Source of the DNA: Acidovorax sp. NCPPB 3576 | GTDB taxonomy: Bacteria; Pseudomonadota; Gammaproteobacteria; Burkholderiales; Burkholderiaceae_C | DNA: 64,000 bases | Direction: 5' to 3' | NCBI RefSeq assembly: GCF_028473605.1 | Contig: NZ_CP097267.1 | Span: 1,058,501 to 1,122,500 of the forward strand | In this document: positions 1 to 64,000 of the stretch, piece by piece | Position numbering within the stretch: the first letter of the stretch is position 1 | Layout: the number at the start of each line of letters is the position of its first letter | The notes under the pieces: model-generated | Database searches by the model: none | What the model was told of the DNA's origin: nothing | Seen by the model: only the letters and a program-made list of their open reading frames with translations | Program-made: the position numbers and the translations under genes

Positions 1-402
1 AAAGACGCCTGCAGCGCCTTCGGCGGCCACATCATCGTGGGGCTGGATGCCAAGGACGGCAAGGTCGCCACCGACGGCTGGAGCAAGCTCACGGGCCACG
101 AGGTGGTCGATCTGGCCAAGAAGTTCGAGGACTGGGGCGTGGAGTCGATCATCTATACCGACATCGGCCGCGATGGCATGCTGTCGGGCATCAACATCGA
201 TGCCACGGTCAAGCTGGCGCAATCGCTCAGCATCCCCGTCATCGCCTCGGGCGGCCTGGCCAACATGGCCGACATCGACCAGCTGTGCGCGGTGGAGGGC
301 GAAGGCATCGAAGGCGTGATCTGCGGCCGTGCCATCTATTCCGGCGACCTGGATTTCGCCGCGGCACAGGCCCGAGCGGACGAATTGAACGGCGCTGCCT
401 GA
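1..402 (+). CDS. hisA: HisA, ProFAR isomerase (5' part outside window)
   Basis: C-terminal 133 residues of the cytoplasmic (beta/alpha)8 isomerase that converts ProFAR to PRFAR in histidine synthesis. The open frame runs in from base 1. Diagnostic pieces are the second-half strands [10 protein letters not shown] and the phosphate-binding loops [11 protein letters not shown] and [10 protein letters not shown], followed by a [11 protein letters not shown] loop, all as in full-length HisA. The protein ends at a TGA at 400-402. In most Betaproteobacteria hisF follows directly. Here hisF is at 19657, so the operon is interrupted by the pel region. Identification is secure; the start is not visible. 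Confidence 0.97.
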
Positions 403-535
403 CGCCTTCGGTCAGGCCGCCCCAGGATGCCTTGCGGCGGCTGAGGCGGGTTTTCAGGCACAGGCACTTGCAAGTGTCCCGGTGCCGGGCCGTCCGTGCC
501 ATCGGTCCGGCGGCTTCCCCTCCAACGCGATAACC

Positions 536-568
536 CGCCGAGCGCCGGGCACTCTTCAACGCTCGGCG
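536..568 (-). terminator. Weak hairpin after the pel-linked lipoprotein gene
   Basis: CGCCGAGCG (536-544) pairs with CGCTCGGCG (560-568) across a 15-nt loop, just beyond the stop codon of the minus-strand gene at 579. There is no T-run on either strand, so a terminator role is only a guess. The rest of 403-578 holds a 12-bp palindrome, CACTTGCAAGTG (465-476), and no gene that I can support. Confidence 0.3.
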
Positions 569-578
569 CCTGCCTGGG

Positions 579-1784
579 TCAACATCCCGTGACGGCGCGC
601 CCCTGATTCACTGCGGCCACCGTCTGCAGCAGGTTCGTCCAGTACGAAGGCAGCGCATCCCAAGGGTTGCCCACGTCCGCCACCGGGTCGTATTCGAGGT
701 TCGTCATGTAGATGGGGCCGGCGTTGTACCGGGCCGAGGCGGCGGTCTGCACGGCCCGTTGCATGTCGGCGCAGGTGGCGGTGTTGTGCACCAGCGAGCT
801 TTGGCGGCTGTTGGCCAGGGTGTACAGCCAGGGCGCGGTGCGCGGGTCGTAGCTGGCATAGGTGCTGTTGCGGCCTTCGAAGGTGACGAGCACGTCGGCC
901 ACCGCGGCGTAGCCGGCGGCAGGCACCATGCCGGGGTTGCCGATCACGCGCAGGCTGGCATCCTGGGCCTTGATGTAGCTGTAGATCTCGCGGTAGAAGT
1001 CGAGCCGCGCTGTTTCGGACGCCATCTCGTCCAGGAAGATGCCGCTGATCGCCCCCCGCCCGAAGAGCGCGATGTAGTTGTCGATGTTGGCCTTGATGCT
1101 GGCCAGCGAACGCGAGCCCGTGCCGTAGCCGGTATAGACATAGCCCACGACCTTGCCGCCGGCCGACACGAAGGCGTTGACGGCGCTCACATAGCTGGCC
1201 TCCGCCGTGCTGAACACGCCGTTGTTGGGGTTCAGGATGGCGGTGACGGACACCGCAGGGTTCGCCGCCGCGCCGCTGGCCAGCAGCGCCCAGCCCTGGC
1301 CCGACGAAGGGTGGAAGTAGGCGGGCACCAGCACTTCCAGCGCCGCGGGTGCCGGGCGCAGGTACACCACGCGCGTGGCGGTGACCGACTGGCCGGACAC
1401 GCTGGTGGTGGCGCTGATCTCCTGCCGGCCCGCCGCCGCGTTGGACAGGGTGGCCGTCGCCACGCCCGCGCGGGTGGCGCTGGTGGTCGAGAACGTGCCG
1501 GGCAGGGCGGAAAAGCTCACCGCCGTGCCATCGGCCGCGTCGGCACCGTTCACCGTGACGCGCGCCGTAACGGCCAGGGCGGCATTCGCGTTGAAGACGG
1601 CCTCGGCCTCCGGAGCGCTCAAGGTGATGGCAATGCTGGTCGGGGTGGGGGTCACCGGTGTCGAGGGGTCGGTCGATCCCCCTCCACCGCCGCCGCCGCA
1701 GGCGGCCAGCAAAGCGGCAAGGGACAGGCCGCACCAGCGGGTGAGGCGGGCAATGAGGGTGACGCGGGCGGGAATGCGGGGCAT
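579..1784 (-). CDS. Spherulin-4-like (GH135-related) lipoprotein, copy 1
   Basis: 401-residue predicted lipoprotein. A signal peptide ends in the lipobox LLAAC (Cys29), followed by a Gly-rich tether. Residues about 48-145 look like a bacterial Ig-like (invasin-type) domain. Residues about 148-395 match the spherulation-specific family 4 domain, a TIM-barrel family related to fungal Sph3 (GH135), which cleaves alpha-1,4-GalNAc polymers. The strand GIFLDEM puts an Asp-Glu pair at 252-253, the kind of acidic pair that is catalytic in Sph3. A C-terminal Cys and an internal Cys (CADM) are shared with copy 2 and may form a disulfide. It is the last gene of the pel run, 84 bp after copy 2. Role inferred: trimming Pel at the cell surface. 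The family call is good; activity is unproven. Confidence 0.8.
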   Translation of the reverse strand: MPRIPARVTLIARLTRWCGLSLAALLAACGGGGGGGSTDPSTPVTPTPTSIAITLSAPEAEAVFNANAALAVTARVTVNGADAADGTAVSFSALPGTFSTTSATRAGVATATLSNAAAGRQEISATTSVSGQSVTATRVVYLRPAPAALEVLVPAYFHPSSGQGWALLASGAAANPAVSVTAILNPNNGVFSTAEASYVSAVNAFVSAGGKVVGYVYTGYGTGSRSLASIKANIDNYIALFGRGAISGIFLDEMASETARLDFYREIYSYIKAQDASLRVIGNPGMVPAAGYAAVADVLVTFEGRNSTYASYDPRTAPWLYTLANSRQSSLVHNTATCADMQRAVQTAASARYNAGPIYMTNLEYDPVADVGNPWDALPSYWTNLLQTVAAVNQGRAVTGC

Positions 1785-1868
1785 GGTGTGTCCTTGGCGG
1801 GCGATGAAGGGGATGGTGATGTGTCGGAGGGCAGTGGTGCAATCGGCGTGCGGGGGGCAGGCTGCGGA

Positions 1869-3086
1869 TCAGCAGGTGGGCAAGGTGGCGCCGCGGTTGA
1901 CCGAATCCACGGTGCCCAGCAGGCGGGTCCAGTAGGGCGGAAGGGTGTCCCAGGGGTTGCCTTCCTGCGTGTCGGGGTCGAACGTGTCGTCGGTGACATA
2001 GACCACGCCGCTGTTCACGCGCGCCGTGGCCGCCGAGCGCACGGCGGCCTGCATGGCCGCGCAGTCGGCCGCGTCGTGCACCAGGGCGTTCTGGCGCGTG
2101 TTGGCCATCTGGTAGAGCCACCCGCCGCTGGCGCGGGGGTCGTAGTCGGCAAACGCCGCGTTGCGGTTCTCGAAGGTCACGAGGGTGTCGGCCACGGCGG
2201 CATAGGCGGCGTTGGGCACGGTGCCCGGGTTGCCCACCACGCGCAAGGTGGCGCCCTTGCTCTTGATGTAATCGAAGAGCTGCCGGTAATAGGTGATCCG
2301 GCCTGGGGCGGACGACATCTCGTCGATGAAGAGCCCGCTCACCAGCCCGGTGCCGTAGAGGCTGAGGTATTTGTCGATGTTGCCCTTGACCTTGCTGATC
2401 GAGCGCGACCCATAGCCCGTGTACACATAGCCCAGCAGCTTGCCGCCCGCCCGCACGAAGGCCGTGGCGGCGGTGGTGAACTCGGGGTTGGCGCGGGTGA
2501 AGACGCCGTTGTTGGGGTTGAGGATGGCTGTGACGGTGACGGACGGGTAGGCGGCGGCACCTGCGGTCATGGCATCCCAGGGCGAGCCTTCCGAAGGGTA
2601 GAAATACGCGGGAACCAGCACTTCCATGGGCGCGGCGGCGGGCCGCACGTAGAGGGTGCGCGAGGCGGTCACGGCGCCGTCGCTCAAGGGCACCGATGCG
2701 CTCAGGGTCTGGCGGCCCAGTCCGGTGGGCGTGAACGTCGTGCCGGCCCCGCCGCCTTGTAGCGCAGCCACCGGTGGCGCAAAACTGCCCGAGGTGGCGG
2801 AGAAATCGACGGCCATGCCGTCGGGGATGGCACCCGTGCCGGCCTGCAACGTCAACGACACCGGTACGCTGGCCCCGAGATCGAACACGTCCTGCTCCGG
2901 CGGCGCGGCAAAGGCGGCTTGCGCGCCGGCCTTGACGGCTTCGGCCTTTTGCGAGCTGACCTCGGCTGCCTCATTGCCACCGCCGCCGCAGGCGGTCAGC
3001 AATCCGGCAAGCAGCCCGCAGACCGGCCAGATTCCCCTGCGCAGCGGTGCGCGGTCCGGCAAGGCACGGTGAATCGCGTTCGGCAT
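1869..3086 (-). CDS. Spherulin-4-like (GH135-related) lipoprotein, copy 2
   Basis: 405-residue paralogue of the adjacent gene. The start at 3086 is chosen because it gives a clean lipoprotein signal (lipobox LLTAC, Cys33) behind a GGGGAG ribosome site; an upstream extension would run into pelG. Layout is the same: Gly-rich tether, Ig-like domain about 65-150, Spherulin-4 domain about 154-400 with the acidic pair Asp255-Glu256 in GLFIDEM, and a C-terminal Cys. It shares long near-identical blocks with copy 1 (TAILNPNNGVF, GYVYTGYG), so the pair arose by duplication and then diverged, mainly in the N-terminal third. It lies 70 bp after pelG on the same strand, so co-transcription with pel is likely. 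Predicted surface glycoside hydrolase acting on a GalNAc-rich polymer. Confidence 0.8.
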   Translation of the reverse strand: MPNAIHRALPDRAPLRRGIWPVCGLLAGLLTACGGGGNEAAEVSSQKAEAVKAGAQAAFAAPPEQDVFDLGASVPVSLTLQAGTGAIPDGMAVDFSATSGSFAPPVAALQGGGAGTTFTPTGLGRQTLSASVPLSDGAVTASRTLYVRPAAAPMEVLVPAYFYPSEGSPWDAMTAGAAAYPSVTVTAILNPNNGVFTRANPEFTTAATAFVRAGGKLLGYVYTGYGSRSISKVKGNIDKYLSLYGTGLVSGLFIDEMSSAPGRITYYRQLFDYIKSKGATLRVVGNPGTVPNAAYAAVADTLVTFENRNAAFADYDPRASGGWLYQMANTRQNALVHDAADCAAMQAAVRSAATARVNSGVVYVTDDTFDPDTQEGNPWDTLPPYWTRLLGTVDSVNRGATLPTC

Positions 3087-3156
3087 GGCGCTCCCCTTTT
3101 TTCGTGCAATCGGTGGAATACCGTTTCGATCCATTGTCCACCGAACGCGCGCCGGG

Positions 3157-4530
3157 CTACTGCAGCATGAAGGTTTCGTACTCCAGCCGGTTGAGCTGGC
3201 GTGACAACAGGTACATGCCGGTGCACAGCGTGAGCAGCGTGGACAGCGCAAAGCCATAGCCGTACAGGGCCGCGCCGGCATACAGCGTGAAGCCGGTGAG
3301 CGCGATGTTCAGCAGCACGAACTGCACGCACAGCAGCAGCACGATGCGCCGCTGGTCCAGGTAGAAGAACACGTTCAGGATGGCCATCAGCCCCACCTGC
3401 AGGCCCGCGCCGATCACCTGCACGTGCAGCAGCGGCAGGTACAGCCGCGAGATGCCCAGCACGTCCAGCAGCGCCGGCCCGGCCACGAAGGTCACCAAAA
3501 TGGCCAGCGTCTGGATCTTGCCGATCTCGCCCAGCCCCTGCTGGATCGAATAGACCATCTCGTCGCGCATGGCCTCGATGTATTCGAGCGAGCCGCCGCT
3601 GCGCACCGCGTCGTAGAACTTGTCGTAGTACTCGACGAAGTCGGTCTCGATGCGCACCAGGAACACCGCCATGCCCGGGATGATGGACAGGTAGGCCAGG
3701 AACACCGGAAGGTCGTAGATGAGCGATGCGCGCAGCCCGCCGATGATGTTCTGGGACGTCGGCGGGAAGTACCAGAACATGAACTTGTCGATCCAGATCC
3801 CGAAGTTGTACAGGAACCCGATGGCCACCAGCGACGGATACAGCAGCTTGCGCTCCGCGAAGTCGAACGCGATCAGCCGCCCCTTGGGGTTGAACTCCTG
3901 CACCACCAGAATCCACATGCCCGCCAGCAGCAGGTAGTTGCCCAGCACGAAGCCCGTCAGCAGCCCCTCCAGGCCCCAGGGGCGCATGAAGAGCGAGCCG
4001 ATCACGATCACCGCGTAGGCCAGCCCGAACAGCAGCACGATCTCCTTGTAGCGCTTCATGCCGGACAGCAGCACCGTCAGCACCCACACGTCGCACATCA
4101 GGGTGAAGCCCGCCAGCATCAGCATGCGGTACACCAGCCCCAGGTTGGGCAGCAGCAGGAACAGCGCGACCGTGCCCAGGGCACCTGCCACCAGGGTGAC
4201 CACCAGCAGCAGCCCGTGCAGGTTGGGCAGGATGAGGTCCTTGCGCTTTTCGAACAGCCGGTCCGACACGAAGCGCGTGAAGGCCAACTGCACCAGCCCC
4301 GTGAGAATCAGGCTGCCCGCCACCATGTAGGTAACCGAGGTCTGGAACTGCGTGACCAAAAAGCCCGGCACCACCACGCTGGCGCTGAAAATACCGATGA
4401 GCAGGATGCCCACGATGGAGAAGACCCACGGGCCCGAGCCGATGACGCCCGCATACGCGTAGGCCTGCACCAGGCTCACCAGGGTGTTCTTGCGCAGCAT
4501 GCGGCGCAGTTCGAATCCGATGCCAGCCAT
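3157..4530 (-). CDS. pelG: PelG, inner-membrane Pel polysaccharide transporter
   Basis: 457-residue polytopic membrane protein, with about 12 hydrophobic segments visible. It belongs to the PelG family of MATE/Wzx-like (MOP superfamily) flippases. PelG is the membrane part of the PelD-E-F-G synthase complex that moves the growing Pel chain to the periplasm. It begins MAGIGFELRRMLRK, typical of PelG. The ATG at 4530 overlaps the pelF stop by one base (TGATG), which argues for translational coupling and against the longer upstream frame. The length is normal for the family. Followed by the two Spherulin-4 lipoprotein genes. Confidence 0.95.
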   Translation of the reverse strand: MAGIGFELRRMLRKNTLVSLVQAYAYAGVIGSGPWVFSIVGILLIGIFSASVVVPGFLVTQFQTSVTYMVAGSLILTGLVQLAFTRFVSDRLFEKRKDLILPNLHGLLLVVTLVAGALGTVALFLLLPNLGLVYRMLMLAGFTLMCDVWVLTVLLSGMKRYKEIVLLFGLAYAVIVIGSLFMRPWGLEGLLTGFVLGNYLLLAGMWILVVQEFNPKGRLIAFDFAERKLLYPSLVAIGFLYNFGIWIDKFMFWYFPPTSQNIIGGLRASLIYDLPVFLAYLSIIPGMAVFLVRIETDFVEYYDKFYDAVRSGGSLEYIEAMRDEMVYSIQQGLGEIGKIQTLAILVTFVAGPALLDVLGISRLYLPLLHVQVIGAGLQVGLMAILNVFFYLDQRRIVLLLCVQFVLLNIALTGFTLYAGAALYGYGFALSTLLTLCTGMYLLSRQLNRLEYETFMLQ

Positions 4531-6062
4531 CAGCGGGGGCCCTCCGTCTTCCGGAACGCGGTCTCGTACACGCTGCGGTAGCGGTCGAACATCATCGTGT
4601 CGGTGTAGTAACGCTCCACGCGCGCGATGGCCGCCCGGCTGGCACTCTCCCATGCGGCGGGGTCGTTGAGCAGCGACAGCGAGGCATCGGCCAGGCGCTG
4701 TGGGTCGGCGATCGGCACCACCTTGCCCGAGGCGCCGAGCGCCTTGTCGTCATCGTCCAGGCCTTCGATGAGCTGGCGGCACGAGCCCACGTCGGTGGAC
4801 ACGGTGGGCACGCCCGCGGCATAGCCCTCCAGGATCACCAGGGGCAGCGCCTCGCTGATCGACGAGAGGATCACGAGGCCGATGCGCGGCATGAGGTCTT
4901 CCACTCGCTGAAACCCCAGGAAGCGGATGTTCTGCTCCAGCCCCAGGCTGCGCACGAGGTTCGTGCACTCCTGCGCGTAGGCCGGGTCTTCCTCGGTGGG
5001 GCCGGCGATCCAGCCCTCGGCCTGCGGCAGCTGGTTGACCACGCGGCGCATGGCGCGGATGAAGGTCTTGATGTCCTTGATGGGCACCACGCGGCCGATG
5101 AGGCACAGCACCGGCGGCACCTGGGCCGGGCGCTTGTCGCGCAGCGGCGCGAAGCGGCCGAGGTTGATGCCGTTCGGTATGTTGAAGGTGCGCGACGCCT
5201 CGGCGCCGTCGGTCACCTGCCGCAGCCGGTTGGTTTCGTAGAGCGCGATGATCGGGTCGGCCGCCGCATAGCAGAAGTAGCCCAGCCATTCGAAGAACTG
5301 GATCCACATCTGGCGGAAATACGACAGCTCGGTCGGGTCGCGCTGGAAGACGTTTCGGTTGTCGCGGATCCACTCGCTCTTGAACAGGTCGATCTTGCGT
5401 TCCTTGGTGTAGATGCCGTGTTCCGACAGGATCAGCGGCACGCCGCGCGACTGCTCGATCAGCCCGCCGAGAAAGCCGGCGTAGCCGGTGGAGGCGCAGT
5501 GCACCACGCGCACCGGAATCAGCTGCTGCGCCACGCGGGCCAGGGTCCACAGCGGCTGGTACATGATGCGCACCGTCCAGAAGTAGTCCACGAACGACGG
5601 GTCGGTGCAATGGTCGCGGTAGCTCTTGCAGATGATCTCCCAGGCCCGCTCGCTGTAGAGAAAGTCTTCGAGCGGCAGGCGCCCGCCGGGCTGCATCTGC
5701 CTGGTGATATCGCGGAACGCGGCCATGGTCTGCGGGCTGCGGTCGCCCGTGCGGAACGACTCCACCAGGGTGTGCACCATGTCCAGGGCCGCACGGTCGC
5801 CCTTGCGCCGCGCGGGCAGCGTGCGCACGCCCAGGTGGTCGTAGAGGTAATGCTCCTCGAAGTGCACGACGTTCGGCGGCAGCTCGTACTTGAACGTGGA
5901 ATAGTCCTCGCGGCGGCTGCCCAGGAAGACGATGGCAAAGCGGTACTCCGGGTAGGCACGGATGATCTGGTTGATCCAGCTGGACACGCCTCCACTCACA
6001 TAGGGGAAGGTACCCTCCAGCAGCAGGGCCACATCCGCCTCGCTGGCTTTGGGCCCTGTCAT
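4530..6062 (-). CDS. pelF: PelF, cytoplasmic Pel glycosyltransferase
   Basis: 510-residue GT-B enzyme of family GT4, the polymerase that builds the Pel chain from UDP-sugar. The N-terminal half has the PelF signature EGTFPYVSGGVSSW (near residues 16-29). The C-terminal nucleotide-binding half has LIGRVVPIKDIK and a SEALPLVILEG segment carrying the E-x7-E acidic pair of retaining GT4 enzymes. The ATG at 6062 forms an ATGA overlap with the pelE stop, so it is preferred to the in-frame codon 51 bp upstream. The protein has no signal peptide and works with PelD, PelE and PelG at the inner membrane. Confidence 0.96.
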   Translation of the reverse strand: MTGPKASEADVALLLEGTFPYVSGGVSSWINQIIRAYPEYRFAIVFLGSRREDYSTFKYELPPNVVHFEEHYLYDHLGVRTLPARRKGDRAALDMVHTLVESFRTGDRSPQTMAAFRDITRQMQPGGRLPLEDFLYSERAWEIICKSYRDHCTDPSFVDYFWTVRIMYQPLWTLARVAQQLIPVRVVHCASTGYAGFLGGLIEQSRGVPLILSEHGIYTKERKIDLFKSEWIRDNRNVFQRDPTELSYFRQMWIQFFEWLGYFCYAAADPIIALYETNRLRQVTDGAEASRTFNIPNGINLGRFAPLRDKRPAQVPPVLCLIGRVVPIKDIKTFIRAMRRVVNQLPQAEGWIAGPTEEDPAYAQECTNLVRSLGLEQNIRFLGFQRVEDLMPRIGLVILSSISEALPLVILEGYAAGVPTVSTDVGSCRQLIEGLDDDDKALGASGKVVPIADPQRLADASLSLLNDPAAWESASRAAIARVERYYTDTMMFDRYRSVYETAFRKTEGPR

Positions 6063-7072
6063 GGCGTGCTCCAGTAATCGAGAACGGGGCGCAGCCGTGG
6101 CAGCGCGCGCCATTGGTTGAGCTGCTGCACCAACTCGCGCGTTTGCGCGAAGTCGCGCCGCTCAAAGCACAGTTCGGCCTGGTAGGGCAGTACGCGCGTG
6201 GCGGGCAATCCCAAGTTCCGGGCGAGCGCGTAGGCGGCTTCGGCCTCGTCCACGCGGCCCAGCAGGTGCAGCAGGCGGCCGCGGCGCAGGTTCAGTTGCG
6301 GATGGTCCGGCTGCTGCGCGAGCACCTGCTCGCAGTACTGCAGCGATTCCTTCACGGCATGGTCGCGCAGGTCGCCCTGCACCAGCTCCTGATAGACCAG
6401 CTCCCAGTACAGGTCGGACAGCCGGAAGGCCGATTCGACGGTGAGCGGCCCCGGCACGTCGCCTTCGGTTTCCCTGGCCAGGCGCAGCGCATCCAGTTCG
6501 CTGTCGATGGTGCGGTTGATGCGTTTTTCCAGCGTATCCAGCATGCCGTAGGCGAGCAGGCGCAAATCCTCGCTCGGATCGCTCAGCACCGTGCGCAGCA
6601 GGGGCGAGGCAATGCGGCCGGACACGTGCTGCAGCGCCACCATGGCGCGCATGCGCGTCTGCATCGGGGCCTGGCTGTTGCCCAAAAAGGACCGCAACCC
6701 GGACTGGCGAAAGCTCCCCTGCATGCGCTGGTGGCGATCGAATTCGGGCAGCCGCAGCGATTCGAAATCGCCCTGCGACGATGGGCTGCGATAGATGCGC
6801 AGCACCACGACGGCCGCGATGACCCCGACGAATCCGACGATGGGCACGGCATAGCTGAACACCGCCATCAGGCCCAGCACCGGCGCGCGCGGCCGGGCCT
6901 GGTCGCCTGACAGCAGGGGCAGCAGAAAGAAGGACAGCATCACGCAGGCCAGGGCATGCACCACCAGGTAGCTGGACAGGGCCGCATCCGTGTGGCCTTG
7001 CAGCAGCGCGGGCCCGCTCCAGGCGCCGATCTCCAGCAGCAGCGCGGAGATGGCGAACTTGAGGTTAAGCAT
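6059..7072 (-). CDS. pelE: PelE, inner-membrane Pel synthase component
   Basis: 337 residues. The N-terminal part has three hydrophobic stretches (about residues 5-25, 35-55, 65-90). The soluble helical C-terminal part has TPR-like pairs (for example HPQLNLRRGRLLHLLGRVDEAEA, split here as HPQLNLRRG and LLGRVDEAEA). This is the architecture of PelE, which scaffolds PelD, PelF and PelG. It overlaps the pelD end by 8 bp and the pelF start by 4 bp. Sequence conservation is low in this family, so the call rests on architecture and position between pelD and pelF. Confidence 0.9.
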   Translation of the reverse strand: MLNLKFAISALLLEIGAWSGPALLQGHTDAALSSYLVVHALACVMLSFFLLPLLSGDQARPRAPVLGLMAVFSYAVPIVGFVGVIAAVVVLRIYRSPSSQGDFESLRLPEFDRHQRMQGSFRQSGLRSFLGNSQAPMQTRMRAMVALQHVSGRIASPLLRTVLSDPSEDLRLLAYGMLDTLEKRINRTIDSELDALRLARETEGDVPGPLTVESAFRLSDLYWELVYQELVQGDLRDHAVKESLQYCEQVLAQQPDHPQLNLRRGRLLHLLGRVDEAEAAYALARNLGLPATRVLPYQAELCFERRDFAQTRELVQQLNQWRALPRLRPVLDYWSTP

Positions 7073-8465
7073 GGGCCATTCCGTTCAGCCGCTGCAGCAC
7101 GGCCAGGGGCTCGCCGTTCAGCGCGATGATGTGCGGGAACACGCCGGCCTCCGCCAGCGGCTTGCCGCTCTTTTGGCCCGACCAGATCTCCAGGCGGTTG
7201 ATGTAGCCCTCGGCGGTGGCGTTGTCGCCCAGTGGCATCAGCATGGCCAGCACCTGGCGATCGTTGCCGGTGATGAGCCAGCTTTCGTCCAGCTCGCGTT
7301 TCAGCCGCTCGATCTGGCCCGGCAGGCCGGCCTCGATGGCGCGCGGCAGGAACTCCAGCGCCACGATCACGCTGGGCACCTTGGCCGTGTCGCGGATGTG
7401 GGCCAGGCGCTGCGCCTCGAAGGCGAAGTCGGCGGGGCACTGCGGCAGCTCCTTCAGGATCGGCGCGGCTACCGTCTGCATGGCCAGGCCGTCGGTGTAG
7501 TAGCCCAGCAGCAGGTTGATGGTCTGCAGGTTCTCGGCCTGCAGCGAGAAGAACGGCATGTCCTCGATCACCAGCAGCCCGTAGATCTCGCCCCCGAGGT
7601 CCAGCAACGGCGCGGCGGCGAGGTAGCGGGTCTGCTGCTGGTCCGCCAGCATCTGGCTCACGTGGCAGAGCTTGCGGGTTTCCAGTGCCTGCTGCACGAG
7701 CGGGTCGCGCTCGTGCAGCTCCGCGCCGCTGCCGATGCGGGCCACGGCCCGGGCCTCGATGCGGTCCTCGGTGGCGGCATACAGCGCCGCAGATTCGAGC
7801 TGGCAGTACTGGGCCAGCAGGCGCAGCAGGGTCTGCGCGCCCTGGGCCGCATCCTCTTCGGAACCGTTCAGCGCCTGCAGCGTGGACAGCGCGTCGCGCA
7901 TGGACATCGGCCGGCCGATCAGCTCCTGCTCCAGGCGGTCGTGCGACAGGCGCAGCAGGTAGTACTGCCGCACCAGATGCTCCAGGCGCTGGTCGAGGTA
8001 CAGCTGCACGTTCTCGGCGCGGCGGGTGCGTGCCTGCCAGAGGCTGGAGAACTCGCCCACCAGCATCACGAGGATCAGGCCCCCGAGAAAGAAGATCTGC
8101 GGAAAGGTGTCGTAGTGCCCGAAGTTGAGCGCCAGCCAGCCGGCCAGCAGCACGAAGGCACCGCCCAGCCCGGCCAGGGGGCCGTAGCGCAGGGCAACGA
8201 TCACGGGTGCGAGCCAGGACCAGGGAAACGCGGCCTCGCTCCACAGCGGGTCGAAGGGCTCCAGCAGCATGCCCAGCGCGAGCGCGATGATCGGCAGCAG
8301 CAGCGTCTCTGCCAGCATGACCGCCGGGCGGGTGTCGGTGTCGGCCAGCTTGCCCAGCAGGTTGGTGGGCAGGTGGCGCACGCTCGGCGTGGCTGGCGGC
8401 TCGGGCGCAGCCGCCCCGACGGTGCGCCGCCGCTGCTCGGCCGACGAGGGGGTCTCTGATGCCAT
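7065..8465 (-). CDS. pelD: PelD, c-di-GMP receptor of the Pel synthase
   Basis: 466 residues: four N-terminal membrane segments (about 48-135), a coiled stretch, a GAF domain (about 190-320) and a degenerate GGDEF domain (about 340-455). The GGDEF active-site motif is absent, so it should not make c-di-GMP, but an I-site RxxD is present (RELD, residues 390-393), as in the c-di-GMP-binding PelD of Pseudomonas aeruginosa. Pel synthesis is therefore probably switched on after translation by c-di-GMP. The gene starts 4 bp after pelC ends and overlaps pelE by 8 bp. Confidence 0.95.
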   Translation of the reverse strand: MASETPSSAEQRRRTVGAAAPEPPATPSVRHLPTNLLGKLADTDTRPAVMLAETLLLPIIALALGMLLEPFDPLWSEAAFPWSWLAPVIVALRYGPLAGLGGAFVLLAGWLALNFGHYDTFPQIFFLGGLILVMLVGEFSSLWQARTRRAENVQLYLDQRLEHLVRQYYLLRLSHDRLEQELIGRPMSMRDALSTLQALNGSEEDAAQGAQTLLRLLAQYCQLESAALYAATEDRIEARAVARIGSGAELHERDPLVQQALETRKLCHVSQMLADQQQTRYLAAAPLLDLGGEIYGLLVIEDMPFFSLQAENLQTINLLLGYYTDGLAMQTVAAPILKELPQCPADFAFEAQRLAHIRDTAKVPSVIVALEFLPRAIEAGLPGQIERLKRELDESWLITGNDRQVLAMLMPLGDNATAEGYINRLEIWSGQKSGKPLAEAGVFPHIIALNGEPLAVLQRLNGMAHA

Positions 8466-8469
8466 GGCT

Positions 8470-9021
8470 TCAGCGGGCGCGTGACAGGCCGGAGTCCAGC
8501 AGGTCGCGGATCAGCTTCTGCGCCACGCCGGACAGCGCTTCGCGGCTCCAGCCGCTCTTGCCGCCAGTGCCGCTCCAGATCGTGTCGCCGGAGGCCACAT
8601 CGATGATCTGCAGCGTCACGCCCGCGGCGGGCTCGCCGTCCACGCCGACCTTGTAGCGCCATTCGTCCACCGCCCCCGTGAGCGCGTATTTCGCCTGCTG
8701 CTCCCGCGCCCAGGCCAGCACTTCCTGCTGGCGCTTGGCGTCGCCCGCATCGAACAGCGCTTCCTGCTGCGTGCTGGTGGGGTAGCGCTGGATGCGGCCC
8801 ACGCCGCGCGCATGCAGCAGGGCCTGCGCGATGGCCTCGGCGCGGTTGCCGGCCAGCGGGGTCTCGGTGTGGTTGGCGAACGGCAGCACCACCCAGGTGG
8901 CGTTGCGCTCCAGCGCCGGGGGCTCGCCGCGGTCGATGGTGGAGCAGGCGGCCAGCAGCAGCAGGGCGCCGCCGGCGGCGATGACTTGCAGGCGTTGCAG
9001 CAGGGTGCGGTGGTGTTGCAT
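8470..9021 (-). CDS. pelC: PelC, outer-membrane-associated lipoprotein
   Basis: 183-residue lipoprotein with lipobox LLAAC followed by STIDRGE. The mature domain begins WVVLPFANHTETPLAGNRA, typical of PelC, which forms a dodecameric ring in the periplasm under the PelB barrel and guides the polymer out. The start is the ATG at 9021, preceded by AAAGGA at good spacing. An ATG at 9045 would add eight residues and overlap the pelB stop. The length fits the family. Confidence 0.93.
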   Translation of the reverse strand: MQHHRTLLQRLQVIAAGGALLLLAACSTIDRGEPPALERNATWVVLPFANHTETPLAGNRAEAIAQALLHARGVGRIQRYPTSTQQEALFDAGDAKRQQEVLAWAREQQAKYALTGAVDEWRYKVGVDGEPAAGVTLQIIDVASGDTIWSGTGGKSGWSREALSGVAQKLIRDLLDSGLSRAR

Positions 9022-9044
9022 GGTGGATTCCTTTGAAGACGACA

Positions 9045-12000
9045 TCAGAAGTGGAGACGGTAGGTGAACAGCAGGCTGCGCGTGAGGCCCTGCAGCTGCA
9101 GGCCCGATTTGCCCACGCCCCAGCTCAGGCCCAGGTGGTCCGCGCCGAGCACGCTGCCCGCCATGCCCAGGCGCAGTTCGTAGCCCGGGCCCAGCACGCT
9201 GTGCCAGGTGCGGCTGGCCGTGGCGAAAGGCAGCAGGGCGCGCGTGTATTCCTGCTCGTAGCGCATGTTGGTGGACACCTGCAGGCCGTAGAAGCTGAAG
9301 CTCTCGGGCAGGAAGAAGTCCTGCCCCAGCGGGCCGGCGTTCACCGGCACGTAGCGGCGCACTTCCAGGTCCCGCGGCGCGAGCGTGCTGAGGTCGCGCC
9401 GCGAAAAATCGTGGTGCGACCAGAACGCACCGAACTCCAGCAGCGGCGTTTCCTGCCGGTAGGTGTGCGTGTAGTTGATCGAGGTGTGCCGGCCATTGCC
9501 CAGCGAGGCACCGGTCTGCAGGGTGTAGCGCTCGTCGGCATAGCCCAGGGTGAACTGGTCCTGCCGCGTGGCCTGGTAGCGCAGGCTGGCGCCGGCGCGG
9601 TCCTTCCTTCCGGCGATGCGCAGCGCCAGGCTTTCCTGGCTGGGCAGCTGCATGCCGAGCTCCATCCGCAGGGTCAGCCGGTTGTCGATGCGCTGCTCGT
9701 GCTCGACCTGCAGCGGCGTGTAGGCCAGAAAGCTCTCGCGGCGGCCGGCGCGGAACATCGTCTCGCCGTCGGGGTGGCGCCAGCGCACCTGCACGTCCAG
9801 CGCGCGCTCGTCGGGCGGATTGCGCACCACGAGCGCGCTGGTGGCATGGCGGCGGATGCTGATGAAGTTCACGTCCATGGCGAGCCGCGGGCTGATGGCG
9901 ATGTGGAACACCGCGTCGGCCTCGCTCTCGTCCATGCCGCCCAGTTGCTGGTACTGCAGCTTGGTGCCCGCGTGGTCGCTGAAGGCCAGCAGGCTTTCGG
10001 TGAGCTGCAGGTGCAAGGGCTGGTCGTCGTGCTGGTCCTGCTGGGCGTCGAAGGCGGCGGTCTGCGCGAGGCGGATGTCGTCCACGGCGCGCGCTGCATT
10101 CACGCGGTCGTAGCGGGGCAGGCGTTCGTCGAACTCCTGCAGCAGCTGGCCGGTGGCGGCCTTGTCGTCTTCGGCCAGCGCCACCGTGATCTCGGCCCAC
10201 AGCGGGCGGTTGCTGCGCACGCCGCGGCTGCGGGCGTACTGGTGCCACAGGAAGCCGCGCTCGGCCGTGTATTCGCCGGCGTCCTGCAGCCAGCCGATGG
10301 CCGTCTCGGCCGCCGCGTTGGACATGCCGCCCTGGGCGTCGCGGTCCAGGCGCAGCAGTTCGCGCAGCACGTCGACCGAGGGGTCGCCGGGCCGCTGCGT
10401 GAGGAACAGCCGGGTGCGGGCGATGCGCCGCGTCTGGTCCAGGCCTTCTTCGGTGAGCCAGCGCTGGCGCGCCTGCGCCGGCGTGAGGCGCACGCCGCCG
10501 TCGCCCTTGCGCACCGACTTCCATTCGCGCGACAGCAGTTCGCGGCGCAGCCGCCACGAGCGGTCGGACTGCTGGTTCTGGTCCAGCGCGTCGGCGTAGT
10601 TCATGAGCCACAGGAAGTCTTCCTGGTGCTCCTTGAGGTGCGGCGTGAGGTAGCGGTCCAGCGCCACCTGCGGCAGCGACAGGGCCTGGTAGGCCGCCGC
10701 CAGCGCATCGTGCACATCGCTGTCGCGTGCCCAGCTGCGCTCCTGCGTGGCCAGCAGGGTGCGCAGCGAAACGGCATCGTTGCTGTCGATGAACAGCCAC
10801 ATCAGCGCCTGGCGCATCTCCGACGAATCGGGGCTCAGCCGCAGGCCGGCTTCGAAGTGCCGACGCGCCTCGGGCAGGTTGCCGGTGTTCTGGTAGTAGG
10901 TGCCGGCCAGCCGCAGGAACTCCGGAATCTGCCACAAGCGCGCCAGCGAGCGCCGGGTCGCCGTGGGGCTCGCGTCCAGCTGGGTGAGCAGGGGGCCGAA
11001 CGCCTCCCACCGGCTGCGGCCGGAATACAGCGCCAGGGCCTCGACCAGGTAGCGCGGCTCGTCGAACCGCTGCCAGGCCAGCACGGACACCCGCGCGGCT
11101 TCCAGCGGCTGGTCGGTGATGAGCAGGCGCACCAGGGCGTCGAAGTCCGACACATCCGTGCCCTTGGTTTCCACCAGGCGCCGGTAGGCCTGCACGGCCA
11201 GGTCGTTGCGCTCGCGGCTTTCGGCCAACTGGCCCGTGAGCCGCCAGAAGTCGGTTGCCATGTCCTGCGCGGGCAATTGCTGCTGCTGGGCCGTCTCCAG
11301 CCACTTCAGGCCTTCGTCGGGCCGGCCGTGGGTGAGGGCGAGAATGGCCGCGCGCATGGCGCGGGCGGGCGTCACCTGCGCCTTGTCGGCCAGCAGGCGG
11401 CGCCAGTTGTCGAGCGCGAGCGTGGGCTGGCCCGCGCGTTCGGCGAGGTTGGCCAGCAGTTCCACCGCCTGCGGGCTCTTGGCGTGGTCCTTCAGATAGT
11501 CGATGGCGGGCTGTGGCTCGCCGATGCGCTCGTAGGCATCCACCAGCGCGCGCACCAGGTTGAAATCGTCGGGCCGGCTGCGCAGCTGGTGGCGCAGGGC
11601 CTGCACCAGGGCGCTGTCGTCGAACTGGCCCGGCGCCAGGCGCAGCACGGCCTGCCATGCGGCTTCCTTCTGCGTCTGCCGGGCGATGAAGAGCCAGTTC
11701 TCCAGCGCCGGGGTGGGGCGCTGCGTCCATTCGGACACCTGGGCCAGCCGTTCGCGCCACGCCAGGTCCTGCGGCTGCTGCTGCACGGCGGCGTTGGCCA
11801 GCGCCCAGGCGTCGTCCAGCTTGCGGTTTTCGAGGAAGACCTCGTAGCCCAGCGTATAGATCTTGTCGTCGAAAGGCAGGCCGGGCGGTGGCACGTTGCG
11901 CGGCGCAGGCCGCGCGGCAGGGGTCGCCGGCGGGGTTTCGGCCGCCTGTGCCATGCGCTGCAGGCGCCACGGCCCGGCGGGCACGGTGTCGGGCGCCTGC

Positions 12001-13043
12001 AGGCGCAGCCACGGCGGCACCATGAGGTGAGCGCCGTCGTCGTATCGGTGCTGCGGCGCGGCAGCCGCAGGGGTCAGGGGGCGCAGCAGGGCGCCCACGG
12101 GCCGCATGGCTTCGGCATCGTCGCCCTGGGCCAGGGCGCTCGACGGTGCCGGCCAGGGCGGGCTGAGCGAAATGCGCAGCAGGCGCCGCACATAGTGGTC
12201 CGCCACCGCGGGCTTGCCGGCGGCGCGGGCCAGGTTGGTGATCATGAGCAGCGTCTGCGGGTCGTCGGCCAGGGGGCCGATCTCGCGCTCGGCCAGGGCC
12301 AGGGCGGCCACGGGCTGGTTGCCCGACTGCAGCGTGCGCACGGCGGCCAGGTAGTACGCCTTGGCCTGCTCCGCATCGGGCGTGACCTGGCGCGCCAGCA
12401 TGTACAGCTCGGCGCTGCCCGCATAGTCGCCCGTGCCCAGCGCTTCCTTGGCGGCCCGCTCGTACAGCCGCGCTGCCTCGCGCGGGTCCTTGGCCTCCTG
12501 CGCCAGCTGGCGGCTCATGGCGACGCCGGTGGCGCGGTCTTCCATTTCGCCCGCGCGGCGGGCCAGCAGCAACTGGCGGTCGGCGGGCCACTTTTCCCTG
12601 GCCAGGGCCTGGAGCTGGCGCTTGAGGCCCTCGCGCTGGGCTTTGCGGCGCTCGGTTTCCTTTTCGGGCGTGCGCTGGTATTCGGCGTACGAAAGGTCCC
12701 ACAGGCTCCACAGTGCATCACGGTGCAGTTCCGGGTCGCTGGAGTCCAGCGCGGGCTGCAGGGTGGCCCGCGCGTCCGCCATCTCGCCCACGGCGATCTG
12801 GCGCTGCGCCAGCAGCAGGCGCAGGCGGGGGTTGTCGGGATCGCTGCGCAGCAGGTTGGTCAGGTAGGCCACCGACAGCGCGATGTCAGTGGTTTCGGAG
12901 AGGCGCCGCTCCAGATCCTGGCGGGGATACAGCAGCCACAGCCCCCCGCCGACCATGCTGGCCAGCAGGGCGATCAGCCACGAAGGCGCCAGGACGGGGC
13001 GCTCAGCGGGCTGGGCACTGGAGCTGGATTTGCGCAGCAGCAT
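9045..13043 (-). CDS. pelB: PelB, TPR-barrel outer-membrane exporter
   Basis: 1332 residues. One N-terminal membrane anchor (about 21-40) is followed by a very long run of tetratricopeptide repeats to about residue 900, then a C-terminal outer-membrane beta-barrel ending in the aromatic residue F (RLHF). PelB exports Pel and its repeats bind and localise PelA. The start at 13043 overlaps the end of pelA by 41 bp. Length and layout match PelB. The C-terminal strands show the alternating polar/aromatic pattern of a porin-like barrel. Confidence 0.95.
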   Translation of the reverse strand: MLLRKSSSSAQPAERPVLAPSWLIALLASMVGGGLWLLYPRQDLERRLSETTDIALSVAYLTNLLRSDPDNPRLRLLLAQRQIAVGEMADARATLQPALDSSDPELHRDALWSLWDLSYAEYQRTPEKETERRKAQREGLKRQLQALAREKWPADRQLLLARRAGEMEDRATGVAMSRQLAQEAKDPREAARLYERAAKEALGTGDYAGSAELYMLARQVTPDAEQAKAYYLAAVRTLQSGNQPVAALALAEREIGPLADDPQTLLMITNLARAAGKPAVADHYVRRLLRISLSPPWPAPSSALAQGDDAEAMRPVGALLRPLTPAAAAPQHRYDDGAHLMVPPWLRLQAPDTVPAGPWRLQRMAQAAETPPATPAARPAPRNVPPPGLPFDDKIYTLGYEVFLENRKLDDAWALANAAVQQQPQDLAWRERLAQVSEWTQRPTPALENWLFIARQTQKEAAWQAVLRLAPGQFDDSALVQALRHQLRSRPDDFNLVRALVDAYERIGEPQPAIDYLKDHAKSPQAVELLANLAERAGQPTLALDNWRRLLADKAQVTPARAMRAAILALTHGRPDEGLKWLETAQQQQLPAQDMATDFWRLTGQLAESRERNDLAVQAYRRLVETKGTDVSDFDALVRLLITDQPLEAARVSVLAWQRFDEPRYLVEALALYSGRSRWEAFGPLLTQLDASPTATRRSLARLWQIPEFLRLAGTYYQNTGNLPEARRHFEAGLRLSPDSSEMRQALMWLFIDSNDAVSLRTLLATQERSWARDSDVHDALAAAYQALSLPQVALDRYLTPHLKEHQEDFLWLMNYADALDQNQQSDRSWRLRRELLSREWKSVRKGDGGVRLTPAQARQRWLTEEGLDQTRRIARTRLFLTQRPGDPSVDVLRELLRLDRDAQGGMSNAAAETAIGWLQDAGEYTAERGFLWHQYARSRGVRSNRPLWAEITVALAEDDKAATGQLLQEFDERLPRYDRVNAARAVDDIRLAQTAAFDAQQDQHDDQPLHLQLTESLLAFSDHAGTKLQYQQLGGMDESEADAVFHIAISPRLAMDVNFISIRRHATSALVVRNPPDERALDVQVRWRHPDGETMFRAGRRESFLAYTPLQVEHEQRIDNRLTLRMELGMQLPSQESLALRIAGRKDRAGASLRYQATRQDQFTLGYADERYTLQTGASLGNGRHTSINYTHTYRQETPLLEFGAFWSHHDFSRRDLSTLAPRDLEVRRYVPVNAGPLGQDFFLPESFSFYGLQVSTNMRYEQEYTRALLPFATASRTWHSVLGPGYELRLGMAGSVLGADHLGLSWGVGKSGLQLQGLTRSLLFTYRLHF

Positions 13044-15870
13044 CGGCGATCCGGAATTGTTGAACGTCCGGGCCGGCCTGGACGGCCGCCCGCGTGGGGG
13101 TGAGCAGTTTCTGGTTGGCGCGCACCTGGCAGTTGCCGGCCGCGGCCACGCTGAATGCGAGCGGGGCGTGGGCCTTCAGCGTGAACTCGGTGCGCTCGCC
13201 CTGGTCGCGCACGTTCCAGTCGCCGATGCGGCCATTGGCATCGAACAGGTAAGGGCCCTGCGCCACCACGGCGGGCGCGCTGGCCGTGGCCGCAGGCGCC
13301 GCGGCGCCGGCCTCGGCCGCCGCCCCGCGGGTCTGCACCCACGCCGCGCTGCCGGTCAGGTGCACGTAGGTGCCTTCGGCGCCGGCGCGGTAGCCCGCCA
13401 CGCCCTGGCTGGCCTGCACCAGCGGCGTGCCGAGGGACGGGGGCAGGCGCAGCGTGCGCAGTTCGCCGTCGCCGCGCACGCGCCAGCCTGCGCCGTCGCG
13501 CGCCAGCGCATAGGTGTGGAAGTCGCGCACCTTGCGGATGAACTCCGAGGCGAACACCGGGTGCAGCGGCTGGGCCACCGCCCAGTCGTACACCTTGCGC
13601 AGCACGTTCAGGCCGGCGCGCTTGGTGGTGGAATACACGTGGTAGTAGATGTCCACGGGCTTGATGCGGCGGGGCGTTTCCGTCATCTCGAAGCTCTGCA
13701 GCACCTGCTCGTAGCCGTAGTACGGGCCGCGCCACAGGTTGGTGTAGATGTTCTCGTTGGTGATGGGGGCGTACACCTGCAGGTAGCCGTTCTTCTGGAT
13801 GCCATGCGCCCCCACCGCCGTGAGCGAGGGGTTGGTGCGGGTGATGGACGTGTCGCCGCCGTTCATGTTGAGCAGGCCCGCGCGTTCGGTGATCTCCAGC
13901 GCCTCGGCGCCCGGTGCCGTGTCGCCGGACCACAGCAGGATCTTGACCTTCTTGTCCGGTGGCGCGAGGCGGCTGTTGATGTATTCGGTCGAGCCCACGA
14001 TCTCGCGCTTCAGGTCCATCGTGTAGCCCGGCACCTCCAGGCTCATGGCGGCTTCGGAGTTCTCGCTGAACAGCCCGTGGCGCACGCTTCGGTCCCACAG
14101 GAAGGGGTGCGAGTAGGTGTGGCTGGCGATCTCGACATGGGGCAGGCGGAACATGCGCCGCGCGATGTCCTCCAGCTCCTTGCTCATCTCCGGGTGCAGG
14201 CCGTGCGGCGCGATCTCGGCCTCGATCACGGACATGGTCTGCGGCACGGTGCGGTATTTCTCGAATACTTCCTTGAGCAGCACCAGCCCGGCGTTGGGGC
14301 TGCCCGGCAGTTCGGCCAGGGACGGGAAGCCGTCGCCGTCCACGTGCGAGAACATCAGGCGGCGGCCGTTCTCGGTGGTGACGTCCGGCACGGGAATGGG
14401 CGGCAGGCGCAGCGCCTGCGTGAGGAAGGCGAAGGGGTCCACCACCCAGCGCGCATAGTCGGTGCCCGGCACCTCCACCACCACGAAGGGGTCCACCACG
14501 AAGCCGCCCCAGGGCATGATCGCGCCGCCCACGAAGGACTGGCCGCGCTGGTCCTTGAACTCCACCAGGGAGCGGCCCGCCTGCACCGGCACGCCGTTGC
14601 GCATGACGGGCTCGAACTGCGCCCGGGCCGCCGGCTCCACCGCCATCTCGAAGCCCATCATCGGGTCCTGGACCACGGATTTCTGCGTGCCGCGCGGCGG
14701 CATGGCATTTCCCTGGATGCCCAGTTTTTCGTTGAGCTGGCGGTCCAGCGCGAAGCCGAAGTTGCCGAACACCGCCAGGGGCGTGCGCTCAGCGAGCCGG
14801 GCCTGCAGCCACTGGTTCATCGCCTTGGTGCGGGTCTCGGGCAGGAAGCCGGAAAACCAGGTCACGATGCCCGCGTAGCGGTCCTGGTACACGCCTGCGG
14901 GCAGTTCGTTGCGCACGTCGGCATAGTCCACCACGTAGCCCATGTGGTTGAGCGGCATCTGCAGGAAGCGATGGGCCGCGGCGTAGTTCAGCGCCGGGCT
15001 TTCGCCGCCGTAATAGACCACCAGCACCCGCCGCGGCACCACCTCGATGCTGCCGATGCCGACGGTGTGCACCTGGCTGTCCGTCACCCAAGGGATGAAG
15101 CCCAGGTCCTTGATCTTCTGCGCCGTGGCGCGCGTCAGCTCGCGGTCCGCGGGCGGCACGTAGTCGATGGCCAGCACCGGCAGGCCGTCGCGCTCGCGGA
15201 TCGTGCGCAACTGGCCCAGCAGCCATTCGCGGTCTTCCGCCTTGACGGGTTCGTAGCGCTGGGCCCCGGCGTTCCAGCCCTGGTATAGCGACTCGGCCGC
15301 CACCATCTGGATCTTGTCCTTGACCCGGGGAACGACCTCGAACCCGCGGTTCAGGATGAGCCGGATGCCGGGAAAGCGCTGGTGCAGCAACTCGATCACG
15401 CGCACGATGCCGGCCTGCTGCGCCGCCTCGTCGAACTGGTTGGCGAGCCGGTACGAGTCGAGCGTGTCGAGGAAAAAGCCGCGGTAGCCGCTTTGCCACA
15501 GCGGGCCCACCACGCGGGAGGCGAAGAACTCGGGCCAGTCGGCCGGCGTCTGGTCGATCACCTCGGAATTCCAGGCGCCGTTGCGGGCCAGCTTCCACGC
15601 CGCGGGGATGTCGCCGTAGTAGGGCCGTGACGACTGCACCTCCGCCACCGAGACGTAGGCATACAGCTCGCTGCCGCTTTGGCGGTAGGCCACCGGGTCC
15701 TGGCCATGGCCGGGTTCGACCACCACGATGTCGAACACTTTCAGTTCCGACAGCGGGGCCGCCGGGCCGTAGTGCAAGGCCACGGCTGGCGCAGCCGCCG
15801 ACACCCAGGCCGGTAGCGCCAGAAATAGGCTCAAAAACAACAGTCGTAACGTGAGTTGCACGGCAGTCAA
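13003..15870 (-). CDS. pelA: PelA, bifunctional Pel hydrolase/deacetylase
   Basis: About 955 residues with a signal peptide (cleavage near AWVSA-AAP). Residues about 30-270 form the GH166 endo-alpha-1,4-N-acetylgalactosaminidase domain. FFLDTLDSY carries Asp135, and VAAESLYQGW carries Glu193, which aligns with the catalytic Glu218 of P. aeruginosa PelA. A reductase-like middle domain follows. The deacetylase domain has the metal-site pieces FSHVDGDGF and SHTYSHPF (His-x3-His), and a C-terminal beta domain ends the protein. Deacetylation makes Pel cationic. The listed start codon is TTG; a GTG nine bases downstream (15861) gives an equally good signal peptide, and neither has a strong ribosome site. 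First gene of the operon. Confidence 0.95.
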   Translation of the reverse strand: MTAVQLTLRLLFLSLFLALPAWVSAAAPAVALHYGPAAPLSELKVFDIVVVEPGHGQDPVAYRQSGSELYAYVSVAEVQSSRPYYGDIPAAWKLARNGAWNSEVIDQTPADWPEFFASRVVGPLWQSGYRGFFLDTLDSYRLANQFDEAAQQAGIVRVIELLHQRFPGIRLILNRGFEVVPRVKDKIQMVAAESLYQGWNAGAQRYEPVKAEDREWLLGQLRTIRERDGLPVLAIDYVPPADRELTRATAQKIKDLGFIPWVTDSQVHTVGIGSIEVVPRRVLVVYYGGESPALNYAAAHRFLQMPLNHMGYVVDYADVRNELPAGVYQDRYAGIVTWFSGFLPETRTKAMNQWLQARLAERTPLAVFGNFGFALDRQLNEKLGIQGNAMPPRGTQKSVVQDPMMGFEMAVEPAARAQFEPVMRNGVPVQAGRSLVEFKDQRGQSFVGGAIMPWGGFVVDPFVVVEVPGTDYARWVVDPFAFLTQALRLPPIPVPDVTTENGRRLMFSHVDGDGFPSLAELPGSPNAGLVLLKEVFEKYRTVPQTMSVIEAEIAPHGLHPEMSKELEDIARRMFRLPHVEIASHTYSHPFLWDRSVRHGLFSENSEAAMSLEVPGYTMDLKREIVGSTEYINSRLAPPDKKVKILLWSGDTAPGAEALEITERAGLLNMNGGDTSITRTNPSLTAVGAHGIQKNGYLQVYAPITNENIYTNLWRGPYYGYEQVLQSFEMTETPRRIKPVDIYYHVYSTTKRAGLNVLRKVYDWAVAQPLHPVFASEFIRKVRDFHTYALARDGAGWRVRGDGELRTLRLPPSLGTPLVQASQGVAGYRAGAEGTYVHLTGSAAWVQTRGAAAEAGAAAPAATASAPAVVAQGPYLFDANGRIGDWNVRDQGERTEFTLKAHAPLAFSVAAAGNCQVRANQKLLTPTRAAVQAGPDVQQFRIADAAAQIQLQCPAR

Positions 15871-16224
15871 CGGTGGGATTGCAAAAGATGAAACGGTTCG
15901 GGAGCAGGAAATCTCTTTCGGATCACTGGGTCTGCAACCGTGGAAGCTGTGGTTCTTCCGTGGTGAATGCTGCTACTTATAGACACATTGGCGTGGAAAA
16001 GGGAGGTGGATACACCTCCGTATTAATAAAAACAATCGACACAATAGCTTTCATATGCCCTCATTCCACAACGAAGGCGGTCCCGGAGTTAAATATCAGG
16101 AAGGTTCGGCGTCCCAGGGTTGACGTGTCGCCGTGTTTATGTTGTCCGGAAATGGGCCGCTCCCGAGCGCGCACGGGACGTGTACGCAGGGCGGAGGCGT
16201 TCGGTTTCAAAAAGGAGAAATTTC
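15871..16224. promoter_or_regulatory. Divergent pelA/galE control region with palindrome
   Basis: 354 bp between divergent pelA and galE, clearly more AT-rich than the genes on either side (for example 16020-16065). It must hold promoters for both. A perfect 7-bp inverted repeat with a 4-nt loop, GGAGGTGGATACACCTCC, lies at 16002-16019 and is a candidate operator. I cannot assign a regulator; in Pseudomonas the pel promoter is controlled by FleQ, but I see no certain FleQ box here. No coding sequence in the gap is convincing. Confidence 0.55.
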
Positions 16225-17232
16225 GTGATCCTCGTCACAGGCGGGGCCGGTTTCATCGGCTCCCACACTTGCGTCGCGCTGGCAGCCGCCGGCATTCCCT
16301 ATCTCATCCTGGACAACTTCGGCAACAGCCGCCGCTCCGTGCTGGACCGCCTGGCCCGCATCACGGGCAAGGCGCCCGAATGCATCGAGGGCGACGTGCG
16401 CGACGAGGCCCTGCTGGCGCGCCTCTTTGCCGAGCACCCCATCGAGGCGGTGGTGCATTTCGCGGCGCTCAAGGCGGTGGGCGAGTCGGTGCGCCAGCCA
16501 CTCGCCTACTACGACAACAACGTGGCCGGCACCGTGGTGCTGCTGCGGGCCATGCAGAAGGCGGGGGTGCGGTCGCTGGTGTTCTCCTCGTCGGCCACGG
16601 TGTACGGCGAACCCGCCTCGGTGCCGATCCGCGAGGATTTCCCGCTGTCGGCCACCAACCCCTACGGCTGGACCAAGCTCATGATGGAGCAGGTCCTGGC
16701 CGACGTGGACACGGCCGAGCCCGGCCAGTGGCGCATCGCGCGGCTGCGCTACTTCAACCCCGTGGGCGCCCATGAAAGCGGCCTGATCGGCGAAGACCCG
16801 CAGGACGTGCCCAACAACCTGCTGCCCTACGTCGCCCAGGTCGCCGTCGGCCTGCGCGAGAGCCTGAGCGTCTATGGCGACGACTACCCCACCCCCGACG
16901 GCACGGGCGTGCGCGACTACATCCACGTGTGCGACCTGGCCGACGGCCACGTGGCGGCGCTGCGCTACCTGCGCGAGCACCCCGGCCTGCTCACCGTGAA
17001 CCTGGGGACGGGCCGGCCCGTGTCCGTGCTGGAGATGGTGCGCGGCTTCGAGCGCGCGAGCGGCCGCCCGGTGCCCTACCGCGTGGTGGCGCGCCGGCCG
17101 GGCGACGTGGCCCAGTGCTGGGCCGACCCGGCCCTGGCCGAGCGGCTGCTGGGCTGGAAGGCCCACCACGGCCTCGATCGCATGTGCGCCGACGCCTGGC
17201 GCTGGCAGGACGGGGCGGCGCGCACGCTCTGA
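16225..17232 (+). CDS. galE: UDP-hexose 4-epimerase, GalE family
   Basis: 335-residue extended SDR that interconverts UDP-glucose/galactose or UDP-GlcNAc/GalNAc. It shows the NAD site TGGAGFIGSH, the catalytic Ser region SSSATVYGE, and the Tyr-x3-Lys motif in NPYGWTK. The start is GTG at 16225 because AAGGAG sits seven bases upstream. The residue equivalent to the E. coli GalE gatekeeper Tyr299 is Cys298 (in AQCWAD against E. coli PAYWAD). A small residue here admits N-acetylated sugars, as in human GALE. With pelA divergent, a role in making UDP-GalNAc for Pel (like PelX) is likely. Confidence 0.92.
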   Translation: MILVTGGAGFIGSHTCVALAAAGIPYLILDNFGNSRRSVLDRLARITGKAPECIEGDVRDEALLARLFAEHPIEAVVHFAALKAVGESVRQPLAYYDNNVAGTVVLLRAMQKAGVRSLVFSSSATVYGEPASVPIREDFPLSATNPYGWTKLMMEQVLADVDTAEPGQWRIARLRYFNPVGAHESGLIGEDPQDVPNNLLPYVAQVAVGLRESLSVYGDDYPTPDGTGVRDYIHVCDLADGHVAALRYLREHPGLLTVNLGTGRPVSVLEMVRGFERASGRPVPYRVVARRPGDVAQCWADPALAERLLGWKAHHGLDRMCADAWRWQDGAARTL

Positions 17233-17244
17233 CGCGCCGCGGGC

Positions 17245-18573
17245 TCAGGCAGGCGCCTGCGCAGGGGCGCCGTCGCCGCGCGGCGCATCGGGCTCGGTGT
17301 CCAGCGTGGCGGCGTGCACGGCCGCTTCTTCCTCGGACAGCAGGGCGCCTTCCCACTTGGCCACCACCGCCGCGGCGATCGAGTTGCCCACCGCGTTGGT
17401 CGCCGAGCGGCCCATGTCGAGGAAGGTGTCCACCCCGAGGATCAGCAGCAGGCCGGCCTCGGGAATGTTGAAGTGGTTGAGCGTGGCGGCGATCACCACC
17501 AGCGAGGCGCGCGGCACGCCCGCCATGCCCTTGGAGGTCAGCATCAGGATCAGCAGCATGGTCACCTGCGTCTCCAGCGGCAGGTGGATGCCGTAGGCCT
17601 GCGCGATGAACAGCGTGGCGAACGTGCAATAGATCATCGAGCCGTCGAGGTTGAACGAGTAGCCCATCGGCATCACGAAGCTGGAGATGCGGCGCTTCAC
17701 GCCGAACCGGTCCAGCGCGTCCAGCAGCTTGGGGTAGGCCGCCTCGGAGCTGGCCGTGGCGAACGACAGCAGGAACGCCTCGCGGATGTTGCGCAGCAGC
17801 ACCACGATGCGCTTGCCCAGGGCCAGGTAGCCGGCCAGGATCAGCAAGGCCCACAGGACGAACAGCGCCAGGTAGAAGTCCACCATGAAGACCGCGAACT
17901 TCAGCAGGATGCCCAGGCCGTTCACCGCCACGGTGGCGGCCATGGCCGCCAGCACTGCCACGGGGGCGAACTTCATCACGTAGCCGGTGATCTTGAGCAT
18001 CACGTGCGACAGCTCCTCGATGCCGCGCACCAGCGTGCGGGCCTTTTCGCCCAGCGCCGCCAGGGCGATGCCGAAGAACATCGAGAACACCACGATCTGC
18101 AGGATCTCGTTGTTGGCCATGGCCTCCACGAACGAGCGCGGCACCAGGTGGTTCACGAAGTCCTTGAGCGTGAACTTGGACGTCGCCAGGTGCGCGGACT
18201 GCCCCGCATCCGGCAGCGCCAGCCCCATGCTGGCGCCCGGCTGCAGCACGTTCGCCAGCACCAGGCCCAGCAGCAGCGACACCAGCGACGCCGTGAGGAA
18301 CCACCCCATGGCCTTGGCGAACACCCGGCCCACCGACGACGCATCGCCCATGTGGGCGATGCCCACCACCAGCGTGGAGAACACCAGCGGCGCGATCAGC
18401 ATCTTGATGAGGCGCAGGAACACGTCCGAGGCGATGGAGATGTAGCCCGCGATGCGCGTGGCCTCCTCCGGCTGGAGCACGTTGGTGTGGATCAGGTGGC
18501 CGATCACGATGCCGAGCGCCATCGCGACGAGGATGCCGACCGCGGGCGGGAGCTTTCTTTTCTTGGGCTGCAT
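17245..18573 (-). CDS. Dicarboxylate/amino acid:cation symporter
   Basis: 442-residue member of the DAACS (glutamate/C4-dicarboxylate) family, inner-membrane carriers with eight helices and two re-entrant loops. Visible landmarks are the serine-rich re-entrant loop SFATASSEAAYPK, the GYSFNLDGSMIYCTFA helix and the RSATNAVGNS motif near the C-terminus, which binds substrate and sodium. It most resembles DctA/GltP-type proteins. Exact substrate (C4-dicarboxylate, glutamate) cannot be read from sequence. The start at 18573 (MQPKKRKLPP) is placed just before the first helix; an ATG 84 bp upstream is possible. It converges with galE and diverges from the mutarotase gene. Confidence 0.88.
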   Translation of the reverse strand: MQPKKRKLPPAVGILVAMALGIVIGHLIHTNVLQPEEATRIAGYISIASDVFLRLIKMLIAPLVFSTLVVGIAHMGDASSVGRVFAKAMGWFLTASLVSLLLGLVLANVLQPGASMGLALPDAGQSAHLATSKFTLKDFVNHLVPRSFVEAMANNEILQIVVFSMFFGIALAALGEKARTLVRGIEELSHVMLKITGYVMKFAPVAVLAAMAATVAVNGLGILLKFAVFMVDFYLALFVLWALLILAGYLALGKRIVVLLRNIREAFLLSFATASSEAAYPKLLDALDRFGVKRRISSFVMPMGYSFNLDGSMIYCTFATLFIAQAYGIHLPLETQVTMLLILMLTSKGMAGVPRASLVVIAATLNHFNIPEAGLLLILGVDTFLDMGRSATNAVGNSIAAAVVAKWEGALLSEEEAAVHAATLDTEPDAPRGDGAPAQAPA

Positions 18574-18713
18574 GGGTGACAGGGCGCGGCCGGTGTGCCC
18601 CGAAACGGGGACTCGGCGATGCACCGATTTGGGGAAAAACCCGCGATTGTGCTGCATGTGGGCCGGCGCCCTGCCACCTGCCCCGCGGCCCCGCCCAGCG
18701 CATGGCGGGCTCC

Positions 18714-18719
18714 TACAAT
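18714..18719 (+). promoter_or_regulatory. -10 box TACAAT, likely leaderless start
   Basis: TACAAT lies six bases before the ATG of the mutarotase gene, so transcription would begin at or next to the start codon. No Shine-Dalgarno sequence is present. A matching arrangement, CACAAT at 30431-30436, precedes the Nif3-family gene at 30443. Confidence 0.5.
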
Positions 18720-18725
18720 CGCCGG

Positions 18726-19601
18726 ATGACCGCCACCCCGCCCGTGCCGCCCTCCGCGCGCTCCGTGACCTTCCATGGCCTGCCCGCGCTGCAGCTGGCG
18801 CTGCCGACGGGCGAGACCGCCACCGTGGCGCTGCAGGGCGCCCAGGTGCTGTCCTGGACAGGCCCGGGCGGCGACGAGCGGTTCTTCCTGAGCCCGCGCG
18901 CCGCCCTGGACGGCCACTCGCCGATCCGCGGGGGCGTTCCCGTTTGCTTTCCCCAGTTCAACCAGCGCGGCCCGCTGGCCAAGCATGGCTTTGCGCGCAC
19001 CTTGCCCTGGCGGGTGGAGCGCCGCAGCGGCGCAGGCGAGGGCGGTGCCGAGGCGGCCCGCGCCGTGTTCGCGCTGGACGACACGCCCGAGACGCGGGCC
19101 TGGTGGCCCCACGGGTTCGCGGCGCGCCTCACGGTGGAGCTGTCCGCCGAACACCTTTTGCTCGACCTGTCGGTGCGCAACACCGGCACCACGGCGTGGG
19201 ATTTCACCGCCGCGCTGCACGGCTACTACCGCGTGAGCGACATCGCCGCCACCCGCGTGGAGGGGCTCGACGGCTGCGCCCGCTGGGATTCGGTGGCCGA
19301 CGTGCATTCGGTGCAGCAGGGCCCCGTGGCGTTCGACGGCGAATACGACTGCATCTTCTCGGCCGCGCCCGCGCCGCTGCGGCTGCACGCGGGCGACCAC
19401 GCGCTGACCCTCGCGCAAAGCCCGTCCTGGGGCAACACGGTGGTCTGGAACCCCGGCGCCGCCCTGTGCGCGAAGCTGGCCGACCTGCCCCCCGACGGCT
19501 ACCGGCACATGGTGTGCGTGGAAGCCGCCTGCATCGACCACCCCGTGCACCTGGCGCCCGGCGCCGGCTGGTCGGGCTGGCAGCGCCTGGGGGCCGGCTG
19601 A
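18726..19601 (+). CDS. D-hexose-6-phosphate mutarotase (YeaD family)
   Basis: 291-residue cytoplasmic aldose-1-epimerase-like protein that equilibrates alpha and beta glucose-6-phosphate. Family landmarks are GAQVLSW, RGGVPVCFPQF, AKHGFAR (His of the active site) and a distal ETRAWWPH segment. The start at 18726 is preceded by a TACAAT box and no ribosome site. It stands alone between the symporter and hisF, 55 bp before hisF, so read-through into the his genes is possible. Confidence 0.88.
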   Translation: MTATPPVPPSARSVTFHGLPALQLALPTGETATVALQGAQVLSWTGPGGDERFFLSPRAALDGHSPIRGGVPVCFPQFNQRGPLAKHGFARTLPWRVERRSGAGEGGAEAARAVFALDDTPETRAWWPHGFAARLTVELSAEHLLLDLSVRNTGTTAWDFTAALHGYYRVSDIAATRVEGLDGCARWDSVADVHSVQQGPVAFDGEYDCIFSAAPAPLRLHAGDHALTLAQSPSWGNTVVWNPGAALCAKLADLPPDGYRHMVCVEAACIDHPVHLAPGAGWSGWQRLGAG

Positions 19602-19656
19602 ACTGCCCGGCACTGCCTGAACCGCACCCTCAACCGTTTCTTTTTTCGGAATCTCC

Positions 19657-20432
<776 letters not shown>

Positions 20433-20436
<4 letters not shown>

Positions 20437-21035
20437 GGGTGCGCCGCGCTCTGTTTCGTGCCGGTGCCGCAGCGTGCCTGGCCGGCATGGTGGTCGCCGT
20501 GCTGGCCGGCTGCGCGCAGGTGCCGCGCAGCGGCGGCGCCACGCCGCCCCCGGCGTATGCATCGGGCTACTTCGACCGCGCTCCGTGCGCCGACCGCATC
20601 GGCCGCTGCTTCGGCGCCACCATCGGCGGCCAGCCGGTGGAGGTGATCGCCACGCGCGAGGAATTCGAGCGCCTTCGGGCGCAGCTGCGTGCGCTCAACG
20701 GCGGCGTGCGCGATGTGTACTGGACCGTGCGCCGCCCGCTCGGCAGCGCCGAAGCGCTCGATGTGAAGACCTTCGCCAACGATTTCGGCCGGGCCTACGT
20801 GGGCGAGCCCCGCGAAGAGGCCGACGTGACCGTGTACGCCCTCGATGGCCAGGACCTGGACAGCGAAACCGAGCACGTCGCCAGCCCCGACGTGCGCATC
20901 GGCGGCCGCCCGGCCGTGGTGCAGCAGGAAACGCTCACGCAGGACACCCTGCCGCCCGGCCGCTATGCCTTCGCCATCAAGTACCTGGGCCGCGCGAACT
21001 GGGACCGCAAGTGGGTCTTGCTGTCGGTGAAATGA
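20433..21035 (+). CDS. Small lipoprotein of unknown function in the his operon
   Basis: 200 residues starting at GTG 20433, which overlaps the hisF stop (GTGA). A second GTG lies six bases on. The N-terminus [12 protein letters not shown] is followed by a hydrophobic stretch and the lipobox VLAGC, so it should be an exported lipoprotein. The mature part is acidic and has no domain that I recognise. It is clearly coding: compact, with base usage like its neighbours. Its place between hisF and hisI is unusual because it is not a histidine enzyme. No function is proposed. Confidence 0.8.
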
Positions 21036-21072
21036 CGCGGCAATGGGGCTATGAACGAAAATGGCCTCCACC

Positions 21073-21118
21073 GCAATCAACACTAGGGCGTATTGCTATT
21101 AAATTAGTAGCAATCACG
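21073..21118 (+). repeat. Dispersed palindromic intergenic repeat, copy 1
   Basis: Begins GCAATCAACACTAGGGC and continues into a small palindrome TTGCTATT-N-GTAGCAA. The same sequence recurs at 31249-31293 (opposite strand) and 36533-36575. All are intergenic and AT-rich compared with the neighbouring genes. Here it lies between the lipoprotein gene and hisI. Confidence 0.8.
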
Positions 21119-21155
21119 CATTTTTGCAATGCAGCGAACGACCGGAAATGAATCC

Positions 21156-21545
21156 ATGAACTGGCTCGACGAAGTGAAATGGGATGCGCAGGGCCTGGTG
21201 CCCGCCATCGCGCAGGAGGCGGCCACGGGCGATGTGCTCATGTTCGCGTGGATGGACCGCGAGGCCCTGGCCAAGACCGCCGAACTGGGGCGCGCGGTGT
21301 ATTTCAGCCGCTCGCGCGGCAAGCTGTGGTTCAAGGGCGAGGAATCGGGCCATGTGCAGACGGTGCACGAGATCCGCCTGGACTGCGACAACGACGTGGT
21401 GCTGCTCAAGGTGACCCAGCTCGGCCATGAGCCGGGCATCGCCTGCCACACCGGCCGCCACAGCTGCTTTTTCAGCGTGCTCAAGGACGGCGCGTGGCAG
21501 GCGGTCGATCCGGTCTTGAAAGACCCCGAGTCCATCTACAAATAA
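21156..21545 (+). CDS. hisI: HisI, phosphoribosyl-AMP cyclohydrolase
   Basis: 129-residue zinc/magnesium enzyme that opens the PR-AMP ring in step 3 of histidine synthesis. The start is [10 protein letters not shown] at 21156, the usual family N-terminus; an ATG 27 bp upstream is less likely. Motifs include [26 protein letters not shown] and the metal-site Asp/Cys cluster LDCDNDVVL...[11 protein letters not shown]. Separate from hisE, as usual in Betaproteobacteria, and followed by it after 5 bp. Confidence 0.96.
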
Positions 21546-21550
21546 CGGCA

Positions 21551-21973
21551 ATGCCCATGACCATCCCCCTCACCGACGCCCCGGCCCCGCAGGCCCGCCC
21601 GTCCGAAGACGCGCTCGCGCGCCTGGCCGCCGTGATCGAAAGCCGCAAGCCCGCCCATGGCGGCGATGCGGACAAGAGCTATGTGGCTCGGCTGCTGCAC
21701 AAGGGCCCGGACGCCTTCCTCAAGAAGATCGGCGAGGAAGCCACCGAGGTCGTCATGGCCGCCAAGGACGTGGACCACGGCGCCGACCCGTCCAAGCTGG
21801 TGTACGAAGTGGCCGACCTGTGGTTTCATTCCATGATCGCCCTCGCGCACTACGGCCTGACCCCGGCCGACGTGGTGGCCGAACTGGAGCGCCGCGAGGG
21901 CACCAGCGGCATCGAGGAAAAATCCCTGCGCAAGGCCCTGGCCCGCGCCAACGACGAAGGAGCGACCCCGTGA
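21551..21973 (+). CDS. hisE: HisE, phosphoribosyl-ATP pyrophosphatase
   Basis: 140-residue all-alpha MazG-like hydrolase that removes pyrophosphate from PR-ATP (step 2). It contains the metal-binding helices [16 protein letters not shown] and [14 protein letters not shown], with the expected EExxE...ExxD pattern. Two close ATGs (21551, 21557) are possible starts. The stop overlaps the next gene as GTGA. Confidence 0.95.
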
Positions 21974-22353
21974 GCGACATCATCGACGTGGAACCGAACG
22001 AGCGGGCCGAATCGCTCAAGACCGTGGGGTGGATCAGCTACCTCCTGCACTTGATCGTCGCCGTGGGCGCCGTGATCCCGGGCGCGCAGCCGGGGGCCTT
22101 GCTGCTGGTCATCGCGCTGGTCATCGACCTGGTCAAGAAAAGCGATGCCGAAGGCACCTGGCAGGCCAGCCATTTCTCTTACCGCATCCGCACCGTGCTG
22201 TGGGCCGGCGTGCTCTACGTGGTGACCGCGCCGCTGTGGCTGCTGTTCATCGCGCCGGGCTGGATCGCCTGGGGCCTGATCTCCATCTGGTTCCTGTATC
22301 GCATCGTGCGCGGCATGGTGGCGATGAACAAGGGCCAGGCGGTCGATGCCTGA
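21970..22353 (+). CDS. Small inner-membrane protein (DUF4870-like)
   Basis: 127 residues with about three hydrophobic helices (near 25-42, 42-58 and 82-112) and a short charged N-terminus. The layout resembles DUF4870-type small membrane proteins, which have no known activity. It starts with GTG overlapping the hisE stop and overlaps the patatin gene by 8 bp, so it is part of this operon. Confidence 0.75.
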
Positions 22354-23380
22354 GGCGGCAGCCCCCAAGGCGCCGCGGCGGCTCAACCTCGCGCTGCAGG
22401 GCGGGGGCTCGCACGGCGCGCTGACCTGGGGCGTGCTCGATGCGCTGCTGGAAGACGGGCGCTTCACGCTCGACGGCATCAGCGGCACGAGCGCCGGCGC
22501 CATGAACGCCGTGGCCCTGGCCCATGGCTTCGCGCAGGCCGCCAAGGCGCATCGGCACGGCAGCGCCGACGCGGTGCACCGCGCCGGCTGCGAGGAGGCC
22601 CGGGCCACGCTCAAGCGGCTGTGGGAGGGCGTGGGCACCATGGGCAGCCTGCTGTGGGGTGTGCCACTGGCCTCCAGCCCCTTCATGGGCATGATGTCGC
22701 AGTGGCTCTCGCCCTACCAGACGAACCCGCTGGACATCAACCCGCTGCGCCGGCTGCTGGAGCGCGAGGTGGACTTCGACGTGCTGAGCGCCGCCCGCCA
22801 CCCCCGCGTCTTTGTCTGCGCCACCAACGTGCGCACCGGGCGCGGCGAGATCTTCTCCGGCAAGACCCTGAGCGCCGACGCCGTCATGGCCTCGGCCTGC
22901 CTGCCGCTGATGTTCAAGGCCGTGCAGATCGGCGACCAGCATTACTGGGACGGCGGCTACTCCGGCAACCCGGCCCTGCATCCACTGATCTACAGCACCG
23001 AATGCAGCGACATCCTGCTGGTGCAGATCAACCCCATCGAGCACGCCGAGGTGCCCGACACCGCCTCCGAGATCATGGAGCGCATGAACGAGGTCACCTT
23101 CAACGCCAGCCTGCTGGCGGAGATGCGCGCCATCGAGTTCGTGCGGCGCCTGCTGGCCGAGGGCAAGCTGGATGCCGAGCGCTACAAGAGCGTGCGCATG
23201 CACCGCATCGACGGCGGCTCGCTGCTGGCGGGGTTCGGCTCGTCCAGCAAGACGCGCGCGGACCTGTCGTTCATCCGCCAGTTGTTCGAGCTGGGCCGCA
23301 CCGCGGGGCAGCAGTGGATCAAGACGCACCAGGCCGACGTCGGGGTGCGGCCCACGGTGAACCTCGCCGACAATGCCTGA
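22346..23380 (+). CDS. Patatin-like phospholipase
   Basis: 344-residue predicted serine lipid hydrolase. All patatin motifs are present: the oxyanion loop LQGGGSHGALTWGVLD, the nucleophile elbow GTSAG (Ser), and the dyad Asp in DGGYSGNP. There is no clear signal peptide, so it is probably cytoplasmic or membrane-associated. The length is usual for single-domain bacterial patatins. It overlaps the preceding membrane protein gene and precedes the HIT gene by 44 bp. Confidence 0.92.
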   Translation: MPEAAAPKAPRRLNLALQGGGSHGALTWGVLDALLEDGRFTLDGISGTSAGAMNAVALAHGFAQAAKAHRHGSADAVHRAGCEEARATLKRLWEGVGTMGSLLWGVPLASSPFMGMMSQWLSPYQTNPLDINPLRRLLEREVDFDVLSAARHPRVFVCATNVRTGRGEIFSGKTLSADAVMASACLPLMFKAVQIGDQHYWDGGYSGNPALHPLIYSTECSDILLVQINPIEHAEVPDTASEIMERMNEVTFNASLLAEMRAIEFVRRLLAEGKLDAERYKSVRMHRIDGGSLLAGFGSSSKTRADLSFIRQLFELGRTAGQQWIKTHQADVGVRPTVNLADNA

Positions 23381-23424
23381 CCCCGGGCCGCCCCGGCAAC
23401 GATTCCTCTTTTTTCGACCCCACC

Positions 23425-23784
23425 ATGCAGCACGATCCGAACTGCCTTTTCTGCAAGATCATCGCGGGCCAGATTCCCTCCAGGAAGGTGTACGAGGACG
23501 AAGACATCTTCGCCTTCCATGACATCCACCCCTGGGCGCCCGTGCATTTTTTGATGGTGCCCAAGGAGCACGTGCATTCCATGGCCGGCGTGACCGAAGC
23601 CCATGCCGGCGTGCTGGGCCGCATGATGGCGCTGGCACCCCGGCTGGCGCTGGAGCAGGGCTGCAATCCCTATCCCGAAGGCGGTTTCCGCATCGTGGTG
23701 AACACGGGAGTGGAAGGTGGCCAGGAAGTGCACCACCTGCACGTTCACGTGATGGGCGGCCCGCGGCCCTGGCTCAAAGGCTGA
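23425..23784 (+). CDS. HIT-family nucleotide hydrolase (HinT-like)
   Basis: 119-residue cytoplasmic histidine triad protein. It has the N-terminal CLFCKIIAGQIPS of the Hint branch and the catalytic triad motif HHLHVHV near the C-terminus. Hint proteins cleave purine nucleoside phosphoramidates. This gene commonly sits between the his genes and tat in this bacterial family. Confidence 0.93.
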   Translation: MQHDPNCLFCKIIAGQIPSRKVYEDEDIFAFHDIHPWAPVHFLMVPKEHVHSMAGVTEAHAGVLGRMMALAPRLALEQGCNPYPEGGFRIVVNTGVEGGQEVHHLHVHVMGGPRPWLKG

Positions 23785-23889
23785 ACCGGCGGCGGCCGGG
23801 AAGGGCTGTGCAGCCCGGGCGCCGCAGGGGTATGAACTTCCCCGTCATGCGGCGGGTCTAGAATGGTCCGTATTCGTTAGGAGATTGAC

Positions 23890-24138
23890 ATGGGTTCGTT
23901 TTCCATCTGGCACTGGCTGATCGTGCTGCTGATCGTGGTGATGGTGTTCGGCACGAAAAAGCTCAAGAACATGGGTTCCGACCTGGGCGGCGCCGTCAAG
24001 GGCTTCAAGGACGGCATGAAGGACGGCTCCGCGAGCGACGTGCCCCCGGCCACGCCCCCCGCAGGCCAGGTCGTCAACAACACCGCCGTTGACCCCAAGG
24101 GCACCACCATCGACGTCGAAGCCAAGCACAAGAGCTGA
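23890..24138 (+). CDS. tatA: TatA, twin-arginine translocase pore subunit
   Basis: 82 residues: an N-terminal transmembrane helix ([21 protein letters not shown]), the FGTKKLKN hinge, an amphipathic helix [16 protein letters not shown] and a flexible acidic tail. TatA oligomerises to form the translocation path for folded proteins. TAGGAG precedes the ATG by six bases. A -10-like TAGAAT lies near 23860. Confidence 0.96.
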
Positions 24139-24161
24139 GCCCGCCGGCCGGCACTTCCTCC

Positions 24162-24656
24162 ATGATCGACATTGGCCTGTCCAAAATGATGCTGATCGGC
24201 GCCGTGGCGCTGATCGTCATCGGACCCGAAAAGCTGCCGCGCGTGGCGCGCACCGTCGGCACGCTGCTGGGCAAGGCGCAGCGCTACGTGGCCGACGTGA
24301 AGTCCGAGGTCAACCGTTCCATGGAACTGGACGAGCTGCGCAAGATGAAGGAAACGATGGAAGGGGCCGCACGCGACGTGCACCAGACCATCCACACCAG
24401 CGCCAGCGACTTCGAGAAAGACTGGAACAACGACTTTTCCGGCACCGCGTCCGGCACGGGCACCGACCCCGCCGGTGTATCGTACGACGCGGCCGGCGAC
24501 GCCAGCGTGGTGCCCGCGTACAAGCACCCCGGCAAGAACTGGCGCCTCAAGCGGGGCGCCACGCCGCAGTGGTACAAAGCCCGCAGCGGCGTGCGCACCA
24601 AGGCCCTGTCGGGCGCGGCGCGCGTGGCCCGCTTTCGGCCCCAGAAATTCCATTGA
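24162..24656 (+). CDS. tatB: TatB, twin-arginine translocase receptor subunit
   Basis: 164 residues: an N-terminal helix with the TatB-type [22 protein letters not shown], then a long amphipathic and coiled region (about 22-90) and a variable tail. The conserved Glu near position 8 of many TatB proteins is replaced here by Lys/Met context, within family variation. With TatC it forms the Tat signal-peptide receptor. Confidence 0.95.
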
Positions 24657-24713
24657 TGGCTGCGCACCCCGCGCAGCCACCCGCGCGGGTGCAATGCCCG
24701 CCCCTCCTGCACC

Positions 24714-25505
24714 ATGTCCGAAATCCCCACTAAAGAAGACGAGCTGGCCGGCACCGAGCAGCCGTTCGTGCAGCACCTCATGGAGCTGCGCGACCGGCTC
24801 GTCAAGGCGCTGATCGCCATCGGCGTCGTCGCAGGCATCCTGTTTTTCTACCCCGGTCCGGGCGCGCTCTACGACCTGCTGGCCGCGCCCCTGGTGGCGC
24901 ACCTGCCCAAGGGGGCCACGCTGATCGCCACCTCGGTGATCTCGCCGTTCATGGTGCCGCTCAAGATCTTGCTGATGTCCGCCTTCCTGGTGGCGCTGCC
25001 CGTGGTGCTGTGGCAGGTGTGGGCCTTCGTGGCGCCGGGCCTGTATTCGCACGAGAAGAAGCTGGTGCTGCCGCTGGTGGTGTCCAGCACGCTGCTGTTC
25101 CTGGTGGGCGTGGCGTTCTGCTACTTCTTCGTGTTCGGGCAGGTGTTCGCCTTCATCCAGAGCTTCGCGCCCAAGAGCATCACCGCCGCGCCTGACATCG
25201 AGGCGTACCTGAGCTTCGTGCTCACCATGTTCCTCGCGTTCGGCCTGTCGTTCGAGGTGCCGATCGTCGTGATCGTGCTGGCCCGCATGGGCATCGTGAG
25301 CGTGGAAAAGCTCAAGGGCTTTCGCGGCTATTTCATCGTGCTGGCCTTCATCATCGCCGCCGTGGTCACCCCGCCCGACGTGGTGTCCCAATTGGCGCTG
25401 GCCGTGCCGATGTGCCTGCTGTATGAGCTGGGCATCTGGGCCGCGCAGATCTTCATCCGCCATACCAAGTCGCCCGAGGACGAACAGGCGCAGGAACCCA
25501 CCTGA
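24714..25505 (+). CDS. tatC: TatC, twin-arginine translocase core subunit
   Basis: 263-residue inner-membrane protein with six helices. Landmarks are the N-terminal QHLMELRDRLVKAL (signal-peptide recognition site), the FxxE region AFGLSFEVPIV with its membrane-embedded Glu, and RGYFIVLAFIIAAVVTPPD. Full length, with an acidic C-terminal tail. Closes the tat operon. Confidence 0.97.
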   Translation: MSEIPTKEDELAGTEQPFVQHLMELRDRLVKALIAIGVVAGILFFYPGPGALYDLLAAPLVAHLPKGATLIATSVISPFMVPLKILLMSAFLVALPVVLWQVWAFVAPGLYSHEKKLVLPLVVSSTLLFLVGVAFCYFFVFGQVFAFIQSFAPKSITAAPDIEAYLSFVLTMFLAFGLSFEVPIVVIVLARMGIVSVEKLKGFRGYFIVLAFIIAAVVTPPDVVSQLALAVPMCLLYELGIWAAQIFIRHTKSPEDEQAQEPT

Positions 25506-25760
25506 TCGGATCGGGGCCGGCGGGGCTTGGCACTCCGGCGCGGCGTGCCTTGGCCTTCTCCGCCGGGTCCGGCTGCACCGGGACCGGGGTGGTGATCGGT
25601 TCTTCATCTCGGCGCTGATGCCGCGCCAGGGGTTGCCTGCAGAGCACCCCATGGCCTGATCCTCGCCGGGCATTCCGCATCGCCCGCAAGGCCCTCTGGA
25701 CCACGGCGCCACGCACGGGCCACCCGCAGGGCTCGTGCACCGCCCCATCCATTCCCATCG

Positions 25761-25780
25761 TCCCGCGAAGCATCGCGGGA
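25761..25780. terminator. Perfect hairpin between convergent tatC and degQ-like genes
   Basis: TCCCGCGAAGCATCGCGGGA is an 8-bp perfect stem with an AGCA loop, 10 bp beyond the stop of the minus-strand protease gene. No T-run follows on either strand, so if it is a terminator it is not of the classic kind. Nothing else that I can support lies in 25506-25790. Confidence 0.45.
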
Positions 25781-25790
25781 CAGCGCCTCC

Positions 25791-26954
25791 TCAGCGCTGC
25801 TGCTGCGGCACCTGCTGCGCCCGCTGCGGCCGGGGCCGCGTGCCGGGCACCACTTCCAGCTCCACCCGCGAATCCCCGCGCTGCAGCTGGAACGTGGCCG
25901 GCGCGCCGGGCTTGAGCGAGGCCACCGCGGTGAGCAGGGCGGAGACGCTGGCGGTCGGCTTGTCTTCCACCTGCACGATCACGTCGCCCGGGCGCATGCC
26001 GGCGCGGGCGGCGGGGCCGTCCTGCAGCACGCCGGTGATGATCACGCCCTCGGAGGCCTTCACGCCGAAGGTCTGCGCCAGTTCGGGCGACAGCTCGTTC
26101 GGCTCCACGCCGATCCAGCCGCGCGTGACCTGTCCGTCCTTCACGATGCCGTCCAGCACCAGCTTGGCGGTGGACACGGGAATGGCGAAGCCGATGCCCA
26201 TGCTGCCGCCCGAGCGCGAGTAGATGGCGGTGTTGATGCCCATCAGGTTGCCGTTCACGTCCACCAGCGCGCCGCCCGAATTGCCCGGATTGATGGCCGC
26301 GTCGGTCTGGATGAAGTTCTCGAACGTGTTGATGCCCAGCTGGCTGCGGCCCAGCGCGCTCACGATGCCGCTGGTGACCGTCTGCCCCACGCCGAACGGG
26401 TTGCCGATGGCCAGCACATGGTCGCCCACGGCGAGCTGGTCGGAGTTGCCCAGCACGATGACCGGCAGCTTGTCCAGCTGTACCTTCAGGATGGCCAGGT
26501 CGGTGTCCGGGTCGGTTCCGATCACGGTGGCGCGCGTGCGGCGGCTGTCGGTCAGCGTGACCTCGATCTCGTCCGCGCCCTCGACCACGTGGTTGTTGGT
26601 CAGGATGTAGCCGTCCGGGCTGATGATCACGCCGCTGCCCAGGCCGGTCTGCGCCTGCTGCGTGCCCTGGTCGCCGAAGAAGAACTGGAACCACGGGTCG
26701 TTGCTGCGCGGGTGGCGCACGGCCTTGCTGGTGTTGATGCTGACCACCGCCGGCGCCGCCTTGCGCGCCGCGGCGGCGAAGCTGCCAGGGGCGGGGGGAA
26801 CCGCCGGGGTGCTGGGCGCCTCGATCAGCGACACCCCCGCACCGCTGCGCGTCGCGCCGCGCCGCAGCCAGTCCGGCTGGAGGGTGGCGACGACGAAGTA
26901 GCCCGCGACGAGCACCGTCACGGTCTGGGAAAACAGCAGCCAAAAGCGCTTCAT
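25791..26954 (-). CDS. Membrane-anchored Deg/HtrA serine protease, one PDZ
   Basis: 387 residues: an N-terminal membrane anchor (about 5-25), a trypsin-like domain (about 70-265) with the triad His in ILTNNHVV, Asp in DTDLAILK and Ser in NPGNSGGAL, then a single PDZ domain (about 275-370). The tail is Gln/Pro-rich. The architecture matches DegS/AlgW/HhoB-type periplasmic proteases rather than two-PDZ DegP. The start at 26954 (MKRFWLLFS) gives the anchor directly; longer frames are low-complexity. Often found next to tatABC in this family. Confidence 0.93.
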   Translation of the reverse strand: MKRFWLLFSQTVTVLVAGYFVVATLQPDWLRRGATRSGAGVSLIEAPSTPAVPPAPGSFAAAARKAAPAVVSINTSKAVRHPRSNDPWFQFFFGDQGTQQAQTGLGSGVIISPDGYILTNNHVVEGADEIEVTLTDSRRTRATVIGTDPDTDLAILKVQLDKLPVIVLGNSDQLAVGDHVLAIGNPFGVGQTVTSGIVSALGRSQLGINTFENFIQTDAAINPGNSGGALVDVNGNLMGINTAIYSRSGGSMGIGFAIPVSTAKLVLDGIVKDGQVTRGWIGVEPNELSPELAQTFGVKASEGVIITGVLQDGPAARAGMRPGDVIVQVEDKPTASVSALLTAVASLKPGAPATFQLQRGDSRVELEVVPGTRPRPQRAQQVPQQQR

Positions 26955-27257
26955 GGTGGGCAGTGATGAAAACCGGGGAAGGGCGATTGTCGCCAGTTTG
27001 GGCTGGACCTGGGGCGAACAAGGCCGGTGGGCCGTCAGCCCGGGGTCAGCCCCGCAGGCGGGCCGCTCAGGGCAAACCCTTAAAATGCCGCAGCGACTGC
27101 CACTGCCAACCCCCGTCCCGTTCTCCCTGCGCGGCCCGGCCCACCGGCCCCGCCGCCTTGCCGACACGCCCCATCCGGAATGCCTGCTGAACGCCGGCCG
27201 CGCACCGCGCCCGCGGTGCCTGCGCAGTCCCGCCATCGATCCCTCCGGAACCTGCCA
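26955..27257. promoter_or_regulatory. Divergent region between protease and MFS genes
   Basis: 303 bp between two divergent genes, expected to hold both promoters. A TTAAAAT block near 27079-27085 is the only AT-rich -10 candidate that I see for the plus-strand MFS gene. No repeat or convincing small gene found. Confidence 0.35.
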
Positions 27258-28580
27258 ATGACTTCACCTTCCCCCGCCGCCGGCCCCACGGTCGCCGCGC
27301 CCCGCCGCCCGCTCACCCGCCACGACTACCAGACGCTGGGCCTGTCCGCCCTGGGCGGCACGCTCGAGTTCTACGACTTCGTCATCTACGTCTTCTTCGC
27401 CGCCGTGCTGGGCGGGCTGTTCTTTCCGGCCGACATGCCCGACTGGCTGCGCCAGCTGCAGACCTTCGGCATCTTCGCCGCCGGCTACCTGGCGCGCCCC
27501 GTGGGCGGCATCATCATTGCCCACTTCGGCGACAAGCTGGGCCGCAAGCGCATGTTCACGCTGTCGATCTTCCTGATGGCCGTGCCCACGCTGGTCATCG
27601 GCCTGCTGCCCACCTACGCCAGCATCGGCGTGGCGGCGCCGCTGCTGCTGCTGGCCATGCGCGTGCTGCAGGGCGCGGCCATCGGCGGCGAGATGCCCGG
27701 GGCCTGGGTGTTCGTGGCCGAGCATGTGCCCGCCAACCGCTACGGCCTGGGCGTGGGCACGCTCACCGCCGGCATCACGGGCGGCATCCTGCTCGGGTCG
27801 CTGGTGGCCATCGGCATCAACCGCAGCTACGCGCCTGCCGAAGTGCAGGAATTCGCCTGGCGCATTCCGTTCATCCTGGGCGGCGTGTTCGGCCTGGTGT
27901 CGGTGTACCTGCGGCGCTTCCTGCACGAAACGCCCGTGTTCCAGGAGCTGGCCGCCCGCCGCGCCGTGGCGCGCGAACTGCCGGTCAAGACCGTGCTGCG
28001 CGACCACCGCGGCGCCATGCTGCTGGTGGCCCTGATGACCTGGGTGCTGTCCACCGCCATCGTGGTGGTGGTGCTCATCACGCCCACCTACCTGCAGAAG
28101 GTGTTCCACATTCCCGCCACGCTGGCGCTGGAGGCCAACGCGGTGGCCACGCTCACGCTCACCATCGGCTGCGTACTCGTCGGCTGGGCCACGGACCGCT
28201 TCGGCACGCGCCCGGTGATGCTGGTGGGCTGGGGCGGGCTGGTGGTCACCACCTACCTGTTCTACACGGGACTGCCGGGCACGCCGGCCACGCTGGTGTT
28301 CAACTACGGGCTGATCGGCCTGTTCGTGGGCTCGATCGCGCTGCTGCCGATCGTGGGCGTGCGGGCGTTTCCGCCCGAGGTGCGCTTCACCGGCCTGTCC
28401 TTCTCTTACAACATGGCCTATGCGGTGTTCGGCGGCATCACGCCCATCCTCATCACGCTGTGGCAGCAGCACGACGTGCTGGCCAACGCCCACTACGTGG
28501 CGGCCATGGGCGTGCTCGGGTTCGCGCTCGGGTTCGTGCCGCTGGCCTCGCGCGGCTGGCAGCCGGCGGCGAAGGCCTGA
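27258..28580 (+). CDS. MFS transporter, metabolite:H+ symporter (MHS) type
   Basis: 440-residue major facilitator with 12 helices. N-terminal signature GGTLEFYDFVIYVFFA and the loop 2-3 motif FGDKLGRKRM are typical of the MHS subfamily (ProP, KgtP, citrate and shikimate carriers). MRVLQGAAIGGEMPGA is another MHS hallmark. The substrate is probably an organic acid or betaine; sequence alone does not decide. The start ATG at 27258 has CCGGAA upstream. Stands alone. Confidence 0.9.
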   Translation: MTSPSPAAGPTVAAPRRPLTRHDYQTLGLSALGGTLEFYDFVIYVFFAAVLGGLFFPADMPDWLRQLQTFGIFAAGYLARPVGGIIIAHFGDKLGRKRMFTLSIFLMAVPTLVIGLLPTYASIGVAAPLLLLAMRVLQGAAIGGEMPGAWVFVAEHVPANRYGLGVGTLTAGITGGILLGSLVAIGINRSYAPAEVQEFAWRIPFILGGVFGLVSVYLRRFLHETPVFQELAARRAVARELPVKTVLRDHRGAMLLVALMTWVLSTAIVVVVLITPTYLQKVFHIPATLALEANAVATLTLTIGCVLVGWATDRFGTRPVMLVGWGGLVVTTYLFYTGLPGTPATLVFNYGLIGLFVGSIALLPIVGVRAFPPEVRFTGLSFSYNMAYAVFGGITPILITLWQQHDVLANAHYVAAMGVLGFALGFVPLASRGWQPAAKA

Positions 28581-28681
28581 TGCGGAAGGATTGCTCCTCT
28601 GAGGGGCTGCCGTCAATGAACGGGCTGTTGGCTTCGCCATTGGTGGAGCCAGAAGAGGTCGTCAAGACCAAGGAGTAGACG

Positions 28682-29089
28682 ATGAAGATCGAAGGTGGGT
28701 GCTACTGCGGAGCAATCCAATACGAAGCGCAAGTTCAGCCCGGCACGACAACCGTCTGCCACTGCGACGATTGCCAGGCCCAGTCAGGGTCGGCCTTTCG
28801 CGCCAACATCGCCGCGCCCGCGTCCAGTTTTCGGCTCGTGAAGGGCACGCCCCGCACGTACATCAAGACAGCGGCCAGCGGAAACCAGCGCGTACTCGCG
28901 TTTTGCGAGGTGTGCGGCAGTTCGCTTTATGCGTGCGATGTGGACAGCCCCCAAACCTACTCATTGCGGATCGGCACGGTGAAGCAACGGCAGGAACTCG
29001 GCACACCGCAGCGCCAGATCTGGACACGGCGCCGTCATGAATGGGTCGGCCTGCCTGACGGCGTCCAGTCTTTTGAAGGACAGCCTTGA
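28682..29089 (+). CDS. GFA/CENP-V-family zinc protein
   Basis: 135 residues with the beta-tent zinc-binding fold of the GFA family (Gfa is an S-hydroxymethylglutathione synthase; most members are uncharacterised). Cys clusters GGCYCGAIQY, VCHCDDCQAQSG and FCEVCGSSL give the two zinc sites. Activity as a formaldehyde-activating enzyme should not be assumed, because the family is broad. Monocistronic as far as I can see. Confidence 0.9.
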   Translation: MKIEGGCYCGAIQYEAQVQPGTTTVCHCDDCQAQSGSAFRANIAAPASSFRLVKGTPRTYIKTAASGNQRVLAFCEVCGSSLYACDVDSPQTYSLRIGTVKQRQELGTPQRQIWTRRRHEWVGLPDGVQSFEGQP

Positions 29090-29288
29090 GCTCGCGCTCA
29101 GGCACCAAACGGGCGCAATGAGCAGGTTACCGTCTCACTCTGCGCTTCGGACGGTGAAGGTATGGGGCTGGATTCGGCGAGCATGAGGCTCTGATCCGGC
29201 GGCGGAGGAAGCATGAGAGGGCAGTCCCGGCCATGGCCGACCGCTCGATGTACGCTCACATCCAATCCAAAGCCGAAATTCACGCTGA

Positions 29289-30242
29289 ATGCCCGCGATA
29301 CCAACCCATCCGCCCTCAAGGAAGTCACGCCTTCGCGGTGCGATCTACGGCCTGTTGGTGGGCGATGCGCTGGGTGTGCCCTACGAATTCTCCAGCGCAG
29401 CGGAGTTGCCGAAGCCCGGTCTCATCGAGATGGCACCTCCAGCGCATTTTCAACGTGCGCATCCAGGCGTTCCCCCGGGCACGTGGAGCGACGACGGCGC
29501 ACAAGCACTGCATTTACTCAAGGTCCTTCTCGGTGGGCATGTCGCCATAGAGACCCAGTTGGCCGAAGGCCTGCAATCCTGGATGGCGTCGGCCGAATTG
29601 ACACCCGACGGCCGGGTGTTCGATGTGGGAATCCAAACGCAGGAGGCGCTTTCCCGCCTTGCGCGAGGTGTTCCTCCCCATCAGAGCGGTCCCTACGAAG
29701 AGCGAAACAACGGCAACGGATCACTCATGAGAGTTCTTCCCGCTGCGTTGCTTCCTGCCGCCGACGATGGCGTTTTCATTGAACGCGCGCGCAGGCAGAG
29801 TCTCCCCACCCATGGTCACGCCAGATCATTGCTCGCGTGCTCTTTGGCCACCCTGATTTCTGCAGGATTGCTGGAAGGCTTCACGTTTGTCCAGGCGCTC
29901 GACCAGGCACAGGACCGCCTCGAAGAGATGACCGTCGAGATGGAGAAAGAAGAGCTTCGAGTGCTGCTGGATGGCCGCCTGGACGCTCCCAACGGAAGCG
30001 GCTATGTGGTGGACTGCCTCTGGTCCGCGGTGGCAGCAGTGCTTCGGACCCGCACCTTTGAGGATTGCGTGCGCTGCGCGATCTGCTTTGGCAACGACAC
30101 GGATACCACGGCTTGTGTCGCTGGGGGATGGGCCGGGCTGCTGTACGGCGAGGAATCCATTCCATTGCGGTGGCGAGAGCAATTGCGAGGCAAGCATCTG
30201 GTGGAGCCGCTGCTTGAACGCTTGATCGCGTGCTGGGACTGA
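29289..30242 (+). CDS. ADP-ribosylglycohydrolase-family protein (DraG-like)
   Basis: 317-residue all-alpha protein with the dinuclear-metal motifs of the family: GLLVGDALGVPYEF near the N-terminus, GTWSDDGAQAL (the Thr-Asp-Asp type site, here Ser-Asp-Asp), and FGNDTDTTACVAGGWAGLLYG near the C-terminus. Members remove ADP-ribose from proteins or small molecules. There is no draT-like partner nearby, so the target is unknown and nitrogenase regulation is not implied. The 199 bp before it (29090-29288) show nothing that I recognise. Confidence 0.88.
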   Translation: MPAIPTHPPSRKSRLRGAIYGLLVGDALGVPYEFSSAAELPKPGLIEMAPPAHFQRAHPGVPPGTWSDDGAQALHLLKVLLGGHVAIETQLAEGLQSWMASAELTPDGRVFDVGIQTQEALSRLARGVPPHQSGPYEERNNGNGSLMRVLPAALLPAADDGVFIERARRQSLPTHGHARSLLACSLATLISAGLLEGFTFVQALDQAQDRLEEMTVEMEKEELRVLLDGRLDAPNGSGYVVDCLWSAVAAVLRTRTFEDCVRCAICFGNDTDTTACVAGGWAGLLYGEESIPLRWREQLRGKHLVEPLLERLIACWD

Positions 30243-30442
30243 CTTCGACCGCCATGGTGCGAGTCATGGGCCCACGGCGCTGTGTGGATCGGCGGGCGGC
30301 ATTGAAAGCCGGTTGAACATTCCATGGTCCAGCTCGCGTCTTGCGTGCGCGAAGGGGCTCGGCCGGTGCCCGAAGCCTTCAGGGCGGCAACCGGGACTTG
30401 CCCCTTGCGGCAAGTCCATGACCGCGCTGCCACAATCGTTCC
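30243..30442. other. Intergenic gap before the Nif3-family gene
   Basis: 200 bp with no supported gene. It ends in CACAAT (30431-30436), a -10-like box only six bases before the downstream ATG at 30443, suggesting a leaderless transcript. Confidence 0.4.
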
Positions 30443-31234
30443 ATGACCCGCCCCATCGCTTCCCCCTCCCACGGCATTGCCACCCCCGGCGTGTCCCGTC
30501 ACGACCTGCAGCGCGCGTTCGACACCCTGCTGCAGCCCGAGCGCTTCAAGGACTACGGCCCCAACGGCCTGCAGGTCGAAGGCAAGGACCGCATCGCGCG
30601 CATCGTGAGCGGCGTCACGGCCAGCCGGGCGCTGATCGATGCGGCCATCGAGGACGGGGCCGATGCGATCTTCGTGCACCACGGCCTGTTCTGGCGCGGG
30701 CAGGACGGGCGCGTGACGGGCTGGATGAAGCAGCGGCTGCAGCGCCTGCTGGCCCACGACATCAACCTGTTCGCCTACCACCTGCCGCTGGATGCGCACG
30801 CCGAACTGGGCAACAACGCGCAACTGGGCCGCGTGCTGGGCGTGGCGGCCGATGCGCGCTTCGGCGAACAGGACCTGGGCTTCGTGGGGCCCGCTCAGTT
30901 CGCCGATGCGCAGGCCCTGGCCCGGCAGGTGGAGAGCGTGCTCGGCCGCACGGTGACGCTGGTGCAGCCCGAACCCCGCCCGATCACCCGCCTGGCTTGG
31001 TGCACGGGCGGCGCGCAGGGCTACTTCGAGGCAGCGGTCGCGGCGGGCGCGGATGCGTTCATCACGGGCGAAATTTCGGAGCCGCAGGCCCACCTGGCGC
31101 GCGAGACGGGCGTGGCCTTCATCGCGGCGGGGCACCACGCCACCGAACGCTACGGCGCCCCCGCCGTGGCCGAACGGGTGGCCGTGCAACTGGGCATCGC
31201 CCACCGGTTCATCGAGATCGACAACCCGGCGTGA
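30443..31234 (+). CDS. Nif3-like dinuclear metal protein
   Basis: 263 residues of the Nif3/YbgI (GTP cyclohydrolase I type 2) family, a toroidal hexamer with two metals per subunit. Metal ligands are visible in FVHHGLFWRG, NLFAYHLPLDAH and the C-terminal AAGHHATERYG. The precise biochemical role is unsettled across the family. The gene stands alone and is followed by a dispersed repeat. Confidence 0.92.
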   Translation: MTRPIASPSHGIATPGVSRHDLQRAFDTLLQPERFKDYGPNGLQVEGKDRIARIVSGVTASRALIDAAIEDGADAIFVHHGLFWRGQDGRVTGWMKQRLQRLLAHDINLFAYHLPLDAHAELGNNAQLGRVLGVAADARFGEQDLGFVGPAQFADAQALARQVESVLGRTVTLVQPEPRPITRLAWCTGGAQGYFEAAVAAGADAFITGEISEPQAHLARETGVAFIAAGHHATERYGAPAVAERVAVQLGIAHRFIEIDNPA

Positions 31235-31248
31235 ATGCGACAAAAATC

Positions 31249-31293
31249 ACGTTTGCTATTTAATTGATAGCAGTGTGCCCTAGTGTTGATTGC
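31249..31293 (-). repeat. Dispersed palindromic intergenic repeat, copy 2
   Basis: Read on the minus strand it gives GCAATCAACACTAGGGC, then a CTGCTATC...ATAGCAAACG palindrome, nearly the same as copy 1 at 21073. It lies between the convergent Nif3 and VWA genes. Confidence 0.8.
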
Positions 31294-31340
31294 GCTGCAG
31301 GCCCAAAAGGCCCAAAACCTGGCAGACCCGAAGCCTTCGC

Positions 31341-32384
31341 CTACATCACCCGCCCGTACCACCACACCGACAGCGCGGCCGCCAGCAGCATGAGCACCGC
31401 GCCGGCCAGCGCGAACAGGGCGGACACCTCGGTCTCCTTTTTCTCGACCGTGAGGCGCGAGCTGAGCGTCTCGTACACCTTCTGCAAGTCGGCCGCCGTG
31501 GCGGCGTGGAAGTATTCGGCGTTGGTGCGCAGGGCCACGGCCTTGAGCGTGTCCTCGTCCAGGCGCACGCGCATGGACCAGCCCTCGAAGCCGATCGTCT
31601 CGCCGGCCACCGTGCCCACGCCCACGGTGTACACGCGCACGCCGCGGTCGGCGGCCCACTGGGCGGCTTCGAGCGGGTCCACGCCCGTGGTGCGCTGGCC
31701 GTCGGTCAGCATGATGATGGCGGCGGAGGTGTACGAGCCCGGCGCCACGGGCGTGAACGGCTTTTTGCCCTGCGCCCGGCCCACCTCGTCGATGGGCTGC
31801 GAGCGCATGGCCTGCCGCCCGCCCAGGGCGGCGATGTCGATGCCCGAGTCGGGGAACAGCGTGGCCAGCGACAGCAGGATGCCGTTGCCCGTCGCCGTGC
31901 CGCGCTGCAGCTGGAAGCTGTCGATGGCCTTCACCAGGTCTTCATGATTTTGCGTGGGCAGCTGCGCCAGTTGGGCGCTGCCGGCGAACGCCACCACCCC
32001 CACGCGCACGTGGCGCGGCAGGTCGGCGATGAAGGCCTTGGCGGCGTTCTGCGCGGCGGTGATGCGGTCGGGCAGCACGTCGGCCGCGCGCATGCTGCCC
32101 GAGACGTCCATGGCCAGCATGATGGTCTGCTGCTGCGAGGGCAGGGTGATGACGGCCAGCGGCCGCGCCGCGGCCATCAGCAACGCGGCCAGCCCCAGCA
32201 GGAACAGGGCGGGCGGCACGTGGCGCCGCCAGGTGGTGCGCGCGCCCAGGGCCTCGCGCACGAGCGCGAGGCTGGGGTAGTGCAGGGCGGTGGCCCGGCG
32301 CCGGCGCAGCAGCCACACGTAGAGCAGCACCAGCACCGGCAGCGCGATCAGCAGCCAGAGGAACGTGGGCCAGAGAAAGACCAT
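31341..32384 (-). CDS. VWA-domain membrane protein (BatA-like)
   Basis: 347 residues. Two N-terminal membrane helices (about 5-27 and 57-77) precede a von Willebrand A domain (about 85-305) with an intact MIDAS: DVSGS (Asp93, Ser95, Ser97), a conserved Thr and the later Asp in LTDGQRT. A C-terminal helix closes it. This is the BatA (aerotolerance operon) layout. It follows the DUF58 and MoxR genes on the same strand, the standard trio in which a MoxR ATPase acts on VWA proteins. Confidence 0.9.
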   Translation of the reverse strand: MVFLWPTFLWLLIALPVLVLLYVWLLRRRRATALHYPSLALVREALGARTTWRRHVPPALFLLGLAALLMAAARPLAVITLPSQQQTIMLAMDVSGSMRAADVLPDRITAAQNAAKAFIADLPRHVRVGVVAFAGSAQLAQLPTQNHEDLVKAIDSFQLQRGTATGNGILLSLATLFPDSGIDIAALGGRQAMRSQPIDEVGRAQGKKPFTPVAPGSYTSAAIIMLTDGQRTTGVDPLEAAQWAADRGVRVYTVGVGTVAGETIGFEGWSMRVRLDEDTLKAVALRTNAEYFHAATAADLQKVYETLSSRLTVEKKETEVSALFALAGAVLMLLAAALSVWWYGRVM

Positions 32385-32410
32385 GGTGCAGCGGCTCCTA
32401 CTTTTTCTGT

Positions 32411-33452
32411 CTACGCGGCCCGGGCGGCAGTGCCCGCGACGGTGGGGGATGCCGGGGCGCGGTAGGCGGGTTTGGCCGGCTGGCGGCCGCGCAGTTCCAT
32501 GAAGCGCACCAGGGCGTCCAGCAGGTCGTCGCCGGTGGCCAGCTCCAGCGTGTCGGCGCCGGCCCGCGCGAGCGATTCGCGCAGGGCGGCCTCGCGCTGC
32601 GCGGCCAGGCGGGCGAAGCGGTGGCGAAAGGCCTTGTCGCGCGTGTCCACCTGCAGCTGGTCGCCGGTCTCGGGGTCGCGCAGGGTGACCAGGCCCACGT
32701 CGGGCAGCTCGAGTTCCAGCGGGTCGAGCAGGCGCACGGCGACGACGTCGTGGCGCTGCGCGAGCTGGGCCAGGGGCTTTTCCCAGCCGGGCGCGGTGAT
32801 GAAGTCCGACACCACGAACACCGCCGAGCGCCGCCGCACGGTGCCCAGGGCCGTGCCCAGCAGGTGCGACAGGTCGGTGGCGCCGGGCGGTGCCGCAGCG
32901 GGCCCAGGCACCTGCAGCAGGCGGTGCAGCAGGTGCAGCACATGGGCGCGGCTGGCGCGCGGCGGCAGGATGGCGTCCACGCCCGGGGCCCGCGCCGCAC
33001 CGGCGGGCGCAGGGGAGGGGGAGGCCGCGGCACCGGCGCCGGCGCCGTACAGCATGGCGCCCACGCGGTTGCCGTGGCGCGTGAGCAGGCGCGCCAGCAC
33101 GGCCACGAAGCCGGCCAGGAGGTCGCGCTTGGCCTGCCCCGGCGGGCCGAAGTCCAGCGACGGGCTCAGGTCCAGCAGGAACCAGGCGGCCATCTCGCGG
33201 TCTTCGGAGAACACGCGCACATGCGGCACGGCGAGCCGCGCGGTGACGTTCCAGTCGATGTGGCGCACGTCGTCGTGCGGCTGGTACTCGCGCAGGTCGG
33301 CCAGGTCCAGCCCGCCGCCGCGCAGCAGCGTGCGGTAGTCGCCCTGCAGCAGGCCGTCAAGCCGGCGGATCACCGTCCACTCGAGCTGGCGCAGCAGCCG
33401 CTCGGCCTGGCCGGGCAGCGCCGCTGCGCTTGCAGCCGGCGGGGCGGCGGCG

Positions 33453-33472
<20 letters not shown>
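32411..33472 (-). CDS. DUF58 protein of the MoxR/VWA module
   Basis: 353 residues, cytoplasmic. The DUF58 core has the signature GLDLADLREYQPHDDVRHIDWNVTAR (shown in parts: LADLREYQPHDDVR and HIDWN), with a degenerate VWA-like fold after it. Role unknown; it always accompanies MoxR ATPases. It overlaps the moxR-type gene by 20 bp and is followed after 26 bp by the VWA gene. Confidence 0.92.
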
Positions 33473-34481
<1,009 letters not shown>

Positions 34482-34542
34482 GGGGCGGGCTCCGAATGAC
34501 GGGAAAAGGGAAAAGGCGGCGTGCGGTGGATAAAAAAGAGCG

Positions 34543-35520
34543 CTAGAACGGCGGCATGCCGACCGCCGCCGCCGCGTTCTCGATGGGCACGGCGAAGCCG
34601 ATGCCGATGAAGGTGCGCGCGGGCGTGGGGTTCAGGATGGCGGTGACGATGCCGACCACCTCGCCGTCGAGCGTGACCAGCGGCCCGCCCGAGTTGCCCG
34701 GGTTGGCCGCGGCGTCGAACTGGATCAGGTGCTGCAGCTCGCGCTTGCCTTCGGGCGAGTCGAACTCGCGCTCCAGCCCCGACACCACGCCGGCCGAGGC
34801 CGAGGGGCCGATGCCGAACGGAAAGCCCACCGCCACCACCGCATCGCCCGGGCGCAGGTTCTGCGTGGAGCGCAGCGGGGCGGCCACGAGGTCGTCGGGA
34901 ATCTTGTGGGCCTGCAGCACCGCCAGGTCGTTCTCGGGCTGCACGCCGGTGACGCTGGCGCCGGCCTCCATGCCGTCGGAGAAGGTGATCTGCACGCGCG
35001 TGGTGCCCTGCACCACGTGCAGGTTGGTGAGGATGACGCCTTTGTCCAGGATCACCACGCCGGTGCCGATGCCACGCTCGACCTCCTTGCCCTTCTTGGT
35101 GCGGCCGTAGCCCACCACGCGCACCACCGACGGCGCGATGGTCTGCACCGCGCGCGCCGTGGCCGAGGGCAGGGGCTGCGTCTCCAGCGTGCGCAGCACG
35201 GCGGCGTCGATGTCCTTTTGCGTGAGGGGCGCCGGGGGCGGGCGCTGGCCCATCCAGACGCTGGCGGCCAGCAGCACCGACAGCAGCACGATGGCGGCCC
35301 ACAGGGCGCGCTGGGTGTGAATGGGGGCGGGGGTGGTAACGCGCGGTGATGGCGGGGCCGGGGGAGCGCCTGCGGGCTCGGCGTGTGCGCCGTCCCCGCT
35401 GCGCCGGGCGGCGGTGGGCAGGCCACCGGCCGGGCCATGCGATGCGGCCTCGTGCGGTGGCGCCTCGGGGGCGCTGCGGCGGTCGGAGCGGGAGCTGCTG
35501 TAGCGGGGTGGCCTGGGCAT
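34543..35520 (-). CDS. Trypsin-like (S1C) serine protease without PDZ
   Basis: 325 residues. The N-terminal 65 residues are Pro/Ala-rich and disordered, followed by one membrane helix (about 70-90). The protease domain (about 120-315) has His in LTNLHVVQG, Asp in ENDLAVLQ and Ser in NPGNSGGPL. The chain ends soon after the protease fold, so there is no PDZ domain, unlike the Deg protein at 25791. It probably acts in the periplasm. Same strand as, and just upstream of, the MoxR operon; an operonic link is possible. Confidence 0.88.
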   Translation of the reverse strand: MPRPPRYSSSRSDRRSAPEAPPHEAASHGPAGGLPTAARRSGDGAHAEPAGAPPAPPSPRVTTPAPIHTQRALWAAIVLLSVLLAASVWMGQRPPPAPLTQKDIDAAVLRTLETQPLPSATARAVQTIAPSVVRVVGYGRTKKGKEVERGIGTGVVILDKGVILTNLHVVQGTTRVQITFSDGMEAGASVTGVQPENDLAVLQAHKIPDDLVAAPLRSTQNLRPGDAVVAVGFPFGIGPSASAGVVSGLEREFDSPEGKRELQHLIQFDAAANPGNSGGPLVTLDGEVVGIVTAILNPTPARTFIGIGFAVPIENAAAAVGMPPF

Positions 35521-35678
35521 GCTGACACCTCTGGAAGCGGGCGCGCCACGCAGGGAGGGAAGGAGGGGGCGGCGGCGGAACGGTCACGGTAGCACGGAAA
35601 AGCCCGCCGCGCATGTGACAGGGCGTATCGGCCCGGGCCATGCACCGCCGGGCCTGCCGCGTCGGGCATCATCCGCGC

Positions 35679-36515
35679 ATGCACACCTGGATCGACACCC
35701 ACTGCCATCTGGATGAGTTCGAGGCGCATGCCGGGCTGGCGCACCTCGACCAGATCCGTGCCGAGGCCGCGCGTGCCGGCGTCGCGCACTGCGTGTTGCC
35801 GGCGGTGGAGCTGGGCAACCTGGACGCCGTGCGCCGCCTGGCGCACCGCCATGGCGACAGCTACGCGCTGGGCATCCACCCGCTGTTCACCGGCCGCGCC
35901 GGCGACGGCGACGTGGACACGCTGGCCCAGGCGCTGCAGGCCCACCACGCCGACCCGCGCCTGGTGGCCATCGGCGAGATCGGCCTCGACTACTTCGTGC
36001 CCACGCTGGACGGCCCGCGGCAGGAGCGCTTTTACCGGGCGCAGCTGCAACTGGCCCAGCGCTTCGACCTGCCGGTGATCCTGCACGTGCGGCGCTCGGC
36101 CGACAAGGTGCTCAAGGGCCTGCGCGAGCGCCCGGTGCGCGGCGGCATCGCCCATGCCTTCAACGGCAGCCTGCAGCAGGCCCAGGCGTTCATCGCCATG
36201 GGATTCAAGCTCGGCTTCGGCGGGGCGGTCACGTTCGACCGCGCGCTGCAGCTGCGCCGGCTGGCGGCCGAGCTGCCGCTCGAATCGCTGGTGCTGGAAA
36301 CCGATGCCCCCGACATTCCTCCGCACTGGCTCTACGTGACCGCCGCCCAGCGGGCCGCCGGCGCGCCGCCCGCGCGCAACGCGCCGGGCGAGCTGCCGCG
36401 CATCGCCGAGGTGGTGGCCGGGCTGCGCGGCATGCCGGTGGCGGAGCTGGCGCAGGCCACGCGGGCCAACGCCTGCGCGGCGCTGCCGCGGCTGGAGGCG
36501 CTGCTGGCGATCTGA
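35679..36515 (+). CDS. TatD-family metal-dependent hydrolase/DNase
   Basis: 278-residue TIM-barrel amidohydrolase-like enzyme. The start at 35679 gives the family N-terminus MHTWIDTHCHLDEF with the first metal His pair. AIGEIGLDYF carries the metal Glu, then VILHVRRS, GGIAHAFNGS and the late ETDAPDIPP with the catalytic Asp. TatD proteins act on DNA and in oxidative damage; they are not Tat components. Divergent from the S1C protease. Confidence 0.92.
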   Translation: MHTWIDTHCHLDEFEAHAGLAHLDQIRAEAARAGVAHCVLPAVELGNLDAVRRLAHRHGDSYALGIHPLFTGRAGDGDVDTLAQALQAHHADPRLVAIGEIGLDYFVPTLDGPRQERFYRAQLQLAQRFDLPVILHVRRSADKVLKGLRERPVRGGIAHAFNGSLQQAQAFIAMGFKLGFGGAVTFDRALQLRRLAAELPLESLVLETDAPDIPPHWLYVTAAQRAAGAPPARNAPGELPRIAEVVAGLRGMPVAELAQATRANACAALPRLEALLAI

Positions 36516-36532
36516 GTCTTTTTGGCCGCCAG

Positions 36533-36575
36533 CGCAATAAGCACTAGGGCATATTGCTATGATATTTATAGTAAC
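36533..36575 (+). repeat. Dispersed palindromic intergenic repeat, copy 3
   Basis: GCAATAAGCACTAGGGC followed by an ATTGCTAT...ATAGTAAC palindrome. Same family as the copies at 21073 and 31249, slightly diverged. It lies just after the TatD-family gene. A weaker TTGCTATCAAAT fragment occurs at 49676-49687. Confidence 0.75.
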
Positions 36576-36667
36576 CCGCTGGCATCCCGTGCGCCTCGGC
36601 CCGGTCTCGCGACATCGCTGGGCCCGTCGATTCCCGGTCCCCCTCTTTTTCTCCCCAATGCCCCCCG

Positions 36668-37285
36668 ATGATGGTCGCCATGGATTCCGCCTCCGATCCG
36701 CCTGATCCCCCGCACCCTGCACCCCCCGCGCCTTCCGGTCCCGTGCCGGCGGCGGCCCCGCGTCTTGTCGGGCTGGCGCCGGTCGTCTCGCCGCGCACCG
36801 TGGTGCTGCTGCTCGGCAGCTTTCCCGGCGCGGCCTCGCTGCGTGAGGGGCAGTACTACGGGCACCCGCAGAACCACTTCTGGCGCATCCTGCAGGCGCT
36901 GTGGCCGCAACCCGTGCTGCCCGGGCGTGACGACTACGCCGGGCGCTGCGCCTGGCTGCTGGACCGGGGCCTGGGCCTGTGGGACGTCTATGCGGCCTGC
37001 GAGCGCGAGGGCAGCCTGGACACCGACATCCGCAACGCCGTGGTGAACGATTTCCGGGCGCTGCGGGCGCAGTGCCCCCGCCTGGCCGCCATCGCCCACA
37101 ATGGCGGGGAGAGCTTCCGGCACGCCAAGGCCGTGCGCACCCACCTGGGCCTGCCACCCGCGCTGCTGGAGGGCGGCGTGCAGTCCCTGCGGCTGCCCTC
37201 CACCAGCCCGGCCAACGCCTCGTGGAGCTTCGACGAGAAACTGAACGCCTGGGCTGCCGCCTTGGGCACTTATGGATTGGTGTGA
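36668..37285 (+). CDS. DNA-deoxyinosine glycosylase (UDG family 6)
   Basis: 205-residue DNA repair enzyme that removes hypoxanthine (deaminated adenine). Family motifs are LGSFPGAASLREGQYYGHPQN (in parts: LLGSFPG, GQYYGHPQNHFW) with the catalytic Asn in the second piece, and LPSTSPANASW near the end. The first 35 residues are Pro/Ala-rich and may be a long disordered start. Its end overlaps the next gene by 14 bp. Confidence 0.9.
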   Translation: MMVAMDSASDPPDPPHPAPPAPSGPVPAAAPRLVGLAPVVSPRTVVLLLGSFPGAASLREGQYYGHPQNHFWRILQALWPQPVLPGRDDYAGRCAWLLDRGLGLWDVYAACEREGSLDTDIRNAVVNDFRALRAQCPRLAAIAHNGGESFRHAKAVRTHLGLPPALLEGGVQSLRLPSTSPANASWSFDEKLNAWAAALGTYGLV

Positions 37286-38054
37286 CGATTTGACCCGCAA
37301 GAAAAACGACAGCGAAGCCCTGCCCGAGGTGAGCGTCTCCGACGATGGCGAGGTGCGCCACCTGCACCTGGGCACGCCGTGGATCCAGGGCTCCATGCGC
37401 GTGGCCGAGCCCTTCGTGCTGGAGCTGGAATACGTGCAGCGCATGATGGCCTGGCTGCTCTTCGTCGAGCCCGCCAGCGTCACCAAGCGCCACGCCATGC
37501 AACTGGGCCTGGGCGCCGGTGCCCTCACCAAGTTCTGCCACAAGAAGCTGCGCATGTGCGCCACCGCCATCGAGCTCAACCCCCAGGTGCTGGCCGTGTG
37601 CCGCGCCTGGTTCAAGCTGCCGCCCGACGGCCCCAAGCTGCGCGTGATCCTGGGCGATGCCGCCGTGGAGATCCGCGACCCGATGTGGCTGGGCACGGTC
37701 GATGCCCTGCAGGTGGACCTGTACGACCACGAGGCCGCCGCGCCCGTGCTCGACAGCGCCGCCTTCTATGCCGACTGCCGCGCGCTGCTGTCCGAGGACG
37801 GCGCCATGACCGTCAACCTGTTCGGCCGCGCCTCCAGCTACGAGCGCAGCCTGGGCAAGATGGCCGAGGCCTTCGGCGCCGATGCGCTGTGGGCCTTCAA
37901 GCCCACGCGCGAAGGCAACACCGTGGTACTGGCGCAGCGCACGCCCACGCGGCCCAAGCGCGCCGAACTGATCGAGCGCGCCGAGGCCGTGCAGGCCCGC
38001 TGGGACCTGCCGGCCACCAAGTGGGCGCGCGTTTTCAAGCCGGTGGCCGCATGA
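37272..38054 (+). CDS. Spermidine-synthase-like methyltransferase-fold protein
   Basis: 260 residues with a Rossmann-like class I fold of the polyamine synthase group: QLGLGAGALTKF (nucleotide loop), TAIELNPQV (acidic residue binding ribose), and DALQVDLYDHEA in place of the canonical aspartate-rich catalytic loop. The usual YHEM/DSTDPxG catalytic motifs of true spermidine synthases are not evident, so the substrate is uncertain. Overlaps the glycosylase gene, suggesting coupled expression. Confidence 0.8.
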   Translation: MDWCDDLTRKKNDSEALPEVSVSDDGEVRHLHLGTPWIQGSMRVAEPFVLELEYVQRMMAWLLFVEPASVTKRHAMQLGLGAGALTKFCHKKLRMCATAIELNPQVLAVCRAWFKLPPDGPKLRVILGDAAVEIRDPMWLGTVDALQVDLYDHEAAAPVLDSAAFYADCRALLSEDGAMTVNLFGRASSYERSLGKMAEAFGADALWAFKPTREGNTVVLAQRTPTRPKRAELIERAEAVQARWDLPATKWARVFKPVAA

Positions 38055-38147
38055 CGCGGGCCGCTCCGGCCTTCCGCCGTGGTAGGTGCTGGTGCTGCCG
38101 CCGCACCGCTGCGCTCGCCCTTCCTCTCCTTTGAACGAGGCCCGCCC

Positions 38148-39941
38148 ATGAGCACCGCCACCCCCACCGACACCCCGACGAAGCCCCCTGCCTATACCGG
38201 GCCGCTGGAGTGGCGCCGGCTGGTGGACTGGCTGCGGGCCGACGGCGTGATCTCGGCCGAGGAGGCCGCCCGCACCATCGCCCGCTGCTCGCAGGCCGAA
38301 AGCCGCCAGCACCCGCTGGTGCGCCTGGCCAACGTGGCCATGGCCCGCGCGAGCGACGGCCGCCCGCTCGATGCCGAGCTGCTCACGCAATACCTGGCCC
38401 AGCGCAGCGGCCTGGCGTACCTGCGCATCGACCCGCTCAAGGTGGACGTGGGCCGCGTGGCCGACACCATGAGCGCCAGCTACGCCGAGCGCCACAAGGT
38501 GCTGCCCGTGCAGGTCACGCCCAAGGAGGTCGTGATCGCCACGGCCGAGCCCTTCATCGACGACTGGGTGGCCGAGGTGGAGCGCCAGGCGCGCCGCACG
38601 GTGCGCCGCGTGGTCGCCAACCCGCAGGACATCCAGCGCTTCACCGCCGAGTTCTTCGCGCTGGCCAAGTCGGTGCGCGCCGCGCAGAAGGCCGGCGGGG
38701 CCTCGGCGGGCAGCAGCTTCGAGCAGCTCGTGGAGCTGGGCAAGAGCAACAAGCAGCTCGATGCCAACGACCAGGGCGTGGTCAAGGTGGTGGACTGGCT
38801 GTGGCAGTACGCCTTCGACCAGCGCGCGAGCGACATCCACCTGGAGCCGCGCCGCGAGCAGGGCGTGATCCGCTTTCGCATCGACGGCGTGCTGCACCCG
38901 GTCTACCAGATGCCCATGGGCGTGCTCAACGCGATGGTCTCGCGCGTGAAGCTGCTCGGCCGCATGGACGTGGTGGAGCGCCGCCGACCGCAGGACGGCC
39001 GCATCAAGACCCGCAACCCGCGCGGCGACGAGGTGGAAATGCGCCTGTCCACGCTGCCCACGGCCTTCGGCGAGAAGATGGTGATGCGCATCTTCGACCC
39101 CGACAACGCGGTGAAGGACCTCGACGCGCTGGGCTTTTCGCAGCACGACGCCACGCGCTGGGAGGCGCTGGTCAAGCGCCCGCACGGCATCATCCTGGTG
39201 ACCGGCCCCACGGGCTCGGGCAAGACCACCACGCTGTACTCCACCTTGAAGCGCGTGGCGACCGAAGAGGTCAACGTGAGCACGGTGGAAGACCCGATCG
39301 AAATGATCGAGCCCAGCTTCAACCAGACGCAGGTGCAGCCGCAGCTCGACTTCAACTTCGCCGAAGGCCTGCGCGCGCTGATGCGCCAGGACCCGGACAT
39401 CATCATGGTGGGCGAAATCCGTGACCTCGCCACGGCCGACATGGCGGTGCAGGCCGCGCTCACCGGCCACCTCGTGTTCAGCACGCTGCACACCAACGAT
39501 GCGCCCAGTGCCGTCACGCGGCTCATGGAGCTGGGCGTGCCGCCCTACCTCATCAACGCCACGCTGCTGGGCATCCTGGCGCAGCGGCTGGTGCGCACGC
39601 TGTGCAAGCAGTGCAAGCAAAAGGACGAGGCCGCCTCGGTCGAGGCGCTGGCCGAAGTGGTCAAGCCCTGGAAGCTCAACGGCGGCTACCAGCCCTACAA
39701 GCCCGTGGGCTGCGTGGACTGCCGCATGACGGGCTTTCATGGCCGCATGGGCCTGTACGAGCTGCTCACCGTGAGCGAGGCGCTCAAGGACCGCATCAAC
39801 CAGGCGCCGTCCATCGACGTGCTGCGCCGCCAGGCCGTGCAGGACGGCATGCGCCCGCTGCGCCTGGCCGGCGCGCTGCGCGTGGCCGAAGGCATCACCA
39901 CGCTCGAAGAAGTGATCGCCGCCACGCCGCCGCTGGAATAG
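38148..39941 (+). CDS. GspE/PulE-type secretion ATPase
   Basis: 597-residue cytoplasmic ATPase. It has an N-terminal MshEN/T2SSE_N region (to about 200), then a RecA-like motor with Walker A GPTGSGKTT (near residue 355), Asp box, Walker B IIMVGEIRD and His box. A zinc module has CKQCK and CVDCR. GspE drives type II secretion or type IV pilus assembly. No other gsp or pil gene is in the window, so its partners lie elsewhere. The start at 38148 (MSTATPT) follows an ACGAGG-like ribosome site. Confidence 0.92.
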   Translation: MSTATPTDTPTKPPAYTGPLEWRRLVDWLRADGVISAEEAARTIARCSQAESRQHPLVRLANVAMARASDGRPLDAELLTQYLAQRSGLAYLRIDPLKVDVGRVADTMSASYAERHKVLPVQVTPKEVVIATAEPFIDDWVAEVERQARRTVRRVVANPQDIQRFTAEFFALAKSVRAAQKAGGASAGSSFEQLVELGKSNKQLDANDQGVVKVVDWLWQYAFDQRASDIHLEPRREQGVIRFRIDGVLHPVYQMPMGVLNAMVSRVKLLGRMDVVERRRPQDGRIKTRNPRGDEVEMRLSTLPTAFGEKMVMRIFDPDNAVKDLDALGFSQHDATRWEALVKRPHGIILVTGPTGSGKTTTLYSTLKRVATEEVNVSTVEDPIEMIEPSFNQTQVQPQLDFNFAEGLRALMRQDPDIIMVGEIRDLATADMAVQAALTGHLVFSTLHTNDAPSAVTRLMELGVPPYLINATLLGILAQRLVRTLCKQCKQKDEAASVEALAEVVKPWKLNGGYQPYKPVGCVDCRMTGFHGRMGLYELLTVSEALKDRINQAPSIDVLRRQAVQDGMRPLRLAGALRVAEGITTLEEVIAATPPLE

Positions 39942-40171
39942 GCCGCGCCGCCGCGCAGGGCTCCCGGGGGCCGGCTGCGCGCACGTTGTCCGTGCCGTGC
40001 CGGGCCCTTCATGCACCGCCTGCGGACGCTCTGCCGTAGCGCGCCGGCACGGCTTTTTCCGAGGCGCCACCCTGCGGTTTTCCCTAGGCGCTGGATAGGT
40101 GGAATCCACATCGATCCCGAGTGGACCGGACTGCACAATCGCCCGTCAAGTTCTTGTAAGGAGACGTTTTC
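39942..40171. other. Intergenic gap before tctBA
   Basis: 230 bp without a supported gene. It ends with CACAAT (40133-40138) and TAAGGAG (ribosome site) eight bases before the GTG of tctB, so the tctBA promoter is probably here. Confidence 0.4.
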
Positions 40172-40660
40172 GTGAAAATCAAGAGCCAGAAAGATTTCTT
40201 TTCGGGCCTCATGTTCATGGGGGTGGGCGTGGCCTTCGCGGTCGGCGCCTCCAACTACAACATCGGCACCGGCGCCCGCATGGGCCCCGGCTACTTTCCC
40301 CTGATCCTCGGCATCATCCTCGCCATCCTCGGCGTGGCGATCACGTTCTACGCCACGGTGGTGGAGAGCGTGGATGGCGACAAGGTCGGCAAATGGGCGT
40401 GGAAGCAGCTGTTCTTCATCCTGGCCTCGAACTTCGCGTTCGGCGTGCTGCTGGCGGGACTGCCCTCGTTCGGCGTGCCGGCCATGGGACTGATCGTCGC
40501 GATCTACGCGCTGGTGTTCATCGCCAGCCTGGCCGGCGACACGTTCAATGCCAAGGAAGTTTTCGTCCTCGCCACCGTTCTCGCGGTCGGCAGCTACGTG
40601 GCTTTCGTGTGGGCGCTGAAGCTGCAGTTCCCGGTGTGGCCCAGTTTCATTTCGGGTTGA
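40172..40660 (+). CDS. tctB: TctB, small membrane subunit of TTT transporter
   Basis: 162 residues with four hydrophobic helices, the small subunit of tripartite tricarboxylate transporters. The N-terminus KDFFSGLMFMGVGVAFAVGA and the segment RMGPGYFPLILGI are typical of the TctB family. The start is GTG at 40172 behind TAAGGAG. It lies 18 bp upstream of tctA. No TctC-type periplasmic binding protein is adjacent. Confidence 0.93.
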   Translation: MKIKSQKDFFSGLMFMGVGVAFAVGASNYNIGTGARMGPGYFPLILGIILAILGVAITFYATVVESVDGDKVGKWAWKQLFFILASNFAFGVLLAGLPSFGVPAMGLIVAIYALVFIASLAGDTFNAKEVFVLATVLAVGSYVAFVWALKLQFPVWPSFISG

Positions 40661-40678
40661 TCAGGAGCATCGAAAACC

Positions 40679-42190
40679 ATGGAATTGTTTGACAACCTGG
40701 CGATCGGCTTCGGCGTCGCCTTCACGTTTCAGAACCTCATCTACTGCTTCGTCGGCTGCCTGCTGGGCACGCTGATCGGCGTGCTGCCGGGCATCGGGCC
40801 CGTGGCCACCATCGCCATGCTGCTGCCCGCCACCTACGCGCTGCCCCCCGTGGCCGCGCTGATCATGCTGGCCGGCATCTACTACGGCGCGCAATACGGC
40901 GGATCGACCACCGCCATCCTGGTGAACCTGCCGGGCGAATCGTCCTCGGTGGTGACCGTGATCGACGGCTACCAGATGGCGCGCAAGGGCCGGGCAGGGC
41001 CCGCGCTGGCAGCCGCCGGGCTGGGCTCGTTCTTCGCCGGCTGCGTGGGCACGCTGATCCTGGCCGCCTTCGCGCCGCCGCTGACCGAAGTCGCCTTCAA
41101 GTTCGGCCCCGCCGAATACTTCTCGCTGATGGTGCTGGGCCTGATCGGCGCCGTGGTGCTGGCCTCGGGCTCGCTGCTCAAGGCCGTGGCCATGATCGTG
41201 CTGGGCCTGCTGCTGGGCCTGGTGGGCACCGACGTGAACTCGGGCGTCGCCCGCTACAGCTTCGACATCCCTGAACTGACCGACGGCATCAACTTCGTCG
41301 TGATCGCCATGGGCGTGTTCGGCTACGGCGAAATCATCGCCAACCTGTCCAAGCCCGAGGACGACCGCGAGGTGTTCACCGCCAAGGTGCACGGCCTCAT
41401 GCCGACCAAGGAAGACTTCAAGCGCATGATCCCCGCCGTGCTGCGCGGCACGGCGCTCGGCTCGGCCCTGGGCATCCTGCCTGGCGGCGGCGCGCTGCTG
41501 GCGGCCTTCGCGGCCTACACCATCGAGAAGAAGACCAAGCTGCAACCCGGCGAAGTCCCCTTCGGCAAGGGCAACATCCGCGGTGTGGCGGCCCCCGAGT
41601 CGGCCAACAACGCCGGCGCGCAGACCTCCTTCATCCCGCTGCTGACGCTGGGCATTCCGCCCAACGCCGTGATGGCGCTGATGGTGGGTGCCATGACGAT
41701 CCACAACATCCAGCCCGGCCCCCAGGTGATGACGAGCAACCCCGAACTCTTCTGGGGCCTGATCGCCTCGATGTGGCTCGGCAACGCGATGCTGATCATC
41801 CTGAACCTGCCGCTGATCGGCCTGTGGATCAAGCTGCTGACCGTGCCCTACCGCTGGCTGTTCCCCTCCATCGTGCTGTTCTGCGCGGTGGGCGTGTACG
41901 GCACGAACAACAACACGTTCGACGTGTGGCTGGTCGGCATCTTCGGCTTCATCGGCTACCTGTTCCACAAGCTGGGCACCGAACCCGCGCCCCTGCTGCT
42001 CGGGTTCATCCTGGGCCCGATGATGGAAGAAAACCTGCGCCGCGCCCTGCTGCTGTCGCGCGGCGACTGGAGCGTGTTCGTCACGCGCCCCATCTCCGCC
42101 GGCCTGCTGGCCGCCGCCGTGCTGCTGCTCATCATCGTGCTGCTGCCGGCCGTGAAGAACAAGCGCGAGGAGGCCTTCGTCGAGGATTGA
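40679..42190 (+). CDS. tctA: TctA, large membrane subunit of TTT transporter
   Basis: 503-residue membrane protein with about 12 helices. Hallmarks are LLGTLIGVLPGIGPVATIAML near the N-terminus and the repeated SALGILPGGGALLAAFAAY, both TctA signatures, plus APESANNAGAQTSFIPLL. With TctB and a TctC receptor it imports tricarboxylates or other organic acids driven by an ion gradient. Followed by a strong terminator. Confidence 0.96.
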   Translation: MELFDNLAIGFGVAFTFQNLIYCFVGCLLGTLIGVLPGIGPVATIAMLLPATYALPPVAALIMLAGIYYGAQYGGSTTAILVNLPGESSSVVTVIDGYQMARKGRAGPALAAAGLGSFFAGCVGTLILAAFAPPLTEVAFKFGPAEYFSLMVLGLIGAVVLASGSLLKAVAMIVLGLLLGLVGTDVNSGVARYSFDIPELTDGINFVVIAMGVFGYGEIIANLSKPEDDREVFTAKVHGLMPTKEDFKRMIPAVLRGTALGSALGILPGGGALLAAFAAYTIEKKTKLQPGEVPFGKGNIRGVAAPESANNAGAQTSFIPLLTLGIPPNAVMALMVGAMTIHNIQPGPQVMTSNPELFWGLIASMWLGNAMLIILNLPLIGLWIKLLTVPYRWLFPSIVLFCAVGVYGTNNNTFDVWLVGIFGFIGYLFHKLGTEPAPLLLGFILGPMMEENLRRALLLSRGDWSVFVTRPISAGLLAAAVLLLIIVLLPAVKNKREEAFVED

Positions 42191-42220
42191 CACTCGGTTG
42201 GGTACCCCTTCACGATTGAG

Positions 42221-42248
42221 AAAAACGGCACCTTCGGGTGCCGTTTTT
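42221..42248 (+). terminator. Intrinsic terminator after tctA
   Basis: AAAAACGGCACC (42221-42232), TTCG loop, GGTGCCGTTTTT (42237-42248): a perfect stem with a T-run, and A-run symmetry that could work on both strands. It lies 30 bp after the tctA stop. Confidence 0.95.
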
Positions 42249-42736
42249 CTTGGGTGTCTCGGGCGCCTTTGGATTTGCACGACCCGGCTTCACAAACCTT
42301 CAACCACTTCGCGCAGAACGTGGTCATAACGGGCAACACGTTGCGGCAGATGGCGCATGAGGGCGCCCCAGGGCGCGGCGGAGCGATTCTTTGCGGCGCC
42401 GTCCTCGGATGATGTGTACTACGCACGCAATCGGAGCGAAATGGACCGGCCGCCATCTGCATCGGTCTGGGGGCTCCCGCTGGACGAAGGCAACGGGCTC
42501 TTCTTCTGACATGCCGCTGGCATATCGGGGACGACACTCACGCTGGGTGGCGATCTCTGCGAGCCGGGCACGGCGGGCGGCTTTTCGCCATGGTCCTGTC
42601 AGGCAAGGGTGCTGGCCAACTGCGGTAAGGGGTCCACCCCCCCGACCCGTTGAACCATTCGATTCCCGGGGATGTGAAGGGGTTGAACTGAAAACGCTTG
42701 ATGGCGTTTTTCACCTAGTGATTTGCACTTTTGGGT
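42249..42736. other. Non-coding or decayed stretch before the effector gene
   Basis: About 490 bp without a recognisable gene. A 50-codon open frame at 42357-42509 (starts MRAPQGAAERFF, ends GNGLFF) has no support beyond its length and may be a gene remnant. Marks the edge of the accessory stretch that follows. Confidence 0.4.
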
Positions 42737-42798
42737 TTCGCACCGTGAGCAATTTTTTCGGGTTGTCATGTGATGCGGGGCGCACTGGCCGCCACGCT
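42737..42798 (+). promoter_or_regulatory. PIP box and -10 (HrpX-type promoter)
   Basis: TTCGC (42737-42741), exactly 15 bases, then TTCGG (42757-42761): a perfect plant-inducible promoter box (TTCGB-N15-TTCGB). A YANNNT -10 box, CACGCT (42793-42798), begins 31 bases beyond the box, within the 30-32 spacing reported for HrpX/HrpB regulons. It lies 30 bp upstream of the ATG of the next gene, which also has GAGG as a ribosome site. Confidence 0.8.
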
Positions 42799-42828
42799 TC
42801 AGGCCATTGAAGCAATGAGGTAAACACC

Positions 42829-43626
42829 ATGGGCGTAAGCTCTTCCAAATCAAGCGGGCGCTCCAGCGGACTGGGCCGTGACGTAGCTACAGCGAGCTTG
42901 CCCCCGCCACGCGATCAGCCATCAGCCATGCGTTCTGGCACTCAGAGCAGCAATAGTCACCTGAGTCACTTAGGTGAGTTGGGCCGCAATCGACCTGGGA
43001 CATCCAGCACCGGCGTTGCAGCGCTACAGCCGGTACGGCAATCGCTCCCCTCTCCAGGGCAGGCGGCAGTGACCGATGTCCTGAAATTTGTGCGTGAAAC
43101 CTACTACAAGCCCAACATGAAATCGGGCAATAAAGTAAAGGGCGAAGGTGGAGACGACGAAGTGCGCCGCCAAGAAATGGCAACGCAAGAAGTTATACGG
43201 ATTCGGGAGCAGGACGATCCCGTCGCCGCCGCCATGGCGGGGAAGGCCCACCAATGCGGAGAATTGACGGATCTGGCCATATATCATCTGCAAAAGCGAC
43301 ATATCCAAGCCCAATGTCTATCGCTTGGCGAAGATGAAGAAGGAGATGCACTGCATGAAGTCGCCATCATTGGCCCTGCTTCAAATCCCTTGCCTGTAGA
43401 CATGACGCAGTGGCATCCAGACGTGTATGTCTGCGATCCCTGGGCCAACATCGCATGCAGTGCCAGGGATTATCCTAAAGAGTTCGAGCAGAAGATGAAG
43501 AAGTGGCAGGATGCTGGCAAGCTGATTGGCTGTCCACCAGAAGGCTTCGTCCTGCCCAACAACGAGAAATGGGTGAATGGCGTGCTTTATGCAAAAAAAG
43601 AGGCTCTAGGGGCAGAGCTTCAATAG
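42829..43626 (+). CDS. Candidate type III effector, Cys/His/Asp enzyme fold
   Basis: 265 residues. The first 75 are rich in Ser, Pro and Gly with few hydrophobics, like a type III secretion signal. MGVSSS fits an N-myristoylation site (Gly2, Ser6), used by several plant effectors to reach the host plasma membrane. The folded part (about 78-265) has Cys143 in AHQCGEL, His176 in ALHEVAI and Asp203 in VCDPWAN, the order and context of papain/transglutaminase-like triads. Base composition is lower in GC than the flanks. It is preceded by a perfect PIP box. I cannot name the effector family. Alternative: a toxin exported by another route. Confidence 0.7.
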   Translation: MGVSSSKSSGRSSGLGRDVATASLPPPRDQPSAMRSGTQSSNSHLSHLGELGRNRPGTSSTGVAALQPVRQSLPSPGQAAVTDVLKFVRETYYKPNMKSGNKVKGEGGDDEVRRQEMATQEVIRIREQDDPVAAAMAGKAHQCGELTDLAIYHLQKRHIQAQCLSLGEDEEGDALHEVAIIGPASNPLPVDMTQWHPDVYVCDPWANIACSARDYPKEFEQKMKKWQDAGKLIGCPPEGFVLPNNEKWVNGVLYAKKEALGAELQ

Positions 43627-43722
43627 GCTGCGGATGTTCACTGATCACGGCGAAAGGCGATGTGGAATGGCGTCGCGTGAGGTCGTCAGCACCAAGGTGA
43701 AGGATACCCACGGCATGCATGG

Positions 43723-44103
43723 TCAAGGCATCACCGCTGAGTCCGGCAAGGGCGGGCAGTCCGTGCACTTCGGGGGGATGTTCTCGAACACCACGTCGCG
43801 CCCTGCACGCACCTTGTTCATGGGCGGGTTGAGGTACCAATACAACTGGCCGTTGATCCAGAGGTCCACCACGTCGCTGGTGCCTAGTAGTGTTCTTGGC
43901 TTTACGCGATAAAGCCGAATCACGTGGGGATAACGCATGTCCATGTGCGTTAAACGTTGAAGCCAGGAGGCTTCGTAGTAATCCAACCGGTACACACGGC
44001 GGGGGCTGTAGTGACTTCGATCGTAGGTGGGGGTAACGAAGTACCGCCCTGCGACGATCAATGCGATCGCGAGAGCCGTCCGCTTTAGAAAACCCGGTAC
44101 TTT
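43723..44103 (-). pseudogene. Second, frameshifted copy of the candidate immunity gene
   Basis: Near-identical duplicate of the gene at 44110-44496. It starts directly after that gene's stop. It has lost the ATG, and one G is missing in the CGGG run (near 44095) relative to the intact copy's CGGGG, so the N-terminal helix is out of frame. The rest of the frame is open from 44061 (MIVAGRYFVTPTYD) to 43723. It might still be made from an internal start but would lack the first half of its membrane segment. Probably decaying. Confidence 0.7.
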
Positions 44104-44109
44104 TTCTTC

Positions 44110-44496
44110 TCAGGGCATGATTTCGGCATCGGTCAGCGGTGGACAGTCGGCGCACTCCGGCGGAATGTTCTCGAACACCACGTCGCGCCCTACACGCACT
44201 TTGTTCATGGGCGGGTTGAGATACCAATACAACTGGCCGTTGATCCAGAGGTCCACCACATCGCTTTCGCCCAGCAGTGTTCTCGGCTCTACGCGATAAA
44301 GCCGAATCACGTGGGGATAACGCATGTCCATGTGGGTTAAACGTTGAAGCCAGGAGGCTTCGTAGTAGTCCAACCGGTACACACGGCGGGGGCTGTAGTG
44401 ACTTCGATCGTAGGTTGGCGTCACGAAGTACCAGCCCCCGACGATCAAGGCAATCGCGAGAGCAGCCCGTTTTAGAAGACCCCGATATTTTTTCAT
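44110..44496 (-). CDS. Small membrane-anchored protein, candidate immunity protein
   Basis: 128 residues: basic N-terminus MKKYRGLLKR, one hydrophobic helix (about 9-25), then a soluble domain rich in Tyr and Arg with a Cys pair near the C-terminus (ECADCPP). Not a recognised family. The ATG at 44496 follows GAGG at good spacing; a GTG at 44505 is an alternative. It begins 15 bp after the DUF6402 gene on the same strand and is followed by a degenerate duplicate. Position behind a toxin-like gene and copy-number expansion suggest an immunity role; this is inference. Confidence 0.65.
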   Translation of the reverse strand: MKKYRGLLKRAALAIALIVGGWYFVTPTYDRSHYSPRRVYRLDYYEASWLQRLTHMDMRYPHVIRLYRVEPRTLLGESDVVDLWINGQLYWYLNPPMNKVRVGRDVVFENIPPECADCPPLTDAEIMP

Positions 44497-44511
44497 TCCG
44501 CGCACCTCACT

Positions 44512-45405
44512 TCACCACTGGAATTTCAGCGGGAATGCCAGTCGAATCCTGTGCACATTCGATAGCACCATGAAGTCTCCACCTCGATGATTTTTTCCTC
44601 GCCATTGGCGAAAATCCTTGTTCTGCACGATGTACTTGTACCCTTGCACCGTGCTGGGAGGTTCATCCACTACGGCGTCATCAACGGGTACGTTCAGCCG
44701 CGTGCTGACACCACACTCCACGCCGCTAAAACCCCAGCAGCCTAATGGCTGGGAGATGAAGTTGCCGCCGTCGTTGAAGTCATAGGCATCACGCAAATAA
44801 AAGCCGAGCTCTTCGATTTCCACTTTGGCTTTGCCCGGTCCCTGGGGAAAAACCGTGCCCGATACCGCCACATTCATTTGTGCTTCTCCCATCGCGCCAT
44901 AGAAGTCGTCCATGGGATCACTCCATCTGCCAAACGACAGGTAGTTGACTTGGCACGTGTCCTCCAGGATTTTGGCCGGCAGCGCGAGATTGCCTAAACG
45001 CCAGCACTGGTCCTGGCGCCCTCTGCTTTGGCGATCCACTCGGTCTTTCAGTTGGGCAATGCCTGCAGGGCTTGCCCATTTCGATCGCAAGCTGGCCATG
45101 GCCACCTGCACCCGTGCGAAACCTAATGCCCATTCCATCATGACGGTGCTTTCGTCGAGATGCTGAGCAGGAAGTTGACTCAGACGATTGGGGGGTTCGC
45201 TGAATTTCATTTCCTTTGTCATCTGGTATGCCGCACCTTTAAACCACCGCTCCATCAACGCCGCCGCGACCGGCCACCCCAAGCGCGAGCGCATCACCGA
45301 TGGAATGTCCCGCAGCTGGAATAAACGAGTGGCATATTGCGGCGCGTTCTTGCGCCCAAGCATGGACTGCAGGGCCTCCTGCGGCGCCTTCAGAAGATCG
45401 ACCAT
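44512..45405 (-). CDS. DUF6402-family toxin-like protein
   Basis: 297 residues. The C-terminal two thirds match the DUF6402 pattern as I remember it: MMEWALGFARVQVAM, then VAVSGTVFPQG, LGFYLRDAYDFNDGG and the end motif NKDFRQWRGKNHRGGDFMVLS. DUF6402 is common in Burkholderiales next to type VI and polymorphic-toxin genes; its activity is not known to me. No PAAR, VgrG or Rhs domain is fused or adjacent, so delivery is unclear. Start at 45405 behind GGGAG. The 45406-45676 gap holds its promoter and nothing else that I recognise. Confidence 0.7.
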   Translation of the reverse strand: MVDLLKAPQEALQSMLGRKNAPQYATRLFQLRDIPSVMRSRLGWPVAAALMERWFKGAAYQMTKEMKFSEPPNRLSQLPAQHLDESTVMMEWALGFARVQVAMASLRSKWASPAGIAQLKDRVDRQSRGRQDQCWRLGNLALPAKILEDTCQVNYLSFGRWSDPMDDFYGAMGEAQMNVAVSGTVFPQGPGKAKVEIEELGFYLRDAYDFNDGGNFISQPLGCWGFSGVECGVSTRLNVPVDDAVVDEPPSTVQGYKYIVQNKDFRQWRGKNHRGGDFMVLSNVHRIRLAFPLKFQW

Positions 45406-45676
45406 TTCCCGACTCCCTTTGTTTTCCAGTAACGCTGAGGCTTGCGCGACCGGGGCAGATTATGGAGAGGAAATGGCTTGAATCCCGCAGAGGTACTCCA
45501 TGAATGGGTTGCGAGACGTAACTGTTCAGCAAATCAACGCGGTGTTTCACGATGCCGCCCCGCGGTGCCCTGGGTGCGGCTGCGGATAACTGCGACCCCG
45601 CCGGTATCGCCGATCGCGGGGCGGGCCGCGCACAGGGCCGATGGCTGTGCCGCCGCCTGCGTGCGACACTGAATGA

Positions 45677-46720
45677 ATGCGCACCCGGCCAACGCACCGG
45701 GCTGCCCAACCCGCCGAATCCATGCAGCAGTCCACACCCCCCGATACCGCGCGCTCCACGGCCCCTGCCGTCGAAGCGTCCGCTTCCGTTCCAGCACAGC
45801 CCTCGGGGCCTTTGCCCGCGCCCAATGCCGGCGTGGCCGCCGGCATGGCCCTGGCCCTGGTCGGCGCCATCGCCTTCAGCGGCAAGGCCATCATCGTCAA
45901 GTTGGCCTATCGCCACGGCGTGGACGCGGTCACGCTCATCATGTACCGCATGCTGTTCGCACTGCCCATCTTCGCGGCCATGGCGTGGTGGGCCAGCCGG
46001 GGCAAGGCGCCGCTCACGCGCCGCGACTGGGCGGGGGTGGCGTGGCTGGGCTTCACGGGCTACTACCTGGCGAGCTTTCTCGACTTTGCCGGGCTGGCCT
46101 ACATCAGTGCCAGCCTGGAGCGGCTGATCCTGTACCTCAACCCCACCCTGGTGGTGGTGCTGGGCTGGGTGCTGTATCGCCGCAGCATCCGCTGGGGGCA
46201 GGTGCTGGGCATGGCGATCAGTTACTGCGGCGTGGTGCTGGTGTTCGGGCACGAGGCGGGATTGCAGGGCGCGTACGTGGCCTGGGGCGTGCTGCTGGTG
46301 TTCCTGTCGGCCGTGAGCTATGCGGTCTATCTGGTGTACAGCGGCGAGATGGTCAAGCGCATCGGCTCGCTGCGCCTGGTGGGCCTGGCGACCACGGTGG
46401 CCTGCATTTGCTGCCTGCTGCAGTTCGCGGTGCTGCGGCCGCTGGGCGCGGCGGTGGTGGCGCCCGAGGTGCTGTGGCTGTCGCTGCTGAACGCCACGCT
46501 GTGCACGGCGGTGCCCGTGCTGCTGGTGATGATGGCCATCGAGCGCGTGGGCGCGGGCCTGGCCGCGCAGGCCGGCATGGTGGGGCCGCTGTCCACGATC
46601 CTGATGGGCGTGTGGCTGCTGGACGAGCCGTTCACGCTGTGGGTGGCGTCGGGCACGGCGCTGGTGCTCACGGGCATCTTCGTCTTCACCCGCATGGCGG
46701 CGCGCAAGCCCGCGGGCTGA
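45677..46720 (+). CDS. DMT-superfamily (EamA) transporter
   Basis: 347 residues with ten helices in two EamA repeats (about 50-190 and 195-340). The hallmark first-repeat segment GAIAFSGKAIIVKLAYRHG and the second-repeat end GPLSTILMGVWLLDEPFT are visible. Such carriers export or import amino acids, nucleobases or other metabolites; the substrate cannot be told. The first 45 residues are polar; an ATG at 45722 (MQQSTPP) is an equally plausible start. Stands alone. Confidence 0.87.
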   Translation: MRTRPTHRAAQPAESMQQSTPPDTARSTAPAVEASASVPAQPSGPLPAPNAGVAAGMALALVGAIAFSGKAIIVKLAYRHGVDAVTLIMYRMLFALPIFAAMAWWASRGKAPLTRRDWAGVAWLGFTGYYLASFLDFAGLAYISASLERLILYLNPTLVVVLGWVLYRRSIRWGQVLGMAISYCGVVLVFGHEAGLQGAYVAWGVLLVFLSAVSYAVYLVYSGEMVKRIGSLRLVGLATTVACICCLLQFAVLRPLGAAVVAPEVLWLSLLNATLCTAVPVLLVMMAIERVGAGLAAQAGMVGPLSTILMGVWLLDEPFTLWVASGTALVLTGIFVFTRMAARKPAG

Positions 46721-46886
46721 CGCCTCGGTGAGCCGGTGCACAGCGGCGGGCATTCCCCTTGCCCGGCGCTGGCGTGCGGCGCTTCGTATCATGGTCCTTC
46801 GATCATCGGCGCACCTGGGGCAGGGCGCGCGATGCATCCCTGTGTGATTCGCAACGGGCCGGGCGCGCCGGCCGTGAAAGGAGACT

Positions 46887-47717
46887 ATGGACCTGGGTAT
46901 TGCCGGTAAATGGGCGTTGGTGTGCGGCGCCAGCAAGGGTTTGGGGTATGGCTGCGCCGAGGCGCTGGTGCGCGAGGGCGTGAACGTGGTGATCAACGCC
47001 CGCAACCCCGAAGCGCTGGAGCAGGCCGCCGCGCAACTGGTGGCCGCGGCGGCGAACGAGTCGGCCACGCTGGCGCACAAGCACCCGCAGCCGGTGGTGC
47101 TGGCCGTGGCGGCGGACATCACCACGCCCGAGGGGCGCGCTGCCGCGCTGTCGGTGGCGGGCGGGCCCGGGGCGGCGTTCGATATCGTGGTGACCAACGC
47201 GGGCGGCCCGCCGCCGGGCGACTTCCGCGACTGGGACCGCGATGCGTGGATCAAGGCGGTGGACGCCAACATGCTCACGCCGATCGAGCTGATCAAGGCC
47301 ACGGTGGACGGCATGGCAGCGCGGGGCTTCGGGCGCATCGTCAACATCACGTCGAGCGCGGTGAAGGCGCCCATCGACATCCTCGGGCTGTCCAACGGCG
47401 CGCGCAGCGGCCTCACGGGTTTCGTGGCGGGCGCCTCGCGCAGCTCCATTGCAGCGAAGGGCGTGACGATCAACAACCTGCTGCCGGGCAAGTTCGACAC
47501 CGATCGCCTGTCGGCCAACATCCAGGCGACCGTCAATAAGACCGGCAAGAGCGAAGACGAGGTGCGCCGCGCGCACCAGGCGGCCATTCCGGCGGGCCGC
47601 TACGGCACGCCGCAGGAGTTCGGGGCAATCTGCGCCTTCCTGTGCAGCGTGCAGGCGGGCTATTTGACGGGGCAGAACGTGCTGGCCGACGGCGGGGCGT
47701 TTCCGGGAACGTTCTGA
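46887..47717 (+). CDS. Atypical SDR oxidoreductase (FabG-like)
   Basis: 276-residue Rossmann-fold SDR. The cofactor loop GASKGLGYG and the NNAG-like TNAGGPPPG are present, as is Ser in NITSSAV. Where classical SDRs have Tyr-x3-Lys, this protein reads ILGLSNGARSG: neither the Tyr nor the Lys is in place. This matches the FabG-like subgroup that lacks the usual tetrad. It may bind NAD(P) but use another mechanism or reaction. AAGGAG ribosome site ahead of the ATG. Not in an operon. Confidence 0.85.
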   Translation: MDLGIAGKWALVCGASKGLGYGCAEALVREGVNVVINARNPEALEQAAAQLVAAAANESATLAHKHPQPVVLAVAADITTPEGRAAALSVAGGPGAAFDIVVTNAGGPPPGDFRDWDRDAWIKAVDANMLTPIELIKATVDGMAARGFGRIVNITSSAVKAPIDILGLSNGARSGLTGFVAGASRSSIAAKGVTINNLLPGKFDTDRLSANIQATVNKTGKSEDEVRRAHQAAIPAGRYGTPQEFGAICAFLCSVQAGYLTGQNVLADGGAFPGTF

Positions 47718-47748
47718 CTTGGGGGCCGCTTCTGGAGCGGCGGCCCCT

Positions 47749-48132
47749 TCAAGCCCGCAGCCGGGCCCCGTCGGCGGCCGCTTTGCGCCGCCGCTGTTCG
47801 CCCAGGCGCAGGCCGAGCACCAGGCTGGCGAGGAACAGCGCGAGCGCCAGGTACGCCTGCAGGTAGTAGCCCCAGCCCTGTTCGGCATACAGGTACGGCC
47901 CGACGTCGGTGGAATGGATCTCCAGCAGCAGCCCGGCGAACCACAGCGCGGGCACCACGGCCAGCGCCGCGCCCAGCCACCGCCGCCAGGCCATGCCCGC
48001 CATGCACACGGCCGAGGCGCCCAGGGCCACGGCCCAGATGTGCCACAGGGCCGGCGTCTTGTCGCTGACTTCGGCCAGGGCGAGGCCCGGCATCAGCGCC
48101 AGGGCAAGGAGGGCGGTGGTGCGGGCCTTCAT
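47749..48132 (-). CDS. Small membrane protein, partner of Tlde1-like gene
   Basis: 127 residues: an N-terminal signal-like helix (MKARTTALLALALMPGLALA), then about three further hydrophobic helices and a basic tail. No family recognised. Its ATG overlaps the stop of the Tlde1-like gene (ATGA), so the two are translated together. The tight pairing suggests an immunity protein placed in the membrane or periplasm, where an L,D-transpeptidase effector would act; this is inference. Confidence 0.65.
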   Translation of the reverse strand: MKARTTALLALALMPGLALAEVSDKTPALWHIWAVALGASAVCMAGMAWRRWLGAALAVVPALWFAGLLLEIHSTDVGPYLYAEQGWGYYLQAYLALALFLASLVLGLRLGEQRRRKAAADGARLRA

Positions 48133-48632
48133 TCGGCCGGGTAGCGGACGGTGAGCGGTATGTAGCATTCGTGCAGGCCCCCCAGTTCGCTCTTGAGCTT
48201 CTCGACGAACTTGTCGATGTGCACGGTCAGGTCGATGCAGCCGGCGCTGCCCGGCGTCGAGCCGCCGTGGATGAAAAAGCCGCCGCGCCCGTAGGTCTCG
48301 GTGTCCGGATAGGGGTGGATGGTCAGGCGGAAGTTGCCCCAGGCCGCACGCGGCGAGCGGTACAGGTTCTTGAGCCAGTTGTTGGACCACATCTCGGACG
48401 GCTGAATCCAGTAGTCCCCCGCGGGGATAGGCCCGGCGTTGCGGGTCTTCTGCCATTCGGTGGAGTAGTCGAAGTGGCCGTTCTTGGGCTTGCCGGACAC
48501 GGCGGGCAGCGCGAGGACGGATTGCGTGCCCGTGCCGCGCAGGACCTTTCCGTCGAATTGCAGTGCGATTTTCGATTGCAGGCATCCGGGGGCATGGGGT
48601 CGGCTGCGCTCCAGGGCGTAGGTATCTGACAT
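48129..48632 (-). CDS. Tlde1-like L,D-transpeptidase (DUF2778), effector candidate
   Basis: 167 residues, starting MSDTYALERSR at 48632 (an in-frame ATG lies 102 bp upstream). The C-terminal half is the DUF2778 fold with the catalytic motif HGGSTPGSAGCID: His and Cys are ten residues apart, the spacing in the T6SS effector Tlde1, which alters peptidoglycan by L,D-carboxypeptidase and exchange activity. IPAGDYWI and GRGGFFIHGG are further family pieces. No signal peptide, consistent with delivery by a secretion system. No vgrG, hcp or PAAR gene nearby. Co-translated with a small membrane protein. Confidence 0.82.
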   Translation of the reverse strand: MSDTYALERSRPHAPGCLQSKIALQFDGKVLRGTGTQSVLALPAVSGKPKNGHFDYSTEWQKTRNAGPIPAGDYWIQPSEMWSNNWLKNLYRSPRAAWGNFRLTIHPYPDTETYGRGGFFIHGGSTPGSAGCIDLTVHIDKFVEKLKSELGGLHECYIPLTVRYPAE

Positions 48633-48840
48633 GGCAAGTGCGAAGGGGTTGGGGCCGCGCGAAGGGGGCGCAACGGGCAGGGTGCCCGGGGCGGCTCGGC
48701 GCGGCCGGCCGATTCTAGGAGGGGGCTCTGCCATGGCCGGTGCGCTTTTGTAATGCGCGGTGTCTGGACGTATCGGGCCGCAGCGCCACACGGTGGCATA
48801 TGGGCCGCGGGCCCCATGGGCCTGCAGGCGCGCGGTGGCG
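48633..48840. other. Gap between ureD and the Tlde1-like gene
   Basis: 208 bp, no supported gene. A TTACAA-like -10 block (near 48750, minus strand) may drive the Tlde1-like gene. In most relatives ureA would be expected near here after ureD; none is present. Confidence 0.35.
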
Positions 48841-49671
48841 CTACACCGACCAGGTGCGCGGCCGCTGCGCCGCCATGCCCCAGCACTGCGCGCGCCAGGC
48901 CGCCCACACGGCCTGCAGCAGGCCCATGGCGGGCTCCACCACGGGCGCGAGCACCCGCACCACCACCACGTTCGGATGGGGGCTGGTGGCGCCGGCCGTG
49001 GCGGCCAGCGGGTGCGCCTCGATGGCGGCGCGGGCGGCATCCAGCGCGCCTTCGCGCCGCTCGCGCGGCAGGGCTTCGCCCGCGATGAAGAAGATCGACG
49101 CCATGCAGCGGTGCCCCGCCAGGCCCAGCGCGCCGTCGAGCAGCAGCCGGTCGGCCGCGTCGATGCGGCCGCGCTCCAGCCACACGCCCGGCACCTCGAT
49201 GTGCTGGGTGAATCGGCCCGATTCGAACGGCTGCCCGGCGTGGGGCAGCCCGAGCGCGGTGACGTCCCAGCCCAGGCATTCGGCGCCCGGGGCCACCTCC
49301 AGCGTGAGCCGGTTCTCGGCCTGGCAGGCGTTGTAGCAAAGGGCTTCGAGCGGCAGCCATTCGAGCCGCGCGCCGGGCGCCAGCACGGCGTGCGCGCGCT
49401 GCAAGGCGGGAGCACCGGTGGATCGGTAAAAGCGCGTGGCGCCGGGGGTGGTGACCAGGCCGTGCGCGCCGGCCGCGACGGTGGTGCGGATGTCCAGCGT
49501 GTCGCCCCCCACCAGCCCGCCGGGCGGGTGCACCAGCACGTTGTGGCACACCGCATCGCCTTCGGGGTACAGGCTTTGCAGGATGCGCAGCGGGCCGCCG
49601 TGTTCGAAGCGTGCCACCGTGCGCTCGGCCTCGCGGCGGTAGTCCAGTTGCAGGTGGGCGTGCCAGGTCAT
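48841..49671 (-). CDS. ureD: UreD, urease accessory protein
   Basis: 276-residue cytoplasmic scaffold that with UreF and UreG loads nickel into urease. UreD pieces are LQLDYRREAERTVARFEHGGPLRI (in parts: LDYRREAERT and HGGPLRILQSLYPEG), HPPGGLVGGDTL, TTPGATRFYRS and LEWLPLEALCYN. Full length with all conserved blocks, so probably functional. The urease structural genes are not in the window; the next gene downstream is the Tlde1-like effector. It lies behind the nucleobase deaminase on the same strand. Confidence 0.93.
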   Translation of the reverse strand: MTWHAHLQLDYRREAERTVARFEHGGPLRILQSLYPEGDAVCHNVLVHPPGGLVGGDTLDIRTTVAAGAHGLVTTPGATRFYRSTGAPALQRAHAVLAPGARLEWLPLEALCYNACQAENRLTLEVAPGAECLGWDVTALGLPHAGQPFESGRFTQHIEVPGVWLERGRIDAADRLLLDGALGLAGHRCMASIFFIAGEALPRERREGALDAARAAIEAHPLAATAGATSPHPNVVVVRVLAPVVEPAMGLLQAVWAAWRAQCWGMAAQRPRTWSV

Positions 49672-49749
49672 TCGGTTGCTATCAAATCGTGAGCTAGACC
49701 GGCATGATATACGCCGGCGCCGGGGCGATTCGGTGCTTGTCTCTCGGGG

Positions 49750-50286
49750 TCAGGCTTTCCACGCGCCCTGGTGCGAGGCCGATGCCTCGTCGATCAGCGC
49801 GGGGCCGATGCATTCGATGGCATGGGCCGAGGCGGCGAACACGTCGCGGCACGACAGCTCGGCGTCGCGCTGGTCCAGCCGCTCGCCGCGAAAGGCGCGC
49901 AGCCGCACGGCGTCGATGCCGTACACCACGCGCCCGATGTTGGCCCAGAAGATCGCGCCCGCGCACATCACGCAGGGCTCGCCGGACGAGTACAGCGTGG
50001 CCTGCGCGAAGGCCTCGCGCGGATGGTGCGGGCTGGCCAGGCGCACGGCCGAGGTCTCGGCATGCGCGGTGCAGTCGCCCGTTTCGCCGTTGGCGTTCCA
50101 GGCCTCGGCCAGGATGCGATCGTCCGCACCCACGATGACGGCGCCGAACGGGCGGTTGCCGCGCGTGCGGGCCTGGCCGGCGAGCGCGATGGCGCGGCGC
50201 AGGTACAGGCCGTCGCGCGGGGCGAGGGGGACTTCTGCGGGCAGCAAGGCCGTGGCGGGCTGGGGTGAAGGGGCGAGGGTTTTCAT
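49750..50286 (-). CDS. Nucleobase deaminase (guanine-deaminase-like, CDA fold)
   Basis: 178-residue zinc deaminase of the cytidine deaminase fold. Zinc site: HAE in CTAHAETSAV and PCxxC in SGEPCVMCAGAI. The N-terminal GNRPFGAVIV and the late RLRAFRGERLDQ fit GuaD-type guanine deaminases better than tRNA deaminase TadA. The start is ATG at 50286 (MKTLAPSP). It follows the NMT1-type binding protein gene by 16 bp on the same strand, behind a predicted xanthine riboswitch, which supports a purine role (guanine to xanthine). Confidence 0.82.
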   Translation of the reverse strand: MKTLAPSPQPATALLPAEVPLAPRDGLYLRRAIALAGQARTRGNRPFGAVIVGADDRILAEAWNANGETGDCTAHAETSAVRLASPHHPREAFAQATLYSSGEPCVMCAGAIFWANIGRVVYGIDAVRLRAFRGERLDQRDAELSCRDVFAASAHAIECIGPALIDEASASHQGAWKA

Positions 50287-50302
50287 CGAAAGGCCTCCGC
50301 TT

Positions 50303-51328
50303 TCAGGCCGGCACCTTGCGCTCACCCGCAGCGGGCAGGAACGCCGGGTTGAACACCCGTTCGGCCGCCGGCTTGCGGGCCAGGCCGAACGTGGTGGCGA
50401 TTTCGTCGATCTGCCGGGCCAGCACTTCGGGGTTCACGCTGCCCAGGCCGATGGCCTGCGTTTCGGCGGTGGCGAGGTATTGCCGCGTGATGGCCCAGCG
50501 GGCGCGCTCCATGTCCATGTTCAGGATGGGTTCGCGCGCCTTGATGGCGGCCAGCGCGGCGTCGGGATTGGCCAACGTTTCGCGCAGCGCCCGGTTCGTG
50601 GCGCGCAGGAAGGCCCGCGCCACTTCGGGGCGCTCCTGCAGCAGCCGGCCGGCCAGGATGGCGTTGCCATAGAGGTTCAGCCCGGTCTTGCCGTATTCGA
50701 GCACGGCCAGGTCCTGCGGCGGCATGCGGGCGAACAGGGATACCGCCGAGTCGTGGAAGTAGGTGGCCGCGTCCACGTCGCCGCGCACCATCACGTTGTC
50801 GCGCGCGCTGAAGTCGGTGGTCACCCACTGGAACAGGTCGGGGCTGGTGTTGAGCTGGCGCGCCACCATGGGCCAGCTGCGGCGCGTGGATTCCACGGCG
50901 GCGGCGGCCACCCGCTTGCCCTTGAGCGACTGGAAGTCGGTGGTCACGCCGCGGTCCTTGCGGCCGATGATGACGAAGGGCGCGCGGTTGTAGTACTGGT
51001 AGATGGCCTGCACGGGCGCGTCGGCGTTCTGCGCGTGGAACTCGGCCAGCGCGCTGATGTCGCCCAGCCCCAGGTCGTAGGCCCCGCTGGCCACGCGCGT
51101 GATCGAGGCCACAGAGCCCGAGCCCACGTCGATGCCCACGTCCAGCCCCTCGTCCTTGTAGTAGCCGTTGGCGGCGGCCAGGAAGAACGGCGCGGTCTGG
51201 CTGGTCACGCGGAAGTCGAGCGTGAACTTGAGCGGAGTGGCCTTGCTCTGGGCGTGCACGGCGGGCGCGGCCAGTGTGGCGGACAGGAGGGTGGTGGCGG
51301 AGGTGGCGAGGAATCGGCGGCGTTGCAT
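50303..51328 (-). CDS. NMT1/THI5-type ABC substrate-binding protein
   Basis: 341 residues with an N-terminal signal containing RRRFLATS, close to a Tat motif, and cleavage near AVHAQS. The mature protein has the NMT1 fold: FTLDFRVTSQTAPFFLAAANGYYKDEGLDV (in parts: APFFLAAANGYYKDEGL) and GSGSVASITRVASGAYDLG. Such receptors bind pyrimidines, purines or related rings. No permease or ATPase gene is adjacent, so it must use a transporter encoded elsewhere. The start at 51328 is about 70 bp downstream of the predicted riboswitch. Confidence 0.88.
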   Translation of the reverse strand: MQRRRFLATSATTLLSATLAAPAVHAQSKATPLKFTLDFRVTSQTAPFFLAAANGYYKDEGLDVGIDVGSGSVASITRVASGAYDLGLGDISALAEFHAQNADAPVQAIYQYYNRAPFVIIGRKDRGVTTDFQSLKGKRVAAAAVESTRRSWPMVARQLNTSPDLFQWVTTDFSARDNVMVRGDVDAATYFHDSAVSLFARMPPQDLAVLEYGKTGLNLYGNAILAGRLLQERPEVARAFLRATNRALRETLANPDAALAAIKAREPILNMDMERARWAITRQYLATAETQAIGLGSVNPEVLARQIDEIATTFGLARKPAAERVFNPAFLPAAGERKVPA

Positions 51329-51394
51329 GGCGGTGGCTCCAGGTTCGGACGTGACAACCGGCCACGGCGCATCTGCGCCGTGCATCGGTGCGAA

Positions 51395-51456
51395 CTGAGC
51401 AATTTCCGGGCAACGGCGCCGTGGGGGAACGGACCGGGCTGAACGCTTCTACTCGG
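51395..51456 (-). ncRNA. Predicted NMT1-motif (xanthine) riboswitch, copy A
   Basis: Read on the minus strand: GAGTAGAAGCGTTCAGC, a variable stem region, then GCCCGGAAATTGCTC. These two conserved strands match what I remember of the NMT1-motif consensus, an RNA class that binds xanthine and uric acid and lies upstream of NMT1-domain transporter genes. GAG pairs with CTC to close the element, and a CCGT/ACGG hairpin lies in the variable arm. It precedes the NMT1-type receptor gene at 51328, exactly the expected context. Whether ligand turns expression on or off is not clear from the sequence. Confidence 0.8.
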
Positions 51457-51692
51457 GGGCGGCGTTGCATGAAGCGTGCCTGCACGACGCAGTTCGGCCC
51501 CATCAGGGTGGGCGGGCGGGGCGTGGCCGATGCCTGTCGCCGCTGGTGCATTTTCGGCAGGGCCGGCACGCGGGTGGTGCATTGCCGTCCCCGTTGCGGT
51601 GAGGCGGTGCGCGGTGGCACGTGCAGCCGCTGCGCCATGGCCTGCCCACCCGCTGCGCACGGATTGGCCTGCGATTTGCTTGCATGCCCCGC

Positions 51693-51756
51693 AAGAGTAG
51701 AAGCGTTCAGCCCGATGGCCCGCCCCGTGCAGGCCCATCGGCGGGTCATTGCTCTT
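51693..51756 (+). ncRNA. Predicted NMT1-motif (xanthine) riboswitch, copy B
   Basis: Plus strand: the identical 20-base GAGTAGAAGCGTTCAGCCCG (51695-51714), an arm with CCGATGG pairing CCATCGG, then GGGTCATTGCTC. The closing stem CAAGAG/CTCTTG is perfect. The 3' conserved strand differs from copy A (GGGTCATTGC against CCGGAAATTGC), so ligand affinity may differ. It faces away from copy A and leads to the 2OG-Fe(II) dioxygenase gene 150 bp downstream. Confidence 0.7.
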
Positions 51757-51906
51757 GAAGCCGGTGGTGGCCGCCGGCGCGCCGTTGCCGTCCTGGCGAA
51801 TGCGTGCCGCCGGGCGCCGCCTTTGTCCCCTTCAAGAGCCCCGTGGCGCGTACCTGTCTGGCCGTGTCCGCCATGGGCCTTGGTTCATCCGACGAGGAAA
51901 CCCGCC

Positions 51907-52953
51907 ATGCAGCAGAGTACCGCCACCCACCCCGCCACCCACCCCGCCATCTCCCATGCCGACCCCGTAGACGCCACCGCCGATGTGCGCGGCGAACTGG
52001 AAAAGGAAGCCCGCATGGGCGGCATGGGCGCCGAGACCAGCGCCCGTGAAATCCGCTGCATCGACCTGTCCGACTTCGAACACCGCAAGGCGGAGATTGC
52101 CGATCAACTGTGGAGCGCCTCGGTCGAGATCGGGTTTTTCCAGGTCACCGGCCACGGCATTGCCGTGGAAGACATCCGCCACGCGTTCGCGCGCGCCCAG
52201 GCGTTCTTCGACCTGCCGCGCGAGACCAAGGCGCAGTGGCCGCTGGCGCGCAACGCGGGCTGGGAGCACAAGGCGCAGGTGCGCCCGTCCACGCGCACGC
52301 CGGACCAGAAGGAGTCCTACCAGGTCACCCGGCCGCGCATGGCGGGCCTGTGGCCCAGCGAGGCCGAGCTGCCGGGCTTTCAGGAGGCCACCTTGCGCTT
52401 CGAGGCGCAGTGCTGGCACGTGGGCATGCAGCTGCTGTCGTGCTTCGCGCATCGGCTGGGGTTCGATCCGGACTTCTTCACCCGCGCGCACGACCCGTCG
52501 AGCGCGGCCTACCAGAGCACCCTGCGCATGCTCCACTACTTCGCCGTGGACCCGGCGCTCAAGGACGAGCTGGGCCTGTGGCGCGCGGGGGCGCACACGG
52601 ATTTCGATTGCCTCACGCTGCTGTTCCAGCGCCCGGGCCAGGGCGGGCTGCAGGTGCTGCCCGGCAAGGAGATGGAGAGCCGCCAGTGGACCAGCGTGGA
52701 GCCGGCCGAAGGCGTCATCACCTGCAACATCGGCGACATGCTGACGCGCTGGAGCGACGACCAGTTGCCCAGCAACTTCCACCGCGTGCGCAATCCGCTG
52801 CCGCACGAGTACCAGGGCGCGCGCTACAGCCTGGCGTTCTTCTGCCAGGCCAACGAGGATGCCGTGGTGGAAGGGCCGGGCCGCAAGTACCCGCCGATCA
52901 CCGCAGGCGACTACCTGCGCCAGCGCATCACGGCGAATTTCGCCAAGTACTGA
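51907..52953 (+). CDS. 2OG-Fe(II) dioxygenase, isopenicillin-N-synthase-like
   Basis: 348 residues. An N-terminal DIOX_N region (about 45-165) begins IRCIDLSDF and has GFFQVTGHGI; the double-stranded beta-helix core follows. Iron ligands are His and Asp in GAHTDFDCLTLL and the distal His in SNFHRVRNP; the 2-oxoglutarate-binding Arg-x-Ser lies in GARYSLAFF. These enzymes hydroxylate or demethylate small molecules. Placed behind predicted riboswitch copy B and opposite an NMT1 receptor and deaminase, a purine or xanthine-derived substrate is plausible but unproven. Start at 51907. Confidence 0.87.
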   Translation: MQQSTATHPATHPAISHADPVDATADVRGELEKEARMGGMGAETSAREIRCIDLSDFEHRKAEIADQLWSASVEIGFFQVTGHGIAVEDIRHAFARAQAFFDLPRETKAQWPLARNAGWEHKAQVRPSTRTPDQKESYQVTRPRMAGLWPSEAELPGFQEATLRFEAQCWHVGMQLLSCFAHRLGFDPDFFTRAHDPSSAAYQSTLRMLHYFAVDPALKDELGLWRAGAHTDFDCLTLLFQRPGQGGLQVLPGKEMESRQWTSVEPAEGVITCNIGDMLTRWSDDQLPSNFHRVRNPLPHEYQGARYSLAFFCQANEDAVVEGPGRKYPPITAGDYLRQRITANFAKY

Positions 52954-52971
52954 AGAGCGGCTGCGCCGGTG

Positions 52972-55524
<2,553 letters not shown>

Positions 55525-55525
55525 G

Positions 55526-56329
55526 TCAGGGCTCGATCACTTGGCTCAGGCCGTTCTTTTCCGCTGCGGCCTTGAGCCGGCCGTCGCGCTTGATGCGCGC
55601 CACGAAATCGTTCATCTTGCCGAGCCAATCGCCGTCGCCGGGGCGAACCGCATAGGCGTACGGGATGACCCGGATGGGCCGCGACGGAACGAGCAGCTTG
55701 GCCCAGTTGGCGTTGTCCAGCAACTGGCGGCTGTAGAAGTAGTTGGTCATGAACACATCCACGCGGCCCGAGATGAGTTCCTGCTCGCGCGTGGCGGGCG
55801 CATCGACCGGCACCACCATCGCGTGCTGCAGTTGCGCCGTCATGAGCGGGCCCGTCAAGGTGCCCTGCTGCACGCCCACCCGCACGCCTGGGCGATCGAT
55901 GTCGGACCACTGCGCCACCACGGCATTGTTCTTGGTGGTGATGGCATACACATCGCTGTGCAGGTAGGGCCGCGTGAAACTCAGCACCTGCTGGCGCTGC
56001 GGCGTCACGGCGATGGCGGACATGGCCACCTCGCACCGCTGGCTCGTCAGGTCGGCCACCAGGGTCGGAAACGACGAATCCACGTATTCGATGCGTGCGC
56101 CCAGGTCTTTCGCGAGTTCGGCCGACAGGTCGATGTCGATGCCCTTCAGTTCGCGCGTGCGGGGATGGCGGTAGGTCACACCGTAATAGGCGGGCCAGAT
56201 GCAGACCCGCAAGACCCCGGTCGAGCGCACCCGCTCGGCCACCGGCCCCGCGTGCGCGGCCGGCCACCCGGCCAGGCAGGCCCACCCGAGCAGCGACAGT
56301 GAAAGGGCGATCCGCTTCATGCCATCCAT
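55526..56329 (-). CDS. Family 3 periplasmic binding protein linked to the kinase
   Basis: 267 residues with a signal peptide (cleavage near AAHA-GP) and a two-lobed SBP_bac_3 fold: LRVCIWPAYYGVTYRHP, KGIDIDLSAELAKDLGA, RCEVAMSAIAVTPQR and YAYAVRPGDGDW. It resembles amino-acid receptors of ABC importers, but no permease or ATPase gene is next to it. Its stop is one base before the kinase start, so the two are surely co-expressed, and it may present a ligand to the kinase rather than serve transport. Confidence 0.87.
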   Translation of the reverse strand: MDGMKRIALSLSLLGWACLAGWPAAHAGPVAERVRSTGVLRVCIWPAYYGVTYRHPRTRELKGIDIDLSAELAKDLGARIEYVDSSFPTLVADLTSQRCEVAMSAIAVTPQRQQVLSFTRPYLHSDVYAITTKNNAVVAQWSDIDRPGVRVGVQQGTLTGPLMTAQLQHAMVVPVDAPATREQELISGRVDVFMTNYFYSRQLLDNANWAKLLVPSRPIRVIPYAYAVRPGDGDWLGKMNDFVARIKRDGRLKAAAEKNGLSQVIEP

Positions 56330-56654
56330 TTTCTTCAGGGCCGGGCCCTGAACGGGTCGGGACGCGCGATGTCCCCGAGGTGTCGGCTGGCGAGGCCCGC
56401 GGCCTGGAGGATCAGCGCATCATAGGGGCCGCAGCGCTTCGGGAGGGCCGGCAGGGCGGGCGTCTCCCACGGCGTTGTGCCGGATTCTCGCCGGACGCTC
56501 ATGCAGAGACGATCAGTGGTGCAGGCCATGGCAGCAGATGGTGGAAAAATGATAAAAATAAAAATCGACGCCGTTTGCCGATTTTAATCATAAAAATCAT
56601 TTTTATCATCTTTAAATTGGTTTGTTTTGAACCCAACAGCGGCACAATTCACGC
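56330..56654. promoter_or_regulatory. AT-rich divergent control region with long palindrome
   Basis: 325 bp between the binding-protein/kinase genes and the HTH-REC gene. Most is ordinary GC-rich sequence, but 56545-56620 is strikingly AT-rich. It contains a perfect 11-bp inverted repeat, ATGATAAAAAT (56549-56559) and ATTTTTATCAT (56599-56609), 39 bases apart, with further partial symmetry inside. A likely operator for the adjacent HTH-REC protein, controlling both directions. Confidence 0.6.
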
Positions 56655-57305
56655 ATGGCAATATCTGCTCCTGAGATCCCCGACGCGACCGATCACTGCA
56701 CCACCCTGGAGGTGGCCAAGCTGCTCGGCATGGCCGTTCGATCCGTTCAACTCATGGTGGACCGGGGAGAACTGCAAGCCTGGAAGACACCCGGCGGGCA
56801 CCGCCGCATCTCCCGCGCCTCGGTGCAGCAATGGCTGCAGGGCAACAAGGCGGCGCCCGCCGTGCCGCACACCCGCCGCGCGAGCGACGCACGGCCTGGA
56901 GAGGACTCCGCCGCGCCCAAAAAGCCCTTGCTGCTGCTCATCGAGGATTCGACGCACTTTCAGAACCTCATCCAGCTCATCGTGCAGCAGCAGTTTCCCG
57001 AGCTGGCGCTCCAGGTGGCCGACGACGGCATCGCCGGGCTGGCCCTGTACGGGCAATTGCAGCCCGACATCCTGATCGTGGACATCTTGCTGCCCGGCCT
57101 GGATGGCGCGACGCTGATCACCACGCTGCGCTCGCACCCCCAGTTCGCGCGCAGCGAACTCATCGTGGTGACCTCGCTCGACGAATCGCAGCGCGCGCCC
57201 TACGCCTTCGCGCTGCAAGGCGTGGCCGTGATCCACAAGCCGCGCCTGGTGGCCGAATTGCCTGCCGCGCTGCAGGCCTGCCTGGAGACGCTGCGCCGTG
57301 GATGA
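56655..57305 (+). CDS. HTH (MerR/excisionase-type) - receiver fusion regulator
   Basis: 216 residues. Residues about 15-62 form a MerR/excisionase-like winged helix (TTLEVAKLLGMAVRSVQ, then TPGGHRRISRASVQQWL). After a polar linker, a receiver domain (about 90-215) has the acidic pair Glu97-Asp98, phospho-acceptor Asp143 in LIVDILLPGLDG, a conserved Thr/Ser in VVTSLDES and Lys in IHKPRL. Output domain first and receiver last is the reverse of most response regulators. Overlaps the next gene by 8 bp; probably phosphorylated by the kinase at 52972. Confidence 0.9.
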   Translation: MAISAPEIPDATDHCTTLEVAKLLGMAVRSVQLMVDRGELQAWKTPGGHRRISRASVQQWLQGNKAAPAVPHTRRASDARPGEDSAAPKKPLLLLIEDSTHFQNLIQLIVQQQFPELALQVADDGIAGLALYGQLQPDILIVDILLPGLDGATLITTLRSHPQFARSELIVVTSLDESQRAPYAFALQGVAVIHKPRLVAELPAALQACLETLRRG

Positions 57306-58035
57306 GCCGGTCGTCCTCCTGGTGGAAGACGATGCGCTGGTGTCCCGCTTCGTCGGCATGGTGCTCGACGATCTGCCGATCCGCCTGCAGGTCTGCAGCA
57401 GCGTGGAACAGGCGCTGCAGTTTCTGGCGGAGCAGCGCGTTCAATTGGTCATCACCGATCTGATGATGCCCGGCGAGTCCGGCATGGGGCTGATCCAGCG
57501 CATGACCGCCGACCGCGCCCTGGCCGCCGATGCCAAGGTCGTGGTGTTCAGCGCGGGCTTGAACACCAAGGTGCGCGAGCAGCTCGCATCGATGAACATC
57601 TGGCGCACGCTGGCCAAGCCCGCCTCGGTGGGCGACCTGCAAGGCTGCGTGCGGGATGCGCTGCAACTGGCTGGCCAAAAAGCGCCCACGTCCCCGCCGT
57701 CCGAGCCTGCCGCCCCGGCAGCGCCGGGCCTGGCGGAACACGAAGCCCTCGCGGTGGCCACGCACTTCGCCCACAACCGGCCCCTGTTCGAAACCTACCG
57801 TGAACGTTGTTTCGTGCAGTTCCCCAGGGATTGCGCGGAAGGCGACCAGGCCGCTGCCGTGGCCGACCTGGCCGTGCTGCGCCGGCTGGCGCACAACCTG
57901 CGCACCGTGCTGCTCACGCTCGGGCGCACCGAGGGCCACCAGGTGGCCACCCGCCTGGAAGAGGCCGCTTGCGCCGAAGACGCCCCGGCCGCCGTGGCGG
58001 GCTGGAAGGCTTTGCGGGAGCATCTGGCCCCCTGA
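57298..58035 (+). CDS. Receiver-Hpt phosphotransfer protein
   Basis: 245 residues starting at GTG 57298. Receiver domain about 4-122: acidic EDD at 10-12, Asp54 in ITDLMMPGESG, Lys in LAKPAS. After an Ala/Pro-rich linker, a four-helix Hpt domain (about 145-245) has the phospho-His candidate His199 in RRLAHNLRTVLLTLG. The motif differs from the usual HxLKG, so the site should be treated as likely, not certain. It could relay phosphate between the kinase and the HTH-REC protein. Confidence 0.87.
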   Translation: MDEPVVLLVEDDALVSRFVGMVLDDLPIRLQVCSSVEQALQFLAEQRVQLVITDLMMPGESGMGLIQRMTADRALAADAKVVVFSAGLNTKVREQLASMNIWRTLAKPASVGDLQGCVRDALQLAGQKAPTSPPSEPAAPAAPGLAEHEALAVATHFAHNRPLFETYRERCFVQFPRDCAEGDQAAAVADLAVLRRLAHNLRTVLLTLGRTEGHQVATRLEEAACAEDAPAAVAGWKALREHLAP

Positions 58036-58122
58036 GTCTGCGGGCCGTTGCCCGCGGTGTTTGCCGAACGGCGTTGCAGCCTTCACGCTGGCGCGCCCCG
58101 GCCCGGGCTTGTGCCGACCACT

Positions 58123-58815
58123 TCACGGCATGACCCAGCGGTCCGCCGCTGCCCGGATGTGCGAGCGCATGGCCGATTCCGCCAGCAAGGGGTCGCGCGC
58201 CGCGAGGCAGCGGTAGATCTGCTCATGCTCGGCCAGGGCCGCATGCCACGTTGGCTGGCCTTCCAGTCGCTCGCGCATGTGGCTGGCCAGCGGCCCGCGG
58301 CGCTCGTCGAACAGGCTGCCCACCAGTCGCACCAGCACCGAGTTGCCGGTCATCTCCGCGATGCGCACGTGGAACTCGCGGTCGTGCTCCAGCACGTCGC
58401 GCCCGGCCGCGATGTCGGCGCGCATGGCGTCGATGCTCGCCTGCACGCGGGCGAGGCCCTCCGGCGTGGCATGCACGCACGCCAGCACGATGACCGCCCC
58501 CTCCACCGCACCGCGCGCCTGCATCAGCTCGGCCGGGCTCTCGCCCATGGACGGGGGCAGGGCGGAGCGCCGCAGCGCGCGGCTGCACACGTACACGCCC
58601 GAGCCCATGCGGATCTCCACGCTGCCTTCGATCTCCAGCGCGATCAGCGCCTCGCGCAGCGAGGGGCGTGACACGCCCAGCTGCTGCGCCAGATCGCGCT
58701 CGGGCGGCAGGCGGCTGCCTTCCCGGTAGTCGCCCTGCTGGATCAACAGGCGCACCTTGTCCGCGATCTGGTGGTACAGGCGCCGGGATTCGAAGGCTTT
58801 GGAAGAATCGATCAT
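58123..58815 (-). CDS. FadR-type GntR transcriptional regulator
   Basis: 230 residues. A winged helix at about 12-75 (RLPPERDLAQQLGVSRPSLREAL, in parts: LPPERDLAQQLGVSRPSLR) is followed by an all-helical FCD ligand domain with metal-type residues (DREFH, HxxI, HEQIYR). The start at 58815 (MIDSSKAFESRRLY) is preferred; an ATG 78 bp upstream overlaps the operator. It is divergent from the ABC importer and dehydrogenase genes and probably represses them until a sugar acid or related ligand binds. Confidence 0.9.
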   Translation of the reverse strand: MIDSSKAFESRRLYHQIADKVRLLIQQGDYREGSRLPPERDLAQQLGVSRPSLREALIALEIEGSVEIRMGSGVYVCSRALRRSALPPSMGESPAELMQARGAVEGAVIVLACVHATPEGLARVQASIDAMRADIAAGRDVLEHDREFHVRIAEMTGNSVLVRLVGSLFDERRGPLASHMRERLEGQPTWHAALAEHEQIYRCLAARDPLLAESAMRSHIRAAADRWVMP

Positions 58816-58831
58816 CAAGGGAATGGTGAAA

Positions 58832-58857
58832 TTGGCCAGACCATATGGCCTGACCAA
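58832..58857. promoter_or_regulatory. Imperfect 26-bp palindrome, likely GntR autoregulatory operator
   Basis: Centred on CATATG, with arms TTGGCCAGAC and GGCCTGACCAA that pair except at four positions. It lies 16 bp upstream of the chosen gntR start. It contains TGGCCTGACCA (58846-58856), nearly the same as TGGCCTTACCA in the palindrome at 58943-58984. Confidence 0.65.
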
Positions 58858-58942
58858 AAAAGGGATTGCGCGCAGTGTAGGGGGTGAATTCACCAGATTC
58901 CAAGCATTGGATCGCTGAAAGCCCTGCGGCTGGGGTTAACCC

Positions 58943-58983
58943 GGTAAGGCCAATTTGAATTTGGCGCTCAAATTGGCCTTACC
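58943..58983. promoter_or_regulatory. Perfect 16-bp inverted repeat before the ABC importer genes
   Basis: GGTAAGGCCAATTTGA (58943-58958), nine bases, TCAAATTGGCCTTACC (58968-58983). It ends 48 bp before the first permease start. Shares the TGGCCTkACCA core with the gntR-proximal palindrome, so the same regulator probably binds both. A hairpin role in RNA cannot be excluded. Confidence 0.7.
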
Positions 58984-59031
58984 AGAAACCCCTGCGATGG
59001 GCCGCCGAGCGGTCCGAACGCCGACACTGCC

Positions 59032-59715
59032 TTGAACTACGCTTTCGACTTCTCCGCGCCGCTGGCCTACTGGCCCGACCTCCTGGCAGGGGCGTGGACC
59101 ACGCTGTCGCTGTCGCTGGCATCGACCTTCTTCGGCTTCCTGGTGGGCGTGTTCTGCGCCCTGGCCAACACCGGCCGCTCGCGCTGGCTGGCCCGGCTGG
59201 CGGGGGTGTACATCGAGGTCATCCGCAACACGCCGCTGCTGGTGCAGGTGTTCATCGTGTACTTCGGGCTGGCCTCGCTGGGCCTGCAGGTGGGCGCGTT
59301 CACGGCGGCCATCGTGGCGCTGGTGGTGAACGTGGGGGCCTACACCAGCGAGATCGTGCGGGCGGGCATCGAGTCGATTCCCAAAAGCCAGCTGGAGGCG
59401 GCCGAGTGCATGGGCCTGTCGCGCTGGCAGACGCTGCGCCACGTGGTGCTGCCGCCGGCCATCGAGCGCGTGTACCCGGCGCTGTCCAGCCAGTACGTGC
59501 TGCTGATGCTTGCCTCGTCGATCTGCTCGCAGATCTCGGCGGAGGAACTGACGGCGGTCGCCAACCGCATCCAGTCGGACACCTTCCGCTCGGTGGAGAC
59601 CTATCTCATCGTGGCCGCGGCGTATCTGGCGATGTCGCTGGTGATGCGCGGCGCGCTGTGGCTGGTGGCCATGGTCGCCTTCCCGCGCCGCCGGCGTCTG
59701 GGCACCCCCCTTTGA
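59032..59715 (+). CDS. Polar-amino-acid-type ABC permease 1
   Basis: 227-residue inner-membrane permease (HisM/GlnP type) with about five helices. N-terminal YWPDLLAGAWTTLSLSLAS and the EAA loop EAAECMGLSRWQTLRHVVLP are clear; the latter contacts the ATPase. Starts with TTG at 59032; no in-frame ATG fits upstream. First gene of a four-gene importer operon behind the palindrome. Confidence 0.92.
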   Translation: MNYAFDFSAPLAYWPDLLAGAWTTLSLSLASTFFGFLVGVFCALANTGRSRWLARLAGVYIEVIRNTPLLVQVFIVYFGLASLGLQVGAFTAAIVALVVNVGAYTSEIVRAGIESIPKSQLEAAECMGLSRWQTLRHVVLPPAIERVYPALSSQYVLLMLASSICSQISAEELTAVANRIQSDTFRSVETYLIVAAAYLAMSLVMRGALWLVAMVAFPRRRRLGTPL

Positions 59716-59733
59716 AAGCCGCAGGCACGCACC

Positions 59734-60367
59734 ATGGGCTTTCTCAACGCATCGCACTTTCAATTCCTGTTCAACGGCCTGCTGTGGACCGTGGGGCTTT
59801 CGCTGCTGGCGTTCGCCGGCGGCGGGCTGCTCGGCTTTGCCGTGGCGCTCGGCAGCTCGTACGGGCCACGCTGGTCGCGCCTGGCCGTGTCTCTCTACAT
59901 CAAGCTGATCCAGGGCACGCCGCTCCTGGTGCTGCTGCCGCTGGCGTATTTCGGCCTGCCCTCGCTCGGGTTCGACGTGGCGCCGCTCACGGCGGCGGCG
60001 CTGGCGCTGTCGATCTACGTGTCGGCCTACCTGGGCGAGATCTGGCGCGGCTGCATCGAGTCGGTGCCGCGCACGCAGGCCGAGGCCGCCGAGTGCCTGG
60101 CCCTGCGCTGGCACCAGCGCGTGTGGCACGTGATCCTGCCGCAGGCCGTGAAGATCGCCACGCCGCCCACCGTGGGCTTCATGGTGCAGATCGTCAAGAA
60201 CACCTCGCTGGCCTCGGCCATCGGCTTCGTGGAGCTGGCGCGCGCGGGTCAGATCATCAACAACTCCACCTTTGAGCCGTTCGTGATCTTCGTGATCGTG
60301 GCGGCCCTGTATTTCGCCCTGTGTTACCCGCTGTCGGTGCTGAGCCGGCGCCTGGAGAGGAGCTTTC

Positions 60368-60384
<17 letters not shown>
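59734..60384 (+). CDS. Polar-amino-acid-type ABC permease 2
   Basis: 216-residue second permease with the same fold. EAA loop EAAECLALRWHQRVWHVILP, and IKLIQGTPLLVLLPLAYFGLP typical of the family. It pairs with the preceding permease as a heterodimer. Its end overlaps the ATPase gene by 17 bp. Confidence 0.92.
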
Positions 60385-61096
<712 letters not shown>

Positions 61097-61175
61097 CGCT
61101 GCCATCGGTCCCAACCGAGCCCCGCGCGAGACGGGGCCGGCCCCAACCCTTCCTTTTCAAACGGAGACAAGCCCC

Positions 61176-61952
61176 ATGACCACACCGCGTTCCTTCCTGC
61201 TGCGCACCCTGCTGGCCTCGGCCGCCCTGATGGCCTTCGGCGCCGGCAGTGCCCATGCCGATCTGCTCAAGGACATCCGCGAGGCCAAGAAGATCCGCAT
61301 CGCCCTGGACACCGGATCGCCGCCCTACGGCTTCGTGGACGACGCGATGAAGCCCGTGGGCTCCGACGTGGAGACCGCGCAGCTGCTGGCGCAGGACCTG
61401 GGCGTGGCCCTGGAGATGGTGCAGACCACCAGCCCCAACCGCATCCCGTTCCTGCAGACGGGCAAGGCCGACATCGTGGTCGCCTCGCTGTCGGTCACGC
61501 CCGAGCGCGAGAAGGTCATCGACTTTTCGGTGCCCTACGCGCAGATCCTCGCCGTGGTCGCCGCCCCGAAGGCCGCGGACATCAAGGGCTTCGACGACCT
61601 GCAGGGCAAGCGCGTGGCCACCACGCGCGGCTCCAACAACGACAAGGTCGTCACGCAAGGCGCCAAGGGCGCGCAGATCGTGCGCTTCGACGATGACGCC
61701 ACGCTGGTCACCGCGGCGGTGAGCGGGCAGGCCGACATCATCGCCACCTCGCCCGCCATCGTGAACACGGTGCTCGCCAAATCGCCCCAGAAAGACCTGG
61801 TGCAGAAGTTCGTCATGCAGAAGGTGCCGCTCGGCGTCGGCCTGCGCAAGAACGAGCCCGAGCTGAAGGCCTGGATCAACGACTGGATCACCAGGAACAC
61901 GGAGAACGGCAAGCTCGTGGCGATCTACAAGAAGTACCACGGCGGCAACTGA
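61176..61952 (+). CDS. ABC importer substrate-binding protein, family 3
   Basis: 258 residues with a signal peptide (cleavage near AHA-DLL). SBP_bac_3 blocks: KKIRIALDTGSPPYGFVDD, PVGSDVETAQLLAQDLG, GKADIVVASLSVTPER and GVGLRKNEPELKAWIND. Start ATG 61176 behind CGGAGA. The family mostly binds amino acids, but the neighbouring sugar-acid enzymes make a sugar acid or conjugate possible. Confidence 0.92.
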   Translation: MTTPRSFLLRTLLASAALMAFGAGSAHADLLKDIREAKKIRIALDTGSPPYGFVDDAMKPVGSDVETAQLLAQDLGVALEMVQTTSPNRIPFLQTGKADIVVASLSVTPEREKVIDFSVPYAQILAVVAAPKAADIKGFDDLQGKRVATTRGSNNDKVVTQGAKGAQIVRFDDDATLVTAAVSGQADIIATSPAIVNTVLAKSPQKDLVQKFVMQKVPLGVGLRKNEPELKAWINDWITRNTENGKLVAIYKKYHGGN

Positions 61953-62011
61953 GCCAGCGGCTCAGTCCACCGACCCACCCACCCCTCTTTTTCCTGCATT
62001 GCGAGCCTCCC

Positions 62012-63022
62012 ATGCTGACCGTCATCTGTGAAACCCCTGGCACCCTGCGCGCCGTGGAGCGCGAACGCCCCGTGCGCGGCGAGGGCGAAGTGCTGCTGCG
62101 CGTCAAGCGCGTGGGCGTGTGCGGCACCGACCTGCACATCTATACGGGCAACCAGCCGTTCCTGCAGTACCCGCGGGTGATGGGGCACGAACTGTCGGGC
62201 GTGGTGGAAGAGGCCGTGCCCGGCGGGCGCCTGGCGGTGGGCGACGTGGTCTATGTCATGCCTTACCTCTCGTGCGGCACCTGCGTGGCCTGCCGGCAGG
62301 GCAAGACCAATTGCTGCGTCAACATCCAGGTGCTGGGCGTGCACCGCGACGGCGCCTTCACCGAATACCTGTCGCTGCCCGAAGCCTTCGTGCACAAGGC
62401 AGACGGCGCGACGCTGGACCAGGCCGCGATGATCGAGTTCCTCGCCATCGGCGCGCACGCCGTGCGCCGGGGCAATGTGCAGCCCGGCCAGCGCGTGCTG
62501 GTGGTGGGCGCCGGCCCGATCGGCATGGCCGCCATGATCTTCGCGAAGCTGCGCGGCGCCGAGGTGACCGCCATCGACGGCCGGCAGGACCGCGTGGCCT
62601 TTTGCCAGCGCGAGCTGGGCGTGGCCCATGCCGTGGCGCTGGGCGAAGGCGACGAGGCGCAGCTGTCCGCGGCCACGGGCGGCGAGTTCTACGACCAGGT
62701 GTTCGACGCCACGGGCAATGCCAAGGCCATCGAGCGCGGCTTCGGCTTCGTGGCGCACGGCGGCACCTACGTGCTGATCTCGGTGGTGCGCGACACCATC
62801 ACCTTCTCCGACCCCGAGTTCCACAAGCGCGAGACCACGCTGCTGGGCAGCCGCAACGCCACCACCGAAGACTTCGAGACCGTGCTGGCCGCCATGCGCG
62901 CGGGCCAGGTGCCCACGGCCGCGCTCAACACGCACCGCATGGCCCTGGCCGACGTGCCGGCCGATTTCGCACGGCTGCTGGACCCCGCCCAGGGCGTGGT
63001 CAAGGCCCTGGTGGAAGTCTGA
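62012..63022 (+). CDS. Zinc-dependent dehydrogenase (idonate/gulonate-type MDR)
   Basis: 336-residue medium-chain dehydrogenase. Catalytic zinc site Cys in GVCGTDLH and His-Glu in MGHELSG; structural zinc cysteines in SCGTCVACRQGKTNCC; NAD loop VVGAGPIGMAA. Closest in feel to RspB / L-gulonate or L-idonate 5-dehydrogenases. Probably oxidises a sugar acid. It is followed after 13 bp by a tagaturonate-reductase-like gene and preceded by the importer. Confidence 0.88.
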   Translation: MLTVICETPGTLRAVERERPVRGEGEVLLRVKRVGVCGTDLHIYTGNQPFLQYPRVMGHELSGVVEEAVPGGRLAVGDVVYVMPYLSCGTCVACRQGKTNCCVNIQVLGVHRDGAFTEYLSLPEAFVHKADGATLDQAAMIEFLAIGAHAVRRGNVQPGQRVLVVGAGPIGMAAMIFAKLRGAEVTAIDGRQDRVAFCQRELGVAHAVALGEGDEAQLSAATGGEFYDQVFDATGNAKAIERGFGFVAHGGTYVLISVVRDTITFSDPEFHKRETTLLGSRNATTEDFETVLAAMRAGQVPTAALNTHRMALADVPADFARLLDPAQGVVKALVEV

Positions 63023-63035
63023 GGAACGCGCGGCC

Positions 63036-64000
63036 ATGGTCCAACCCATCCTCCAGTTCGGCACCAGCCGGTTCCTGCAGGCGCACGTCGATCTGTTCGT
63101 GTCCGAGGCGCTCGCGGGCGCCCCCGGCGCGGGCGATGCGCTGGGCGGCATCACCGTGGTGCAGACCACCGACCGCCCCGACGGCGCGGCCCGCATCGCG
63201 GCGCTGGCGCGCGGCGCGGGCTACCCCGTGCGCATCCGGGGTCTCGCCGGCGGCGAGCGCGTGGACCGCACCGTGCAGTGCACGGCGGTGCGCGAGGCCT
63301 GGCAGGCTGCCACGCACTGGCCCGAGCTGCGCGCCGCCGTGGCCGGCGAGGTGCGCGTGATCGTCTCCAACACGGCAGACCGCGGCTACCTGCTTGACGA
63401 CCGCGATGACCGCGACGACCGCGATGACCGCGACGGCCCCGCCGCGCTGCGCCCGGGCAGCGCGCCGCCGCACAGCTTTCCCGCCAAGCTGCTGGTGCTG
63501 CTGCACGGGCGCTGGCAGGCCGCGCCGCAGGCGCCGATCACGCTGCTGCCGTGCGAACTGGTCGAGCGCAACGGCGACGTGCTGCGCGATGTGGTCGCGG
63601 GCCTGGCGCGCCAATGGGCGCTGCCGGCCGAATGCATCGAGTGGCTCACGGCGCACTGCGTGTGGGCCAACTCGCTGGTGGACCGCATCGTGTCCGAGGC
63701 CATCGAGCCCGTGGGCGCGGTGGCCGAGCCCTATGCCGTGTGGGTGGTCGAGCGCCACCCGCGCCTCACGCTGCCGTGCACGCACCCGGCCATCGTGCTC
63801 ACCGACGACCTGGCGTTCTACGAGCGGCTCAAGCTGCTGCTGCTCAACGCCGGCCACACCTACCTGGCCGAGCACTGGCAGCGGGACGGGCGCGCCGCCG
63901 GCGAGACCGTGCGCGAGGCCATGGCCGACGTCGCGCTGCGCGCCGGGCTGGAGGCGCTGTGGGCCGAAGAGATCCTGCCCGTGTTCGGCGCCCTGGGCGC
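63036..64000 (+). CDS. Tagaturonate reductase / mannitol dehydrogenase family (3' end outside)
   Basis: First 321 residues of a polyol-specific long-chain dehydrogenase, running off the window. N-terminal LQFGTSRFLQAHVDLFVSEA is the family NAD region. VIVSNTADRGY, LLPCELVERNGD, CVWANSLVDRIVSE and LKLLLLNAGHTYLAEH (catalytic Lys and His region) match UxaB/tagaturonate reductases. With the dehydrogenase and GntR regulator it suggests uptake and catabolism of a hexuronate or aldonate. An insertion of four DRD units at residues 122-133 is odd. Confidence 0.87.
   Translation, partial: MVQPILQFGTSRFLQAHVDLFVSEALAGAPGAGDALGGITVVQTTDRPDGAARIAALARGAGYPVRIRGLAGGERVDRTVQCTAVREAWQAATHWPELRAAVAGEVRVIVSNTADRGYLLDDRDDRDDRDDRDGPAALRPGSAPPHSFPAKLLVLLHGRWQAAPQAPITLLPCELVERNGDVLRDVVAGLARQWALPAECIEWLTAHCVWANSLVDRIVSEAIEPVGAVAEPYAVWVVERHPRLTLPCTHPAIVLTDDLAFYERLKLLLLNAGHTYLAEHWQRDGRAAGETVREAMADVALRAGLEALWAEEILPVFGALG
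63399..63434 (+). repeat. Four 9-bp tandem units within the reductase gene
   Basis: GACCGCGAT/C repeated four times, in frame, encoding Asp-Arg-Asp four times. It lies between the NTADRGYL segment and an Ala/Pro-rich loop, probably a surface loop. Unit length keeps the frame, so slippage would change loop length only. Confidence 0.9.

Follow-up and report, generated by a model that had tools for sequence, protein, structure and literature searches.

Divergent xanthine (NMT1) riboswitch aptamers between purine-type genes in Acidovorax, and the conservation of their opposed layout

The locus and its genes

The window, by which is meant the whole stretch of 64,000 nucleotides of Acidovorax sp. 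NCPPB 3576 that was analysed, contains an intergenic region from which purine-type genes run in both directions. On one side lies a gene for an NMT1-type receptor, followed by a deaminase and possibly by a third gene; on the other lies a 2-oxoglutarate (2OG)/Fe(II) dioxygenase. Between them, two riboswitch aptamers face outward. The features are as follows.

48841..49671, minus strand: UreD urease accessory protein, possible third gene of the operon (PF01774, E 7.6e-47)
49750..50325, minus strand: deaminase of the cytidine/guanine/TadA type (PF00383, E 1.2e-22; TadA and guanine deaminase among its PDB relatives)
50303..51328, minus strand: NMT1/THI5-like substrate-binding protein (PF09084, E 1.5e-32)
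51392..51459, minus strand: xanthine (NMT1) riboswitch aptamer toward the NMT1-receptor operon (RF03054, full model 1-56, contact nucleotides intact)
51435..51454, minus strand: left arm of a perfect 20-bp inverted repeat, the 5' core of the minus aptamer (from sequence and core frequencies)
51460..51689, no strand: inter-aptamer spacer of 230 bp, the expected site of both promoters (from the aptamer limits)
51690..51759, plus strand: xanthine (NMT1) riboswitch aptamer toward the 2OG dioxygenase (RF03054, full model 1-56, contact nucleotides intact)
51695..51714, plus strand: right arm of the inverted repeat, the 5' core of the plus aptamer (from sequence and core frequencies)
51907..52953, plus strand: 2-oxoglutarate/Fe(II) dioxygenase (PF03171 and PF14226, DIOX_N/2OG-FeII oxygenase)

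The original prediction, made from the letters of the sequence, had one copy of the motif facing an NMT1-type receptor gene and the other a 2OG-Fe(II) dioxygenase. Both assignments hold, in family and in orientation. The gene behind the receptor had been called guanine-deaminase-like: the cytidine/guanine/TadA fold is confirmed by PF00383, and its substrate may be guanine, another base or tRNA. The NMT1-type gene starts at 51328 on the minus strand and is preceded by the Shine-Dalgarno (SD) sequence GGAG. For the dioxygenase, a profile of 19 relatives has its best PDB match in thymine dioxygenase (5c3p, E 3e-46), so that the nearest solved structure is that of a nucleobase enzyme. As for UreD, 13 of the 14 pair-bearing genomes of the genus, that of the window included, have a match to it behind the deaminase.

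Two aptamers and their shared core

A search of the 64 kb with the Rfam 15 covariance model RF03054 gives a match on each strand, with 55.8 bits (E 9.9e-10) at 51690-51759 on the plus strand and 43.8 bits (E 2.1e-6) at 51459-51392 on the minus strand. Both exceed the gathering threshold of 36 bits, which bears out the proposed NMT1-motif identity, and the limits set by the model extend a few bases past the span first described. In the whole 5.4-Mb genome just these two matches were reported, on the scoring of 150 out of 564 first-look candidates. A purine-type gene follows each aptamer in the correct orientation, as expected of RF03054. A sigma-70-like promoter site was looked for in 51300-51950, around the pair, and none was found; separate promoters for the two directions would be expected in the spacer.

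The arms of the 20-bp inverted repeat described in the original prediction are indeed perfect reverse complements, and the variable stretch from each arm to ATTGCTC, predicted at 31-33 bases, measures 31 and 33. The first 17 bases of the repeat are GAGTAGAAGCGTTCAGC, the core of RF03054, so three bases alone are left unexplained by it; among the pairs compared, this 17-mer occurs in 52 of 54 NMT1-side and in 27 of 54 opposite-side aptamers. The inverted repeat is the 5' core that both aptamers share, and no independent oddity. Terminal repeats of a transposon, already discounted in the original prediction, were rejected: the arms are aptamer cores with just 240 bp between them.

With the nucleotides numbered after the crystal structure paper (PMC8266621), the ligand-core positions A6, G7, A8, A9, G10, C11, G35, A39, U40 and U41 are intact in both copies. 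Helix P2b aligns in both, the minus copy having one pair marked as non-standard. The minus copy also has the same core, GAGUAGAAGCGUUCAGC ... CCCGGAAAUUGCUC, as the crystallized aptamer of Ideonella sp. B508-1 (PMC8266621). The plus copy differs from that construct in P2a, where the crystal has two A-U pairs and the window has U37 and C38 opposite U13 and U14 (PMC8266621); the two mismatches, U13/C38 and U14/U37, leave it without two of the three P2a pairs.

Distribution of the divergent layout

How common is such an arrangement? RF03054 was searched for in five overlapping genome draws, and matches were found in 14 of 17 genomes at the level of the genus, 75 of 399 for the family, 17 of 399 for the order, 4 of 369 for the class and 17 of 398 for the phylum, the draws of more than 40 genomes having been run with stricter filters that lose weak matches. 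In total there are 102 aptamer-bearing genomes with 170 matches, a few of which fall below the RF03054 cut-off. Across these 170 elements, the ligand-contact nucleotides are intact in 166 and the inner five P1 pairs are present in 169.

A divergent pair, 59 to 305 bp apart, is found in 56 of the 102 genomes, and close tandem or convergent pairs in none of them; nine other neighbouring pairs on the same contig (seven tandem, two convergent) are separated by 2.5-4.6 kb. All 14 aptamer-bearing genomes of the genus have two matches, always divergent, and three divergent pairs lie outside the order, elsewhere in the class (G1466, G1493 and G1363). The other 46 genomes have no nearby partner, some of these matches being close to contig ends and some partners possibly lost to the strict filters.

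A motif search of named genomes gives the same picture. Among the nearest 80 dioxygenase loci, of at least 593 matched stretches, 52 have a pair within 600 bp, and reversed control sequence, 1.25 Mb of it, gave no match to the same motif. Within these 80, the pair is present at 5/5 loci of Paracidovorax, 6/7 of Acidovorax, 3/3 of Delftia, 4/4 of Comamonas, 3/3 of Pigmentiphaga, 3/3 of Curvibacter, 2/2 of Azoarcus, 12/27 of Acinetobacter, 6/7 of metagenome-assembled genomes and 8/8 of others. It is found at none of the 11 loci of Enterobacterales (Rahnella, Serratia, Buttiauxella, Rouxiella, Pantoea, Raoultella), which have instead a single aptamer about 2.5 kb upstream. The divergent pair is thus the usual layout, and the commonest close arrangement, in this bacterial family, and it is found again in Acinetobacter, Azoarcus, Pigmentiphaga and further genera.

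The partners are as regular as the layout. An NMT1-type protein stands on exactly one side in 54 of the 56 divergent pairs, and opposite it are a 2OG dioxygenase (45 pairs), a Rieske oxygenase (8) or, once, an amidohydrolase (G1363, locus L138). The amidohydrolase was identified by Pfam, as was the NMT1-type gene that accompanies the dioxygenase of pair G1466 (L132); pair G036 joins a dioxygenase to a deaminase. Pfam was run on ten unclassified ORFs, namely seven pair-side Rieske proteins, one single Rieske protein, this NMT1-type protein and the amidohydrolase. Every Rieske ORF so tested is Rieske plus VanA_C, and the remaining Rieske labels are based on a shared N-terminus. The Rieske enzyme replaces the 2OG dioxygenase at L093, L087, L085, L088, L092, L102, L103 and L105, of which seven were assigned by Pfam and L092 by its N-terminus. 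The slot opposite the receptor is therefore occupied by two unrelated families of oxygenases.

With so many pairs at hand, the likeness of the two arms can be put in context. Partner arms of one genome agree in 17.88 of 20 bases and arms across genera in 17.00 (26 genus representatives among 54 pairs; none of 5000 permutations was as high), which gene conversion between the inverted copies, or a shared base composition, might explain. The same excess speaks for a repeat that serves mainly as an operator in the DNA, bound by a dimeric regulator, with a secondary role for the RNA. Such an operator is hard to reconcile with arm spacings that range from 59 to 305 bp, with conservation of the entire aptamer beyond the 20 bp, and with the genomes in which the aptamer has no close partner, and it is rated very improbable indeed.

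The P2a mismatches of the plus copy also recur. In 62 of 73 NMT1-side aptamers the pairs U13-A38 and U14-A37 are present. The combination U13/C38 with U14/U37 occurs in 26 of 58 dioxygenase-side elements, from nine genera including that of the window, and in none of the 73 NMT1-side or 25 Rieske-side elements. Related forms are rare: A13/C38 with U14/U37 is seen in one Rieske-side and one deaminase-side element, and U14/U37 together with a G13-C38 pair in four dioxygenase-side and two NMT1-side elements. In the crystal, N7 of A38 is an outer-sphere ligand of a metal ion (PMC8266621); a C at this position may for that reason alter ligand affinity, and aptamers with the P2a variant may differ in affinity from their partners. 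Could one arm instead be functional and the other a decayed copy? The lower score of the minus aptamer (43.8 against 55.8 bits) and the P2a mismatches of the plus aptamer would fit such decay, but both copies score above the cut-off, both are kept in 14 of the 17 genus genomes, and a variant common to so many dioxygenase-side elements in nine genera looks like a maintained form. Decay is accordingly regarded as quite unlikely.

Predicted leader pairing with the P1 3' strand

The 3' strand of P1, with the tail behind it, may pass the state of the aptamer on to the gene. On all three sides (dioxygenase, NMT1 and Rieske), the longest Watson-Crick helix that this segment can form with its own leader exceeds that in shuffled leaders. 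The excess is 1.95 bp on the dioxygenase side (49 leaders; 24 of 27 genera positive, p 5.5e-6), 0.84 bp on the NMT1 side (70 leaders; 30 of 35 genera, p 1e-4) and 1.05 bp on the Rieske side (25 leaders; 14 of 20 genera, p 0.006), for shuffles that preserve base composition only and with genera counted as independent. In the window, the segments concerned are the following.

51336..51346, minus strand: GAAC-CUG-GAGC, which contains the SD (GGAG) for the NMT1-type gene and can pair alternatively with the P1 3' strand (MFE fold)
51392..51400, minus strand: P1 3' strand and tail, GCUC-A-GUUC, paired to the SD region (MFE fold)
51751..51760, plus strand: P1 3' strand and tail GCTCTTGAAG, 5' half of an alternative hairpin (perfect complement, MFE fold)
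51830..51839, plus strand: CTTCAAGAGC, 3' half of the alternative hairpin (perfect complement, MFE fold)

In the plus leader, 51751-51760 and 51830-51839 form a perfect 10-bp helix that none of 60 shuffled leaders matches. The helix is present in the MFE fold (z -2.7; 3 of 200 shuffles fold as well), and a long GC-rich alternative hairpin of this sort sets the window apart from the RF03054 class as published (PMC7373994). From 28 leaders picked for CTTCA[AG]G, 23 including that of the window were aligned, five shorter or more diverged ones being omitted. The invariance of the outer helix is partly a product of this selection; the inner hairpin, to which that does not apply, covaries, with seven pairs in which both sides are changed in at least one sequence. 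The minus leader is less distinctive: its longest contiguous helix is of 4 bp, equalled by 48% of shuffles, and its whole fold has no unusual stability (z -1.4). The leaders are GC-rich, and folds predicted there are uncertain.

Contiguous helices that the P1 3' strand can form with the SD, with G-U pairs allowed, exceed shuffles at the genus level as well (p 0.014 dioxygenase, 0.024 Rieske, 0.007 NMT1), and reach 8-11 bp in several short oxygenase leaders. When tails were swapped between relatives and compared leader by leader, own tails fitted better over the SD region (p 0.029 NMT1, 0.018 dioxygenase) and over the whole leader (p 0.00056 and 0.00013), and worse than swapped ones just upstream of the dioxygenase SD (p 0.0012). 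Counted by tail class, the values are 0.03 (NMT1) and 0.066 (dioxygenase) for the SD region, 0.034 and 0.010 for the whole leader, and 0.32 and 0.70 upstream of the SD. These swaps are suggestive only.

Some leaders are of interest in their own right. In L111 and L167 (P. konjaci), the dioxygenase leader lacks about 70 bp of the length that it has in the sister species, and the CTTCAAGGA element is directly the SD. An NMT1-side leader, L114 of G087, has between aptamer and gene an insertion of about 160 bp with inverted ends, missing in the near relatives G269 and G390, that looks like a small mobile element. In Acinetobacter, a stem-like stretch followed by 5-7 T stands just behind the dioxygenase-side aptamer and, by eye, resembles a terminator (L179-L182, L184, L185, L192, L194, L201, L204, L210 and L216), in contrast to the near-absence of terminators reported for the class (PMC7373994). 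An upstream ORF starting behind CTTCAAGAG in the long dioxygenase leaders was considered and rejected: the start codon is frequent, but the ORF is unsupported because its frame and length vary among close relatives.

The locus thus very probably holds two divergent xanthine riboswitches, each heading its own mRNA, in which locking of P1 alters ribosome access. One copy would head the NMT1-receptor/deaminase mRNA and the other the mRNA of the 2OG dioxygenase. Binding of xanthine (or urate) would lock helix P1, and the locked helix would withdraw its 3' strand (GCUC) and part of the tail from a competing helix in the downstream leader; with that helix lost, access of the ribosome to the gene would change. 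Ligand binding, separate promoters and translational control are inferred here.

On or off?

In which direction would these switches work? The class binds xanthine with a KD of about 3.7 uM and urate with one of about 25 uM, and it was concluded to be an OFF switch that acts on translation, from a reporter and one mutant; terminators were described as almost absent from it (Yu & Breaker 2020, PMC7373994). The simplest extension to the window is that both arms are OFF, xanthine lowering importer, deaminase and oxygenase together as feedback on xanthine production. The published Hydrogenophaga intermedia reporter agrees with this, since in both rich and minimal medium a binding-dead mutant gave more expression than the wild type, but as described it covers one element and one mutant, without titration of ligand in the cell (PMC7373994).

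Two-state folds were computed for leaders of up to 75 nt, and exposure of the SD was compared with P1 forced and P1 forbidden. The set comprised non-redundant leaders with a recognisable SD (16 of 58 dioxygenase, 20 of 25 Rieske and 24 of 73 NMT1 leaders), with start codons set by the author's own script. Over four energy sets, 11-13 of the 16 short dioxygenase leaders are ON-like and none is OFF-like, 10-12 of the 20 Rieske leaders are ON-like and 1-5 OFF-like, and 4-8 of the 24 NMT1 leaders are ON-like and 6-10 OFF-like. On the dioxygenase side, the excess over shuffled leaders is seen with every one of the four sets (p 0.013 to 0.027). The Rieske excess has p 0.011 with Turner 2004 and 0.045 with Turner 1999, against 0.225 with Andronescu and 0.19 with Langdon parameters; on the NMT1 side no directional excess over own shuffles was found in any set (p 0.19 to 0.89). 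With leaders of all lengths, the mean change in SD exposure is 0.005 for the NMT1 side (15 down and 16 up of 54) and 0.071 for the dioxygenase side (2 down and 12 up of 47, some starts being mis-set).

For a common OFF polarity, the evidence from these folds is the NMT1 side with default energies and the SD alone, where 10 of 24 short leaders are OFF-like and 4 ON-like. This tendency is gone with other energy sets and reverses when exposure is taken over -15..+3 (11 ON, 3 OFF of 24), and both oxygenase sides lean the other way. Two OFF arms are nevertheless a serious contender that falls just short of being favoured. Opposite polarities, a push-pull in which one ligand switches on the oxygenase while shutting off the importer/deaminase operon, would suit the difference in SD-exposure change between oxygenase and NMT1 leaders (genus-level p 2.7e-4) and the contrast within genomes (11 of 12), both with default energies. 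That contrast drops to 7 of 12 over -15..+3, however, the NMT1 side taken alone has no direction against its own shuffles, and there too the P1 3' strand has excess complementarity to the SD. Push-pull control is therefore considered unlikely.

Direct pairing of a P1 3' strand with the SD is an ON riboswitch design, and the adenine (add-type) riboswitch is a translational ON switch. The short-leader relatives resemble the latter in that the P1 3' strand is directly complementary to the SD; aptamer and ligand are different, and ON control in the xanthine class is a prediction. According to this model, in the ligand-free state the P1 3' strand and its UUGAA tail (UGCUCUUGAA) would pair with the SD (UUCAGGAGCA); xanthine would lock P1 and release the SD, and the purine would induce its own oxidation. 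If P2a weakens the dioxygenase-side aptamer, one ligand might act at two thresholds over one intergenic region. For oxygenase arms whose leaders are short, ON is what the folds predict, at odds with the OFF polarity published for one member of the class. That oxygenase-side xanthine riboswitches are ON, with dioxygenase aptamers perhaps tuned by a weak P2a, is proposed tentatively, as possible rather than probable.

The ON prediction is not extended to the long dioxygenase leader of the window. There, the SD has an exposure of 0.28 in both modelled states, and 67 nt separate the end of the 3' half of the alternative hairpin from the start codon, with the SD outside the helix. For the NMT1 leader of the window the evidence from modelling is mixed: the computed change in SD exposure is -0.18 (OFF-like), yet the ligand-free fold already covers the SD.

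Relation to published work and outlook

The window agrees with the RF03054 class in covariance model, core, gene types (NMT1-like, pcbC-type dioxygenase, tadA-type deaminase) and upstream position (PMC7373994). Nor is the opposed pair a new kind of object, since neighbouring motifs that point in opposite directions, among genes of the same types (NMT1, pcbC, tadA), have been published for one species, Hydrogenophaga intermedia S1 (Fig. 5A legend, PMC7373994). By the text of that paper (PMC7373994), the H. intermedia locus has two NMT1 genes, whereas NMT1, deaminase and UreD genes lie behind the minus copy in the window. In the literature on xanthine/NMT1, hpxE and opposed riboswitches, covered incompletely and mostly at the level of abstracts, no survey of the divergent layout was found. 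What is new here is that the opposed layout, previously noted in one species, is widespread and conserved.

The window pair is thus a further example of an arrangement once noted in print. Both aptamers match the model, both face purine-type genes and the pair is conserved, so that one ligand would probably be able to control both directions. Taken with an oxygenase slot filled from two unrelated families, conservation of the pair suggests a functional unit that is fixed: uptake, deamination and oxidation under one ligand. The discoverers of the class were puzzled that genes consuming oxidised purines were not found under this riboswitch (PMC7373994). If the oxygenase arm is ON, that puzzle would be answered, and xanthine or urate would themselves be suggested as substrates of the associated oxygenases.
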